From Comamonadaceae bacterium (GTDB lineage Bacteria > Pseudomonadota > Gammaproteobacteria > Burkholderiales > Burkholderiaceae_C), in contig CANGPN010000017.1 in the NCBI GenBank assembly GCA_947456305.1, positions 1 to 53,280 on the forward strand: a stretch of DNA of 53,280 bases, written 5' to 3'. Position numbers and translations under genes: made by a program. Below the pieces are notes generated by a model that worked only from the letters and a program-made list of their open reading frames with translations, was not told the DNA's origin and made no database searches. Shown here in pieces: positions 1-53,280 of this stretch (its first letter is position 1; each line of letters begins with the position of its first letter).

Positions 1-127
1 CGCCGCCAAACTTAGCCGACAAAATCGTCGTGATCGCCGCTGTCAGCGTCGTCTTGCCATGGTCCACGTGGCCAATCGTGCCTACGTTGACGTGCGGTTT
101 TGTCCGCTCAAATTTGCCTTTTGCCAT
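1..127 (-). CDS. tuf: Elongation factor Tu, N-terminal 42 residues (gene runs off the window)
   Basis: Only the first 42 codons are present; the rest lies beyond the left edge. EF-Tu is the GTPase that carries aminoacyl-tRNA to the ribosome. The start [20 protein letters not shown] is the standard beta/gammaproteobacterial EF-Tu start, and the nucleotide-binding P-loop GHVDHGKT is at residues 19-26. The ATG at 127-125 is preceded by a GGAG ribosome binding site. The gene follows tRNA-Thr by 45 bases on the same strand, the usual tRNA-tuf arrangement of Burkholderiales, and is probably co-transcribed with the tRNAs. Identity is certain; which of the usual two tuf copies this is cannot be told here. 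Confidence 0.97.
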
Positions 128-172
128 TCTTCGACTCCGAAAAAAAACTCACAGATACTGCACAATGAAAAC

Positions 173-247
<75 letters not shown>

Positions 248-278
248 GAAAACGTTTCGCCTGATCACCAACACCGCC

Positions 279-352
279 TGGAGCGGGAGACGGGAATCGA
301 ACCCGTGTCATTAGCTTGGAAGGCTAAGGTTCTACCATTGAACTACTCCCGC
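279..352 (-). tRNA. tRNA-Gly (anticodon TCC)
   Basis: A 74-base minus-strand cloverleaf with encoded CCA. The acceptor stem is GCGGGAG paired with CTCCCGC. The anticodon stem TTAGC/GCTAA encloses loop CTTCCAA, so the anticodon is TCC (glycine GGA/GGG). The T-loop sequence GGTTCGATTCC is intact. It is the middle member of the Tyr-Gly-Thr array. Confidence 0.97.
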
Positions 353-412
353 ATCGACCGCCAGCATCCACACGACACGGCTTTCTACACGGCTGCAGTT
401 CACCTGTTCACG

Positions 413-498
413 TGGTGGAGGAGGCTGGATTCGAACCAGCGTAGGCGTAAGCCAACAGATTTACAGTCTGCCCCCTTTAGCCACTCGGGCACCCCTCC
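413..498 (-). tRNA. tRNA-Tyr (anticodon GTA)
   Basis: An 86-base minus-strand class II tRNA with the long variable arm typical of bacterial tRNA-Tyr and an encoded CCA. The acceptor stem begins GGAGGGG. The anticodon stem CAGA/TCTG region encloses loop CTGTAAA, so the anticodon is GTA. It is the first tRNA of the Tyr-Gly-Thr-tuf transcript; a good -10 element lies just upstream. Confidence 0.97.
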
Positions 499-510
499 AG
501 CGAGCCAAAG

Positions 511-516
511 ACTATA
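511..516 (-). promoter_or_regulatory. Probable -10 element of the tRNA-Tyr/Gly/Thr/tuf transcript
   Basis: On the minus strand this is TATAGT, one mismatch from the sigma-70 consensus, 12 bases upstream of the mature tRNA-Tyr 5' end, so transcription would begin only a few bases before the tRNA. The surrounding 499-575 gap is AT-rich. No convincing -35 hexamer at 17 bases is visible; the closest match (TAGACA) is spaced only 13 bases away. Confidence 0.45.
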
Positions 517-575
517 GCATAAATTCGATTGTCTAAATAGTTTCAAATTATTTTAAGAAAGTTAGCGAGTACAAA

Positions 576-1298
576 CTACTCTTCTAGATTCCAGGAAAAA
601 TCCCCGCCCCGGCGGTTCAGCCATGTTTGCGCCGCCGAAAAGTGACTGCAACCGATAAAAGGCACCGGAGCACGCAAAGCCGACAGCGGCGATGGGTGAT
701 TGGCTTGTAACAACAGACGCTCGCCTTTTTGCGAGGCTTGAATCAAGCCTCTTTTGGCCTGGGCATGGCCGCCCCACAACAAAAAAACCAGAGGTTGTGG
801 CTGCTGCGCTACGGCGCTGATAACGGCATCAGTGAAAACCTCCCAGCCCTGACCGGCATGCGAGGCCGGTCGGCCTTCCTCGACCGTCAAGCAGGTATTT
901 AGTAATAACACACCTCGCTTTGCCCAAGGCACCAAAGAACCGCTCATGGGCGGCTGTAAACCCACATCGGTTCGTAATTCTTTGAAAATATTTCGTAATG
1001 AAGGCGGAATGGCAACCCCTTGTTGCACCGAAAACGCTAAGCCTTCTGCTTGCCCCCCGCCATGGTAGGGGTCTTGCCCCAAAATAACCACACGAACTTG
1101 TTCTAAGGGCGTGAGCAACAAGGCGCGCAAAGGCTGGGGCGGAAAAATCGGAACTCCGCTTGAAATTCTTTCGGTCAAAAAAGCTTGCAATGACACGCCA
1201 TGTTCGGTCTGCCAAAACGCATTTACCAAGCTTTGCCAAGATGCATCCACCGTCCAAACATCTGGGTCGGCACGCTGCAACGAAAAGGTATCAGTCAC
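576..1298 (-). CDS. ung: Uracil-DNA glycosylase, family 1
   Basis: Removes uracil from DNA in base excision repair. The 240-residue product has the water-activating motif GQDPYH at residues 74-79 (catalytic Asp76) and the DNA-intercalation motif HPSPLS near residue 200, and matches the usual family length. I chose the GTG at 1298-1296, which overlaps the trpC stop by 8 bases. A longer frame runs back to 1382, but it would lie deep in trpC and its first 28 residues are not Ung-like. It is the last gene of the trp block and is probably translationally coupled to trpC. No terminator is evident between it and the tRNA promoter. Confidence 0.95.
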
Positions 1299-2094
1299 TG
1301 AACAACTGTGCCAATGCTTCTCCGGGTTCCGCAGCTCGCATAAAGGCTTCGCCAACCAAAAACGCTTGCACTCCAGAATCACGCATACGCTGTACGTCTT
1401 CCTTTGTGGCGATGCCGCTTTCAGTGATCAGCAAGCGGTCTGCGGGTAACTCTTTGGAAAGATCCAGCGTGGTGTCCAGCGACACTTCAAACGTACGCAA
1501 ATTGCGGTTGTTCACACCCAGCAACGGAGTCTTCAATTTCAAAGCACGTTGCATTTCTGCCGCGTCATGCACCTCGACCAACACCGCCATGCCCAAGCTG
1601 CGAGCAGCCGCTTCAAACTCAGCCATTTGAGCGTCGTCCAGACAAGCGGCGATCAGCAATACGCAGTCCGCGCCCATGGCGCGCGACTCGTAAATTTGAT
1701 AGATGTCGATCATGAAATCTTTGCGCAACACCGGTAAATCGCAGGAGGCTCGCGCCTGTTTCAAATAATCTGTGCCGCCCTGAAAATAAGTTTCATCGGT
1801 CAATACCGACAAACAAGCCGCGCTGATTTTGCCGTCGCCATAGGCATAACTTTGCGCGATATCAGCGGGGATAAATTCTTCGCGCAGCAATCCTTTGGAC
1901 GGGCTGGCCTTTTTAATTTCCGCGATGACTGCAGCTTGACCGTTAGAAATTTTGCGACGCAATGCTGCTTCGAAATCGCGGGTCAAAACCCGGCTTTCAG
2001 CGTCCGCACGCATGGCTTCCATCGGTATTTTGCTGCGCCGCAAAGCCACTTCTTCGTGCTTGGTCTGAACTATTTTGTTGAGAATGTCGCTCAC
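1291..2094 (-). CDS. trpC: Indole-3-glycerol phosphate synthase
   Basis: Closes the indole ring in tryptophan synthesis, converting carboxyphenylaminodeoxyribulose phosphate to indole-3-glycerol phosphate. The 267-residue product is a monofunctional TrpC TIM barrel with [11 protein letters not shown] (substrate lysine region), VLRKDFM, GVNNRNL and ITESGI motifs. I place the start at GTG 2094-2092 because the protein then begins SDILNKIV like its relatives and AAGGA stands about 8 bases upstream. A TTG 18 bases earlier is possible. It follows trpD by only about 15 bases and its stop overlaps ung. Confidence 0.95.
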
Positions 2095-2108
2095 TGGGTG
2101 TCCTTGTT

Positions 2109-3143
2109 TCAAGCCGCGCTCTGGCGGTTGGTGAATGCTACGAATTGCGTCAGCTTATCCTGTGCCAAGCCATTTGCTATCGCCTGCTTTGCCAATTGCA
2201 AACCCGCCGCCATGGTCGGCGCGACATTCGCTGCATACAGGGCCACACCAGCATTCAAGGCCACAATGTCTAGCGCCGGGCCGGGCTGATTGTTCAACAC
2301 CGCTTTGAGCATATCGCGCGAATCCTCTGGTGTCTCCACACGCAAAGCGCGGTGACTTGACATGGTCAGACCAAAGTCTTCTGGGTGAATGTCGTACTCG
2401 GTGATTTCACCGTTTCTCAATTCTCCGACCAAAGTTGCTGCGCCCAGACTGACCTCGTCCATGCCGTCGCGCCCGTACACCACAACCGCATGTTCCGCGC
2501 CCAAACGTTGCAATGCACGCACTTGTATGCCGACCAAGTCGGGGTGAAACACACCCATCAAAATATTCGGCGCTGATGCGGGATTGGTCAGCGGCCCGAG
2601 GATGTTGAATATCGTTCGCACACCCAGCTCTTTGCGAACCGGTGCGACATTTTTCATCGCAGGGTGGTGGTTGGGCGCAAACATAAAACCGATGCCGGTT
2701 TGTGCGATGCAATCTGCAATCGCCGCCGGGCTTAAATTGATATTCACACCTAGGTTTTCCAACACATCGGCACTGCCACTTTTGCTGCTGACACTGCGCC
2801 CGCCGTGCTTGCTGACGCGAGCGCCTGCGGCGGCGGCGACAAACATGGCGCAGGTAGAAATATTGAACGTATGCGATCCATCACCGCCGGTGCCGACGAT
2901 GTCCACCAAATGGCTGCGGTCCGCCACATCCACCTTGTTGGAAAACTCGCGCATGACTTGCGCGGCGGCTGTGATCTCGCCTATGGTTTCCTTTTTCACC
3001 CGCAACCCAGTCAATATGGCTGCAGTCATCAACGGGGTGATATCTCCGCTCATGATCATGCGCATGAGGTGCAGCATCTCATCGTGAAATATTTCACGGT
3101 GCTCGATGGTGCGTTGCAAAGCTTCGCTGGCAGTGATGGTCAT
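2109..3143 (-). CDS. trpD: Anthranilate phosphoribosyltransferase
   Basis: Transfers phosphoribose from PRPP to anthranilate, the second committed step of tryptophan synthesis. The 344-residue protein shows the PRPP-binding loop [13 protein letters not shown], the [15 protein letters not shown] stretch and FAPNHHPAM, all diagnostic. The start ATG at 3143 has TGGAG upstream. It is a free TrpD, not fused to TrpG, and lies downstream of the threonine aldolase gene across a gap of about 40 bases, with trpC immediately after. Everything points to one trpE-G-ltaE-D-C transcript. Confidence 0.96.
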
Positions 3144-3181
3144 GGGTACTCCAGGTAATCAGCGCTAGGGCTGGCTAAAAA

Positions 3182-4261
3182 TCAATAGGGCCCGCCAGAA
3201 CCCGCATTGGCAGAAACAGGTCGATTGGCGGACTCCAGAAAATCCTTCACACAGGCAATGGCATGGTCAATGCCTGCTTCATCTACATCCAAGTGCGTGA
3301 CAAAACGCAAACCAAGTAAACCTGTTGCAAGCACATTGGCTTTCTTCAAATATTCAAGCAAGGCGAGGCCGAGGCCTTCCGCCACATCGACAAACACGAT
3401 ATTGGTTTGCGCCGAGCGCACAGTCAAGCCCGGCAATCCGCGCAAACCATCAGCCAATCGCTTTGCCAACATATGGTCTTGGGACAAACGATGCACATGG
3501 TGATCCAGCGCGTGCAACGCAGCAGCGGCGAGAACGCCGGATTGACGCATGCCACCGCCCAGCATTTTGCGGGCGCGGTGCGCTTTTTGAATCAGTGCTT
3601 TCGAGCCGCAAAGCGCAGAGCCCACAGGTGCGCCCAGTCCTTTACTGAAACACACGGACACGCTGTCAAACAGATCACAAATGGTGCGTAATTCACTGAA
3701 TACATCGCTGCCATAGACAGCCGCCTGATCGACAGCTGCGTTCATGACACGGGCACCATCGAGATGAACCGCCAAACCATGCTGCCGCGCCAAACTACTG
3801 GCCTGCTGCAAATAGTCCATCGTCATACGCTGGCCGTTCCATGTGTTTTCCAAGGCCAGCAAACGGGTGCGCGCAAAGTGTGAATCATCAGGCTTGATGG
3901 CAGCTGCGATGTCTGCCAAAGACATTTGGCCTTTGGCATCTTGTACCAACGGTTGCGGCTGGATACTGCCTAGTACTGCTGCACCACCGCCCTCATAGCG
4001 GTAGGTATGGGCGTTTTGTCCAACCAGGTATTCGTCACCACGTTCGCAATGTGCCATGAGCGCGCACAAATTACTTTGCGTACCGGTAGGCATGAACAGC
4101 GCGGCATCTTTGCCGGTCAATGCAGCGATGCGCTGCTGCAAAGCAATGACAGAGGGGTCATCACCGAACACATCGTCCCCCAAAGGAGCTGCCAGCATGG
4201 CCTCGCGCATAGCGGGCGTTGGTTGTGTCACGGTATCGCTACGCAAATCAACAGTCTTCAT
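3182..4261 (-). CDS. ltaE: Low-specificity L-threonine aldolase (PLP enzyme) inside the trp operon
   Basis: A 359-residue fold-type I PLP enzyme that splits L-threonine or allo-threonine to glycine and acetaldehyde (family knowledge). Seen: the start [12 protein letters not shown], the PLP region GTQSN, HLDGAR near 167-171, and the Schiff-base lysine in [12 protein letters not shown] (Lys207). Its ATG overlaps the trpG stop as ATGA, so it is translationally coupled to trpG, and trpD follows. The enzyme has no step in tryptophan synthesis, so its place between trpG and trpD is odd. Family members can act on other beta-hydroxy amino acids such as phenylserine, so the exact substrate is open. 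Confidence 0.92.
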
Positions 4262-4830
4262 AGGACAGTTTGCAAAAAATTGTTCAACAGTGCGTGACCA
4301 TGCTCGGTGAGTATGGACTCGGGGTGAAACTGCACACCCTCCACCGCCAGCGAGCGATGGCGCACACCCATGATTTCACCATCGTCGGTCCAGGCGGTCA
4401 CTTCCAACTCAGAGGGTAGCGACTCACGCTCGATCGCCAGCGAGTGGTAGCGGTTGACCGTGTAGTCCTTCGGCAGGCCTGCAAACACACCTTGCTGGGT
4501 GGTGTGTATGACACTGGTTTTGCCATGCATCAATTGTTGTGCTCGGATGATGCGCCCGCCAAAAGCCGCGCCTATGCTTTGGTGACCCAGACACACACCG
4601 AGCACAGGCAGTTTGCCTGCGAAATAACGGATGGCTTCGACTGAAATACCCGCTTCAGCAGGCGAACACGGCCCGGGCGACACCACCAAATGCGTGGGCG
4701 CATGGTCGGCGATTTGCTCAATGGTGATTTCATCATTGCGAAATACTTCAATGTCCGCACCAAGTTCACCGAAGTACTGCACCAGGTTGTAGGTGAAGCT
4801 GTCGTAGTTGTCGATCATCAGGAGTTTCAT
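4258..4830 (-). CDS. trpG: Anthranilate synthase component II (glutamine amidotransferase)
   Basis: Supplies ammonia from glutamine to TrpE. The 190-residue protein is a class I amidotransferase: nucleophile Cys80 in GVCLGHQ, and His169/Glu171 of the triad in FHPES. It starts [15 protein letters not shown] at ATG 4830, whose ATGA overlaps the trpE stop; the longer open frame upstream is just trpE sequence in another frame. Its own stop overlaps the ltaE start in the same way. In some proteobacteria TrpG also serves folate synthesis (PabA role). No separate pabA is seen in the window. Confidence 0.96.
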
Positions 4831-6326
4831 TCCAAACCCTCCTCGACCAGTTCGCTGGCACGCAACAATGCGCGCGCCTTGTGCTCGGTTTCGCGCCATT
4901 CCATTTCAGCCACAGAATCGGCGACGACTCCAGCCGCCGCCTGCACATACAAGGTGTCGTTTTTGATGATGCCGGTGCGTATGGCGATGGCCACATCCAT
5001 GTCGCCGGCAAAACTCAGGTAGCCGCAAGCGCCGCCGTAAATGCCGCGCTTGACGGGTTCGAGTTGGTCAATCAACTCCATGGCATGCACCTTGGGTGCA
5101 CCGGTCAAGGTCCCGGCGGGGAAGGTGGCGCGCAATACATCCATGCTGCTCATGCCGTCTTTCAATTCGCCTTCCACATTGCTGACGATATGCATCACAT
5201 GGCTGTAACGCTCCACAGTGAATGCTTCGGTGACTTTCACCGTGCCTGTTTTGGCGATCCGGCCTATGTCGTTGCGCGCCAGATCGATCAACATCACATG
5301 CTCGGCACGTTCTTTCGGGTCGTTGATCAATTCTTCTTCAGTGGCCTTGTCAGCCACCGGCGTGGCACCGCGCGGGCGTGTGCCTGCTAACGGCCGTATG
5401 GTGACTTTGTTTCCTTCGGGCGTGGTTTCCTGTCGCACCAGAATTTCCGGAGACGCTCCCACCACCTGAAAGTCGCCCATGTTGTAGAAGTACATGTAGG
5501 GGCTGGGGTTGAGCGAACGCAAAGCGCGATACAGCGACAAAGGGCTTTCGGTGAAACGCTTTTTGATGCGCTGGCCCACTTGCACTTGCATGAAATCACC
5601 TGCCTCAATCAAACGCTTGGCGCGTTCCACCGCCTGTAAGTAATCTGCCTTGGCAAATTCACGCTCGGGCGGATGGCTTTGTGTGGCTTTGACCACCGGT
5701 GCGCTGACCGAGTATTTCAATAACTCTTTCAATTCACGCAAACGTTTTTTCGCACGCGTAAATGCTTCGGGCTGGTTCGGGTCGGCGTACACCATCAAAT
5801 ACAGCTTGCCAGACAGGTTATCTATCACCGCCAGTTCTTCGGTTTGCAACAACAGAATGTCCGGACAGCCGAGTGTGTCGGGCGGGCAACTGTGTTGCAA
5901 TTTTTTCTCTATGTGCCGCACCGTGTCATAGCCGAAATAACCGGCCAGGCCGCCGCAAAATCGCGGCATTCCCGGGCGCAATGCCACTTTGAAACGTTGT
6001 TGGTAGGCTTCGATGAAATCCAGCGGATTGCCTTTGCTGGTCTCAACCACCACGCCGTCCGTGACCACCTCGGTCTGCGCCATATCGCCAAAGCCTTGTG
6101 ACCGTAAAAATGTTTTGGCAGGCAATCCGATGAAGCTGTAGCGGCCAAAGCGCTCGCCGCCAACCACCGATTCCAATAAAAAACTGTATTTGCCGCCGTC
6201 CTTGGTGAACGCCAGCTTCAAATACAAAGACAACGGGGTTTCCAGATCGGCGAATGCCTCGACCATCAAGGGAATGCGGTTATAGCCTTGTGCCGCCAGG
6301 CTTTTAAATTCAAGTTCAGAGATCAC
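4827..6326 (-). CDS. trpE: Anthranilate synthase component I
   Basis: Makes anthranilate from chorismate with TrpG. At 499 residues it has the normal length and contains the chorismate-binding motifs of the family ([34 protein letters not shown]) and an N-terminal [17 protein letters not shown] typical of betaproteobacteria. I chose GTG 6326-6324, which has a strong GGAGG seven bases upstream; the frame is open to 6389, but that extension is not conserved-looking. The ribosome binding site is complementary to part of a short Trp-containing leader reading frame upstream, so expression may respond to charged tRNA-Trp. Confidence 0.96.
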
Positions 6327-6473
6327 GGGGAGCCTCCACAGCTCAGCCCTCAATGGGGCCACACAATTTATCCATAGTGGGGTTAGCAAACCCCGGCTTC
6401 AAAGGAGGCGTAACAACTTCAACAGACAAGGTCACGCCGGGCTGGACAGGCGGCGCCAAGGCCAGGCTCCCCG
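6326..6473 (-). promoter_or_regulatory. Candidate translational attenuator upstream of trpE
   Basis: Three complementarities are visible on the minus strand. Leader segment CGGGGAGCCT (6473-6464) pairs perfectly with AGGCTCCCCG (6335-6326), which covers part of the GGAGG ribosome binding site, the spacer and the first base of the trpE GTG. CCCGGC at the end of the leader frame (6441-6436) can pair with GCCGGG (6397-6392). The latter overlaps a 6-bp hairpin GGGGTT/AACCCC (6394-6379 with loop TGCT). The last hairpin has no following T-run, so an intrinsic terminator is unlikely and control at translation initiation fits better. Confidence 0.45.
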
Positions 6474-6512
6474 GTCATTGCTGCCTGTGAGGATATTGAG
6501 ATGGATAAACAT
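6432..6512 (-). CDS. trpL: Putative trp leader peptide (26 residues, Trp-Pro-Trp)
   Basis: A 27-codon frame between gph and trpE ends in RGAWPWRRLSSPA, with Trp codons at residues 17 and 19 separated by one Pro. Trp is rare, so two in three codons in a leader upstream of trpE is suggestive. There is no Shine-Dalgarno; instead an extended -10 element ends six bases before the ATG, so the transcript could start at the A of the start codon. The leader of trpE(G) in Sinorhizobium is known to be leaderless in this way. Codons 14-16 plus the first base of Trp17 are perfectly complementary to the trpE ribosome binding region. Function is inferred; no homologue was checked. Confidence 0.55.
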   Translation of the reverse strand: MFIHLNILTGSNDRGAWPWRRLSSPA

Positions 6513-6518
6513 ACGAAA

Positions 6519-6527
6519 AGTGTAACA
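6519..6527 (-). promoter_or_regulatory. Candidate extended -10 promoter for a leaderless trp leader transcript
   Basis: On the minus strand this reads TGTTACACT, a TG-N extended -10 followed by TACACT, then six bases and the ATG of the leader reading frame. That spacing puts the predicted transcription start on the A of the ATG. No good -35 hexamer is seen at 16-18 bases, which is tolerable for an extended -10 but lowers confidence. Confidence 0.4.
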
Positions 6528-6547
6528 AATGAAAAAGCTAAGAGGAC

Positions 6548-7246
6548 TTACCAATCTAATTGCGCAATAGAGTCTATGAATCCATCGCAATCGACGCCAT
6601 GTATGGGCTCGCCGTGGTTGTAGCCATAGGTGACTAACACCACCGGACAACCGGCGGCGCGTGCAGCCAATGCATCGTTTTGTGAGTCACCCAGCATCAG
6701 CGTCTGCGCCGGCTGCGTGCCCAACGCTTTACAGGTTTCCAGCAACGGCATGGGGTCGGGTTTTTTACGCGGGAAAGCGTCACCGCCATACACATGGCTG
6801 AAAAATCCAGCCAGCCCTTTGTCTGCCAACAAGGCTTTGGCAAACGCCGTCGGTTTATTGGTCAGGCATGCCATCTTCAGGCCACGATCCTGCAACTGTT
6901 GCAAGCCATTCAACACGCCCGGGTAAGTGTCAGCAAACTTGCCATTGACCTTTTCGTAATGGTGCTGATAGCGGGCAAAAGCCGGTTCAAACAAATGCTC
7001 TACCGTGGTGTTGTCACACACCATGCCCGAAGCTTTGACTTCAGGCAATTCAAGTTGGTGACGCAACACGGTGCGTATCAAATGTTCAGAGCCTTTGCCC
7101 ACTGCAATGTTCACCACTTGTTTGTCCACCTTGGGCAAATCCATATCAGCCAGGCAAAGATTGAGCGCGGCTTCAAAGTCGCCCATGGTGTCGACCATGG
7201 TGCCGTCCAAGTCGATCATGACGGCATGAATGTCATTGGTGAACAT
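6548..7246 (-). CDS. gph: Phosphoglycolate phosphatase (HAD family)
   Basis: Dephosphorylates 2-phosphoglycolate. The 232-residue protein has the HAD nucleophile motif DLDGT at residues 12-16, the Thr/Asn motif region CLTNKP, the motif III lysine in FPRKKPDP and the motif IV acidic pair in MLGDSQNDALAA. In Burkholderiales gph usually sits between rpe and trpE, as here, although one extra gene separates it from rpe. The stop TAA at 6550 is 36 bases before the putative trp leader start. HAD substrates are hard to fix from sequence, so the name rests on context as well. Confidence 0.9.
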   Translation of the reverse strand: MFTNDIHAVMIDLDGTMVDTMGDFEAALNLCLADMDLPKVDKQVVNIAVGKGSEHLIRTVLRHQLELPEVKASGMVCDNTTVEHLFEPAFARYQHHYEKVNGKFADTYPGVLNGLQQLQDRGLKMACLTNKPTAFAKALLADKGLAGFFSHVYGGDAFPRKKPDPMPLLETCKALGTQPAQTLMLGDSQNDALAARAAGCPVVLVTYGYNHGEPIHGVDCDGFIDSIAQLDW

Positions 7247-7263
7247 GAGAACTCTTTGTGGCT

Positions 7264-7764
7264 TTAGTTATGAACCCATCTGACATACAGAGGGATTTTT
7301 TTAATCAAATTGGCGATCAATCCACTGCCTGAATGAACCACGATCGCGCCATCTGCGCTGCCCATGTCTGTGGCGGTCCAGGTCCAGCCCGAGGGGCCGG
7401 AGCCGAACCAGGTGTTATTCATGGCCAGTTCTGAACAACTCTTTTCACTCAAACCTTCAAGTTCCACCTGGGTGGGCAAGCGCCACTTCGCATCTTTAGC
7501 TTCTTTGGCGGTTTTGGTCGCTGTGTTCCAGTCCTGCGCAATGGCAGTGCCGGAACAAGCAGCACCATCCCATTTCAAGCCATGCACACAACGTTGCCAG
7601 ACCAAGCCGGTGTCTTTGTCCTTGACTTCGGATCCGCTGGCATTGGCGGCTTCATAACGGCTGTCCGGGCGGGTCAAAGGCGCATCCGGAAAACAAGCCG
7701 CTTGCAACAACGATGAAGCGAGAAAACCCGCAGTCAGCACAGAAGATTGGATAAAAAGTTTCAT
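7264..7764 (-). CDS. Exported DUF1566-like protein of unknown function
   Basis: A 166-residue protein with a Sec-type signal sequence (hydrophobic stretch residues 3-20, then LLQAACF, with cleavage before or near Cys24). The mature part contains KDKDTGLVWQRC, WRLPTQVELEGL and WTWTATDMG, the pattern of the DUF1566 / Lcl C-terminal domain, which occurs in secreted and surface proteins of many bacteria. Function is unknown. The strict lipobox is not met (Gln at -3), so I favour a periplasmic or secreted protein. It lies between rpe and gph on the same strand with short gaps, interrupting a pair that is normally adjacent. Confidence 0.8.
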   Translation of the reverse strand: MKLFIQSSVLTAGFLASSLLQAACFPDAPLTRPDSRYEAANASGSEVKDKDTGLVWQRCVHGLKWDGAACSGTAIAQDWNTATKTAKEAKDAKWRLPTQVELEGLSEKSCSELAMNNTWFGSGPSGWTWTATDMGSADGAIVVHSGSGLIANLIKKIPLYVRWVHN

Positions 7765-7787
7765 GGTGTCTTTCAGTCAAAAATGAA

Positions 7788-8468
7788 TTACGCCAAAGCG
7801 TGGCGCATCTGGTCGATCACAGCCTTGTAGTCAGGCTTACCGAAGATAGCGCTGCCCGCAACAAAAGTGTCAGCACCGGCATTGGCCACTGAGCGGATAT
7901 TGTCAGGCTTGATGCCGCCATCCACTTCAAGGCGAATGTTGCGGCCGCTGGCTTGAATGCGCTTGGCTGCATGCTCAACTTTGCGTAATGCTGAATCAAT
8001 GAAACTTTGACCACCGAATCCCGGGTTCACGCTCATGATCAAAATCAAGTCAATGTCTTCGATCAGCCAATCCAGCACATCCAGAGGTTCGGCCGGGTTA
8101 AACACCACCCCCGCCTGACAACCCGCCGCCTTGATGGCTTGCACACTGCGGTGCGCATGGCTGGAGGCATCCGGATGGAAACTGATGAGATCAGCCCCGG
8201 CTTGAGCAAATGCTGCGGCCAGCGCGTCCACCGGCTGCACCATCAGGTGCACATCAATCGGCACCGCTACCCCGGCAGGTGTTTTGGCATGCGGCTTCAA
8301 GGCCTGACACACCATGGGGCCGAAGGTGAGATTTGGCACGTAATGGTTGTCCATCACATCAAAGTGGATCCAGTCTGCACCGGCGGCAACGACGTTTTTC
8401 ACTTCATCGCCCAAACGGGCGAAATCTGCGGACAAGATAGAGGGGGCGATGCGGTAGGTATTGTTCAT
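7788..8468 (-). CDS. rpe: Ribulose-phosphate 3-epimerase
   Basis: Interconverts ribulose-5-phosphate and xylulose-5-phosphate in the pentose phosphate pathway. The 226-residue TIM barrel begins [14 protein letters not shown] and shows [35 protein letters not shown] and [12 protein letters not shown], with the metal-binding His and Asp residues in place. It is the first gene of the minus-strand run that leads through gph to the trp genes. apaG starts 58 bases away on the opposite strand, so the gap 8469-8526 must hold divergent promoters. Confidence 0.97.
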
Positions 8469-8526
8469 GGGTGAGATTATGGTGTCAGAATCAGGACCTT
8501 GAATTTACAGACTGGAATTTCTGCCC

Positions 8527-8919
8527 ATGCCCACGTACAAGCTCAGCGTAGAAGTCACGCCGAATTACCTGCCTGAACAATCCAGCCCGCAAGACAATTT
8601 GTACGCATTCTCCTACACCATACTGATACAAAACAGCGGGGGCATCGCAGCCCAATTGATTTCCCGCACCTGGCATATTAATGATGCAGATGGCATGCAC
8701 GAAAAAGTCAAGGGTTTGGGTGTCGTCGGCCACCAGCCCTTGCTACAACCCGGCGAGAGTTTTGAATACACCAGCGGTACGCGTTTGCGCACACCCACAG
8801 GCACCATGCATGGCAGTTATTTTTGTGTGGCCGTCGACGGCGAGAAATTTGATGTCGACATTCCCATGTTTGTGCTGGATGCATTGAGCGACAGCGGCAG
8901 TAAACGGCAAATACATTGA
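8527..8919 (+). CDS. apaG: ApaG protein (Co2+/Mg2+ efflux-associated, beta-sandwich)
   Basis: The 130-residue protein carries the single ApaG/DUF525 fibronectin-like domain: VTPNYLPEQSSP, FSYTILIQNSG, LISRTWHINDADG, VVGHQPLLQPGESFEYTSG and GTMHGSYF. The molecular role is unclear; mutants in enterobacteria affect cobalt resistance and Mg2+ efflux. Here it opens a plus-strand run with thiL, pgpA and pncC, starting six bases before thiL. It faces rpe across a short divergent gap. Confidence 0.94.
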   Translation: MPTYKLSVEVTPNYLPEQSSPQDNLYAFSYTILIQNSGGIAAQLISRTWHINDADGMHEKVKGLGVVGHQPLLQPGESFEYTSGTRLRTPTGTMHGSYFCVAVDGEKFDVDIPMFVLDALSDSGSKRQIH

Positions 8920-8925
8920 AGCCCT

Positions 8926-9891
8926 ATGGGTGAATTTGACCTGATTGCCCGTTATTTCACCCGCCCGGCCCGTCGCGCAGTGGTGGGCGTGGGCGACGAT
9001 TGCGCGCTGTGGCAACCGCAAGCAGGCATGCAATTGGCTGTGTCCTCGGACATGTTGGTGGAAGGCCGGCATTTCCTCAGCACGGTTTCTCCTCAACGGC
9101 TGGGGCACAAAGCACTGGCGGTGAATTTGAGCGATCTGGCCGCCTGCGGCGCACGCCCTTTGGCTTTCACATTGGCCTTGTCACTGCCACGCATAGATGA
9201 GACTTGGCTGCAAGGGTTTTCCAAAGGTTTGCTGACACTGGCTGACCTGCACCAATGCGAATTGATCGGCGGTGACACCACCCAAGGCCCTTTGAATATG
9301 TGCATCACCGTGTTCGGCGAAGTCCCGCCCGGGGATGCCTTGATGCGCAGCGGCGCACAGCCGGGTGATGACATTTATGTCAGCGGCCAGGTGGGCGATG
9401 CCCGATTGGCCTTAGAGGTTTTTCGAGGCCATCTCAAGCTGGATGCCCAACACTTCGAAGCTGCACGACTGCGTATGGAACAACCTGTGCCGCGCGTCTC
9501 ATTAGGACTGGCTTTGCGCGGCATCGCCAATGCCTGCATTGATATCAGTGATGGTTTGATCGGCGATTTAGGTCATATTTTGAAAGCCTCGGGTGTTGGT
9601 GCCGTGGTGACCACCGACTGGGTGGCAGACAGCGCGGCCATCAGCCCGGCGATGCAGAGCTTGGGCATGAGCAAACGATTGGACATGGCATTGGCCGGTG
9701 GCGATGACTATGAACTGCTGTTTACCGCCGCACCTGATCAAGCGCAATCAGTACAAGAAGCGGCCAACGATTGCGATGTGACCGTCACTTGCATTGGACG
9801 CATCACTGCCGGACAAGGTGTGCAAGTCATGGACCCGCATGGCGCGCCCATCTCCCGCCGTTTCATTTCCTTTGACCATTTCTCCAACTGA
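8926..9891 (+). CDS. thiL: Thiamine-monophosphate kinase
   Basis: Phosphorylates thiamine monophosphate to the active cofactor thiamine pyrophosphate. The 321-residue PurM/AIR-synthase-like protein has GEFDLIARYF at the start, GVGDDCALW, SSDMLVEGRHF, the metal and ATP region LIGGDTTQGP, DISDGLIGDLGH and GGDDYELLFTA, all standard ThiL motifs. The ATG is six bases after the apaG stop. pgpA follows after eight bases. The thiL-pgpA-pncC order is common in proteobacteria. Confidence 0.96.
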   Translation: MGEFDLIARYFTRPARRAVVGVGDDCALWQPQAGMQLAVSSDMLVEGRHFLSTVSPQRLGHKALAVNLSDLAACGARPLAFTLALSLPRIDETWLQGFSKGLLTLADLHQCELIGGDTTQGPLNMCITVFGEVPPGDALMRSGAQPGDDIYVSGQVGDARLALEVFRGHLKLDAQHFEAARLRMEQPVPRVSLGLALRGIANACIDISDGLIGDLGHILKASGVGAVVTTDWVADSAAISPAMQSLGMSKRLDMALAGGDDYELLFTAAPDQAQSVQEAANDCDVTVTCIGRITAGQGVQVMDPHGAPISRRFISFDHFSN

Positions 9892-9899
9892 GCGAGCAT

Positions 9900-10403
9900 A
9901 TGTCTACACAATGGAATGCCGCCCGCTTCATGTGGTCTCACCCGGCCCATGTGTTGGCCATGGGCTTTGGCTCAGGGCTCAGTCCCAAAGCACCCGGCAC
10001 TGTCGGCACACTCTGGGCGTGGGCGGCTTTTGTATTGATGCAATTGTTTCTGGACACGTTCCACATAGGCGTGTTGATCGCGGTTTCTGTTCCCATCGGT
10101 TGGTGGGCTTGCACGGTGACCGCCCAACACATGCAAGTGCAAGACCCGAGTTCGATTGTGTGGGATGAAATCGTCGCCTTCTGGCTGATTTTGTGGTTGT
10201 GGATGCCAGTGGGCTTATGGGGACAGTTCGTTGCCTTTGTGCTGTTCCGCTTTTTCGATGCGGTCAAACCCGGCCCTGTCGGTTGGGCTGATCGCCATTT
10301 CCACGGACTGGGTTGGCGTGGCGGCTGGGGCATCATGTTTGATGATCTGGTGGCTGCGTTTTGTACCTTGATGTGTATTTCACTTTGGCAGGCCACACGA
10401 TGA
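9900..10403 (+). CDS. pgpA: Phosphatidylglycerophosphatase A
   Basis: An inner-membrane phosphatase that makes phosphatidylglycerol from phosphatidylglycerophosphate. The 167-residue protein shows GFGSGLSPKAPGTVGTLWA, the acidic motif VWDEIVAFWLIL and a C-terminal RFFDAVKPGPVGWAD, with several hydrophobic segments, matching PgpA. The stop overlaps the pncC start as ATGA. Confidence 0.95.
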   Translation: MSTQWNAARFMWSHPAHVLAMGFGSGLSPKAPGTVGTLWAWAAFVLMQLFLDTFHIGVLIAVSVPIGWWACTVTAQHMQVQDPSSIVWDEIVAFWLILWLWMPVGLWGQFVAFVLFRFFDAVKPGPVGWADRHFHGLGWRGGWGIMFDDLVAAFCTLMCISLWQATR

Positions 10404-10918
10404 ATTCAACTTTTGACAATGAACAATTGGCGGGCGAGCTATTGCAACGCGGCTGGATGCTGGCCACGGCAGAAAGCTGCACCGGCGGCATGATTGCAGC
10501 GCGTTGTACCGATCTTGCGGGCTCCAGCCAATGGTTTGAACGTGGCTTTGTCAGTTACAGCAACGATGCCAAACACGAGATGTTGGGCGTACCCACAGAG
10601 TTGATCGACAAACACGGCGCGGTCAGTGAGGCCGTGGCACAAGCCATGGTGCTGGGCGCTCTTAACCGCAGCAAAGCTCAGGTTGCGCTGGCGGTGACAG
10701 GCATTGCAGGCCCCAGCGGCGGCAGCCCCGAAAAGCCTGTTGGTACGGTGTGTTTTGCCTGGGCCTTGCCCTCAGACGGCGGCCCCACCTTGGGCGCGGA
10801 AACCGCTTGGGTCAAAACCGGCCGTTGTCATTTCGAAGGCGACCGCGCTGCTGTTCGCTCGGCCACGTTGCAGCACGCTTTGGCGCAATTGCTCACTTTA
10901 TTGAACAACCGGCACTGA
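10400..10918 (+). CDS. pncC: Nicotinamide-nucleotide amidohydrolase (CinA C-terminal domain protein)
   Basis: Deamidates nicotinamide mononucleotide to nicotinate mononucleotide in pyridine nucleotide recycling. The 172-residue protein is a stand-alone CinA C-terminal domain: TAESCTGGMIAARCTDLAGSS, the GFVSYSNDAKHEMLGV stretch and AVTGIAGPSGGSPEKPVGTV. I use ATG 10400, which overlaps the pgpA stop; the frame is open upstream inside pgpA but that part is not CinA-like. The stop is three bases from the converging DUF167 gene. Confidence 0.94.
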   Translation: MNSTFDNEQLAGELLQRGWMLATAESCTGGMIAARCTDLAGSSQWFERGFVSYSNDAKHEMLGVPTELIDKHGAVSEAVAQAMVLGALNRSKAQVALAVTGIAGPSGGSPEKPVGTVCFAWALPSDGGPTLGAETAWVKTGRCHFEGDRAAVRSATLQHALAQLLTLLNNRH

Positions 10919-10921
10919 ACC

Positions 10922-11155
10922 TCAGTCGACTCCGTCGACCTGAACCAGTTTCATGCGGGACGAGGCGCCGCTTTTGATCGACACATCGGCTTTGCGACAA
11001 CCGTAATGTTTGGCGACCAAACTTATCAATTCCTTGTTGGCCAAACCGTCCTGCGGCAATGCCTTGAGCAGCGCCAGCCAGGTGCCATCGCCGACCTGTG
11101 TCAACTCGCTTACGCGCGATTGCGGTTTGACTTTGATCTGCAATACCTTGCTCAT
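10922..11155 (-). CDS. DUF167 / YggU-family small protein
   Basis: A 77-residue protein starting MSKVLQIKVKPQSRVSEL, with the DUF167 signature of a basic start followed by DGLANKELISLVAKHYG and the IKSGASSRMKLV tail (usually GxxSR.K). Structures of this family show a small alpha-beta fold, but no function is settled. The ATG at 11155 was chosen over an upstream start because the N-terminus then matches the family. It ends three bases from pncC on the opposite strand and is the last gene of the minus-strand block. Confidence 0.85.
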   Translation of the reverse strand: MSKVLQIKVKPQSRVSELTQVGDGTWLALLKALPQDGLANKELISLVAKHYGCRKADVSIKSGASSRMKLVQVDGVD

Positions 11156-11180
11156 ACTTGAATCAAAGACCCGTGCACTT

Positions 11181-11903
11181 TCAAGCCTGCAGCGGCATAA
11201 CCGAGGAGTGGTGAGATTGCAAGCGCCAAGCACCTTGCGTTAAGTGCCAGACAAAACTAAAACGCGCCGCCTGCACTTGAGGACCTTCATCTGAAAGAGC
11301 TGCAAAGCTGTAACTGCCATGGGCAATGCGGCAATCTAACGCCTGCCAGCTTTGCATGCCTGACAAACTGACCCGTACCTGCCTGCCCGAATCAAACACC
11401 TGCTTGAAATACTGCGTCACCCCGTCACGCCCGTGTATCCACTGCACGGCATGGGTACCCCAGAGCAATGCATCCTGTGCGTAGCAATCGCTGATGGTTT
11501 GCAGTTGTTCCTGATTGAATGCCGCCATCCACTGCTGTACCAAGTAATTTGCTTCGACCTCCCATACCGCTGTCCCGTCGCGGGCAGAGGAGGAATAGAG
11601 CAGCTTGTCAGCGATGGTCTGCATTGCAGTAGCCAATTCAAAATCTAAGGCAGTCAAGCCGCCTGCATCATGTGTGTACAGCTTCACATGCACACGGTTA
11701 TAGATATTCGTCCAGTCCGGGTGGTGGTTCATGCGTTCGGCTGAATCGGCACACAGCGACATGAAAATAAAAGCCTGCTGAAAATCACGGAATTCCCAAT
11801 GGGCTTGCAAACTGTTGTTTTGCAATTGCCAAGGGAGTTGGGTATTCGAATTCAATAGATTGAGCGCCTGTTGCACAGCTTGATCACTGAGTAATTGAGT
11901 CAT
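11181..11903 (-). CDS. Pterin-4a-carbinolamine dehydratase fused to an NTF2/SnoaL-like domain
   Basis: Residues 1-100 are a pterin dehydratase (PhhB/PCD) domain: WQLQNNSLQAHWEFRDF, then the active-site signature RMNHHPDWTNIYNRVHVKL with His60-His61, and a THDAGGLTALD stretch. These enzymes regenerate tetrahydrobiopterin. Residues about 113-240 form a second domain (VEANYLVQQWMAAFNQEQLQ, DALLWGTHAVQW, GRDGVTQYFKQVF, SFVWHLTQGAWRLQSHHSS) that looks like an NTF2-like/SnoaL fold; I infer this from the pattern, not a search. Single-domain PCD is about 100-115 residues, so this is a fusion. No phenylalanine hydroxylase gene is seen in the window. Confidence 0.8.
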   Translation of the reverse strand: MTQLLSDQAVQQALNLLNSNTQLPWQLQNNSLQAHWEFRDFQQAFIFMSLCADSAERMNHHPDWTNIYNRVHVKLYTHDAGGLTALDFELATAMQTIADKLLYSSSARDGTAVWEVEANYLVQQWMAAFNQEQLQTISDCYAQDALLWGTHAVQWIHGRDGVTQYFKQVFDSGRQVRVSLSGMQSWQALDCRIAHGSYSFAALSDEGPQVQAARFSFVWHLTQGAWRLQSHHSSVMPLQA

Positions 11904-11946
11904 ATGGAATTCCAAGGGTCAATTTATCAATAGCATCCCATGCTAT

Positions 11947-12375
11947 TTAAACAAATACTTTTTTCACAATCACCCCTAATTTCGCCAGCCTGTTGGTCAT
12001 ACGCAAAACCTGCTTGTCTTTACTGAGCAGCAAAGCACTATGCGCGACAGCCAAGTCAATGAATTTTTGATCGTCTGCATCTTTGCAAACATAAGGTGCG
12101 CGTGTTGCTATGTTTTTCATTTGCGCATGGGTATCAAACTTTGCCATGAATATGTCCGCCGACTGTTGCCCCCATTGCAAGCGCGCCGCGATATGCGGAT
12201 AGTGCAAAACACGCCGCAACTCTTCGCGCATTTCAGATGTAGCAAGCCAATGCACTTGCTTATTTTCAATCGCAGCTCTGAGCAAAGGTGTTGCAGGGTC
12301 TTCATATAACCAGAGATCCAGCACAATATTGGTGTCCAGTACCACCACAGGCCACGCAGTCTGTGCATCGCTCAT
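11947..12375 (-). CDS. PIN-domain ribonuclease-like protein
   Basis: A 142-residue PIN-domain protein of the COG1569 type. Seen: VVLDTNIVLDLWLY with the first metal-binding Asp14, the Glu-containing SEMREELRRVL, and a C-terminal KDADDQKFIDLAVAH plus LLSKDKQVL, which supply the remaining acidic residues. Such proteins are often labelled putative toxins, but I see no antitoxin partner next to it: the neighbours are the pterin dehydratase fusion and the RlmL-like gene. ATG 12375 is used; a GTG 18 bases earlier is possible. RNA cleavage is inferred from the family. Confidence 0.85.
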   Translation of the reverse strand: MSDAQTAWPVVVLDTNIVLDLWLYEDPATPLLRAAIENKQVHWLATSEMREELRRVLHYPHIAARLQWGQQSADIFMAKFDTHAQMKNIATRAPYVCKDADDQKFIDLAVAHSALLLSKDKQVLRMTNRLAKLGVIVKKVFV

Positions 12376-12408
12376 GAGTTGTTCATTCCCCACATGCGTG
12401 CGGGCATG

Positions 12409-13770
12409 TCACGGCTTGTCGCTCAGTGGCTGAGGGTCGGAGACGGGTTTCTGACGCAACGAACCGGCTTGTAAATCGAAGCGGAACATACGGCATTCAA
12501 TCGGCCCGTTCCACATCGGTACTTTGCGCGATTCTTTCAAACGCATGCGGCCGGGCAATTTCAAATCCGGTGTGAGCACCCAGGCGCGCCAACCGGCGTA
12601 GTTCTTTTTCCAATGGCTGGCCAGTTGACTGAAGAAGTCGCCGCCGTCTTCTACTTGGCCCGTCTCGCGGCCAGCCTTGTGTCCTTCATTCGTGTCGTGT
12701 TCGTCATCGAATGACTCAGGCGTGCGCACACCGCGTCTGGATGAACCCGCCACACCGGCGGTTTCAATACGTTCGCCATAAGGCGGGTTGACCAGCATCA
12801 CGCCGGCAGTGTCGCCAGGCGGCATGCGTTGAAGCGCGTCGCCGCCGCGCAACTCAATGACATGCGCCACACCGGCGCGCTCGGCATTGCGTTTGGCGAA
12901 ATCAACCATGCGAAACGCCACATCACTGGCAAACACTTTGGCACGCGGCGCGCATTCTTGTGCAGCGGCCTGTTCTTTGAGTTGTTGCCACACATGCGCA
13001 TCAAACAGTCGTAAGCGTTCAAAACCAAAACGCCTGTGCGCACCGGCGGCCATGCGACACGCGATTTGCGCGGCTTCAATGGCGATGGTGCCGCTGCCGC
13101 AACACGGGTCATACAAAGCCAAGCCTTGATCCACGCCAGCCAGCGGTATCACCGCAGGCCGAGTTTCACCCGGCGCGTACACCGGCGGCATGCTCCAACC
13201 GCTGGCCGCGAGCATGGCGGCTGCCAATGTTTCTTTCAGCGGCGCGTCGCCTTTGTCTTCGCGCCAGCCGCGTTTGAACAAAGGCTCGCCAGTGGTGTCC
13301 AGATAAATGGTTTGGGTTTTCTCACTCAAGTGCAAATGCACCCGCACCGCCGGTCGCTGCGTGTCCACATCCGGGCGCACACCGGTTTTCTCGCGGAACC
13401 GGTCAGCAATCGCATCCTTCACCCGCAACGCCGCAAAGTTCAAACTTTTCAGCGGGCTGTGTTGTGCGGTGAAATCGATGCGGAAACTCTCGCGCGGCGT
13501 GAACCACATCTCCCATGCCACTGCGGCCGCTGCGTTGTAAATGTCTTGCTCATTCAAATACGGCGCGCTGGCCAATTGAATCAACACCCGCATGCCTAAG
13601 CGGCTGTGCAAATTCAACAACAACGCCTCGCGCCACGAGGCCTGCAATTGCACACCGCCTCTGAGGGTTTGCATGGCAGTGGCGGGCAAGCCGGTGATCT
13701 GCGCGACTTCGGCCGCCAGATACGCCTCTACCCCTGCTGCACAGGGGACAAACAGGTTCAATGCATTCAC
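12409..13770 (-). CDS. rlmL: THUMP-domain class I methyltransferase, RlmL-like (23S rRNA m2G)
   Basis: A 453-residue protein: N-terminal THUMP RNA-binding region (FVPCAAGVEAYLAAEV onward), SAM-binding region DPCCGSGTIAIEAA and the N6/N2-methyltransferase motif NPPYGERI at about 328-335. Family members methylate G2445 of 23S rRNA; this one lacks the C-terminal RlmK domain of E. coli RlmL, as is usual in betaproteobacteria. The GTG start at 13770 overlaps the rpoN stop. After NPPYGERIE there is a hydrophilic insertion of about 40 residues (roughly 337-377) absent from typical relatives as I remember them. Confidence 0.88.
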   Translation of the reverse strand: MNALNLFVPCAAGVEAYLAAEVAQITGLPATAMQTLRGGVQLQASWREALLLNLHSRLGMRVLIQLASAPYLNEQDIYNAAAAVAWEMWFTPRESFRIDFTAQHSPLKSLNFAALRVKDAIADRFREKTGVRPDVDTQRPAVRVHLHLSEKTQTIYLDTTGEPLFKRGWREDKGDAPLKETLAAAMLAASGWSMPPVYAPGETRPAVIPLAGVDQGLALYDPCCGSGTIAIEAAQIACRMAAGAHRRFGFERLRLFDAHVWQQLKEQAAAQECAPRAKVFASDVAFRMVDFAKRNAERAGVAHVIELRGGDALQRMPPGDTAGVMLVNPPYGERIETAGVAGSSRRGVRTPESFDDEHDTNEGHKAGRETGQVEDGGDFFSQLASHWKKNYAGWRAWVLTPDLKLPGRMRLKESRKVPMWNGPIECRMFRFDLQAGSLRQKPVSDPQPLSDKP

Positions 13771-15350
13771 AGCGTTTTTCGCAGGTTGGTAGGCGCTATG
13801 CGCAAAGCTTCACGGTACTTGGCCACAGTGCGGCGTGCGCAATCAATGCCTTGCTCCTTGAGCATGTCTGAGAGTTGGTTATCGGACAAAGGTTTTTTCG
13901 GGTTCTCGCTGGCAATCAATTGCTTGATGAGTGCGCGCACTGCCGTGCTGGATGCGTTGTTACCGCTGTCGGTACCCAGCCCAGAGCCGAAGAAATATTT
14001 CAACTCGAAAGTGCCGTAAGGCGTGTGCATGTATTTGGCTGTGGTGACCCGGCTGATGGTGGATTCGTGCAAACCGAGTTCCTCGGCAATCTCGCGCAAC
14101 ACCATGGGCTTCATGGCGAGTTCACCGTGAATGAAAAAACTTTTTTGCCGCTGGGTGATGGCGTTGCTCACACGCAATATGGTGTCAAAGCGCTGTTGTA
14201 TGTTTTTGATCATCCAACGCGCTTCTTGCAAACGCTGTTGCAAGCCCGCGTGGCTGTCGCCCTTGCTGCCTTTCAAGGCGTTGGCGTAAATGTCATTCAC
14301 TTTCAAGCGCGGCATCACCTCCGGGTTGAGCATGGCGCGGAATTGAGGCTGTCCTTGTCTGTCCACGCCGCTGGCCGTGACCAGCACATCGGGCACCACC
14401 ACATTGCGTTCCACATCAATAAATTTACGCCCGGGTTTAGGCTCCAGACGCGAGATCAAAGCGATGGCCACTTTGACTTCCAACTCGGTGGCCCCGATGG
14501 CAGACACCAAACGTTTGACATCCCGCTTGGCCAGCAATTCCAGCGGCTGTTTGCAAATCAACAATGCGCACGCACGCACGGCAGCGCGTTCTTCAGTGTC
14601 CGCAGGAATAGCCTGCAATTGCAAACGCAAGCATTCGCCCAGATCACGCGCACCCACGCCGGTGGGCTCCAGACTTTGCAACAAACCCAAGGCCACCTGA
14701 AAACGGTGCACCAGTTCTTCGCATTGCTCCAGATCGTCACCGGCCAGACTTTCCGCCAGCGTTTGAAAACTGTCTTCCAAATAGCCATCGTCATTCAATG
14801 ATTCGATGAGGAAACGCAATGCTGCACGGTCAGTGTCGTCCAGGCGCAATGACAAGGCCTGCCGGTGCAAAAACGCAGTCAGCGACTCCTGGTTGCGTGC
14901 CAGCTCCGTGGCTTGCGCTTTCTCATCGTCGTTGTTGGTGTTGTTACGCGCCGGTGCATCGCCGCCCCATTCGCTGTCATCCGGCGAGAACTCCACGCTG
15001 CCATCGCCGTCCCAGCTCTCGGCCACGCCTGCCGCGTCCAATGGCGCGTCCGGCGCTTCACTGGCGGTCTCTACCCGTACTTCACTGACCCGGTCCATCG
15101 GGCCGTCCCAACTGTCGTTGTCGTTGTCGGATTCACTGGGCGCAGCCACCGCATCCTGTTTATCCAGCCCGAAGTCTTCACGCGCGGCCAAGTCTTCCAT
15201 TTCTTTTTCTAGAAACGGGTTGTCGTCCAGCATTTGTTCGATTTCCTGACTCAACTCCAGCGTCGAGAGTTGCAGCAAACGAATCGATTGTTGAAGCTGC
15301 GGCGTGAGAGCCAGATGTTGCGAGACGCGCAGTGAGAGGCCTTGCTTCAT
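13767..15350 (-). CDS. rpoN: RNA polymerase sigma-54 factor
   Basis: Directs RNA polymerase to -24/-12 promoters that need an enhancer-binding ATPase. The 527-residue protein has the glutamine/leucine-rich region I (QHLALTPQLQQSIRLLQLS), an acidic region II (about residues 60-140, many Asp/Glu), the core-binding part, the helix-turn-helix and a C-terminal RpoN box ARRTVAKYREAL. It starts at ATG 15350, 15 bases after lptB, and its stop overlaps the rlmL start. The lptA-lptB-rpoN order is standard, but hpf and ptsN, often next, are about 23 kb away here. Confidence 0.97.
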   Translation of the reverse strand: MKQGLSLRVSQHLALTPQLQQSIRLLQLSTLELSQEIEQMLDDNPFLEKEMEDLAAREDFGLDKQDAVAAPSESDNDNDSWDGPMDRVSEVRVETASEAPDAPLDAAGVAESWDGDGSVEFSPDDSEWGGDAPARNNTNNDDEKAQATELARNQESLTAFLHRQALSLRLDDTDRAALRFLIESLNDDGYLEDSFQTLAESLAGDDLEQCEELVHRFQVALGLLQSLEPTGVGARDLGECLRLQLQAIPADTEERAAVRACALLICKQPLELLAKRDVKRLVSAIGATELEVKVAIALISRLEPKPGRKFIDVERNVVVPDVLVTASGVDRQGQPQFRAMLNPEVMPRLKVNDIYANALKGSKGDSHAGLQQRLQEARWMIKNIQQRFDTILRVSNAITQRQKSFFIHGELAMKPMVLREIAEELGLHESTISRVTTAKYMHTPYGTFELKYFFGSGLGTDSGNNASSTAVRALIKQLIASENPKKPLSDNQLSDMLKEQGIDCARRTVAKYREALRIAPTNLRKTL

Positions 15351-15365
15351 ACTGCGTCCTCAGCC

Positions 15366-16127
15366 TCACATGCGGAAGTTTTCGCCCAGGTACACCCGCC
15401 GTACCTCAGGGTTTTGAATGATGTCCTGCGGCTTACCTTCGGCCAGCACCCGACCTTCGCTGATGATGCTGGCGTGGTCGCAAATGCCCAAGGTTTCGCG
15501 CACATTATGGTCAGTGATCAACACACCAATGCCTTTGGACTTAAGAAAACTGATGATGCGTTGAATTTCAAGCACAGCAATCGGATCAATACCGGCAAAC
15601 GGTTCGTCCAGCAGTATGTAACGCGGTTGCGTGGCCAAAGCACGGGCGATTTCTACGCGCCGGCGTTCGCCGCCGGACAAAGACAGCGCGGAAGAATCAC
15701 GCAAATGCTCGATGCGCAATTCTTGTAATAAATGGGTCAATTGCCGCTCTATTTCAGCACCGGATAACTTTTGACCTTGGTCATTCTGCTGTAACTCCAG
15801 CACAGCTCGCACGTTATCTGCCACATTGAGTTTGCGGAAAATGGAGGCTTCCTGAGGCAAATAGCTCAAGCCCATTCTGGCGCGTTTGTGAATCGGCAGG
15901 TGTTCCACCGCCACACCGTCTATGGAAATAAATCCGGCATCAGCTCGCACCAAACCCACAATCATGTAAAACGAAGTGGTTTTGCCCGCGCCATTGGGCC
16001 CGAGCAGACCTACCACTTCACCTTTGCTGACGGTGATGGACACATCCTGCACCACCTGTCGACCGGTATAAGACTTTTGCAAATGCTGCACCTTCAGCTG
16101 ACCGGTTGCAGCCGCTGAAGTGGTCAC
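15366..16127 (-). CDS. lptB: LPS export ABC transporter ATPase
   Basis: The cytoplasmic ATPase that powers LptBFGC extraction of LPS from the inner membrane. The 253-residue protein has Walker A GPNGAGKT (residues 43-50), the Q-loop region [12 protein letters not shown], signature [15 protein letters not shown] and Walker [14 protein letters not shown]. The GTG start overlaps the lptA stop, indicating coupling. LptF, LptG and LptC are not in this window. Confidence 0.97.
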
Positions 16128-16717
16128 TTGCTAGCCTCGTCGTTGGGTTTGGGCGTTAACACTGCGCGCACACGCCCGCTGCCGCTGGCTGGTTTAACGC
16201 CGCCCACCACTCCGTCAACGGAGAACTGGTCGGTCAGATTCTCATAAACAATGCGTTGCCCAGTGATCTGGTCGCTCAATACCGTGCCCCGGTAGCGTTT
16301 GAAATCAGCGCGCCCTAACAAAGTTAAACGATCTGCTTTGCCGTCGTAATCGATACGCTCGGCTTCACCTTCAATCCATTCATTCACACCTTCGCGCTTT
16401 TGACGGAAAAAGGCCAGTTGCCCTGGCAAGGGTTTGATCACGCCGAACTGATAGCCGTCCGGGTCCTGACGCACTTCAATCCGGTCACCGCGCATGGTGA
16501 TGGTGCCTTTGGTGGCCAACACTTTGCCGGTGAACACACTGGTTTGTTTAAGCTCATCATGCCCGAGGTTGTCAGCTTCGACATTCATAGGCTTTTGGCG
16601 GTCGGCTTTTTCCGCCCACGCCCCGCAATGGGGGGCGATCAATAAACAACCGATGAGAAGTAGGTTTTTCAAGGCACGGAAATTGCTGAGGTGGAATGCC
16701 TTGCATTGTAGGGGCAT
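16124..16717 (-). CDS. lptA: LPS periplasmic bridge protein LptA
   Basis: Forms the beta-jellyroll bridge that carries LPS across the periplasm. The 197-residue protein has a signal sequence (hydrophobic residues about 16-33, AWAEKA cleavage region), then the OstA-like repeats: [51 protein letters not shown] and [12 protein letters not shown]. It lies directly upstream of lptB. The gene normally preceding it, lptC, is missing: a dsbA-like gene, whose stop is 14 bases upstream of the lptA start, takes its place. Confidence 0.92.
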
Positions 16718-16731
16718 TGACTGCCCATGTT

Positions 16732-17385
16732 TCAGTGCCCTTTGCGGATTTCGGCCAACAAATAGTCGGTGACCTGTAAAGCCCTGTCCATAGTGCCGGC
16801 CAAACTGCCGTCGACGTAAAAGCGCCCGCCTATGCCCAGCGCCGGCACACCCTCGACCTTGAACTGCTCTTGTAACTGTGCAGCACGTCGCGCTTTGCCC
16901 ACCACAGAAAAAGAATTGAACAGTTCGGTGAACTTGGCAGCAGAGATGCCGTTTTTCTCAGCCCAGACCACCAAGGTGTCTAACTTGGCAAGATTTTGCT
17001 TTTCCACATGGATGGCGGCAAACATTTTGCTTTGCAACTCCTCGACCTTGCCCAAGGCTTCAAGTACGTAATAGGCACGTTGCTGGGCCTCGAAATCTTC
17101 GCGAAAACGCACCGGCACCCGCTTGAGTTCCACATCCTTGGGCAGTTTTTTGCTCCAGGCGCTGAGGGCGGGTTCGAAAGCGTTGCAGTGCGGGCAGTTG
17201 TACCAAAAGAACTCCAGCACTTCCAGCTTGCCCTTGGCGACATCGGTGGGCAGCGGTTTAGGCAACACCATGTAGTCGGTGCCGGCTTTGAAGCCCGCTC
17301 CTTGCGCCAGCGCCTGCTTCAAAGGGTTGAGCGCTGCTGTAATCAGCGTACCGGCGGCGAAAGCATTGAATTGACGACGTTGCAT
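16732..17385 (-). CDS. dsbA: DsbA-type periplasmic thiol:disulfide oxidase
   Basis: Introduces disulfides into exported proteins. The 217-residue product has the redox motif CPHC at residues 64-67 in WYNCPHCNAFEPAL, an alpha-helical insertion, and a cis-Pro region VEGVPALGIGGRFYV. The N-terminus MQRRQFNAFAAG resembles a twin-arginine type signal, followed by ALAQG as cleavage site. I chose ATG 17385 because AAAGG precedes it; a GTG 15 bases earlier would include that site. It sits between the SPOR gene and lptA, an arrangement seen with dsbA/ftsN-like genes in Burkholderiales. Confidence 0.92.
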   Translation of the reverse strand: MQRRQFNAFAAGTLITAALNPLKQALAQGAGFKAGTDYMVLPKPLPTDVAKGKLEVLEFFWYNCPHCNAFEPALSAWSKKLPKDVELKRVPVRFREDFEAQQRAYYVLEALGKVEELQSKMFAAIHVEKQNLAKLDTLVVWAEKNGISAAKFTELFNSFSVVGKARRAAQLQEQFKVEGVPALGIGGRFYVDGSLAGTMDRALQVTDYLLAEIRKGH

Positions 17386-17402
17386 GACAAAACCTTTCAC
17401 GT

Positions 17403-17999
17403 TTAACGTTGCACCCGAATCAAGGCTGACTCGAATTTGTTGGATTTCAATTGGGTTTGAATTTGTTCTGCCTGCGACTTGTTGTCAAAAGGACCGACGC
17501 GCACCCGATAAATGATTTTGCCTTCCTGTTCGCGCTGTGAAATAGCCGGATCAAACCCGCCTAAAGACAGTTTGGCACGCTGGCTTTCGGCCTCTTCGCT
17601 GGAACGGAAAGCCCCTACTTGGACAAAGTAATAAAAGGCCTCAGCCTGCTGTGCCTTGCCTGCAGCGAGGTCGCCCAAGGGGTCTGAGGATGCCGAAGGC
17701 GAGGTTGCCGGTGCTTGCGGCGGGGCGGCGACTTCACCTGACTTCACAGGTTTGTTGGGTTCGGCGGGCGCATTGGCCGCCGGGGTTTTGCCATACAAAG
17801 GCGCGTTCGGATCCCAGTCCTTGTTTTTCTTTTCCTCAGCCGCGTCCTGTTCAGCGTTGCGGGTCAGTCCTTTGTTCAAGAACGGGATCGGCACTTTGGT
17901 GACGTACACCGCCACGCCGAGCGCCACCGTCAAGCCAACGACCAAACCCAGAATAAAGCCTACCAAGGTGTTGCCGCGTTGTGTCAAAAATTGTGTCAT
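17403..17999 (-). CDS. SPOR-domain membrane protein (FtsN-like)
   Basis: A 198-residue single-pass protein. A short cytoplasmic start is followed by a transmembrane helix (about 11-33, VGFILGLVVGLTVALGVAVY), a Pro/Ala-rich linker, and a C-terminal SPOR domain (about 118-198: YYFVQVGAFRSSEEAE, YRVRVGPFDNKSQAEQIQ). SPOR domains bind denuded septal peptidoglycan; FtsN triggers septal synthesis. In betaproteobacteria a SPOR gene next to argS and dsbA is usual and is often annotated as ftsN, but I do not see the essential FtsN motif clearly, so I leave the symbol blank. Confidence 0.88.
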   Translation of the reverse strand: MTQFLTQRGNTLVGFILGLVVGLTVALGVAVYVTKVPIPFLNKGLTRNAEQDAAEEKKNKDWDPNAPLYGKTPAANAPAEPNKPVKSGEVAAPPQAPATSPSASSDPLGDLAAGKAQQAEAFYYFVQVGAFRSSEEAESQRAKLSLGGFDPAISQREQEGKIIYRVRVGPFDNKSQAEQIQTQLKSNKFESALIRVQR

Positions 18000-18010
18000 C
18001 CGTCAGTCCC

Positions 18011-19768
18011 TTACATGCTTTGCGGCGAGGCCACGCCGAGTAAAGCCAATCCATTGCTCAACACCTGTGCTGTGGCAGCCACCAAGGCCACGCGCGCCTG
18101 CTTCAGGTCTGCATCATCCACCAGTATGCGTTCTGCATCGTAATAGCTGTGATAGCAAGCTGCCAGGTCGCGCAAATAAAAGGTCACGTCGTGCGGTGCC
18201 AGGTCGGCGCAGGCCTGCGTCAACATCTGCGGGTATTTGGCCAGCAACATCATCAACGCCTGTGCAGGGGCGCTGTCCAATGAACTGAGCGTCACCCGCG
18301 CCGCATCAGCGACTGACCAAGCAGTCAGCGCCGTGGTTTCGCTGCACTGCATGGCCAACGACTGGGCTTTGACTTGCTCTTGCGTCTTGTCCGTCACTGT
18401 TCGCAATACCGAGCAAATCCGTGCATGCGCATATTGAACGTAATACACCGGGTTTTCGTTGTTTTTGGCGCGGGCCAAATCCACGTCAAACACATATTCG
18501 GTGTCGGCTTTGCGGCTGAGCAAAAAGAAACGCACCGCGTCTTTGCTGGTCCACTCGATCAAATCGCGCAAAGTGACGTAACTGCCTGCGCGCTTGGAAA
18601 TTTTCACTTCTTCGCCGCCGCGCATTACACGCACCATGGTGTGCAGCAAATAGTCCGGGTAGCCTTGCGGAATGTGTAAGCCTTGTTGCATTGAGGCCGC
18701 TTGCAAACCGGCGCGCACCCGGGCGATGGTGCCGTGGTGGTCTGTGCCCTGGATGTTGATCACCTTGGTGAAACCGCGCTCCCATTTGGCGAGGTGGTAG
18801 GCCACATCCGGCACGAAATAGGTGTAATTGCCGTCTGACTTGCGCATGACCCGGTCTTTGTCGTCGCCGAAGTCTGTCGAGCGCAACCACAGTGCGCCGT
18901 CTTGCTCATAGGTGTGGCCTGAGGTCTGCAAACTGGCCACCGCGCGTTCAACCCGGCCATCGGTATACAAACTGGACTCTAAATAGTAATGGTCAAACTT
19001 GACCTCAAAGGCTCTCAAATCCAAGTCTTGCTCGCGGCGCAAATAAGCCACGGCAAAGTCGCGGATGTTTTCAAGGTCGTTCACGTCGCCGCTGGCGGTG
19101 AAACTTCGGTCGTCTGCGGTGACGGTTTCTTTCGCCAAAAAATCTTGTGCAATATCGGCGATGTAGTCGCCGTTGTATGCGTTCTCCGGCCACTGCGGGT
19201 CGCCGGGTTTGATGCCTTTGGCGCGGCACTGGGTAGAGACGGCCAGCGTTTGGATTTGCACACCGGCATCGTTGTAATAAAACTCGCGGTGCACCGACCA
19301 GCCTTGGGTGTCAAACAAATTGCAAATCGCGTCCCCCAACGCAGCCTGCCTGCCGTGGCCCACATGCAAGGGGCCAGTGGGATTGGCGGAGACAAACTCA
19401 ACCAGCAATTTTTGACCATGCGGCGGCTGACGACCGAATGCTGCCGGGGCGCTCAACACTTCCCGCACCACCTGTTGCTTGGCCTCGGGCTTGAGACGTA
19501 AATTGAGGAAACCCGGTCCGGCCACTTCAATGGCAGACAACCAGCGCTGACCTGCCTCTGAGGCCAACAAGACATCTCGCAACTGTTCACCCAATTCACG
19601 CGGATTTCTACCCAAGGGCTTGGCCAATTGCATGGCGGCGGTGACGGCCCAGTCACCGTGCGAGGCCACTTTGGGCGTTTCAAACCGGGCCTTGGTGCCG
19701 CTGCCAGGCGATACCGCTTCTAAAGCGGCGGCCAGTGCCGCCATCAAGTCTTGCTGAACCTGTTGCAT
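18011..19768 (-). CDS. argS: Arginyl-tRNA synthetase
   Basis: Charges tRNA-Arg. The 585-residue class I synthetase has the N-terminal Add1-type domain, the HIGH-equivalent [12 protein letters not shown] in [12 protein letters not shown], the region [16 protein letters not shown] in place of KMSKS, and the DALR anticodon-binding domain at the C-terminus ([18 protein letters not shown]). ATG 19768 is used; the frame is open to a TTG at 19804 without a better ribosome binding site. It heads the block argS-SPOR-dsbA-lptA-lptB-rpoN-rlmL. Confidence 0.96.
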
Positions 19769-19974
19769 GTATGAGCAATCTGTGACGAAAAACTGTCCCG
19801 TCAATCAAACGGGCAGACAAACAAACGTTATTTGCACACCGGCGCAAACATGGCGGGAAATGGCTTGTTCCAGGCATTTTTCAATGCATCAAACACCGTC
19901 AGTTCCCACCTCCTAAAATAGAAAATTATCGGCTATCGGCCGGCACTACCTAATTAATGACTTGAAAGCCTTGC

Positions 19975-22182
19975 ATGACACAGCGCACATCACTCTACAA
20001 ACTCCATGTGGCCACCCCTTTGTACAACTTCATCGACCAGCAAGTGTTGCCCAGCACCGGTGTGTCCAGCGTCACTTTCTGGAAAGGTTTTGACCAACTG
20101 GTGCAAGACCTGGCCCCGAAAAACAAAGCTTTGTTGAACGAGCGTGACCGCCTGCAAACCCAATTAGACAAATGGCACAGCGCCCACCCAGGCCCGGTCA
20201 CAGACATGAAGGCTTACCAAGCGTTTTTGCACGATATCGGCTATCTAGTGCCGGTTCCTGCCAAAACCAAAGCCACCACCGCCAACGTAGACGCAGAACT
20301 GGCTTTACAAGCAGGCCCGCAATTGGTGGTGCCGATTTTGAATGCACGCTATGCCTTGAACGCCGCCAACGCCCGCTGGGGTTCGCTGTACGACGCTTTG
20401 TACGGCACCGATGTGATTTCTGAAGACAACGGCTGCGCCAAAGGCCCGGGCTACAACGAAAAACGCGGTGCCAAAGTCATCGAATACGCCCGCTATGTGC
20501 TGGACCGCACCGTACCGTTGAAACAAGGTTCGCACATTGACTCCACCGGCTACGCCGTGGTCAAGGGTGCGTTGGTGGTGTCATTGAAAGGCGGCAAAAC
20601 CTCTGCGCTGGCAGACCCCAAACAATTTGTCGGCTTCCAAGGCGATGCCGCACATCCCTCTTCTGTGCTGCTGGTTCACAACGGTTTGCATTTGGACATT
20701 CAAATCAACCCGGCAAGCCCGATTGGTGCCACCGACCCGGCAGGCGTGAGCGATTTGGTGGTGGAAGCCGCGCTGTCCACCATTCTGGATTTGGAAGATT
20801 CTGTCGCCGCTGTGGATGCAGAAGACAAACTGCTGGCTTACAGCAACTGGCTGGGTATTTTGAAAGGCACGCTCACCGAAGACGTGAGCAAAGGCGGACA
20901 CAGCTTCAAGCGCGGCCTCAATGCCGACCGTATTTACCACTCACCCAAGGGCAATGCCGAAGTGAAACTGCATGGCCGCTCGCTGCTGTTTTTGCGTAAT
21001 GTCGGCCATTTGATGACCAACCCGGCCATATTGTTTGACGGTTCCGATGGTCACACGCACGAAATTCCGGAAGGCATCATGGATGCCATGGTCACTACTG
21101 CGATTGCTCTGCACGATTTGCAAGGCCATGGCGCCAACGGCATCCGCAATTCACGCACCGGCTCGGTCTACATCGTCAAACCCAAAATGCATGGTCCCGC
21201 CGAAGTGGCCTTCGCCTCCGAGTTGTTCGGTCGTGTCGAGCAAATTCTGGGTTTGCCCGACAGCACAGTGAAACTTGGCATCATGGACGAAGAACGCCGC
21301 ACCAGCGTCAATCTCAAAGCCTGTATTGCAGCCGCGGCCAGCCGCGTGGCATTCATCAACACCGGTTTCTTAGACCGTACCGGCGACGAAATGCACACCG
21401 CCATGCACGCCGGTCCCATGCTGCGCAAGGGCGACATGAAGAGCAGCGCCTGGATCGCCGCCTACGAGAAAAACAATGTGCTGGTCGGCCTGTCCTGCGG
21501 CCTGCGCGGCAAAGCACAAATCGGCAAAGGCATGTGGGCCATGCCTGATTTGATGAAAGCCATGATGGAGCAAAAAATCGCCCACCCCAAAGCCGGTGCC
21601 AACACCGCTTGGGTGCCCAGCCCCACCGCCGCGACGCTGCATGCCATGCACTACCACCAGCTGTTAGTGAGTGATGTGCAAAAAGAGCTGGAAAAAATCG
21701 ATGCCGACAAACAGCACGCTGCTTTACTGAAAGACTTGTTGACCGTACCTGTGGTTGCCAAAGCCAATTGGAGCGAAGCCGATAAACAGCAAGAGCTGGA
21801 CAACAACGTGCAAGGCATTTTGGGCTATGTGGTGCGCTGGATTGACCAAGGCGTGGGCTGTTCCAAAGTGCCCGACATTCACAACGTCGGCCTGATGGAA
21901 GACCGCGCCACGCTGCGCATTTCCAGCCAGCACATCGCCAACTGGCTGAAGCACGGCGTGGTCAGCGAAGCGCAAGTGCGCGCTACCTTCGAACGCATGG
22001 CGGCTGTGGTCGACAAGCAAAACGCGGGTGACTCTTTGTACCAGCCCATGGCCGGACACTTCACCACCTCAAAAGCTTATCTGGCTGCCACCGACTTGGT
22101 GTTCAAAGGCATGGCGCAACCCAGTGGCTATACCGAACCTTTGCTGCACGCTTGGCGACTCAAGGTGAAAGCAGCGGCTTAA
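19975..22182 (+). CDS. glcB: Malate synthase G
   Basis: Condenses glyoxylate with acetyl-CoA to malate, feeding glyoxylate (from glycolate or the glyoxylate shunt) into central metabolism. The 735-residue length is that of isoform G. Diagnostic stretches are [47 protein letters not shown] (substrate and Mg sites), [14 protein letters not shown] and [14 protein letters not shown]. It is a single plus-strand gene with its own promoter region in 19805-19974. gph about 13 kb away yields glycolate, a possible glyoxylate source. No glycolate oxidase gene is in the window. Confidence 0.97.
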
Positions 22183-22188
22183 CCGGGT

Positions 22189-23400
22189 TCAAACCGCCCG
22201 CCGCAACAACTGCGGCAAGGTCAATCTGTACTTATTGACCTTGCTCCACCAAGCAGAAAACGATTTGCAATGCTCTTCCTGCGCAGGCCAAAGACGCGGC
22301 GGACTGTGACGCACCCAGTTCACGCCCGGCCAATCCGGTAAAGCGGGATGGTCCCAGACATGCACTGCGCGGGCTTTGCTGAATATTTCTGTCAAACCGG
22401 CTGCATCCTCGAACCAGCAATGGGATGCCAACTGATGCATGCCTTTGGCGACAAACAGCCATCGCATCACGCTCCAGGGGCGCTGTAGCGTCCATTCGTG
22501 CCAGCAGGCGGCAACGCGCATGGCGTCGGTCGGGGTACCGGCAGGTGATTTGTCTGACAAAGACCAAGGATGTATCCACCACACCTCGCGGTCTGTCAAT
22601 TTCTCAGCTGCCAGTCCGGCTGGCAACAAGCCTGCCTCAGGCGGCGGAACGGACAACAGATCCGGTTCCTGCACCGAAGCAAACGCTTGTGAGGCCTGGG
22701 TAAAGGTGGCGCGGCTGCGCGCAATCATGTCGATGATGTCCATGTCCTGGTCTATCACCGTGCGCGGGCTGTGCCAGGCTTCTGAAGCATGGACAGCGAC
22801 ATTAGCGGCATTGAACAAATACGGTTTACTACTGGCTGTCCCCGCCACCCATTGCCAGCTCAGGTAATTACTGGCGATGTCTCCGTCCAGCAAATGGCTG
22901 TACATCCAATCTGCACCGGCCCGCCAATGCACTTTGCGTATGTGCACCAGGTAACTGGCCAGCCACAAGCGGGCGTGATTGTGCACATAGCCGTTGAAAT
23001 ACAACTGCCGCACCGCTTGGTCTATGGCGGGTACACCGCTGGCACCTAGGCGCACATCAGGCGGCATTTCCTGACTATAGGCATCGTCAGGCAGCACGCC
23101 TTCGTGCAAATTCTGATGAATGGCAACACCTAGAGACTGCTCTACATGCTGAAAGTATTCACGCCAGGCGAGTTCAAATATAAATTTATGCTGAGCGCCC
23201 ATGCGATGCACCCGGTACATGTGCTCGGCCACATCGGGCACGCTCAACACTCCATGGGTCAGATACGGCGACAACATACTGACCGCACCTTGCACGTGGT
23301 TGCGTGTCTGCGCATATTCGAAAGGCTTTAAAGCGCCAAGCCGGTCCTTGGCCGCATAGTCATAGGGCTCGAATAACGCCTGTTCAAGAAAGACCTTCAT
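22189..23400 (-). CDS. Photolyase/cryptochrome-family FAD-binding protein with unusual domain order
   Basis: A 403-residue protein whose N-terminal 255 residues match the FAD-binding helical domain of DNA photolyases: SMLSPYLTHGVLS, ELAWREYFQHV, QLYFNGYVHNHARLWLASYL, DWMYSHLLDGDIASNYLSWQW and GTASSKPYLFNAAN. The usual N-terminal alpha/beta antenna domain is absent. Instead a C-terminal part of about 150 residues (from EVWWIHPWSLSD to the end) follows, with a spacing of hydrophobic strands and helices that could be a Rossmann-like domain placed after the FAD domain. Whether it repairs pyrimidine dimers or senses light is unknown. It converges on glcB; gshB is the next gene upstream of its stop codon region's neighbour set on the same strand side. 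Confidence 0.82.
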   Translation of the reverse strand: MKVFLEQALFEPYDYAAKDRLGALKPFEYAQTRNHVQGAVSMLSPYLTHGVLSVPDVAEHMYRVHRMGAQHKFIFELAWREYFQHVEQSLGVAIHQNLHEGVLPDDAYSQEMPPDVRLGASGVPAIDQAVRQLYFNGYVHNHARLWLASYLVHIRKVHWRAGADWMYSHLLDGDIASNYLSWQWVAGTASSKPYLFNAANVAVHASEAWHSPRTVIDQDMDIIDMIARSRATFTQASQAFASVQEPDLLSVPPPEAGLLPAGLAAEKLTDREVWWIHPWSLSDKSPAGTPTDAMRVAACWHEWTLQRPWSVMRWLFVAKGMHQLASHCWFEDAAGLTEIFSKARAVHVWDHPALPDWPGVNWVRHSPPRLWPAQEEHCKSFSAWWSKVNKYRLTLPQLLRRAV

Positions 23401-23435
23401 CACTTATTAACTGCGTGTGCTTAGGGTCATAGGCA

Positions 23436-24386
23436 TCAGGGCGGCGGCGCGCGGCGCTCAAGCGCTGTGATGAACATGGCCGGTACATCGAAACCGGTCT
23501 GATCGGTGATTTCTCGAAAGCAGGTCGGACTGGTGACGTTGATCTCGGTCAGACAGTCGCCGATGATGTCCAAGCCCACCAGCAACAATCCCCGCGCTGC
23601 CAGTACCGGGCCGATGCTTTGTGCAATCTCTCGGTCGCGCGCGGTCAAGGGCTGTGCCACGCCTTTGCCACCTGCCGCCAGGTTGCCGCGCACCTCGCTT
23701 CCTTGCGGAATACGCGCCAGCGCGAACGGCACTGGCTCACCGTCAATCACCAGCACACGTTTATCGCCTTGGGTGATTTGCGGTAAAAACTTTTGCACCA
23801 TGACGCTGGTGCTGCCATCACGGTTGAGGGTTTCGATGATGCTGCCCAAGTTCAAACCATCGGCCTTGACACGAAAAATACCCGTGCCGCCCATGCCGTC
23901 CAAGGGCTTCAAGATGATGTCTTGGTGATTGGCATGAAAGTCAAGAATGGCCTGCGGACTGCGGGTCACCAATGTAGGGGTGGAAAATTGAGAAAACGCC
24001 ATCAACGCCAGTTTCTCAGGATGCTCGCGCAAGGCTTGCGGGCTGTTGAACACGCGCGCACCCTCGCGCTCAGCTTGCGACAACATGTGAGTGGCATAAA
24101 AAAACTCATTGTCAAACGGCGGGTCTTTGCGCATGACCACGGCTTGCATGTCAGCAAGCGCTTGTACCTTGCTGCTGGAGACGGCGTACCAGTCGGGCGT
24201 TTGGCCGGTCAGGTTCAAAGACTGCGTCAGCGCGCTGACGCGCCCGCAGCTTTGCCAGAACAAGTCCCGGGTCTCGCAAGCCCACACGCTGTGACCGCAC
24301 TTGTGAGCCTCACGCATCATGGTGAAAGTGCTGTCCTTTTCAATATGAAAAGAAGACAGCGGGTCGCAAACAAACAAGATGTTCAT
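23436..24386 (-). CDS. gshB: Glutathione synthetase
   Basis: Adds glycine to gamma-glutamylcysteine with ATP. The 316-residue ATP-grasp protein begins NILFVCDPLSSFHIEKDSTF and contains MRKDPPFDNEFFYAT, ILKPLDGMGGTGIFRV, RDGSTSVMVQKFLPQI, GDKRVLVIDGEPVPFALARI and DCLTEINVTSPTCFREI, the standard bacterial GshB motifs. It follows kup by 44 bases on the same strand and is the end of a gshA-kup-gshB run, so the two steps of glutathione synthesis flank a potassium transporter gene. Confidence 0.97.
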   Translation of the reverse strand: MNILFVCDPLSSFHIEKDSTFTMMREAHKCGHSVWACETRDLFWQSCGRVSALTQSLNLTGQTPDWYAVSSSKVQALADMQAVVMRKDPPFDNEFFYATHMLSQAEREGARVFNSPQALREHPEKLALMAFSQFSTPTLVTRSPQAILDFHANHQDIILKPLDGMGGTGIFRVKADGLNLGSIIETLNRDGSTSVMVQKFLPQITQGDKRVLVIDGEPVPFALARIPQGSEVRGNLAAGGKGVAQPLTARDREIAQSIGPVLAARGLLLVGLDIIGDCLTEINVTSPTCFREITDQTGFDVPAMFITALERRAPPP

Positions 24387-24430
24387 AGGCCAAGGTTAAC
24401 AGTCCGCTGCCGGCAGGCACCGCAACCGCT

Positions 24431-26317
24431 TTAAATTTCGATTTTGCTGCCCATTTCCACCACCGAGTTACTGGGCAGATTTAAAAAGTCCGCCGCCGCA
24501 CTGGCGTTCAAATACATCTGGGCGAACAGCTTTTCACGCCATTGCGACATACCGCCGCCAACCGTCGGCACAATGCTGTCGCGCGACAGGAAATAACTGG
24601 TGCTCATAGCGTTGATGTCACCCAATTGGCCGCGCAACAAAGACAAAGCAAACGGCACGTCCGGGTCGTCCATGAAACCGTAATGCACCATGACCTGCCA
24701 GCACTTGTGACCCAGGTCCTGCACTTCGATGCGCTTGTCGGTGGCTATCCAAGGAATTTCATGGTTGCGGACAGTGACAAACAGATTTTGTTCGTGCAGT
24801 ACTTTGTTGTGCTTGAGGTTGTGCAGCATGGCGTTGGGCACGATGCCGTCCTCTGAGGTCAGAAACACTGCGGTACCGTCGACACGGGTAGGCGGGGCCA
24901 GGAACAAGGCCGACAAAAACGAACTCAGGTCCATGGCTTCGTCACGCGTTTTGTGGTGCAACAAAGACCGGCCGTCACGCCAGGTCAGCATCAGCGTGAG
25001 TATCAAGCCGCCGATGAACAGCGGGAACCAGCCGCCGTCAGCCAATTTCAATAAATTGGAGCTCCAAAATGCCAAGTCAACCACGAAGAACACAGAGGTG
25101 GTTGCAATGCATAACCACAGCGGGTATTTCCAAGCGTAGCGGATGACAAAAAAGGTCAGCATGGTGGTGATCAACATATCGGTACACACCGCAATACCGT
25201 AAGCCGCTGCCAGGTTGCTAGAGGTCTTGAACATGACCACCGCCAACACGATGACCACAAACAAACCCCAGTTGACTAAAGGCATGTAAATCTGTCCGGT
25301 GTCTCTGGCGCTGGTGTGCAAAATTTGCAAACGCGGCAAAAAGCCGAGTTGTATGACTTGCTTGGTCACGCTGAAGGCGCCGGTGATCAAGGCCTGAGAC
25401 GCAATCACTGTGGCCGCGGTAGCGAGTACCACCAAGGGTATCAGCGCCCACTCAGGCGCCATGTTGAAAAACGGGTTGTCAACCGCGCCGGGATCGCTGA
25501 GCAGCAAAGCCCCTTGACCGAAATAGTTCAGCGTCAGACACGGCATCACAATGGCAAACCAGGCCAGGCGAATCGGCTTTTTACCGAAATGGCCCATGTC
25601 TGCATACAAGGCTTCACCCCCGGTCACGCACAAGACCACGGCGCCCAAAATGATGAATGCGGTAAACGGTTGTTGCCAGATGAACATGACCGCGTAATGC
25701 GGACTGATGGCCCACAAAATCTCCGGATGACCGACGATGTGGTAGAGCCCCAGCAAGGCAATAGCAGCAAACCAGACCATGGTGATCGGGCCGAAGAATT
25801 TGCCAATGCCACCGGTGCCGCGCTTTTGCACCCAGAACAAGCACAACAAAATCACCAGCGTCAACGGGATCACAGCCTTTTTGAAACTCGGCGACACCAC
25901 TTCTAAGCCTTCAACCGCAGACAACACGGAAATAGCAGGTGTGATCACTCCGTCGCCATAAAATAAGCAGGTACCGAAAATACCGACCACCAGCAGCACG
26001 CTGCGCAAACGTGGTTTGTCCCGCACCGAGGATGACGCCAACGCCAGCATGGCCACCAGACCGCCCTCGCCGTTGTTATCGGCACGCAATACCAGGGTCA
26101 CATATTTGATGGAAACAATGAAAGTCAGTGTCCAAAAGAAGATGGACAAAATGCCATAGACGTTGTCAGGTGTGAATGCGACATGGCCGGAGCCGAACAC
26201 CTCTTTGATGGAGTACAGCACACTGGTGCCAATGTCTCCGTACACCACGCCGATGGCGCCTAATGTCAAACCAGCTAATGAAGATTGTTGGTGTTCTTGA
26301 CTTATCGCTTCACTCAT
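24431..26317 (-). CDS. kup: Kup-type low-affinity potassium uptake protein
   Basis: An H+/K+ symporter of the KUP/HAK/KT family in the inner membrane. The 628-residue length is typical. Seen: N-terminal [39 protein letters not shown], about 12 hydrophobic segments over the first 440 residues, [13 protein letters not shown], and a hydrophilic C-terminal domain of about 180 residues. Between gshA and gshB; glutathione is known to gate Kef potassium efflux channels in proteobacteria, which gives the neighbourhood some physiological sense, though no kef gene is seen. Confidence 0.95.
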
Positions 26318-26404
26318 AAAACTTCAAGCGACGTAAGCCGCTGCACCGCAAAACTAGGAAGCGCAGAGTTTAGCGATTCCGCATTGCAGCAAACGAGCTA
26401 TTTT

Positions 26405-27700
26405 TTACTCGTAGACCTCGGCGTCCGGATCGGTGGCTTCCAGTTCGTAGCTGGCGGCCAGCATGGCCAGGCGGCCGATCACGCCGTACATATAAAACCG
26501 GTTGGGCGAGCTGGCCCCGGGTTTCATGCCGGGTTGCGGGGTGTGGGCGCTTTGTTCGAAGGCCAGGGGCACGAAACTGGAGCCAGGCGCATTCAGGTTT
26601 TCATCGATGCCGCGTTCAGCATGGACCCGGTAAAAGCCGCCTACAACATAACGGTCCATCATGTAGACCACAGGCTCAGCAACCGCGTCGTTGATGCGCT
26701 CATTGGTTTGCACACCCTCTTGAATGATGACCTGGTTGACCTCTTGGCCGTCCTTGACCACGCTCATTTTGTTGCGGGTTTTGCGGTTCAACACGTCCAA
26801 GTCTTTGACATCGCGCACCGTCATGATGCCCATGCCATAGGTGCCGTTGTCGGCTTTGACAATGACAAACGGCTTTTCGTGAATGCCGAATTCTTTGTAT
26901 TTGCGCCGGATCTTGGTCAGCAATGCGTCAACGTTGGTGGTCAGGCACTCCATGCCTGTGCCCTCGGCGAAATTAACCTCGCCGCATTGGCTGAACATAG
27001 GATTGATCAACCAAGGATCAATGCCGATCATCTTGCCGAAGCGTTTGGACACTTCCTCGTAATTGGCGAAATGCACGCTTTTGCGGCGCACACACCAGCC
27101 TGCATGCAAGGGCGGCAACAGGTATTGCTCGTGCAAATCTTCCAAAATGCCGGGGATGCCCGCACTCAAATCGTTGTTCAGCAAGATGGTGCAAGGGTCA
27201 AAATCTTTCAAACCCAGACGGGTTTTGCTGCGTATGACCGGCTCGAGCAACACGGTGTCGCCGTTAGGCAAATCAATCGATGTGTTTTCTTTGATCTCGG
27301 GGTTGATAGAGCCTATGCGCACATTCAAACCGGCCATGTTGAAGATGCGCGCGAGTTGCGCGACATTGCTCAGGTAAAACGTGTTGCGCGTATGGTTCTC
27401 CGGGATCAGCAACAGGTTGCGCGCTTCAGGACAGATTTTTTCAATCGCGGCCATGGCGGCTTGTACCGCCAGCGGCAGCATTTCCGGCGTGAGGTTGTTC
27501 CAGCCGCCGGGATACAAATTGGTGTCCACCGGTGCCAGCTTAAAGCCCGCGTTGCGGATATCTACAGAGGTGTAAAAAGGCGGCGTGTGCTCCATCCATT
27601 CCATGCGGAACCAGCGTTCGATGGCAGGCATAGAGTCAATGATGCGCTGCTCGAGTTCGTTGATGGGGCCGGTCAGTGCGGTAATGAGGTGGGGAACCAT
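26405..27700 (-). CDS. gshA: Glutamate-cysteine ligase, GshA type of alpha/betaproteobacteria
   Basis: Makes gamma-glutamylcysteine, the first step of glutathione synthesis. The 431-residue protein belongs to the betaproteobacterial GshA family distinct from the E. coli type: HLITALTGPINELEQRII, NNLTPEMLPLAVQAAMAAI, LLIPENHTRNTFYL, EKPFVIVKADNGTYGMGIMT and the end region NRFYMYGVIGRLAMLAASYE. The 87-base gap to kup and shared strand suggest one transcript with kup and gshB. The antisense strand holds a 501-codon open frame, which I regard as a shadow. Confidence 0.95.
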   Translation of the reverse strand: MVPHLITALTGPINELEQRIIDSMPAIERWFRMEWMEHTPPFYTSVDIRNAGFKLAPVDTNLYPGGWNNLTPEMLPLAVQAAMAAIEKICPEARNLLLIPENHTRNTFYLSNVAQLARIFNMAGLNVRIGSINPEIKENTSIDLPNGDTVLLEPVIRSKTRLGLKDFDPCTILLNNDLSAGIPGILEDLHEQYLLPPLHAGWCVRRKSVHFANYEEVSKRFGKMIGIDPWLINPMFSQCGEVNFAEGTGMECLTTNVDALLTKIRRKYKEFGIHEKPFVIVKADNGTYGMGIMTVRDVKDLDVLNRKTRNKMSVVKDGQEVNQVIIQEGVQTNERINDAVAEPVVYMMDRYVVGGFYRVHAERGIDENLNAPGSSFVPLAFEQSAHTPQPGMKPGASSPNRFYMYGVIGRLAMLAASYELEATDPDAEVYE

Positions 27701-27950
27701 GTGTGTGTCTTGTCTTGTTTGATTTTTAAATGTGGGGCCATTTTGACAGTTTCAAGCGAAGGCTTTGTGTCAGGCATACAAAATAAGTAACTATGTGTCT
27801 ATGGCTAGTCTTCTAGTTTTGCCTAAGCTATCCCATATGGGGGTTTCATTTTCTAAACCAGACTTTAAATTAGTAAATTAGCCTTGGTCATGGCAAGCAG
27901 TCAAACCGCATAACTCCAACAGCCTTTCAACGGCTAAGACTCACAACAGT

Positions 27951-29231
27951 TCAACCCCGCACTTCGCCCTCACCCAGCACCACAAACTTCAATGAAGTGA
28001 GACCCTCAATGCCCACCGGCCCGCGCGCGTGAAATTTGTCGGTGGAGATGCCAATCTCGGCACCCAAGCCATATTCGAAACCGTCGGCGAAACGGGTGCT
28101 GGCGTTGATCATCACACTGGCTGAATCCACCTCACGCACAAAGCGTTGGCCGTTCACATGGTTGAGCGTGAGGATGGCGTCAGTGTGGTGGCTGCTGTAG
28201 TGGTTGATGTGCGCTATCGCCTCATCCACACCGTCCACCACTTTGATGCTGATGACCGGTGCCAAATACTCCTCGAACCAGTCCTGCTCAACCGCGTCTT
28301 TCAACACCGCACCTTCGATGCTTTGCAACAGCGCTTTGCTTTCGGGGCAACAGCGCATCTCTACACCCTTGCCTGCAAACACCGCACCGATGCGCGGCAG
28401 AAACGCCGCTGCCACTGCACGCGCCACCAACAGACTTTCGGTGGCATTGCAAGGGCTGTACTTTTGAGTTTTGGCGTTGTCGGTGACGCGAACAGCCATG
28501 TCCAAATCACACGGGTCGTCGATGTAAGTGTGGCAATTGCCGTCTAAATGTTTGATGACAGGCACTTTGGCTTCGCGGCTGATGCGCTCGATCAAGCCCT
28601 TGCCGCCGCGCGGGATGATGACGTCCACAAAGTCAGGCATGGCGATCAACTGACCGACAGCTTCACGGTCGGTGGTAGGCACCAGTTGCACTGCCTCGCG
28701 CGGCAAACCGGCATTGTGCAAAGCCTGCTGCACGCGTTGCGCCAGCGCCGTATTGGAAGTCAGCGCCTCGGAGCCGCCCCGCAAAATACAGGCGTTGCCG
28801 CTTTTGATAGCCAATGAAGCTGCTTCAATGGTGACGTTGGGTCGGCTCTCAAAAATCATGCCGAACACGCCAATAGGCACCCGCATTTGACCCACACGTA
28901 TGCCGCTGGGCTGCTGTGTCATGCCTGTGATGCTGCCGATGATGTCCGGCATGATGGCCAATTGTTCGCAACCGACGGCGCAGGTTTGCAAAACAGTCGG
29001 GGTGAGTTTGAGCCGGTCCAGCAGGGGGCCTTCCAAACCCTGTGCCTTGGCGCGTTGCAAATCTTCCTGATTGGTGGCCACCAGTGCGCCGGTTTCTTCG
29101 CGCAGTAAGCGGGCAAGCTCCCGCAATGCAGCGCTTTTTTGTGCTGCGCTGGCTTTGGCCATAACCGCGCTGGCGACCTTGGCCTGCTGACCCAGGGACA
29201 ACATTAATTCGGGGATAGTGTGAGCATTCAT
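27951..29231 (-). CDS. proA: Gamma-glutamyl phosphate reductase
   Basis: Reduces gamma-glutamyl phosphate to the semialdehyde in proline synthesis. The 426-residue aldehyde-dehydrogenase-fold protein has [53 protein letters not shown], the catalytic cysteine in [13 protein letters not shown] and [18 protein letters not shown]. It follows holA by about 30 bases on the minus strand. proB is not in the window. Downstream (27701-27950) is a 250-base gap that must hold the gshA promoter; I see no other gene in it. Confidence 0.97.
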
Positions 29232-29262
29232 AAGCGGATTTTGGCAGACCTGAGTCAGCGCT

Positions 29263-30315
29263 TCAGCGCTGACTGCAGGCCTTGCTGAACATCAGGGCCA
29301 GGCGCAGCAATGCCTGCCAGTTATCTGTCGGCCAAGTCGGCAGTTTCATGCCTTTGACCACCCCGTCGACCTGGTGTGCGCTTTGCAGCAGCCGCTGCAA
29401 AGTCGCCGTATTGAGTTGCGGTAATACTCGCTCAAACAGTTTTTCCTTGTGGCCCCAGATGCGCTGCTCGCGCAACACCTGAGGCAGCGGCCGTCCGGCA
29501 CCCACTGCATCCTTGACGCGCTTCAAACTGCGTATGTCCTCGGCCAGCGTGTAGTGCACCAGGACCTCAGCCACGCCCTCTGCCTGCAAACCATCCATCA
29601 TGCGCTGCACGCGCAAATGCTGGCCGGCAAGCACGGCTTCTGTGAGTTTGAATACGTCATAGCGCGCGACATTCAATACGGCCCGCTCTATTTGCTCAAA
29701 ACTCAATTCACCCTGCGGATATAACAAGCCAAGCTTTTGTATCTCCTGGTGTGCTGCCAGCAAATTGCCTTCCACACGATCAGCAAAAAATTGCAGGCTG
29801 CGCTGACCTTCTTCGCCCTCGCGCACCCGTTGCTGTTGTTGCCTTAGACGTTGGGCTATCCATTCAGGCAGACCAGCGCGCTCCACCGGATCGATTTGCA
29901 CCGTGGCGCCGTTGGCCTCCAGCGCCGAAAACCAGCCGCTGCTTTTGGCCGTCTTGTCCAAGCGCGGCAACAACACCAGCAACAGCACAGCGTCATTACC
30001 TACGGTGTTTTCTGCGAGTTCCTGCAAGGCGACGCTGCCTTCTTTGCCGGGCTTGCCAGTGGGTATGCGCAAGTCCAGAATCAATTTATCAGCAAACAAA
30101 CTCATAGAGGCACCGGCAGCGTGCACTTCGCTCCAATTGAAATGCGCGCCGGCCACCGTGAACATATGGCGCTCGGTATAGCCCCGGGCGCGGGCGGTTT
30201 GCCGAATCAGATCGGCGGCTTCCTGTTGCAACAAAGGCTCATCACTGTGCAAAGTGTAGAGACTGCGCAATTCCTTATCCAGATGATCCTGTAAACGGGC
30301 GGGCGCGATTTGCAT
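29263..30315 (-). CDS. holA: DNA polymerase III delta subunit
   Basis: The clamp-loader subunit that opens the beta clamp. The 350-residue protein begins [22 protein letters not shown] ([19 protein letters not shown] is the delta N-terminal motif), followed by the AAA-like domain 2 and the C-terminal collar helices ([12 protein letters not shown]). It is positioned ten bases after lptE; the leuS-lptE-holA order is widely conserved in proteobacteria. Confidence 0.94.
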
Positions 30316-30324
30316 GTGAGCGGG

Positions 30325-30873
30325 TCACAGTTGTCGCACGGCAGCCAGCCGGCGAATCAATTGCTGCACCAGGTCGGAGCGCATGTCCTTGTAGAGCAAC
30401 TGCTCTTCCGACTCTTTGGACAAGGCAGCGGTTTCATTGAAACTGATCTCACGTTCTTGTACCAATTCGGTATCCGGTATCAACTCATAGCCGTCACGTG
30501 TGCGCAGCCTGAAACGCACCCGGTAACGCAAAACATACTCGCGCACAGTGCCGGTGGAAGATTTGCTGAGAACCACTTTTTCCTGGGCTTCTTGGTTCAA
30601 TTCCAGAATCACCTGAGCTCGCTCTATTTCACGGGTATCGGTGATGATTTCCAGGTTGTTGATGGTCTTGAGATTGCGCTTGAGCAATTGCCCGAAGACC
30701 GAGGCTTCAGCAATGTTTGTGTACAAAGTGCTGAACACGAGTTCAGGCGGTTTGCGCAATTCAAAGCCGCAGGCCGTCAGCAAACCGGCCGCAGCCAAAC
30801 TGCCGGCTGCCTGCCAGGCAAGCGATAACAAGGCACGGCGTGAATAAGGGGCGGTATTCGCTTGGTATGACAT
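30325..30873 (-). CDS. lptE: LPS-assembly lipoprotein LptE
   Basis: The plug of the LptDE translocon at the outer membrane. The 182-residue protein has a lipoprotein signal with lipobox LLTAC (Cys35) after SRRALLSLAWQAAGS, a twin-arginine-like start, then CGFELRKPPELVFSTLYTNI and an LptE-like body. The ATG at 30873 overlaps the leuS stop as TGATG, so translation is coupled. I ignored a TTG one codon earlier. Confidence 0.93.
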   Translation of the reverse strand: MSYQANTAPYSRRALLSLAWQAAGSLAAAGLLTACGFELRKPPELVFSTLYTNIAEASVFGQLLKRNLKTINNLEIITDTREIERAQVILELNQEAQEKVVLSKSSTGTVREYVLRYRVRFRLRTRDGYELIPDTELVQEREISFNETAALSKESEEQLLYKDMRSDLVQQLIRRLAAVRQL

Positions 30874-33800
30874 CAAATCACCAGGTTCACCAACCGGTCG
30901 GGCACGACTATGATTTTTTTGACTGTCGCACCTTGCGCTTGTTTTTGAAAGGCTTCACTGGCCAGTGCGGCCTGCTCTATCGCCGATTTGTCGGCGCTGG
31001 CACTGACCACCAACGAACCGCGCAACTTGCCGTTGACTTGCAGCATGAGTTCAATTTCGTCGCGCACCAAAGCGGTTTCATCCACAGCGGCCCAAGCGAC
31101 ATCCAGCAAATCGCCGCAGCAAGCGGCATAACCCAAGTCGCCCCACAAGTGGTAACTGATGTGCGGACACACCGGATACAACACGCGCAACAAAATGGAG
31201 AAGCATTCAGCCAAAGCCGCGCCGTCTTCTGCGCTGTCGCTCAATGCTGCGTCTTCCAGTGTGTTGAGCATTTTCATCACGGCTGACACCACGGTGTTGT
31301 ATTGCATGCGCTCATAGTCGTAATTTGCCTGCTTGAGCACCGTGTGAATATCAAGGCGCAAGGCTTTGGCGGCCTTGCCGAATTCCACCGGTTGGCTACG
31401 GTCAACCGTCATACCTGCGGCAATGGCAGCGCGGTGCTTGTGGGCGAAATTCCAGACCCGCCGCAAAAACCGGTAACTGCCTTCCACCGCCGAGTCGTTC
31501 CACTCCAATGTGGCTTCAGGCGGCGCGGTGAACATGGTGTACAGACGCGCCGTGTCAGCGCCGTAGCGCTCGATCAGGTCTTGCGGGTCTACACCGTTGT
31601 TCTTGCTCTTGCTCATGGTACCCACGCCTTCGTAGACGATGGGTGTGCCAGCGGGCAAATTGCCCTTGGCCTCTTTCAGCACCGCGCCAATCACTTTGCC
31701 GCTGGCATCGTGCTGGTCCTGCACCTCATGCGGCCAGAAATACTCGATGCCGCCCTTCTCGCCTTTGCGCGAGTAAATGTGGTTGAGCACCATGCCTTGT
31801 GTCAGCAATTTGGTGAACGGCTCATCCACCTTCACCAAACCCAAATCGCGCATCACCTTGGTCCAAAAACGCGCATACAGCAAATGCAAAATCGCGTGTT
31901 CGATGCCGCCTATGTACTGGTCCATGCCGCTGCCGCCAACAGCCACACCTTCTTGGCGCATCCAGTAATCGGTGCCGTCGGCCACCATCTTGTCGGCATT
32001 CGTCGGGTCGCAATAGCGCATGTAGTACCAGCTCGAATCGACAAACGTGTCCATGGTGTCGGTTTCGCGCCGCGCCGGTTTGCCGCAGGTCGGACACACC
32101 ACGCCCTTGTGAAAACCTTCGTGCTTGTGCAATGGGTTGCCCGAGCCGTCAGGAATACAGTCTTGCGGCAACACCACCGGCAGGTCTTTTTCCGGCACAG
32201 GTACTGCGCCGTGTTCATCGCAATGGATGATGGGAATCGGCGTGCCCCAATAGCGCTGGCGGCTCACCCCCCAGTCGCGCAATCGCCAAGTGATTTTTTT
32301 CTCGCCCAGGCCTTTGGCGGCGAGCAATTCGGCCACCTTATCGACCGCGTCCTTGAAACGCAGGCCATCAAGTACGCCGGAGTTCAGGCACACACCATCT
32401 TTCGTGGCGTACCAGTCTTGCCAAGCGCGGTTGTCAAATGAACCGGCGTTCATCAAACCAGAAGCCGCAGAAGTGAGGCTTGCCCCTAGTGAGGAATCGG
32501 AGCCTGCGACTGACGAACCGGGGGCAAGCCTCACAGCAGCGGCAGTCTTAGCGCCAGAAGTAGCGCCAGTTGCGGAGACTGCTTTCGGCGATGTCTCGAG
32601 CAGACCTGATGTCGCAGAAATGTGAGCCGATGCGGAGACTGCTTTCGGTGATGCCGCGAGCTGACCTGATGTCGCAGAAATTTGAGCCGATGCGGAGACT
32701 GCTTTCGGCGAGGAGTCGGAGCCCGCGACCGACGAGCCGGGGGCAGTCTGCGCAACGGCATCACCACCCGTCAAACCAACAACCTGCTTAATCACCAACT
32801 GGTACTTCAACGCAAACGCAAAATCCCGCTCATCATGCGCCGGCACACCCATCACCGCGCCATCGCCATAACTCATCAATACATAGTTGCCGATCCACAC
32901 CGCCACCTGCTCACCCGTCAACGGATGCGTCACCTTCAATCCCGTGTCCCTGCCCACCTTGTCCTTCAACGCCAGCTCGGCCTCCGTCGTGCCCCCAGCC
33001 TTGCATTCCTCAATGAACGCCGCCAAATCCGGGTTGCCCGCCGCCGCGTGCAGCGCCAACGGATGCTCAGGCGCCACCGCGCAAAACGTCACACCCATGA
33101 TTGTGTCGGCACGCGTGGTGAACACATACATGCGACCGTCTTGTATCAACTGACCCGACGCATCCCGGATGTCATGCGTGAACGCAAACCGCACACCCTC
33201 GGATTTGCCAATCCAGTTTTCCTGCATCAAACGCACTTTGTCCGGCCAGCCGTTCAACGTGGCTTTGGGATTGCCAATCTGCACATGGTCCAGCAACTCT
33301 TGCGCGTAGTCGGTGATCTTTAAGTAGTAGCCGGGAATCTCACGCTTTTCCACCACCGCACCGGTGCGCCAGCCCTTGCCGTCAATCACCTGCTCGTTGG
33401 CCAGCACCGTCTGGTCCACCGGGTCCCAGTTCACCACTTGCGTCTTGCGGTAGGCAATGCCTTTTTCCAGCATCTTCAAAAACAACCACTGGTTCCATTT
33501 GTAATAGCTCGAATCGCAGGTCGCAACCTCACGTGACCAGTCGATGGCCAGCCCCATGGCCTGCATTTGCTGCTTCATGTAGGCGATGTTCTCGTAGGTC
33601 CACTTGGCCGGTGGCACACCGTTTTTCAGCGCCGCGTTTTCGGCGGGTAAGCCAAATGCGTCCCAGCCCATGGGCATGAGGACGTTGTAGCCCTTCATGC
33701 GCAAATGGCGCGTGAGCATGTCATTGATGGTGTAGTTGCGCACATGGCCCATGTGCAATTTGCCGCTGGGGTAAGGCAGCATAGAACAGGCGTAGTACTT

Positions 33801-33935
33801 GGGACGCGACTTGTCTTCGGTGACGCGGTAAACATCTGCCTGGGTCCAAGCCAGATGCACGGCTTTTTCAATAGCGCTGGCCTGGTAATCCGCAGGGCCG
33901 CTGACGTTGTCGGTGGTAGTTGGGGTGTGTTGCAT
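30873..33935 (-). CDS. leuS: Leucyl-tRNA synthetase with a large Ser/Ala-rich in-frame insertion
   Basis: Charges tRNA-Leu. Starting at ATG 33935 the product has 1020 residues, against roughly 860-880 for the family. All core motifs are intact: HIGH-type [14 protein letters not shown], editing-domain VGRDTGLKV and [31 protein letters not shown] and (K)MSKS-type TMSKSKNNG. The excess is an insertion at about residues 382-500, between IKQVV and [10 protein letters not shown] at the exit of the CP1 editing domain. It is rich in Ser, Ala, Gly and Thr, and includes [12 protein letters not shown] twice and a 20-residue repeat (SPKAVSASA...ISATSG) just over twice. Upstream in-frame sequence to 34133 is exbD in another frame and was not included. 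Confidence 0.95.
32473..32534. repeat. Palindrome-bounded repeat element, copy 1, inside leuS
   Basis: Perfect 14-base inverted arms GTGAGGCTTGCCCC (32473-32486) and GGGGCAAGCCTCAC (32521-32534) enclose a 34-base core containing GAATCGGAGCCTGCGACTGA. The core recurs in copy 2 with about five base changes, but the arms differ completely while staying self-complementary. On the coding strand it encodes the [12 protein letters not shown] motif of LeuS. Confidence 0.8.
32571..32710. repeat. 60-base tandem repeat (2.3 units) inside leuS
   Basis: The units start TGCGGAGACTGCTTTCGG at 32571, 32631 and 32691, exactly 60 bases apart. Units 1 and 2 differ at only a few positions and unit 3 stops after 20 bases, running into the copy 2 element. 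Each unit codes for 20 residues on the minus strand, so gain or loss of a unit keeps the leuS frame. Confidence 0.85.
32692..32753. repeat. Palindrome-bounded repeat element, copy 2, inside leuS
   Basis: Arms GCGGAGACTGC (32692-32702) and GCAGTCTGCGC (32743-32753) are inverted with one mismatch. They enclose a core containing GAGTCGGAGCCCGCGACCGA, close to that of copy 1. It is the same 62-base overall length as copy 1. The left arm is also the head of the adjacent 60-base tandem repeat, so the two repeat systems overlap. Confidence 0.75.
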
Positions 33936-33963
33936 GGGGCTCAATAAGAAACCCCGTGCGCGC

Positions 33964-34416
33964 TCAGTTGCTCGCAGGCGGGGAGATGGGCTGGATTTTA
34001 GGCGCACCCGACTGCACCGCCAGCGACACGCTGTGCAACTCGGATTTCTGGATTTCAGCCAGCACTTCGGCCACATTGCCGTAGGGCACGGATTTGTCGA
34101 CCTTGAGCTGCACTTCGGTGGCTTGCGCCGCATTCGCTCGCAGACTGAGCGCCCCAGCGAGTTGATTGACGGTCAGCACCTGGCCGTCCACTGACAATTG
34201 ACCGGTGCTGTCCAAGGCCACCACCAGCAACACAGGTTTGGTGGATGCAGGCGGGGCATCAGCCTGCGGCAACTCCATGTGCAATGCACTGGTCATCATG
34301 GGGGCAGCGATGATGAATATGACCAACAGCACCAGCATGACATCCACCAATGGCGTGACATTGATGTCCCCCATGGGCTTGTGCGGGGTGCGGCTGTCGA
34401 ATTCACCAAAAGCCAT
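33964..34416 (-). CDS. exbD: ExbD/TolR-family proton-channel subunit
   Basis: Couples the proton gradient to TonB or Tol work together with ExbB. The 150-residue protein has a short cytoplasmic start with the conserved [20 protein letters not shown], including the critical membrane Asp, one transmembrane helix, and a periplasmic domain. The ATG at 34416 overlaps the exbB stop by 14 bases. Whether it serves TonB or Tol-Pal cannot be decided from sequence; tonB, tolA and pal are not here. Confidence 0.9.
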
Positions 34417-35077
34417 GTACAACGCTCAGGGTTTGTTGTGCACGGCAGCCTGAGCAAGCGCGCAAGTCGTAGGCCAGCCCCTCGAGCTCGGCATCGAGTC
34501 TGGCCAAACGCCGACCCATTAAGTTGTAGGCCATCACTGCAGGAATGGCAACGGCCAGACCGGCAGCGGTCATCACCAGCGCTTCACCGACCGGTTGGGC
34601 TACTTTATCTAAGGTGTATTGACCGGCAACCGCCAAGTTGGTGAGCGCATGAAAAATGCCCCACACCGTACCCAGCAGACCGACAAACGGTGCGGTAGCC
34701 CCGATGGTGGCCAGCAGGTCCTGACCCCATTGCAAACGGGCGCGCACTGCATGCAAGGCCTCGCGCAAATGGCGGGTCAATTGATCATCCGGGCTGGCGG
34801 CCGCCCCCAACCCGCTTTGAGGTGTGGGCGCGGCAGCCTCAAGCAATACTGTGAACAGCGCCTGGCGGTCTGCCGCCTGCCAGTGGGCCTTGGCTTGTGC
34901 CCAGTCTTTGGCCTGCCAAAACAATGCTTTGCATTTCGCCACATCCAAAACAGCCACTTGCAATAAACGGGTTTTATAAAGAATGATGAACCAACTGGCG
35001 ACGGACATGCACAACAGCAACAGCGTGACCGCGCGGCTCACGCCATCAGCCTCTGACAGCATGTCCCACAGATTCAT
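34403..35077 (-). CDS. exbB: ExbB/TolQ-family MotA-type proton-channel protein
   Basis: The 224-residue protein has three transmembrane segments (about residues 13-35, 117-139 and 154-180) and the family stretch [25 protein letters not shown] with [22 protein letters not shown]. It pairs with exbD just downstream (14-base overlap). Its ATG overlaps the dapB stop as ATGA. The dapB-exbB-exbD-leuS order is the one common in Burkholderiales. Confidence 0.9.
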
Positions 35078-35913
35078 GCGGACTGACCGACTTGGTGCAA
35101 ACCCAGCACATCGAACATGTCAAACAAACCATGTTGCTGGTGTGCCAGAAAACGTACGGCACGCAAACTGCCTTGGGCGTAAGTGCTGCGGCTGGCGGAC
35201 TTGTGGGTGATTTCTATGCGCTCGCCTTCGGTGGCAAACATCACGGTGTGGTCGCCGACGATGTCGCCGCCTCGAATAGTCGAAAAGCCAATGCTGCCCG
35301 CCACCCGTTCGCCGGTATGGCCGTAACGCTCATACACAGCACAGTCTTTCAATTGCCGGCCTTGCGCTGAGGCAATGACTTCGCCCATCTTCAATGCAGT
35401 GCCGGAAGGCGCATCGACTTTGTGCTTGTGGTGCGCCTCGGTGATTTCAATGTCATAGCCATCACTTAAGGCCTTGGCCGCCATCTCCAGCAACTTGAGC
35501 GTGACATTCACGCCCACGCTCATATTGGGCGCCATGACAATGGCAATGTCTCGACTGGCGGCTTGTATCTCTGCTTTTTGCGCTTCAGAAAACCCGGTGG
35601 TGCCTATCACCATTTGCACGCCGAGTCGCCGACATACCGCCAAATGCTGCATGGTCCCCTCAGGACGGGTGAAGTCGATCAACACCTGCGCGTTTTTCAG
35701 CCCTTGTTCCAAATCGCCGGTAATCAACACACCGGCGTTGGTGCCTAAAAAGGCTGCGGCATCTGTGCCCAGCAAAGTATTGCCTGGCAAATCCAATGCA
35801 CCACTGAGGGTGGCATCCGGCGCTTGCGTGACTGCTTCTATCAACATGCGACCCATACGCCCGCTGGCGCCGGCAATCGCGATACGGTGGAGGGTAGATT
35901 GCTTATCAGTCAT
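35074..35913 (-). CDS. dapB: 4-hydroxy-tetrahydrodipicolinate reductase
   Basis: A lysine and diaminopimelate pathway reductase. The 279-residue protein has [18 protein letters not shown] (NAD(P)-binding), [29 protein letters not shown], and the substrate-binding [26 protein letters not shown] 35913 is used; the frame is open to 35994 but the extension reads through bamE's tail and is not conserved. It follows bamE by ten bases. Confidence 0.96.
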
Positions 35914-35923
35914 AGAGTAAAGC

Positions 35924-36475
35924 TCAACGCGCCCTGGGTTCCAGCGGCGGATAGGTTTTGGCGGGGCCAGTCGCATCGGCAGGCGCATCAACACCAGCCG
36001 CCGGTGAGGACTTGCGGAATTTTTCCAAATCCTGATTTGAGGCTTTGAGATCCGGCACTTTGATGTTGTCAGCGCGGTTGGAAGTCAGTTTTTCAGCAAA
36101 TTCGGCTTCGCTAGGCAATTCTTCGGACTCGACCCGCTCGAACACATCGTCTTTGAAAAACACAGACAGTTTGCGTTGTTGCGGTTCGGTACCTTGACGT
36201 TTGATCGTGAAAGCGTAATCCCAGCGATTGGCGTGAAAAACGCTGGCGATCAGCGGTGTGCCCAAAATCTCCCTGACTTGCCGCCTCGTCATACCCGGGC
36301 GCAACGCCTGCAATTGCTCCTTAGAAACAAAGTTACCTTGTACAACTTCAATACGGTAAGGCGTCATCATGCGCACAGCCTTGGCCATGGGGTCTTCCAC
36401 GAACGAGCAAGCGGCCGTTGTGGCGATCAGAAAAAGACCGCAGCTGCGCGCCAGTAAGAGGTGGCAAGATGTCAT
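35924..36475 (-). CDS. bamE: Outer membrane assembly lipoprotein BamE (OmlA)
   Basis: Part of the BAM complex that inserts beta-barrel proteins. The 183-residue protein has a lipoprotein signal with TAAC (Cys23), then [40 protein letters not shown], the SmpA/OmlA domain, and a long hydrophilic tail. Its divergent neighbour fur begins 80 bases away, the classical omlA-fur arrangement. Confidence 0.93.
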
Positions 36476-36555
36476 GTGGGGGATTAAGCAGGCTATGATG
36501 ATTCCATTGTAACGAGGGGTCGTGGTGGCATTCCCCGGGGTTGCGAAAGGTTCAT

Positions 36556-36984
36556 ATGCAGTCCAAAGGCGAATTAAAAAATACAGGCTTGAAAGCCACT
36601 TTACCGCGCATCACTATTTTGGAGTTGTTCCAGAAAAGCGGACAGCGCCACATGAGCGCGGAGGATGTATACCGCTTGGTTCTTAACGAACGCGCAGACA
36701 TCGGGCTGGCCACCATCTACCGTGTTTTGATGCAGTTCGAGCAAGCCGGTTTGCTGTCGCGCAGCCAGTTTGAAAGTGGCAAAGCGGTATATGAACTCAA
36801 CGAAGGCCAGCACCACGACCATTTGGTTTGTCTGGACTGCGGCCGTGTGGAGGAGTTTTTTGACGAGGAAATTGAAAAACGCCAGCACAGTATTGCCCGC
36901 GCCAAAGGTTTTGAGATCGCCGACCATGCCTTGAGTCTGTACGCGCATTGCAAGCGCAACCCTTGCCCGCACAAAAACGCTTAA
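36556..36984 (+). CDS. fur: Ferric uptake regulator Fur
   Basis: Fe2+-dependent repressor of iron uptake genes. The 142-residue protein has the winged-helix part ([40 protein letters not shown]) and the metal-binding dimerisation part with [16 protein letters not shown] and [12 protein letters not shown] 36556 is used with AAAGG upstream. I see no clear Fur box in the 80-base gap shared with bamE. Its stop codon overlaps the converging hprK stop by two bases. Confidence 0.97.
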
Positions 36985-37937
36985 TCCACCTGGTTGGACT
37001 GCATGGCTTCGCGATGGCGGGCAACAAATTTCTCGTAGGTATCAATGCCACGCAATTGCAAAATTGTGTTGCGTACAGCAGCTTCGACCAGCACGGCGAT
37101 GTTGCGCCCGGCCACCACCTGTATGACCACCTTGCGCACCGGTATGCCCAGCACATCGTGCGTGAGCGGTTCATGCGGCAAGCGGTCGTAATCGCGTTCC
37201 AGGGTTTCCTTGCGTACCAAATGCACAATCAATTTCAAACGCATTTTTCGGCGCACGGCCGTCTCGCCAAATATGGCTTGTATATCCAGCAAGCCTATGC
37301 CGCGCACTTCCAGCAGGTTTTGTAAAAGCGCAGGGCAGCGCCCCTCTAAAGTGGTCTGATTGATGCGGTACAGGTCCACCGCGTCATCCGCCACCAGACC
37401 GTGGCCGCGTGAAATCAACTCGAGGCCGAGCTCGCTTTTACCCAAGCCGGATTCGCCGGTGATCAAAACACCCATGCCCAGAATGTCCATGAACACACCG
37501 TGCAAGGTGGTGCGGTCGGCGAAATGTTTGGACAAATAAGCGCGCAGCAAGTCGATGACGAACGAGGCTGACTCTGAGGTCACGAACATGGGAATGTGTG
37601 CTTGCTCACACATTTGAATCAGCGCCGGCGTAGGTGTCTGTCCGTCCGCCACTACCAGCACCGGCGGCTCCAGCGTCACAATACGCGCGACCCTGCGCTC
37701 GCCTATGAGCGAGTCTGGGTGAGACAGGTAGTCGACCTCGCGCTCGCCCAACACTTGCAGGCGATACGGATGTATGTAATTGAGGTAGCCCACCAGATCT
37801 GCGCCTGAGCGCGCCATGCGCACAGCGACTTCGTCGAAATGGCGCTCTTTGGCGCTTTGGCTGGCAACCCATTGCCAGCCCAGACGCTGTCTGAAATCTT
37901 CGAACAAAACGTCAGCGCTGACAACCGTGGGCTTCAA
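36981..37937 (-). CDS. hprK: HPr kinase/phosphorylase
   Basis: Phosphorylates or dephosphorylates Ser of HPr. The 318-residue protein has the C-terminal kinase domain with the P-loop [11 protein letters not shown] near residue 160, the signature [15 protein letters not shown], and the N-terminal domain typical of proteobacterial HprK. The start is a TTG at 37937 with GAG upstream. An in-frame stop lies five codons before it and no ATG fits the alignment. ptsN is immediately upstream. HPr encoded at 49317-49583 carries the matching Ser45. Confidence 0.94.
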
Positions 37938-37949
37938 AGTAACTCGGTT

Positions 37950-38417
37950 TTAAACCGTTTGGACCGATTGCCAACTGGCAATCAAACGATGCAACTCCTG
38001 CGCATCGATGCAATTTTTCAGCTTGTCCCGCAATACGGTGTCACTCAGCATTTCGGCGATTTCCGACAGTATTTCCAAGTGTTTTTGGGTAGATGCTTCG
38101 GGTACGAGCAAAAAAATCATCAGGTTGACGGGTTTTTCGTCGGGGGCATCAAAGCCTATAGGCTCGGCCAATCTGAACACAGCGGCCAAAGGTGTCTTCA
38201 TGCCTTTGATACGGCCATGAGGTATGGCTACGCCGTAACCCAGGCCGGTAGAGCCCAGGCGCTCGCGCGCAAACAAACTGTCTGCCACCATGGCACGGTT
38301 CAAACCATGCAAGTTTTCAAACAGCAAACCGGCTTCCTCAAAAGCACGTTTTTTGCTGGTCGCGTCTACCTGCACAAGCGCTTGTGCAGCAGGCAATATG
38401 GCAGCGAGTCTGTTCAT
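37950..38417 (-). CDS. ptsN: PTS IIA-like nitrogen-regulatory protein PtsN
   Basis: The EIIA-Ntr component, involved in potassium and nitrogen-linked regulation. The 155-residue protein starts MNRLAAILPAAQALVQVD and has its phosphorylated His67 in GVAIPHGRIKG. The ATG at 38417 is chosen; a GTG at 38438 is in frame but adds residues not in the family. It lies between a strong terminator for hpf and hprK, so it must have its own promoter in the 38418-38501 stretch, or depend on readthrough. Confidence 0.93.
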   Translation of the reverse strand: MNRLAAILPAAQALVQVDATSKKRAFEEAGLLFENLHGLNRAMVADSLFARERLGSTGLGYGVAIPHGRIKGMKTPLAAVFRLAEPIGFDAPDEKPVNLMIFLLVPEASTQKHLEILSEIAEMLSDTVLRDKLKNCIDAQELHRLIASWQSVQTV

Positions 38418-38501
38418 GATTGGGGGCTGATTATGCACCTAGATTGGATGTCAAGCTAGGGTAAATATTGATTACTTTTATAGTACGCAAAGGCGGGCAT
38501 A

Positions 38502-38526
38502 AAAAAACCGCCTGACTGGCAGGCGG
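38502..38526 (-). terminator. Strong rho-independent terminator after hpf
   Basis: On the minus strand the hairpin CCGCCTG/CAGGCGG (loop of five bases, CCAGT) is followed by a run of seven T. It lies 26 bases beyond the hpf stop and should end the hpf transcript before ptsN. Confidence 0.88.
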
Positions 38527-38551
38527 TCGGTTTCAGCTGCTGAGGCTGGGT

Positions 38552-38887
38552 TCAATTGAGCAATTCGCGTTTGACGCTGCTGTGCTGGTGGTCTTGTACC
38601 TTGTCTTTGTGGCGGACCACCTGGCGATCCAACTTGTCAACAAGGTCATCGACAGCGGCGTACAAATCCTGGTGAGCCGATTCGGCAAACAAATCGCTGC
38701 CTTTGACATGGATATTGCATTCTGCCCGTTGCCGTCCCTCCTTTTCTTTTTGCTTTTCGACCGACAGCAACACGCGCACATCGACCACCTGGTCAAAATG
38801 CCGCATGACGCGATCGAGTTTTTGAATGACATAGCCACGCAGTGCAGGCGTGACCTCAAGGTGATGACCGCTGATCGTTAAATTCAT
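38552..38887 (-). CDS. hpf: Ribosome hibernation-promoting factor, short form
   Basis: Binds the 30S subunit and helps form inactive ribosome dimers in stationary phase. The 111-residue protein begins [20 protein letters not shown] and continues with the Ribosomal_S30AE fold through [18 protein letters not shown]. The ATG at 38887 has an excellent GGAGGG seven bases upstream. Upstream is the MFS gene, separated by its own probable terminator, so hpf has an independent promoter in 38888-38976. Confidence 0.94.
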
Positions 38888-38976
38888 ACAAACCCTCCGG
38901 ACAAAAACCTGTGCCAGACGCCCGGGCCTCATGCCTGAACGTTGACAGGTCGCCTCCACTATGCACCCACTGGCTG

Positions 38977-39002
38977 AAAAAAGCAAACCCGGCCCAGGCC
39001 GG
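38977..39002 (-). terminator. Probable rho-independent terminator after the MFS gene
   Basis: On the minus strand CCGGC/GCCGG (loop CTGG) is followed by GTTTGCTTTTTT, just beyond the stop codon at 39022. The loop and T-tract are reasonable though the tract is interrupted. Confidence 0.55.
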
Positions 39003-39021
39003 TACGTCAAGGCTGGCCTTT

Positions 39022-40254
39022 TCAGCTAGCCGTCGGGGCCTGCGGCCCCTCGGCGGTATGCATCTTGACCCGCTGCGCCAGCACATAGGCCAACAAGGAT
39101 GCCGCAACTGCCGCCATCGCACACAGCCAGTAATGCGTCACCTGGCCTTGCGCATTGCGCTGTATGAGCAGACCACCCAGCCAGGTTGCCAAGCCCATGG
39201 AGACAGATTGCACGGCGCCGTTCAAGGACATGAAGGTGCCCCGGAATTGCGGTTGAGCCGCCGAGGTCAGCATAGCCATACCGGGAATCATGCGCGCATT
39301 CATGCAGAAAAACAGGCTGGAAGACACAAACAGCACCAGTACCAAGGGGGCTGGCTGCATCAATGTCGTGACCGTCAATGGCAGCATGGACAGCAGCAAC
39401 ATACGTTGAAACATCAGGCGCTTGCCGACCCGATCTGTAAGACCGCCTATCCAGCGCGCACTGAGCAAAGTCACCACGCCGCCGCTGAGGTAAATCAGCG
39501 GTATTTCCGTTGGCTGCAGCACCTTGTTGGCCTGCATGTAAATCGTGATGTAAGGAATCACCGTGAAAGCCGCAAACATCATGCATGAAGAAAGTACCAA
39601 CGCGCGCCGGTGGTTGGCATCAGCCAGCACGCCCCGCATGGCAAACAAGAGCTTGCGATCCTTGGCTTGCGCCACATGACGGTCAAGCCTGGGCATGCTG
39701 AACACCGCCATCGCACCGACCAAGGCGCAGGCGACAGCTATAGCGATGAAACTGCTGTGCCAACCGGCATGGTTAGCCAGAAACAAGCCGCCCGGCACAC
39801 CCAAAACAGTAGCCAGCGAAAAAGACGTCATGACAAGGCCGGTGGCACGCCCGCGTCTGGCAAACGGAATCACATCGCCAATCACGGTTTGCGTCATGGC
39901 CGACAAAATACCGCCGAACATGCCGGCCGCCACGCGCGCCAACATCAACATGCCATAGGTAGGCGCTAACGCACACCCCAAGGTGGTCAGCGCAAACATG
40001 GCATACAAGCTCAACAGCAGACTTTTGCGCTCAAAGCGATCGACAAAAAAAGCGGCCAGCAAGCCCGACACGCCGGCCGCCAAGGTGTAAGCAGAAACCA
40101 GCAAACCGAACTGTGCATCACTGATTAAAAACAAAGCCGTGAGTTGCGGGCCCAGTGGCATCATGATCATGAAATCGACCACATGGGTAAATTGGATACC
40201 GGCCAGGGTGAGCAATAAGAGCAGCTCGCGCCCCGGCTTGAGTTCAGTGTGCAT
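39022..40254 (-). CDS. MFS transporter, probable drug or metabolite exporter
   Basis: A 410-residue membrane protein with about 12 hydrophobic helices and the major facilitator motif A-like [10 protein letters not shown] between helices 2 and 3 (residues about 70-80), plus [29 protein letters not shown] at the middle of the N-half. It resembles DHA1-type efflux proteins. Substrate unknown. The gene is alone between corA (divergent) and hpf. Confidence 0.9.
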
Positions 40255-40358
40255 TCAAGATCAACCTCTAAACTTTCAACTTTAACAGCCGGTCCGTTCA
40301 TCACGAAGCAGTGCCATAATCAATGCCTCAACAACTACGGAGCAGACTCCTTGGAAAC

Positions 40359-40414
40359 CTACCCTAGTCGGTAGCTTTCGGTCCACTGGCATCAGGCTGG
40401 GCGGCATCGAAAGC
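40359..40414 (+). promoter_or_regulatory. Possible structured leader upstream of corA
   Basis: Two adjacent inverted repeats lie in the 203-base upstream gap. CTACC (40359-40363) pairs with GGTAG (40370-40374), then GCTTTCG (40374-40380) pairs with CGAAAGC (40408-40414), enclosing 27 bases. I do not recognise a known Mg2+ riboswitch (M-box or mgtA-like) in it. Confidence 0.3.
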
Positions 40415-40457
40415 GAACCTTACTCTTTCACCCGCCCTTTCACGCACTGAGATTGCC

Positions 40458-41447
40458 ATGCTCAATATTTTTTCGCTGGCCAACGGCCGCTTGTTTCAGG
40501 AAGAAATTTCTTCCCTCGAAGAGCTCACCCGTTTTCAACCTATTTGGGTTGATCTGGAATCACCTACCCCGGAAGAAAAGCGTTGGATCAGCCAGCACTT
40601 TGATGTACAGGTGCCGGATGATGCGATGGATGAGGACATTGAAGAGTCGGCGCGCTTTTACGAGGAAGACAACGGCGAGCTGCATATTCGCTCCGACTTT
40701 TTGATCGCCGACATTGAAGAGCCGCGTGCGGTCCGCGTGGCTTTCATCTTGAACCAGCACAATGAATCGTTGAAAAGCCACGGCGTGTTGTTTTCGGTGC
40801 ATGAAGAAGATTTGCCGGTATTCCGTTTATTACGGCTGCGTGCGCGCCGTGCGCCGGGTCTGATTGAAAACGCCAAAGATGTGCTGCTAGAACTGTTTTC
40901 TGTCGATGCCGAATATTCGGCTGACACACTGGAAGGCATTTACGACGAGTTGGAAAAAGTCAGCAAAATGGTCTTGTCAGGCGATGTGACCGACGAACTC
41001 GCCGGTGAGGTATTGGCAGAGATTGCGCGCCAGGAAGACTTGAACGGCCGCATACGCCGCAACATGATGGACACACGACGTGCTTTGAGTTTTGCCATGC
41101 GTTTGCGCATGCTCAACGCAGATCAGTTTGACGATGCGCGCCAGATTTTGCGGGACATCGATTCGTTGGACAGCCATACGGCTTTCTTATTCGACAAGAT
41201 CAACTTTTTGATGGACGCCACCGTGGGTTTCATCAACATCAGTCAAAACAAAATCATCAAGATTTTCTCGGTGGCCAGCGTGGCGTTGCTGCCGCCGACC
41301 TTGGTGGCCAGCATTTACGGCATGAACCTGCAATTCCCCGAATTTGCCGCGCTGGGCAGTTACGCCTACCCTTATGTGGTCAGCCTGATGTTTCTGAGCG
41401 CGGCTTTGCCGATGTGGTTTTGCTACAAGCGGGGATGGTTGCGTTAA
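40458..41447 (+). CDS. corA: CorA-family Mg2+/Co2+ channel
   Basis: A 329-residue inner-membrane metal ion channel. The cytoplasmic funnel domain fills residues 1-265 (LNIFSLANGRLFQEE, PIWVDLESPTPEEK). Two C-terminal helices follow, with the selectivity motif GMN in ASIYGMNLQFPE between them, and the basic tail CYKRGWLR. Its 5' region (40325-40457) holds inverted repeats that could fold into a structured leader. mtnA converges on it two bases away. Confidence 0.94.
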   Translation: MLNIFSLANGRLFQEEISSLEELTRFQPIWVDLESPTPEEKRWISQHFDVQVPDDAMDEDIEESARFYEEDNGELHIRSDFLIADIEEPRAVRVAFILNQHNESLKSHGVLFSVHEEDLPVFRLLRLRARRAPGLIENAKDVLLELFSVDAEYSADTLEGIYDELEKVSKMVLSGDVTDELAGEVLAEIARQEDLNGRIRRNMMDTRRALSFAMRLRMLNADQFDDARQILRDIDSLDSHTAFLFDKINFLMDATVGFINISQNKIIKIFSVASVALLPPTLVASIYGMNLQFPEFAALGSYAYPYVVSLMFLSAALPMWFCYKRGWLR

Positions 41448-41448
41448 G

Positions 41449-42513
41449 TCAAGACTGGCGCATTAACTGAGCAAGCTGTGCCAAATCCGGGCGGTGAATC
41501 ACGCCTTTTTCAGTGACCAATGCACTGACCAACTCCGCCGGCGTCACGTCAAACGCCGGATTGCGCACTTGCACGCCAAGCGGTGCCCAGCGCTGCGTGC
41601 CAAAGCCAGTCACTTCATCATGGCTGCGCTCTTCAATCGGAATCGCGTCTCCATGCGGCAACTGCATATCGATGGTGGACAAAGGACAGGCCACATAAAA
41701 GGGGATGTTGTGCCGCTGCGCCAACACCGCCACCATGTAAGTGCCGATTTTGTTGGCCACGTCGCCGTTAGCCGCTACCCGATCCGTACCGACGATGACG
41801 GCATCAATCTCGCCGCATTTCATCAAATGGCCGGCCATGTTGTCAGTGATCAAGGTGACCGGGATGTTTTCCTGCACCATCTCCCAAGCAGTCAAACGGG
41901 CGCCTTGTAAAAAGGGCCGGGTTTCATCCGCAAACACGCTGATGCGTTTACCCGCTTCAACCGCCGAACGGATGACCCCCAGCGCTGTGCCATGCCCGGC
42001 CGTGGCCAAAGCACCTGCATTGCAATGTGTCAGCACCCGCGCGCCGTCTTTTAGCAAGGCTGCGCCATGGTCACCCATGGCGCGGTTGATGCGAACGTCT
42101 TCGGCGCTGATTTCATGCGCCAGCGTCAACAAGGCGGCTGCCAGTTCCAACGGCGCAAGCCCTGACTGTGCGTTATGAAAATGCTTCATGCGCTGCAAGG
42201 CCCAGAATAAATTGACTGCCGTCGGCCGACTGGCTGCCAGCACCTCATAGCCATGTTGCATGGCTGCGTCAAATACTGTTTTTTCTTTGTGCTGATAAGC
42301 CAAAGCCTGCAAAGCCACGCCGTAGGCCGCCGCGCAACCGATGGCAGGCGCGCCGCGCACCACCATGCTGCGTATGCCCTCAGCGACTTCATCCGCATTG
42401 GTGTAGTGCAGGTATTCAAAGCGCATGGGCAGTATGCGCTGGTCAATCATCTCCAGGCTGTCGCCGCGCCAGCGCAAGGTTTCAACACGTTGGCTGTCAG
42501 TGGTGTTTGTCAT
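41449..42513 (-). CDS. mtnA: S-methyl-5-thioribose-1-phosphate isomerase
   Basis: Isomerises methylthioribose-1-phosphate to methylthioribulose-1-phosphate. The 354-residue protein is related to eIF2B subunits and has ETLRWRGDSLEMIDQR, MVVRGAPAIGCAAAYG, ILTHCNAGALATAGHGT (active-site Cys), ETRPFLQGARLTAWEM, DNMAGHLMKCGEID and GTDRVAANGDVANKIGTY, with the catalytic Asp in GTDR. Its ATG overlaps the aldolase stop as ATGA. It is the third gene of an mtnP-aldolase-mtnA operon. Confidence 0.95.
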   Translation of the reverse strand: MTNTTDSQRVETLRWRGDSLEMIDQRILPMRFEYLHYTNADEVAEGIRSMVVRGAPAIGCAAAYGVALQALAYQHKEKTVFDAAMQHGYEVLAASRPTAVNLFWALQRMKHFHNAQSGLAPLELAAALLTLAHEISAEDVRINRAMGDHGAALLKDGARVLTHCNAGALATAGHGTALGVIRSAVEAGKRISVFADETRPFLQGARLTAWEMVQENIPVTLITDNMAGHLMKCGEIDAVIVGTDRVAANGDVANKIGTYMVAVLAQRHNIPFYVACPLSTIDMQLPHGDAIPIEERSHDEVTGFGTQRWAPLGVQVRNPAFDVTPAELVSALVTEKGVIHRPDLAQLAQLMRQS

Positions 42514-43172
42514 GTGTTGGTGTGACCATAGGTTTTGAATTTCTCATGCACCCACTGCATTTGCGCGGTGCTCAGAATCTGCGGTTCGCCCAATTGAAGC
42601 GCTGTCCAGTATTGCTCGCACAAAGACTCAACTTCGATGGCTACGGCCACGGCGCGTTTCAAGTCTGCGCCCAATGCAATCAAACCGTGGTTGCCCAGCA
42701 AGCAGGCCTTGCGGCCTTCAAGCGCCGCCAGCGCATGGTCTGATAGCTCTTGGGTACCGAACAAGGCATAAGGCGCGCACCTTATGGTGTCGCCCCCTGC
42801 AATCGCAATCATGTAATGGAATGCCGGTATGTCTCGGTGCAGGCAGGAAAACGCAGCGGCAAAGCGGGAGTGGGTATGCACAATGGCCCCTGCATCCGGG
42901 CGCGACACAAATATGTCCCGGTGAAAACGCCATTCGCTAGAGGGTTTACCGGGTCCCAACGGCTCGCCATTGAAATCCATGCGAACCATAGATTGCGGCG
43001 CTAAGTCTTGAGCGGCAACGCCTGAAGGAGTGACCAGCCAGTATTCGCCAACACGCACCGACAAGTTGCCGGTGCTGCCCCGGTTCAGGCCTATGGCATC
43101 CAGATGAAAAGCGGCGACCAGCATTTGCTCGCGCAACAAAGCTTCATCTGCTTCACCCGGTGCTTTACTCAT
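42510..43172 (-). CDS. Class II aldolase, probable methylthioribulose-1-phosphate aldolase (Ald2-like)
   Basis: A 220-residue class II aldolase/adducin-family protein: GLNRGSTGNLSVRVGEYWLV, the active-site Glu80 in KPSSEWRFHRDIF, the zinc-binding HTHS (His99/His101) and LLGNHGLIALG. Sugar phosphate aldolases and methylthioribulose-1-phosphate dehydratase (MtnB) share this family. Because it sits between mtnP and mtnA and no mtnB-D set follows, the better guess is the Ald2 role of the dihydroxyacetone-phosphate shunt, giving DHAP and methylthioacetaldehyde. Its ATG abuts the mtnP stop (TGAATG) and its stop overlaps mtnA. Confidence 0.85.
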   Translation of the reverse strand: MSKAPGEADEALLREQMLVAAFHLDAIGLNRGSTGNLSVRVGEYWLVTPSGVAAQDLAPQSMVRMDFNGEPLGPGKPSSEWRFHRDIFVSRPDAGAIVHTHSRFAAAFSCLHRDIPAFHYMIAIAGGDTIRCAPYALFGTQELSDHALAALEGRKACLLGNHGLIALGADLKRAVAVAIEVESLCEQYWTALQLGEPQILSTAQMQWVHEKFKTYGHTNT

Positions 43173-44063
43173 TCAATCTTCTGTGTTGAGCAAACGTCCG
43201 GCCACCGCATCGAGCTTGGCTGCCAGCGCCGGATCGCGAGCCTGCAGCCCTGTGATGAGAGCGAATTCAAGCGCTTTACGACAAGCACAGGCAAAGGCTT
43301 GCTGGTCTGTAGCCAAAGCAGGTGTCACCGCTTGAACCAGCGATCGGGCGTTGTCAGCATTCGCCAGTAACACTTTGATGATGGCATCCACCGTGACCGC
43401 ATCATGGTCAGGGTGCCAGCAATCAAAGTCGGTCACCATGGCCACGGAGGCATAGCAAATTTCGGCTTCCCGCGCCAGTTTGGCCTCAGGCATATTGGTC
43501 ATGCCTATCACGTCACAACCCCATTGGCGGTAGAGCCGGGATTCCGCCAAGGTGGAAAACTGCGGCCCCTCCATAACCAAATAGGTACCGTTTCTGACCA
43601 CGGGCAGTTGCAGTCCGCGTGCCGCATGTTCTAAGTGATGCCCCAGCCGGTTGCATACCGGGTGCGCCATCGACACATGGGCGACCAAGCCAGTGCCGAA
43701 AAAGCTTTTTTCACGGGCAAAACTGCGATCTATGAATTGATCGACGATGACAAACGTACCCGGCGGCAATTCTTCCTTAAGCGAACCGACCGCGCTCACT
43801 GAAATCAGGTCGGTGACACCGGCGCGTTTGAGCGCATCAATATTCGCACGGTAATTGATGGCAGAAGGCGGGATTTTGTGACCACGTCCGTGGCGCGGCA
43901 AAAACACCATGAGCTGACCGTTAAGGGTGCCGAACAAGCATTCATCGGACGGCTCACCAAAGGAAGATTCCACTTTCTTCCATTGCTTGTCCTGCAAAGC
44001 ATCGATGTCGTAGACACCGCTGCCGCCTATGATGCCGATCACGCCAGGTCTATTGACTGCCAT
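43173..44063 (-). CDS. mtnP: S-methyl-5'-thioadenosine phosphorylase
   Basis: Splits methylthioadenosine with phosphate to adenine and methylthioribose-1-phosphate. The 296-residue protein shows GVIGIIGGSGVYDID, FLPRHGRGHKIPPSAINYRAN, AVGSLKEELPPGTFVIVDQF, EGPQFSTLAESRLYRQWGCD and GMTNMPEAKLAREAEI. It is the first gene of the tight three-gene salvage operon. Confidence 0.95.
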   Translation of the reverse strand: MAVNRPGVIGIIGGSGVYDIDALQDKQWKKVESSFGEPSDECLFGTLNGQLMVFLPRHGRGHKIPPSAINYRANIDALKRAGVTDLISVSAVGSLKEELPPGTFVIVDQFIDRSFAREKSFFGTGLVAHVSMAHPVCNRLGHHLEHAARGLQLPVVRNGTYLVMEGPQFSTLAESRLYRQWGCDVIGMTNMPEAKLAREAEICYASVAMVTDFDCWHPDHDAVTVDAIIKVLLANADNARSLVQAVTPALATDQQAFACACRKALEFALITGLQARDPALAAKLDAVAGRLLNTED

Positions 44064-44104
44064 CCTGTTCTCCAGCTCAGATCTGCTTTTTGTTGAACGG
44101 CACT

Positions 44105-45535
44105 CTATTCAACCGCCTTAACCATGTCTTCCACCACCTTCTTCGCGTCGCCGAAGACCATCATGGTTTTGTCCATGTAGAACAACTCGTTGTCCAAACC
44201 GGCATAACCAGCGGCCATAGAACGCTTGTTGACGATGATGGTTTTGGCTTTGTAGGCTTCCAAAATCGGCATGCCGTAAATGGCGCTGCCTTTGATCATC
44301 GCAGCCGGATTGACCACGTCGTTGGCACCCAAAATGATGGCCACGTCGGCCTGACCGAATTCACCGTTGATGTCTTCCATCTCGAACACTTGGTCGTAAG
44401 GCACTTCGGCCTCGGCCAGCAACACGTTCATGTGGCCCGGCATGCGACCGGCCACCGGATGGATGGCGTACTTCACGGTGATGCCTTTGTGAATCAACTT
44501 CTCTGCCAATTCGTTGACCGCATGCTGCGCACGCGCCACCGCCAAGCCATAGCCGGGCACGATGATGACGGTTTCTGCATTGGCCAAGATGTATGCCGCA
44601 TCGTCTGCGCTACCGCTTTTCACCGGACGCTGTTCCGTGCTTCCCGCCGCTGCGCTGCCGGCTTCGCCGCCAAAGCCGCCCAAAATCACATTGAAGAACG
44701 AGCGGTTCATGGCCTTACACATGATGTAAGACAAGATGGCGCCGGACGAGCCAACCAGCGAACCGGCAATGATCAACATGCTGTTGTTCAACGAGAAACC
44801 GATACCTGCTGCCGCCCAGCCCGAGTAACTGTTGAGCATGGACACCACCACCGGCATATCAGCACCGCCGATGGGAATGATGATGAGCACGCCAATCACA
44901 AAAGACAAAGCCAGCATGACCAGGAACGCGTCCCAGTCACCCGTGAACATAAAGAACACGCCCAAGCCCACCGTGGCCAGACCGATGGCCAGGTTCAGCA
45001 TATGCTGACCGGCAAACACCACCGGCGCGCCTTGGAACAAACGGAATTTGTATTTGCCGGAGAGCTTGCCAAAAGCGATGACCGAGCCGCTGAAAGTGAT
45101 AGCGCCGATGGCAGCACCCAAGAACAGCTCGAGGCGGTTGCCTTTGGGAATGTCCAGCGTGCCCAGGCCTTGCGCCACAATGCCAAACGCTGCGGGTTCA
45201 ACCACGGCGGCAATCGCGATGAACACTGCCGCCAAACCGATCATGCTGTGCATGAAAGCGACCAACTCGGGCATTTTGGTCATCTCGACGCGCTGCGCCA
45301 TGATGGCACCGGCACCACCGCCGATCACCAGACCGAGCAACACCCAGCCTAGGCCTTCGGCATGACCGGCGATGTTGATGATCAAGGCACCTGTGGTAAT
45401 GACCGCGATGGCCATGCCACTCATGCCAAACATATTGCCGCGAATCGACGTGGTCGGATGCGACAAACCTTTGAGCGCCTGAATGAAAAAGATACTGGCG
45501 ACCAGGTACAGAAGTACGACGAGGTTCATGCTCAT
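44105..45535 (-). CDS. pntB: NAD(P) transhydrogenase beta subunit
   Basis: Proton-pumping transhydrogenase subunit that binds NADP(H). The 476-residue protein has about nine membrane helices in its first 290 residues and a C-terminal dIII domain with [51 protein letters not shown] and the end [23 protein letters not shown]. It overlaps the pntAB stop by four bases. The three-gene (AA/AB/B) form is typical of many proteobacteria. Confidence 0.96.
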
Positions 45536-45834
45536 TTGTCAGCTCCTGCCTTGGGGGCTTTTTTCTTGAACATTTCCAGCATGCGGCGGGTCACCAAAAA
45601 CCCGCCGAACACATTCACCGCTGCCAGCGCCACGGCCAGCACGCCCATGGTTTTGCCAAGCGGCGTAACGGTGAGCGCGGCGGCCAGCATGGCGCCGACG
45701 ATGATGATGGCCGACACCGCATTGGTCACCGCCATCAAAGGCGTGTGCAAAGCGGGCGTGACGTTCCAAACAACGTGGTAGCCGACGTAAATCGCCAGCA
45801 CAAAAATAATGAGGTTGGTGATGGTGTGGTCCAT
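45532..45834 (-). CDS. pntAB: NAD(P) transhydrogenase alpha subunit, membrane part
   Basis: The 100-residue dII segment split off as its own gene. Seen: [43 protein letters not shown], three to four transmembrane helices. Its start follows the pntAA stop by two bases and its stop overlaps pntB. Confidence 0.93.
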
Positions 45835-45836
45835 GC

Positions 45837-46967
45837 TTATTTCCTTTTGACGTCGCCGCCCTGTGTCATCAGGCAGGCCGCCACGATGTCGTCTTCCATG
45901 TCAACGGTAAAGCCCTTGTCTTTAGGCAACACCAGTTTCAAAAAATCCAGCACATTGCGCGCATACAGCGCGGAAGCATCAGCGGCCACGAGGGCGGGCA
46001 AATTGGTTTCGCCGACCAAGGTCACGCCATGTTTGACCACGGTGCGGTCGGCTTCGCTCAAGGGGCAATTGCCGCCCAAGCCATTCGCGCCTTTGCCTGC
46101 AGCGATGTCGATGATGACCGAGCCCGGCTTCATGCTCTTGACCATGTCTTCTGTGATCAGCACCGGTGCTGCGCGCCCGGGAATCAAGGCGGTGGAAATC
46201 ACCACGTCTGCTTGGGCCACGCGCTTGGCGACTTCTATTTTTTGGCGATCCAGCCAGCTCTGTGGCATGGGGCGCGCGTAGCCGCCCACACCTTCGGCGG
46301 CTTCTTTTTCTTCAGCGGTTTCATAAGGTACATCGATGAACTTGGCACCGAGTGACTCGACCTGTTCTTTCACGCTGGGACGCACATCGGAGGCTTCGAT
46401 GACTGCGCCCAAACGCTTGGCCGTGGCAATCGCCTGCAAACCGGCCACGCCCACACCCAATATGACGACGCGCGCGGCTTTGACAGTACCGGCGGCGGTC
46501 ATCAACATGGGGAAAAAGCGCTGGTATTTGTCTGCCGCCATCATCACGGCTTTGTAACCGGCGATATTGGCTTGCGAGGACAACACGTCCATGCTTTGCG
46601 CGCGCGTGGTGCGCGGCGCGGCCTCCAAAGCAAAACTGGTCAAACCGGCAGCAGCGATGTGCTGCAAGCCTTCGGCATCAAACGGGTTGAGCATGCCGAC
46701 CAGCGCGCTGCCCGATTTCATGTGCCCCAACTCGGCGGCAGACGGCGCACGCACTTTGAGCACCAGTTCTGCGCCTAAAGCGCCTGCCGCATCGGTGATC
46801 TGCGCACCGACAGCCTCGAAAGCAGCATCAGTGATGCTGGCTGCGACACCGGCACCGGATTGGATATGTACGGTATGCCCTTGGGCAATGATTTTTTTGG
46901 CCGTCTCAGGGGTCACGGCAACACGGGTTTCGCCCGCCGTGGTTTCGGCAGGCACGCCAATCAGCAT
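45837..46967 (-). CDS. pntAA: NAD(P) transhydrogenase alpha subunit, NAD-binding part
   Basis: The NAD(H)-binding dI subunit (376 residues). Seen: [28 protein letters not shown], the Rossmann motif [67 protein letters not shown] and [16 protein letters not shown]. It is the first gene of the pntAA-AB-B operon. The 5' region 46968-47042 is shared with the divergent Nudix gene. Confidence 0.96.
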
Positions 46968-47042
46968 GTTTATCTCCTCTACTCAATGGGCGAGAATCAT
47001 CGCAGATTCACAACAAGCCCTGTAAACAGAGCATTTTGCACC

Positions 47043-47558
47043 ATGACACAGCGTTGGAAACCCAGTGTGACCGTGGCCGGCATCATCGAAAAAGAGGGCC
47101 GATATCTGTTGGTTGAAGAGCACACGCCCAAGGGGCTGATGTTCAACAACCCCGCCGGTCACCTAGACCCGGGCGAGTCGCCGCTGCAAGCCTGCATACG
47201 TGAAGTGCTGGAGGAAACCGCTTATGCGTTCACACCGACCGCCTTGGTAGGGATTTACCTCTCTCGATTCAGCAAACCCCCTACGCCTGAAGACCCGGAA
47301 GAAGACATCACGTATTTGCGGTTTGCATTCACCGGCGTGCTAGGGACTAACGACCCGAACAGGGCCTTGGACACCGGCATTGTGCGCACGCTATGGATGA
47401 GTTTGGATGAAATGAAAGCCAGCCAAGCACGCCACCGCAGCCGCTTGCTGATCCGTTGTGCTGAAGACCATGCCAAAGGCATTCGGTTGCCGCTGGATAC
47501 GATTTACACCGATGACAGCGTATTCATGCCGGGCGGCCCTGCCGGATTCACCGCTTAA
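47043..47558 (+). CDS. Nudix hydrolase
   Basis: A 171-residue Nudix pyrophosphohydrolase. The box GHLDPGESPLQACIREVLEETAYAF matches GX5EX7REUXEEXGU except for the closing Gly. Together with the start WKPSVTVAGIIEKEGRYLLVEE it resembles the NudJ subgroup (HMP-PP or GDP-sugar hydrolases). I use ATG 47043; the frame is open to 46860 inside pntAA. The end overlaps ptsI on the other strand by 11 bases. Confidence 0.9.
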   Translation: MTQRWKPSVTVAGIIEKEGRYLLVEEHTPKGLMFNNPAGHLDPGESPLQACIREVLEETAYAFTPTALVGIYLSRFSKPPTPEDPEEDITYLRFAFTGVLGTNDPNRALDTGIVRTLWMSLDEMKASQARHRSRLLIRCAEDHAKGIRLPLDTIYTDDSVFMPGGPAGFTA

Positions 47559-49311
47559 GTATTTCAGCTGCCGGGTCTTCCGCCGCCATGACATGGCGCG
47601 CCCAAGTAGCCAGTCTTAAGGTATCTGCACGCAATACTTCTTGCTTGACCCGCAGTATTTGCGTCGGGTGCATAGAAAAATAACGCAAACCCAAACCCAG
47701 CAATAACCGTGTCAAGCCAGGGTCGCCGGCCATTTCGCCGCATAAAGCCACTTCTTTACCGGCGGCGGCGCCTTGTGCAATCGTGTCTGCCAGCAAATGC
47801 AGAATTGCCGGATGCAAAGGGTCGTACAAATGCGCGACTTGCTCGTCGGCTCGGTCTATGGCCAACGTGTACTGGATCAAATCGTTGGTGCCGACGGATA
47901 AAAAATCAAAATGCTTTAAGAAAAGCGGCAGACTCAGGGCCGCTGCCGGTACTTCAATCATGGCGCCGATACGCAAAGGGCCGTAAGCCACAGATTTTTT
48001 ATCCAGTTGCTGGCGCGCTTGTGACAGCAATTGAAAGGTCTGGTGAATTTCCTTGGCATTGCCCAGCATAGGAATCAATAAATTGACCTTACCGTGGGCA
48101 GCCGCCCGCAGAATGGCGCGCAGCTGGCTTAAAAACATGACAGGGTCTGCCAGGCTCCAGCGGATGGCGCGCAATCCCAAGGCAGGGTTGAGGTGGGCTT
48201 CATCCTTGGCGGTACGGTCCAACGGCTTGTCTGCGCCTACGTCTACGGTGCGTATGGTTACTGGCAAGCCGTGCATGCCTTCGACCGCGCGCCTGTAGGC
48301 CTGGTACTGCTCTTCCTCGCCGGGCAATTGGCCTTCTCGCCCCATGAATAAAAATTCGCTGCGGAACAAGCCAACACCCACCGCGCCCATGTCCATGGCA
48401 ATCCGGGTGTCTTCGGGCAATTCAATATTGGCCAGCAAATGAATGGCTTGTCCGTCCAGCGTGACCGCAGGCGTGTGGCGCAAGCGGGCCAGCCGCTCGC
48501 GCTCAAGCTCGGCCTGGCGTTGCTTGAACGCGTATTCGGCAAGGATGATGGGTGAAGGCCCGACAATGATGACGCCAGCATCGCCGTCAATAATGACCCA
48601 ATCGTCCTGTCGCACCAACTGGCTGGCGTTACGCGCGCCGACCACGGCCGGAATGTCCAGACTGCGCGCCACAATGGCGGTGTGCGAAGTTTTGCCACCC
48701 ACATCTGTAACAAAACCGGTGAACACACTTTGTTTGAATTGCAGCATATCTGCCGGCGACAAATCGTGGGCTATCAATACCAGCGGCACTTCGTGGTTGT
48801 CGTCGAGCAAATGGTCTTGGTGCCATGAACTGCTTGGCTTGCGTTCTGCCGGTTGCGGCAAGCTGGTTGGCAAACCCTTCATATGGCGTAGTAAACGCTC
48901 GACCACTTGCTCCAAATCTCCTTTGCGTTCTCTGAGGTAAGCGTCTTCCATGTCGTCAAACTGGCGCGCCACCACTTCTAACTGCGAGGTCAGCGCCCAC
49001 TCGGCGTTATAGAGCCGGTCTGTGACCCAATGCTTGACACCATCGGCCAGCATTTCGTCCTGCAACAACATCATGTGCACTTCCAGCAGTGCGGGCAATT
49101 CGGGCGGTGCGTCCTTTGGTACCGACTGGTGCAAGCGCTGCACCTCGGTCATCACTGCCGCGCGCGCCTGGGTGATGCGATGGAGTTCTTCGTCTATCTG
49201 GTCCGGCTTGATGAAATAGTGCGCCACATCCACCCGGCTGCTGGCCACCAGCACGGCTTTGCCGATGGCAATTCCGCGCGCAACCGCCAAACCGTGGATG
49301 GAAAATGTCAT
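47548..49311 (-). CDS. ptsI: Phosphoenolpyruvate-protein phosphotransferase (enzyme I)
   Basis: First component of the phosphotransferase system. The 587-residue protein has ATP-grasp-like and PEP-binding TIM barrel parts: the phosphorylated His in GGKTSHTAIVARSLDIPAVVG (about residue 210), FRSEFLFMGREGQLP, LRAIRWSLADPVMFLSQLRAI, GTNDLIQYTLAIDRADEQV and CGEMAGDP. It follows ptsH by five bases. No IIB or IIC genes accompany it. Confidence 0.97.
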   Translation of the reverse strand: MTFSIHGLAVARGIAIGKAVLVASSRVDVAHYFIKPDQIDEELHRITQARAAVMTEVQRLHQSVPKDAPPELPALLEVHMMLLQDEMLADGVKHWVTDRLYNAEWALTSQLEVVARQFDDMEDAYLRERKGDLEQVVERLLRHMKGLPTSLPQPAERKPSSSWHQDHLLDDNHEVPLVLIAHDLSPADMLQFKQSVFTGFVTDVGGKTSHTAIVARSLDIPAVVGARNASQLVRQDDWVIIDGDAGVIIVGPSPIILAEYAFKQRQAELERERLARLRHTPAVTLDGQAIHLLANIELPEDTRIAMDMGAVGVGLFRSEFLFMGREGQLPGEEEQYQAYRRAVEGMHGLPVTIRTVDVGADKPLDRTAKDEAHLNPALGLRAIRWSLADPVMFLSQLRAILRAAAHGKVNLLIPMLGNAKEIHQTFQLLSQARQQLDKKSVAYGPLRIGAMIEVPAAALSLPLFLKHFDFLSVGTNDLIQYTLAIDRADEQVAHLYDPLHPAILHLLADTIAQGAAAGKEVALCGEMAGDPGLTRLLLGLGLRYFSMHPTQILRVKQEVLRADTLRLATWARHVMAAEDPAAEILKR

Positions 49312-49316
49312 GGTAC

Positions 49317-49583
49317 TTACTGGCCTTCGTCAAATTTATCAGCGATCAATTTCAACAAAGCCTGCATGGCCTCTTGTTCCTGCTCGCCAATGGTTTCAAT
49401 ACTGATCTCTGTGCCCATGCCTGCCGCGAGCATCATGACACCCATGATACTTTTGGCATTGACCCGGCGCTCGCCACGCGACAACCAGACTTCGCAAGGG
49501 AAACTACCGGCCATTTTGGTCAACTTGGCAGAAGCCCGCGCGTGTAATCCCAGTTTGTTGCAAACCACCGTATTTGTTTTCAT
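49317..49583 (-). CDS. ptsH: Phosphocarrier protein HPr
   Basis: The 88-residue HPr has its phospho-His14 in NKLGLHARASAKL and the regulatory Ser45 in VNAKSIMGVM, which HprK targets. It sits between the EIIA gene and ptsI. ATG 49583 is used; the long upstream frame is not conserved. Confidence 0.95.
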   Translation of the reverse strand: MKTNTVVCNKLGLHARASAKLTKMAGSFPCEVWLSRGERRVNAKSIMGVMMLAAGMGTEISIETIGEQEQEAMQALLKLIADKFDEGQ

Positions 49584-49600
49584 GACTGCTTTTGAAATTG

Positions 49601-50002
49601 TTATGAATTGACTTGTTTGCCTTCGAGTTGGCAAACCCCTTGCGCACCGCCATCCAATGCCCGTCTGGTCAGCGACTCCAGTGTTTCGTGCCTGTAACAC
49701 ACGGTTCTGAGCAGCATGGGCAGATTGACGCCGGCCACCAAGCGCGAGTTCAAACCACTGACCAACCGCTGGGCAATGTTGGCGGGCGTAGCCCCCATCA
49801 CATCGGTCAACACCAAAGTATCGCGCCCCGGATCGGCGTCCAAGCGAAGCAGCGCTGCAGACAAGGTATCTTCAGGTGCCTCCTGCGGCGGCACATCTAC
49901 CGCCAGCACTTCACTGCTGCATTCAGGGAAAACATGCAAGGCACAGTCCCTCAGGGCGTTGGCCAAAGGCGCGTGGGCGATGATCAGAATGCGTGTACTC
50001 AT
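49601..50002 (-). CDS. EIIA component of the mannose-type PTS family
   Basis: A 133-residue EIIA-Man domain with phosphate-accepting His10 in MSTRILIIAHAPLANAL, followed by VLAVDVPPQEAPEDTL and LVLTDVMGATPANIAQRLV. In Burkholderiales this gene commonly precedes ptsH-ptsI, and the set lacks sugar permeases, so a regulatory role is more likely than transport. ATG 50002 is chosen over an upstream start because the family begins here. Confidence 0.93.
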   Translation of the reverse strand: MSTRILIIAHAPLANALRDCALHVFPECSSEVLAVDVPPQEAPEDTLSAALLRLDADPGRDTLVLTDVMGATPANIAQRLVSGLNSRLVAGVNLPMLLRTVCYRHETLESLTRRALDGGAQGVCQLEGKQVNS

Positions 50003-50136
50003 GAGCGGAATTCTGTTCTGATTATCACCTCTAGGCTTTTTCACCCCGGTATGGCATCCACTTTTTTGCTTTAACGCTTTTTCATGGCTGTCTCAGCTGC
50101 TCCTGCAAGCTATGTGTATTGGGTGACAATGCTTAA

Positions 50137-51351
50137 ATGCATTCTCTTGATGGCATCAAAGTATTGGATTTGTCCCGCGTGCTGGCCGGCCCCTGGTGCA
50201 CGCAAACCCTGGCTGACCTGGGCGCGGACGTGGTCAAGGTCGAACGACCCGGTGCCGGTGACGACACACGCGGCTGGGGCCCGCCTTTTTTGCCAACCGC
50301 TCAAAATACCGACAGTGCAGAATCTGCTTATTTTCTGGGCGCGAACCGCAATAAACGATCTATCACCTGCGATTTGTCTAGCGCCGAAGGCCAGCAATTG
50401 ATACGCGCACTGGCTTCCAAGGCGGACGTTCTGGTCGAGAATTTCAAGGTAGGTGATATGCGGCGTTACGGCCTCGACTACGCGTCCTTGAAATCCGTCA
50501 ACCCGCGTCTGGTGTATTGCAGCATCACCGGCTTTGGCCAAACCGGACCTTATGCTGATCGCGCGGGTTACGACTTCGCCGTTCAAGCCATGGGCGGCTT
50601 GATGAGCGTGACTGGTGAACGAGACGATGCGGGCGGCGGCCCGCAAAAAGTCGGCGTAGCGGTGGCCGATTTATTTACCGGCATGTATGCCACGGTAGCC
50701 GTTCTGGCGGCTTTGCGCCACGCCGATCGTACCGGTAACGGTCAACACATTGACATGGCCTTGCTGGACACCCAGGTGGCGATGCTGGCCAACCTGGGCG
50801 CCAATTACCTGGTGAACACTCCGCCCAAACCGCCTCCCGGGCGCATGGGCAATGCGCATGTGAACATCGTTCCTTATCAGGTGTTTGAAGTGGCGCCTAC
50901 AACCACCGGTGAGCGCGATTTTTTGATTGTCGCGGTGGGCAACGATTCTCAGTTTGCCAAGCTGTGCGAATGCCTGGGCCGACCGGCATGGGCCACTGAT
51001 GTACGTTTTGTACGCAACCAGGACCGGGTCAGGCACAGGGACGTGCTGATTCCCATGCTGGGTTCCGTCTTGATGTCGCAAGGGAAAAAACATTGGCTGG
51101 ATTTGCTTGAAGCCGCCAAAGTGCCTTGCGGTCCCATCAACAATTTGGCAGAAGTGTTTGTCGATCCGCATGTGCGTGAACGCGGCATGGTGCAACAGTG
51201 GCAGCATCCGCTCAAAGCCGATTTGTCACTGGTGGCCAGCCCCATCAAAATGAGCGAAACACCGGTGCGCCAGGAATTTCCTCCACCTACGTTAGGCCAG
51301 CACACGCAAGAGGTTTTAGCGGAATGGCTGGGCAGGACAGCCACGGACTGA
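50137..51351 (+). CDS. CaiB/BaiF family III CoA-transferase
   Basis: A 404-residue family III CoA-transferase. Seen: LSRVLAGPWCTQTLADLGADVVKVERPGAGDDTR, NRNKRSITCDL, NPRLVYCSITGFGQTGPY and the putative catalytic Asp178 in KVGVAVADLFTGMY. The acid substrate (formyl, succinyl, glutarate, mesaconate or carnitine type) cannot be read from sequence. It stands alone: no acyl-CoA dehydrogenase neighbour is seen. It diverges from the EIIA gene across a 134-base gap. Confidence 0.92.
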   Translation: MHSLDGIKVLDLSRVLAGPWCTQTLADLGADVVKVERPGAGDDTRGWGPPFLPTAQNTDSAESAYFLGANRNKRSITCDLSSAEGQQLIRALASKADVLVENFKVGDMRRYGLDYASLKSVNPRLVYCSITGFGQTGPYADRAGYDFAVQAMGGLMSVTGERDDAGGGPQKVGVAVADLFTGMYATVAVLAALRHADRTGNGQHIDMALLDTQVAMLANLGANYLVNTPPKPPPGRMGNAHVNIVPYQVFEVAPTTTGERDFLIVAVGNDSQFAKLCECLGRPAWATDVRFVRNQDRVRHRDVLIPMLGSVLMSQGKKHWLDLLEAAKVPCGPINNLAEVFVDPHVRERGMVQQWQHPLKADLSLVASPIKMSETPVRQEFPPPTLGQHTQEVLAEWLGRTATD

Positions 51352-51364
51352 TTGCTGGACTTAG

Positions 51365-51383
51365 CCTCAGTTCTACGCTGAGG
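51365..51383 (+). terminator. Weak hairpin after the CoA-transferase gene
   Basis: CCTCAG and CTGAGG are separated by seven bases, 14 bases beyond the gene's stop. There is no T-run after it, so termination is only possible, not supported. Confidence 0.3.
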
Positions 51384-51478
51384 TATATCACTGGTCGCGT
51401 TTTTCCAGTTTCACCCCCACTGTCAAAGCCGGTCTGTCTTATCTTCTGCAGTTCGGCGCTTGGCAGCTTCCCGTCCAT

Positions 51479-51494
51479 AACCCTTTAAAGGGTT
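51479..51494. repeat. Perfect 16-base palindrome AACCCTTTAAAGGGTT
   Basis: This palindrome lies in the 375-base intergenic region between the CoA-transferase and peroxiredoxin genes. It overlaps the end of a 43-codon reading frame. It could be an operator or chance; no function is assigned. Confidence 0.35.
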
Positions 51495-51616
51495 TGACAA
51501 ACGCCAGGCTTTGGTTCGCGCCATGTGTAGCGGCTACCGTTTCTGGCAGCACGGCGATCCAGAATGCTCTGCCGATGATGCGCGATAACGCCCCAAGGCT
51601 TTAGGTATTTCGACAC
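51485..51616 (-). CDS. Possible 43-residue small protein in the intergenic region
   Basis: A GTG-started frame (MSKYLKPWGVIAHHRQSILD at the start) with AAGGA about eight bases upstream. The product is basic (about ten Lys/Arg) and ends GVCQTL. It matches no family I know. Another small frame (51287-51478) starts seven bases after this stop, preceded by AAGGG; it partly overlaps the CoA-transferase 3' end on the opposite strand. Both may be chance frames. Confidence 0.22.
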   Translation of the reverse strand: MSKYLKPWGVIAHHRQSILDRRAARNGSRYTWREPKPGVCQTL

Positions 51617-51692
51617 TTAATAGTCCTTGGTTTTGACCGGCATTAACGTCTTACAAATAACCGTTACTGGCTAAACCCATGCCCCTATTTAA

Positions 51693-51718
51693 CCGACCTG
51701 TAAGCTATTGCAGGCCGG
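51693..51718 (-). terminator. Possible terminator after the peroxiredoxin gene
   Basis: Inverted repeat CCGGCCTG/CAGGTCGG (one mismatch, loop of ten bases) ten bases past the peroxiredoxin stop on the minus strand. It is followed by TTAAATA, a weak T-tract. Confidence 0.4.
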
Positions 51719-51727
51719 TATTCACTT

Positions 51728-52234
51728 TCAGTGTTTGACTTGCGACAGCATGGTTTCTGCGTCGCTGACTTCAAATTTTCCGGGTCCTTCGATGTTCAAA
51801 GTCTGCACTTTGCCGTCTTTGACCAACATGGAGTAACGGTTGGAGCGCAGGCCCAAACCTTTGCCAGTGAGGTCCAAGGTCAAGCCGGTGGCTTTGGTGA
51901 ATTCGGCATCGCCATCGGCCATCATGCGTACTTTGCCGGTGGCATGCAATTCGCGACCCCAAGCGCCCATCACAAAGGCATCGTTGACACTGACGCACCA
52001 GATTTCATCCACGCCTGCGGCTTTGAGGTCTGCCAGCTTGTCGATGTAACCCGGCACATGTTTGGCCGAGCAAGTAGGCGTGAAAGCGCCGGGCAATGCG
52101 AACAGGGCAATGGTTTTACCTGCGCTGGCTTTGGCCACGTCAATCGCGTTTGGGCCTATGCTGCAACCCTCGCCTTCAACCTCTGAATATTCCATCAAGG
52201 TGGTGTGTGGAAGTGTGTCGCCTACTTTAATCAT
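51728..52234 (-). CDS. Peroxiredoxin (Prx5/AhpE-like thiol peroxidase)
   Basis: Reduces peroxides through a cysteine. The 168-residue protein starts MIKVGDTLPHTTLMEYSE and has the peroxidatic Cys55 in LPGAFTPTCSAKHVPGY (P-x-x-x-T-x-x-C), followed by DEIWCVSVNDAFVMGAW. This is the Prx5 type that uses glutaredoxin or thioredoxin for recycling. The glutathione genes are elsewhere in the window. The ribosomal transcript terminates just upstream. Confidence 0.94.
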   Translation of the reverse strand: MIKVGDTLPHTTLMEYSEVEGEGCSIGPNAIDVAKASAGKTIALFALPGAFTPTCSAKHVPGYIDKLADLKAAGVDEIWCVSVNDAFVMGAWGRELHATGKVRMMADGDAEFTKATGLTLDLTGKGLGLRSNRYSMLVKDGKVQTLNIEGPGKFEVSDAETMLSQVKH

Positions 52235-52244
52235 GTTGTGTGCT

Positions 52245-52280
52245 CCTAAAAAAGAAATGACCCACGATTGTGGGTCATTT
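52245..52280 (-). terminator. Strong rho-independent terminator after rpsQ
   Basis: On the minus strand a perfect 11-bp hairpin AAATGACCCAC/GTGGGTCATTT with loop AATC is followed by CTTTTTT. It lies about 35 bases past the rpsQ stop and ends this ribosomal-protein segment, so rplN and later genes of the classical spc operon do not follow directly. Confidence 0.9.
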
Positions 52281-52314
52281 GAATAAACTTCGTCAGCCTG
52301 TTGGCGAATTCAGT

Positions 52315-52584
52315 TCAAACAGCCGGTGCTTTCTCAACCAGTCGGGTGGCAACCCAATTTTTGGTTTTGGAGATAGGACGGCTTTCAGTGATTTCGATCA
52401 CATCACCGAGGTGGTATTGGCCGGTTTCGTCATGCGCGTGGTACTTGCTGGACTTACCGACGATCTTGCCGTAGAGCGCGTGCTTGACACGACGCTCAAC
52501 CAGTACGGTCACGGTCTTGGCGCGCTTGGCGCTGACAACCTTACCGATGAGCGTGCGTTTGAGTGATGTTTTGGCTTCAGTCAT
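52315..52584 (-). CDS. rpsQ: 30S ribosomal protein S17
   Basis: An 89-residue S17: [64 protein letters not shown]. Start ATG 52584 has GGAG upstream; a GTG two codons earlier is less likely. Last gene of the local run rpsC-rplP-rpmC-rpsQ. Confidence 0.97.
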
Positions 52585-52586
52585 GT

Positions 52587-52784
52587 TCACTCCTGGGCAG
52601 CGGCTTGTTCAGCCTGAATGGTTTTGGCGCGGGCAATCGCGCGGCGTGTCACCTTCATTTGTGCAGTGTTGGTGAGTTGCTGTGTGGCTTTTTGCATGCG
52701 CATATTGAAATGGGCTTTTTGCAATTCCTTGATCTCAGTGGCGAGACCGGCCGCGTCTTTTTGGCGTAATTCAGATGTTTTCAT
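52587..52784 (-). CDS. rpmC: 50S ribosomal protein L29
   Basis: A 65-residue L29: [20 protein letters not shown] at the start and [13 protein letters not shown] near the end. Two bases separate its stop from the rpsQ start. Confidence 0.97.
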
Positions 52785-52799
52785 GAAGGGGCTCCTGAA

Positions 52800-53216
52800 T
52801 TATTGGCCAATGAGGCGTGACACAAAGGTGGTGCGCAATGGCAGTTTGGCGGCTGCCAAACGGAATGCTTCACGCGCGAGTTCTTCGGGCACACCGACGA
52901 TTTCGTACAGCACTTTGCCTGGCTGAATTTCAGCCACGTAGTACTCGGGGTTGCCCTTGCCGTTACCCATACGGACTTCGGCAGGTTTTTGTGAAATCGG
53001 CTTGTCCGGAAAAATACGGATCCAGATACGACCGCCACGTTTGACGTGACGGGAAATGGCACGACGTGCGGATTCGATTTGACGGGCTGTCAAACGACCA
53101 CGGTCGGTGGATTTCAAGCCGAAATCGCCGAACGCCACGGTATTGCCACGTGTGGCGATGCCGGTGTTGCGACCTTTTTGTTCCTTGCGGTATTTACGGC
53201 GCGCTGGTTGCAGCAT
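52800..53216 (-). CDS. rplP: 50S ribosomal protein L16
   Basis: A 138-residue L16: [60 protein letters not shown] and [15 protein letters not shown]. It starts three bases after the rpsC stop, with GGAG in the end of rpsC as ribosome binding site. Confidence 0.97.
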
Positions 53217-53218
53217 GC

Positions 53219-53280
53219 TTATTCTCCTTGTCCGTCCGCAGCCGTGCCAGTGGATGCGGGCGCGGTGATCTTACGAACGC
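53219..53280 (-). CDS. rpsC: 30S ribosomal protein S3, C-terminal 19 residues (gene runs off the window)
   Basis: Only the tail is present: [19 protein letters not shown] then TAA at 53221-53219. A hydrophilic, variable C-terminus is normal for S3, and position upstream of rplP fixes the identity. Confidence 0.85.

Follow-up and report, generated by a model that had tools for sequence, protein, structure and literature searches.

Two copies of a REP/RPE-type palindromic element, probably mobile, lie in frame in the leuS gene of a Comamonadaceae bacterium

The leucyl-tRNA synthetase gene (leuS) in the window, the whole 53,280-nucleotide stretch of Comamonadaceae DNA that was analysed, probably contains two REP/RPE-type mobile palindromes, copies of a hairpin of about 75 nt that, in the genomes searched, is almost confined to Comamonadaceae. 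We give this reading, together with the mechanism that follows, a probability of roughly 60%. The unit would be recognized and copied as a single-stranded hairpin, either ssDNA or RNA, by an enzyme, and the stem would stay paired because folding is selected, aided by copying from arm to arm at the hairpin. For the host protein, the hairpin would be a tolerated passenger that selection on the gene keeps in frame. The window's clade would have inherited the element in leuS, duplicated it locally in tandem and lost it once.

The alignment of the window's enzyme with the N. gonorrhoeae LeuRS ends at query residue 454 (chain residue 372) and restarts at 564 (375). Residues 455-563, 109 in all, thus replace the two residues 373-374 of the N. 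gonorrhoeae enzyme, leaving about 107 residues extra. A first-pass annotation had placed two hairpin copies here, both in frame and encoding the same 12-letter peptide, at a point where relatives have a short linker. Both copies were found at that position (Table 1), translation confirmed the frame and the peptide, and the linker, 126 aa in the window, is down to 19 aa in the shortest element-free congeners (19-27 residues in 12 of 16 such congeners and 35-46 in the other 4). The extra coding segment that it described is also present, but its size of about 118 residues was too high, as both the N. gonorrhoeae alignment and the linker lengths put it closer to 107. Almost half of the extra length is supplied by a 60-nt tandem repeat that is absent from the first-pass annotation and whose third unit extends into hairpin copy B, covering its 5' arm and the start of its loop.

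Table 1. Positions in the window of leuS, its extra segment and the repeats within it.
Feature	Position	Strand	Remark
leuS, leucyl-tRNA synthetase with insert	30873..34133	-	intact 1086-aa open frame
Extra coding segment, residues 455-563 of 1086	32445..32771	-	nucleotide limits computed from residue numbers
Hairpin copy A	32473..32534	+	covariance-model span, 80.4 bits
Parts of copy A	5' arm 32473-32490; loop GAGGA-ATCGGAGCCTGCGACT-GACGA 32491-32516; 3' arm 32517-32534	+	
60-nt tandem repeat between hairpins A and B	32571..32718	+	two units and 28 nt of a third
Hairpin copy B	32692..32753	+	covariance-model span, 71.5 bits
Parts of copy B	5' arm 32692-32709; loop GAGGA-GTCGGAGCCCGCGACC-GACGA 32710-32735; 3' arm 32736-32753	+	

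The two copies have in common 36-nt stretches (32491-32526 and 32710-32745) of 89% identity. The shared core noted earlier is real, and the count of differing positions is four in 36 nt rather than about five. A 23-nt core allowing up to three mismatches occurs twice in the window vs 0 occurrences in 100 shuffles. The arms of copy A, previously read as 14/14 paired, do pair in this way and reach 17/18 in the aligned frame, and their similarity extends outward to 32464 and 32543. For copy B, the earlier reading of 10/11 was correct as to self-complementarity and underestimated the pairing, which is 17/18 including G.T.

Copies in other genomes and other genes, several to a genome in relatives, support the proposal that these hairpins form a repeat family inserted in frame, as Rickettsia palindromic elements are; the core is not limited to this leuS, and a purely local expansion is ruled out. 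The core pattern, with at most three mismatches, gave 44 matches in 11 of 399 genomes of a family sample, vs a single match in each of 11/399 genomes for the reversed-pattern control. Serpentinimonas genomes hold 8 to 13 matches each, except one with 7. In the window's own genus the core was present in 7 of 84 genomes and the control matched none. Two single core matches (L041 and L042) with only 5/20 and 3/20 pairs were taken as chance, in agreement with the control. An exact scan of named genomes returned 22 stretches in Serpentinimonas barnesii, Tepidicella, Tepidimonas, Hydrogenophaga, Limnohabitans, another Comamonadaceae genome and Chromobacterium; the last match (L107) was dropped, as it differed from the core by more than 7 mismatches on re-scan. 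Loops that follow the same plan and differ in the apical part emerged from a script scan of the fetched loci. A covariance model built from 33 copies, whose rows were selected for arms with at least 13/18 pairs, matched 35 of the 399 family genomes, in 17 of 141 genera. In an order sample, also of 399 genomes, it matched three, namely the window genome, a second Comamonadaceae genome and a genome from a different family. Filters were strict in both searches; when they were loosened for eight chosen genomes, each gave 5 to 10 copies. Weak BLAST matches were mostly left unused. Carriage by phages or plasmids was rejected: two exact patterns were absent from viral_contigs, and two queries had no match in plasmids. 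The one matching genome outside the family (G659, L257-L259) has the same stem plan and a different apical part, e.g. ATTCGGCGCTTCTCAGCCGCT.

In the window genome, which spans 2.59 Mb at 86.9% completeness, leuS is the only place with the type-1 core, and three further structural relatives with a different apical segment lie at C9:48238-48692. Judging from their proteins, we take the flanking genes to be boxA and boxB. These three lie between the putative boxA and boxB at 3739-4193 in the coordinates of locus L195. A second genome (G381, L196) likewise has three hairpins with a similar spacer, and a third (G087, L220) has one between the same putative genes.

The anatomy of the family was drawn from 91 fetched sources, a selection of the covariance-search places, which yielded 145 model matches, 140 of them distinct. 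One defined strand can fold into a copy-specific stem of 24-25 bp capped by GASGA/GASGA, with an apical segment between the two GASGA ends, and this is the consensus plan of the 140 copies. In 73 of them the stem measures 24 or 25 bp, and the Watson-Crick fraction at the stem end is 0.80 at pair 24, 0.59 at pair 25 and 0.39 at pair 26. The left arm is G-rich and the right arm is C-rich. The loop ends are mainly GACGA/GAGGA or GAGGA/GACGA, and the middle S positions of the facing ends are complementary in 33/33 aligned rows (28 G-C and 5 C-G), and also in 140/140 copies as placed by a script biased towards that complementarity. We infer that the facing ends pair as tandem G.A on either side of a G-C pair. 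The apical part, 16 nt long in 89/140 copies and with about 4 bp in type 1, has a sequence that is common within clades and different between them.

Copies sit between genes or in frame within the linkers of large proteins, in either direction. In total, 110 copies lie in stop-free frames of at least 250 residues, and 81 of these had same-frame matches to further fetched loci on both protein flanks, while 15 had them on one flank. Some of the long frames are non-genes (L196, L220 and L225 lie between putative boxB and boxA). The 81 verified in-gene copies are divided into 46 on the strand opposite to the gene and 35 on the same strand. Host clusters, each named from one representative and with tallies that depend on the loci chosen for fetching, comprise uvrA (44), leuS (29, plus 3 after reassignment), a sigma-54 response regulator (6), murF (4), murD (3), and gyrA, hrpA and formate dehydrogenase alpha (2 each). 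The three reassigned leuS copies (L175, L176 and L228) were moved from a spurious opposite-strand frame for the host split, and the 81/110 count predates this move. Among 45 verified type-1 copies, 40 are read in two frames, giving peptides written with 15 or 14 letters; two are in another frame and are probably mislabelled leuS copies, and three have no frame assignment. Verified type-2 copies use matching acidic or serine-rich frames in 33 of 34 cases. The hydrophilic frame of each direction is used nearly always, although other frames of the core are open. As the same DNA yields different peptides in the two directions, it is the DNA or its fold, and not the peptide, that is kept. One uvrA frame (L208, G167:C54:6000-16000), stop-free over 2340 residues, holds six hairpins arranged as three divergent pairs.

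The stems change and largely remain paired. In agreement with the earlier remark that the arms change yet stay paired, stem positions change on both sides together, with covariation of 0.756 vs 0.199 after shuffling in the 33 chosen rows, and 198 cells changed on both sides vs 63 in shuffles. Changes on both sides occurred at 18 of 23 pairs, a value that shuffles equalled in 62 of 500. This set leans towards pairing, its rows having been picked for good arms. A second test covered all of 62 rows, 59 of them found by the core alone, with the right arms dealt out anew among the rows. The outer pairs numbered 810/930 vs 491 expected (sd 18, maximum 556 in 2000). Across 14 orthologous groups, 308 stem columns comprised 225 invariant columns, 31 with at least two Watson-Crick types, 30 with G.T changes only and 22 with mismatches only; at these 22 columns, pairing was lost outright in some copy. 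Tandem copies and some others carry unpaired arms. In a response-regulator gene (L092, 1932-2236), four tandem copies lie 81 nt apart and only the last is fully paired.

Mismatched pairs point to the strand that folds. On the GASGA strand, G.T pairs outnumber A.C by 190 to 26 over 122 copies with at least 18/24 Watson-Crick pairs, copies with arms shorter than 18 or below this threshold being left out of these pair tallies and of that for the stem end. Both the loop-setting scripts and the model lean towards pairing and credit G.T in part; the check is a set of 42 copies found by the core alone in a fixed frame, and here the ratio was 56:10. By host setting, the ratio was 51:4 for copies on the same strand as the gene (29 of 35 copies pass the filter), 69:14 for copies on the opposite strand (42 of 46) and 40:3 for copies that fall outside any frame of 250 residues (28 of 30). 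Repeated copies from a single site do not count as independent here, and the excess can be weak at individual sites, such as 4:3 for Limnohabitans leuS and 1:1 for boxB-boxA.

Copying within a genome was observed in part. Two loci of one Serpentinimonas genome (L085 and L086) carry an identical run of 72 nt, 36 nt on each side of the centre, and a locus in a sister species (L072) has 72-73 nt in common with both. The L085 site is empty in the sister genome G073, where the flanks are too diverged for exact ends to be placed. At L085 (G257:C1:1076833), the palindrome seems by eye to continue for about 14 bp of locus-specific sequence past the shared run, as if the target had been copied inverted. 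Elsewhere in G073 (L081, C1:1965918-1966388), the left flank of a hairpin locus recurs at several other places and constitutes another repeat family.

Neighbouring copies within 300 bp form 28 pairs when orthologous loci are counted separately, of which 18 are divergent, none convergent and 10 in the same direction; 7 of these 10 are tandem duplications 11-44 nt apart. The spacers between paired copies are locus-specific and common only to orthologues, which leaves a spacer-sharing dimer as the mobile unit unsupported. We also rejected inverted copies in Serpentinimonas as the insertion-sequence ends of a 2-2.7 kb cargo; these copies lie separately in murD and murF. The leuS tree places the window together with the element-bearing G405, G381, G473 and G421, and two genomes without the core, G419 and G404, nest inside the element-bearing clade, one inner fork being weak (87/63). 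The simplest reading of this tree would be one gain and one loss. Sequence resembling the right arm in the element-free G404 had suggested arms derived from the target; given the nesting of G404 and G419, a remnant after loss is simpler.

Three other explanations were weighed against the mobile hairpin. Quasipalindrome correction is a template switch at a hairpin in which one arm is rewritten from the other, and such arm-to-arm copying during replication, with no selection on the hairpin, might alone account for stems that change and stay paired. Of the 31 doubly changed columns, 16 are of the transversion type only and 2 of both types, with 13 of the transition type, and a transversion allows no G.T step. 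In a Limnohabitans copy (L097), three consecutive pairs were flipped from T-A to A-T, and the left arm of copy A in the window fits its own right arm while the tandem copies of a congener (L110, identical in sequence to L132) have arms that match poorly. Rewriting of this kind, however, predicts equal numbers of G.T and A.C, in conflict with the roughly five- to thirteen-fold G.T excess in the three host settings, and conservation in six leuS copies from the window's genus is higher for the loop (0.94) than for the arms (0.78 and 0.80). We consider it unlikely that arm-to-arm copying acts on its own. The strand-specific pairing and the tolerance of G.T would equally suit a structured RNA or attenuator in the host transcript that controls stability, termination or translation, and some copies do lie between co-directional genes, for example the putative boxB and boxA. 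Selection acting through the host mRNA would, however, invert the G.T:A.C ratio in copies opposite to the gene, which are 46 of the 81 verified in-gene copies and retain the same excess. Nor did Rfam 15 return any family at gathering score in 19 loci, and in the leuS insert (window 32300-32900, E up to 1) it gave three sub-threshold matches only. A role in the host transcript is the least probable of the explanations considered here.

A strand-specific hairpin and divergent pairs that resemble REP dimers also raise the possibility of a non-autonomous element of the IS200/IS605 or RAYT kind, transposed as a single strand by a Y1 transposase. A RAYT-like protein of S. barnesii (L104, 1515-2273) is accompanied by two hairpin copies, one at the 3' end and a weaker second copy alongside. 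This protein, however, reads QVRLLL in place of the NHLHLLL of its congeners; it was missed by the Y1 transposase model PF01797, and NCBIfam assigns it to no family. PF01797 itself had no match in three Serpentinimonas genomes with 8-13 copies or in a Tepidimonas genome with 3 copies, and was present in 20/24 element-bearing genomes vs 21/24 element-free ones. None of 30 Y1 loci from the PF01797 search had a hairpin copy nearby at E <=0.01. Mobilization by a Y1 transposase thus seems highly improbable. The analysis yielded no enzyme that copies the hairpin; the Y1 transposase (PF01797) was the single candidate tested.

A broader proposal, which we offer tentatively, is that of a mobile hairpin outside the RAYT system that is copied as one folded strand, with a stem that rewrites itself from copy to copy and yet stays paired. 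It would find safe harbour in the linkers of essential proteins that serve repair and translation, and the enzyme behind it might also mobilize CGTC-type REPs in general. For the spread of CGTC-type palindromes, the parts of Di Nocera et al. 2013 (PMC3733652) drawn on here leave the question open, with no accompanying transposase. This spread is testable, for example in Serpentinimonas, because the family offers a site that is empty in one genome, a pair of loci with identical copies, neighbours in strict orientation and a fold limited to one strand. It also illustrates clearly how the stem of a repeat can drift and still largely retain its pairing, and how extra segments arise in essential proteins.

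With regard to known palindromic repeats, the first-pass annotation knew of no such family here. We likewise found no description of one in these bacteria in the open-licence literature, but the kind is described, as the CGTC- and GTAG-tagged REPs that occur in genes (PMC3733652, in the sections used here). According to those sections, CGTC-tagged REPs carry a CGTC, TGTC or CCTC tag at one end, have in-gene copies, occur predominantly as inverted (HH) pairs with a negligible share of tandem ones, and show no association with a transposase; the CGTC and GTAG super-families together include in-gene units in uvrA and tRNA synthetase genes; Rickettsia palindromic elements are palindromic repeats in frame in protein genes; and RPE-4 and RPE-6 correspond to CGTC-4 and CGTC-1. 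GTAG REPs and REPINs, which are moved by RAYT, resemble the present family in being hairpins in inverted pairs, between and inside genes. The family differs from them in that GTAG is absent among the 12 commonest loop ends on each side, RAYT genes are not flanked by the hairpin and PF01797 is undetected in element-rich Serpentinimonas.

The differences from CGTC REPs, as far as these are described in the same sections, concern the hairpin itself. Their tag is unpaired and followed by a CCA tail, whereas the facing GASGA ends pair at S-S; their stem is 8-9 bp with a loop of 4-5, whereas here the apical part is mostly 16 nt and the outer stem 24-25 bp. The tagged unit here heads a copy-specific stem of 24-25 bp, a contrast for which the CGTC side is inferred from the description and from a yardstick, 250 kb of S. 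meliloti pSymB. The 8 CGTC-type matches there (7 places, one on both strands) had 1-5 of 14 outer pairs, with the reservation that 4 of the 8 have a tail GAG that pairs with the tag and that the both-strand place is by eye a longer palindrome. The covariance model (R1) gave a best E of 0.63 on the same 250 kb. On the side of likeness, GACG/GAGG on the hairpin strand reads CGTC/CCTC on the other, and in most copies it flanks the apical part on either side. Inverted pairs prevail, units are in genes and in frame (81/110 with both flanks conserved), and no transposase is associated. With Rickettsia palindromic elements, of another lineage and likened here by description, the family shares palindromic units in frame in protein genes. 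Two features by which CGTC REPs are described, the unpaired tag with its CCA tail and the 8-9 bp stem, are absent here, and we do not file the family as a CGTC REP or RPE; in its workings, it is like them.
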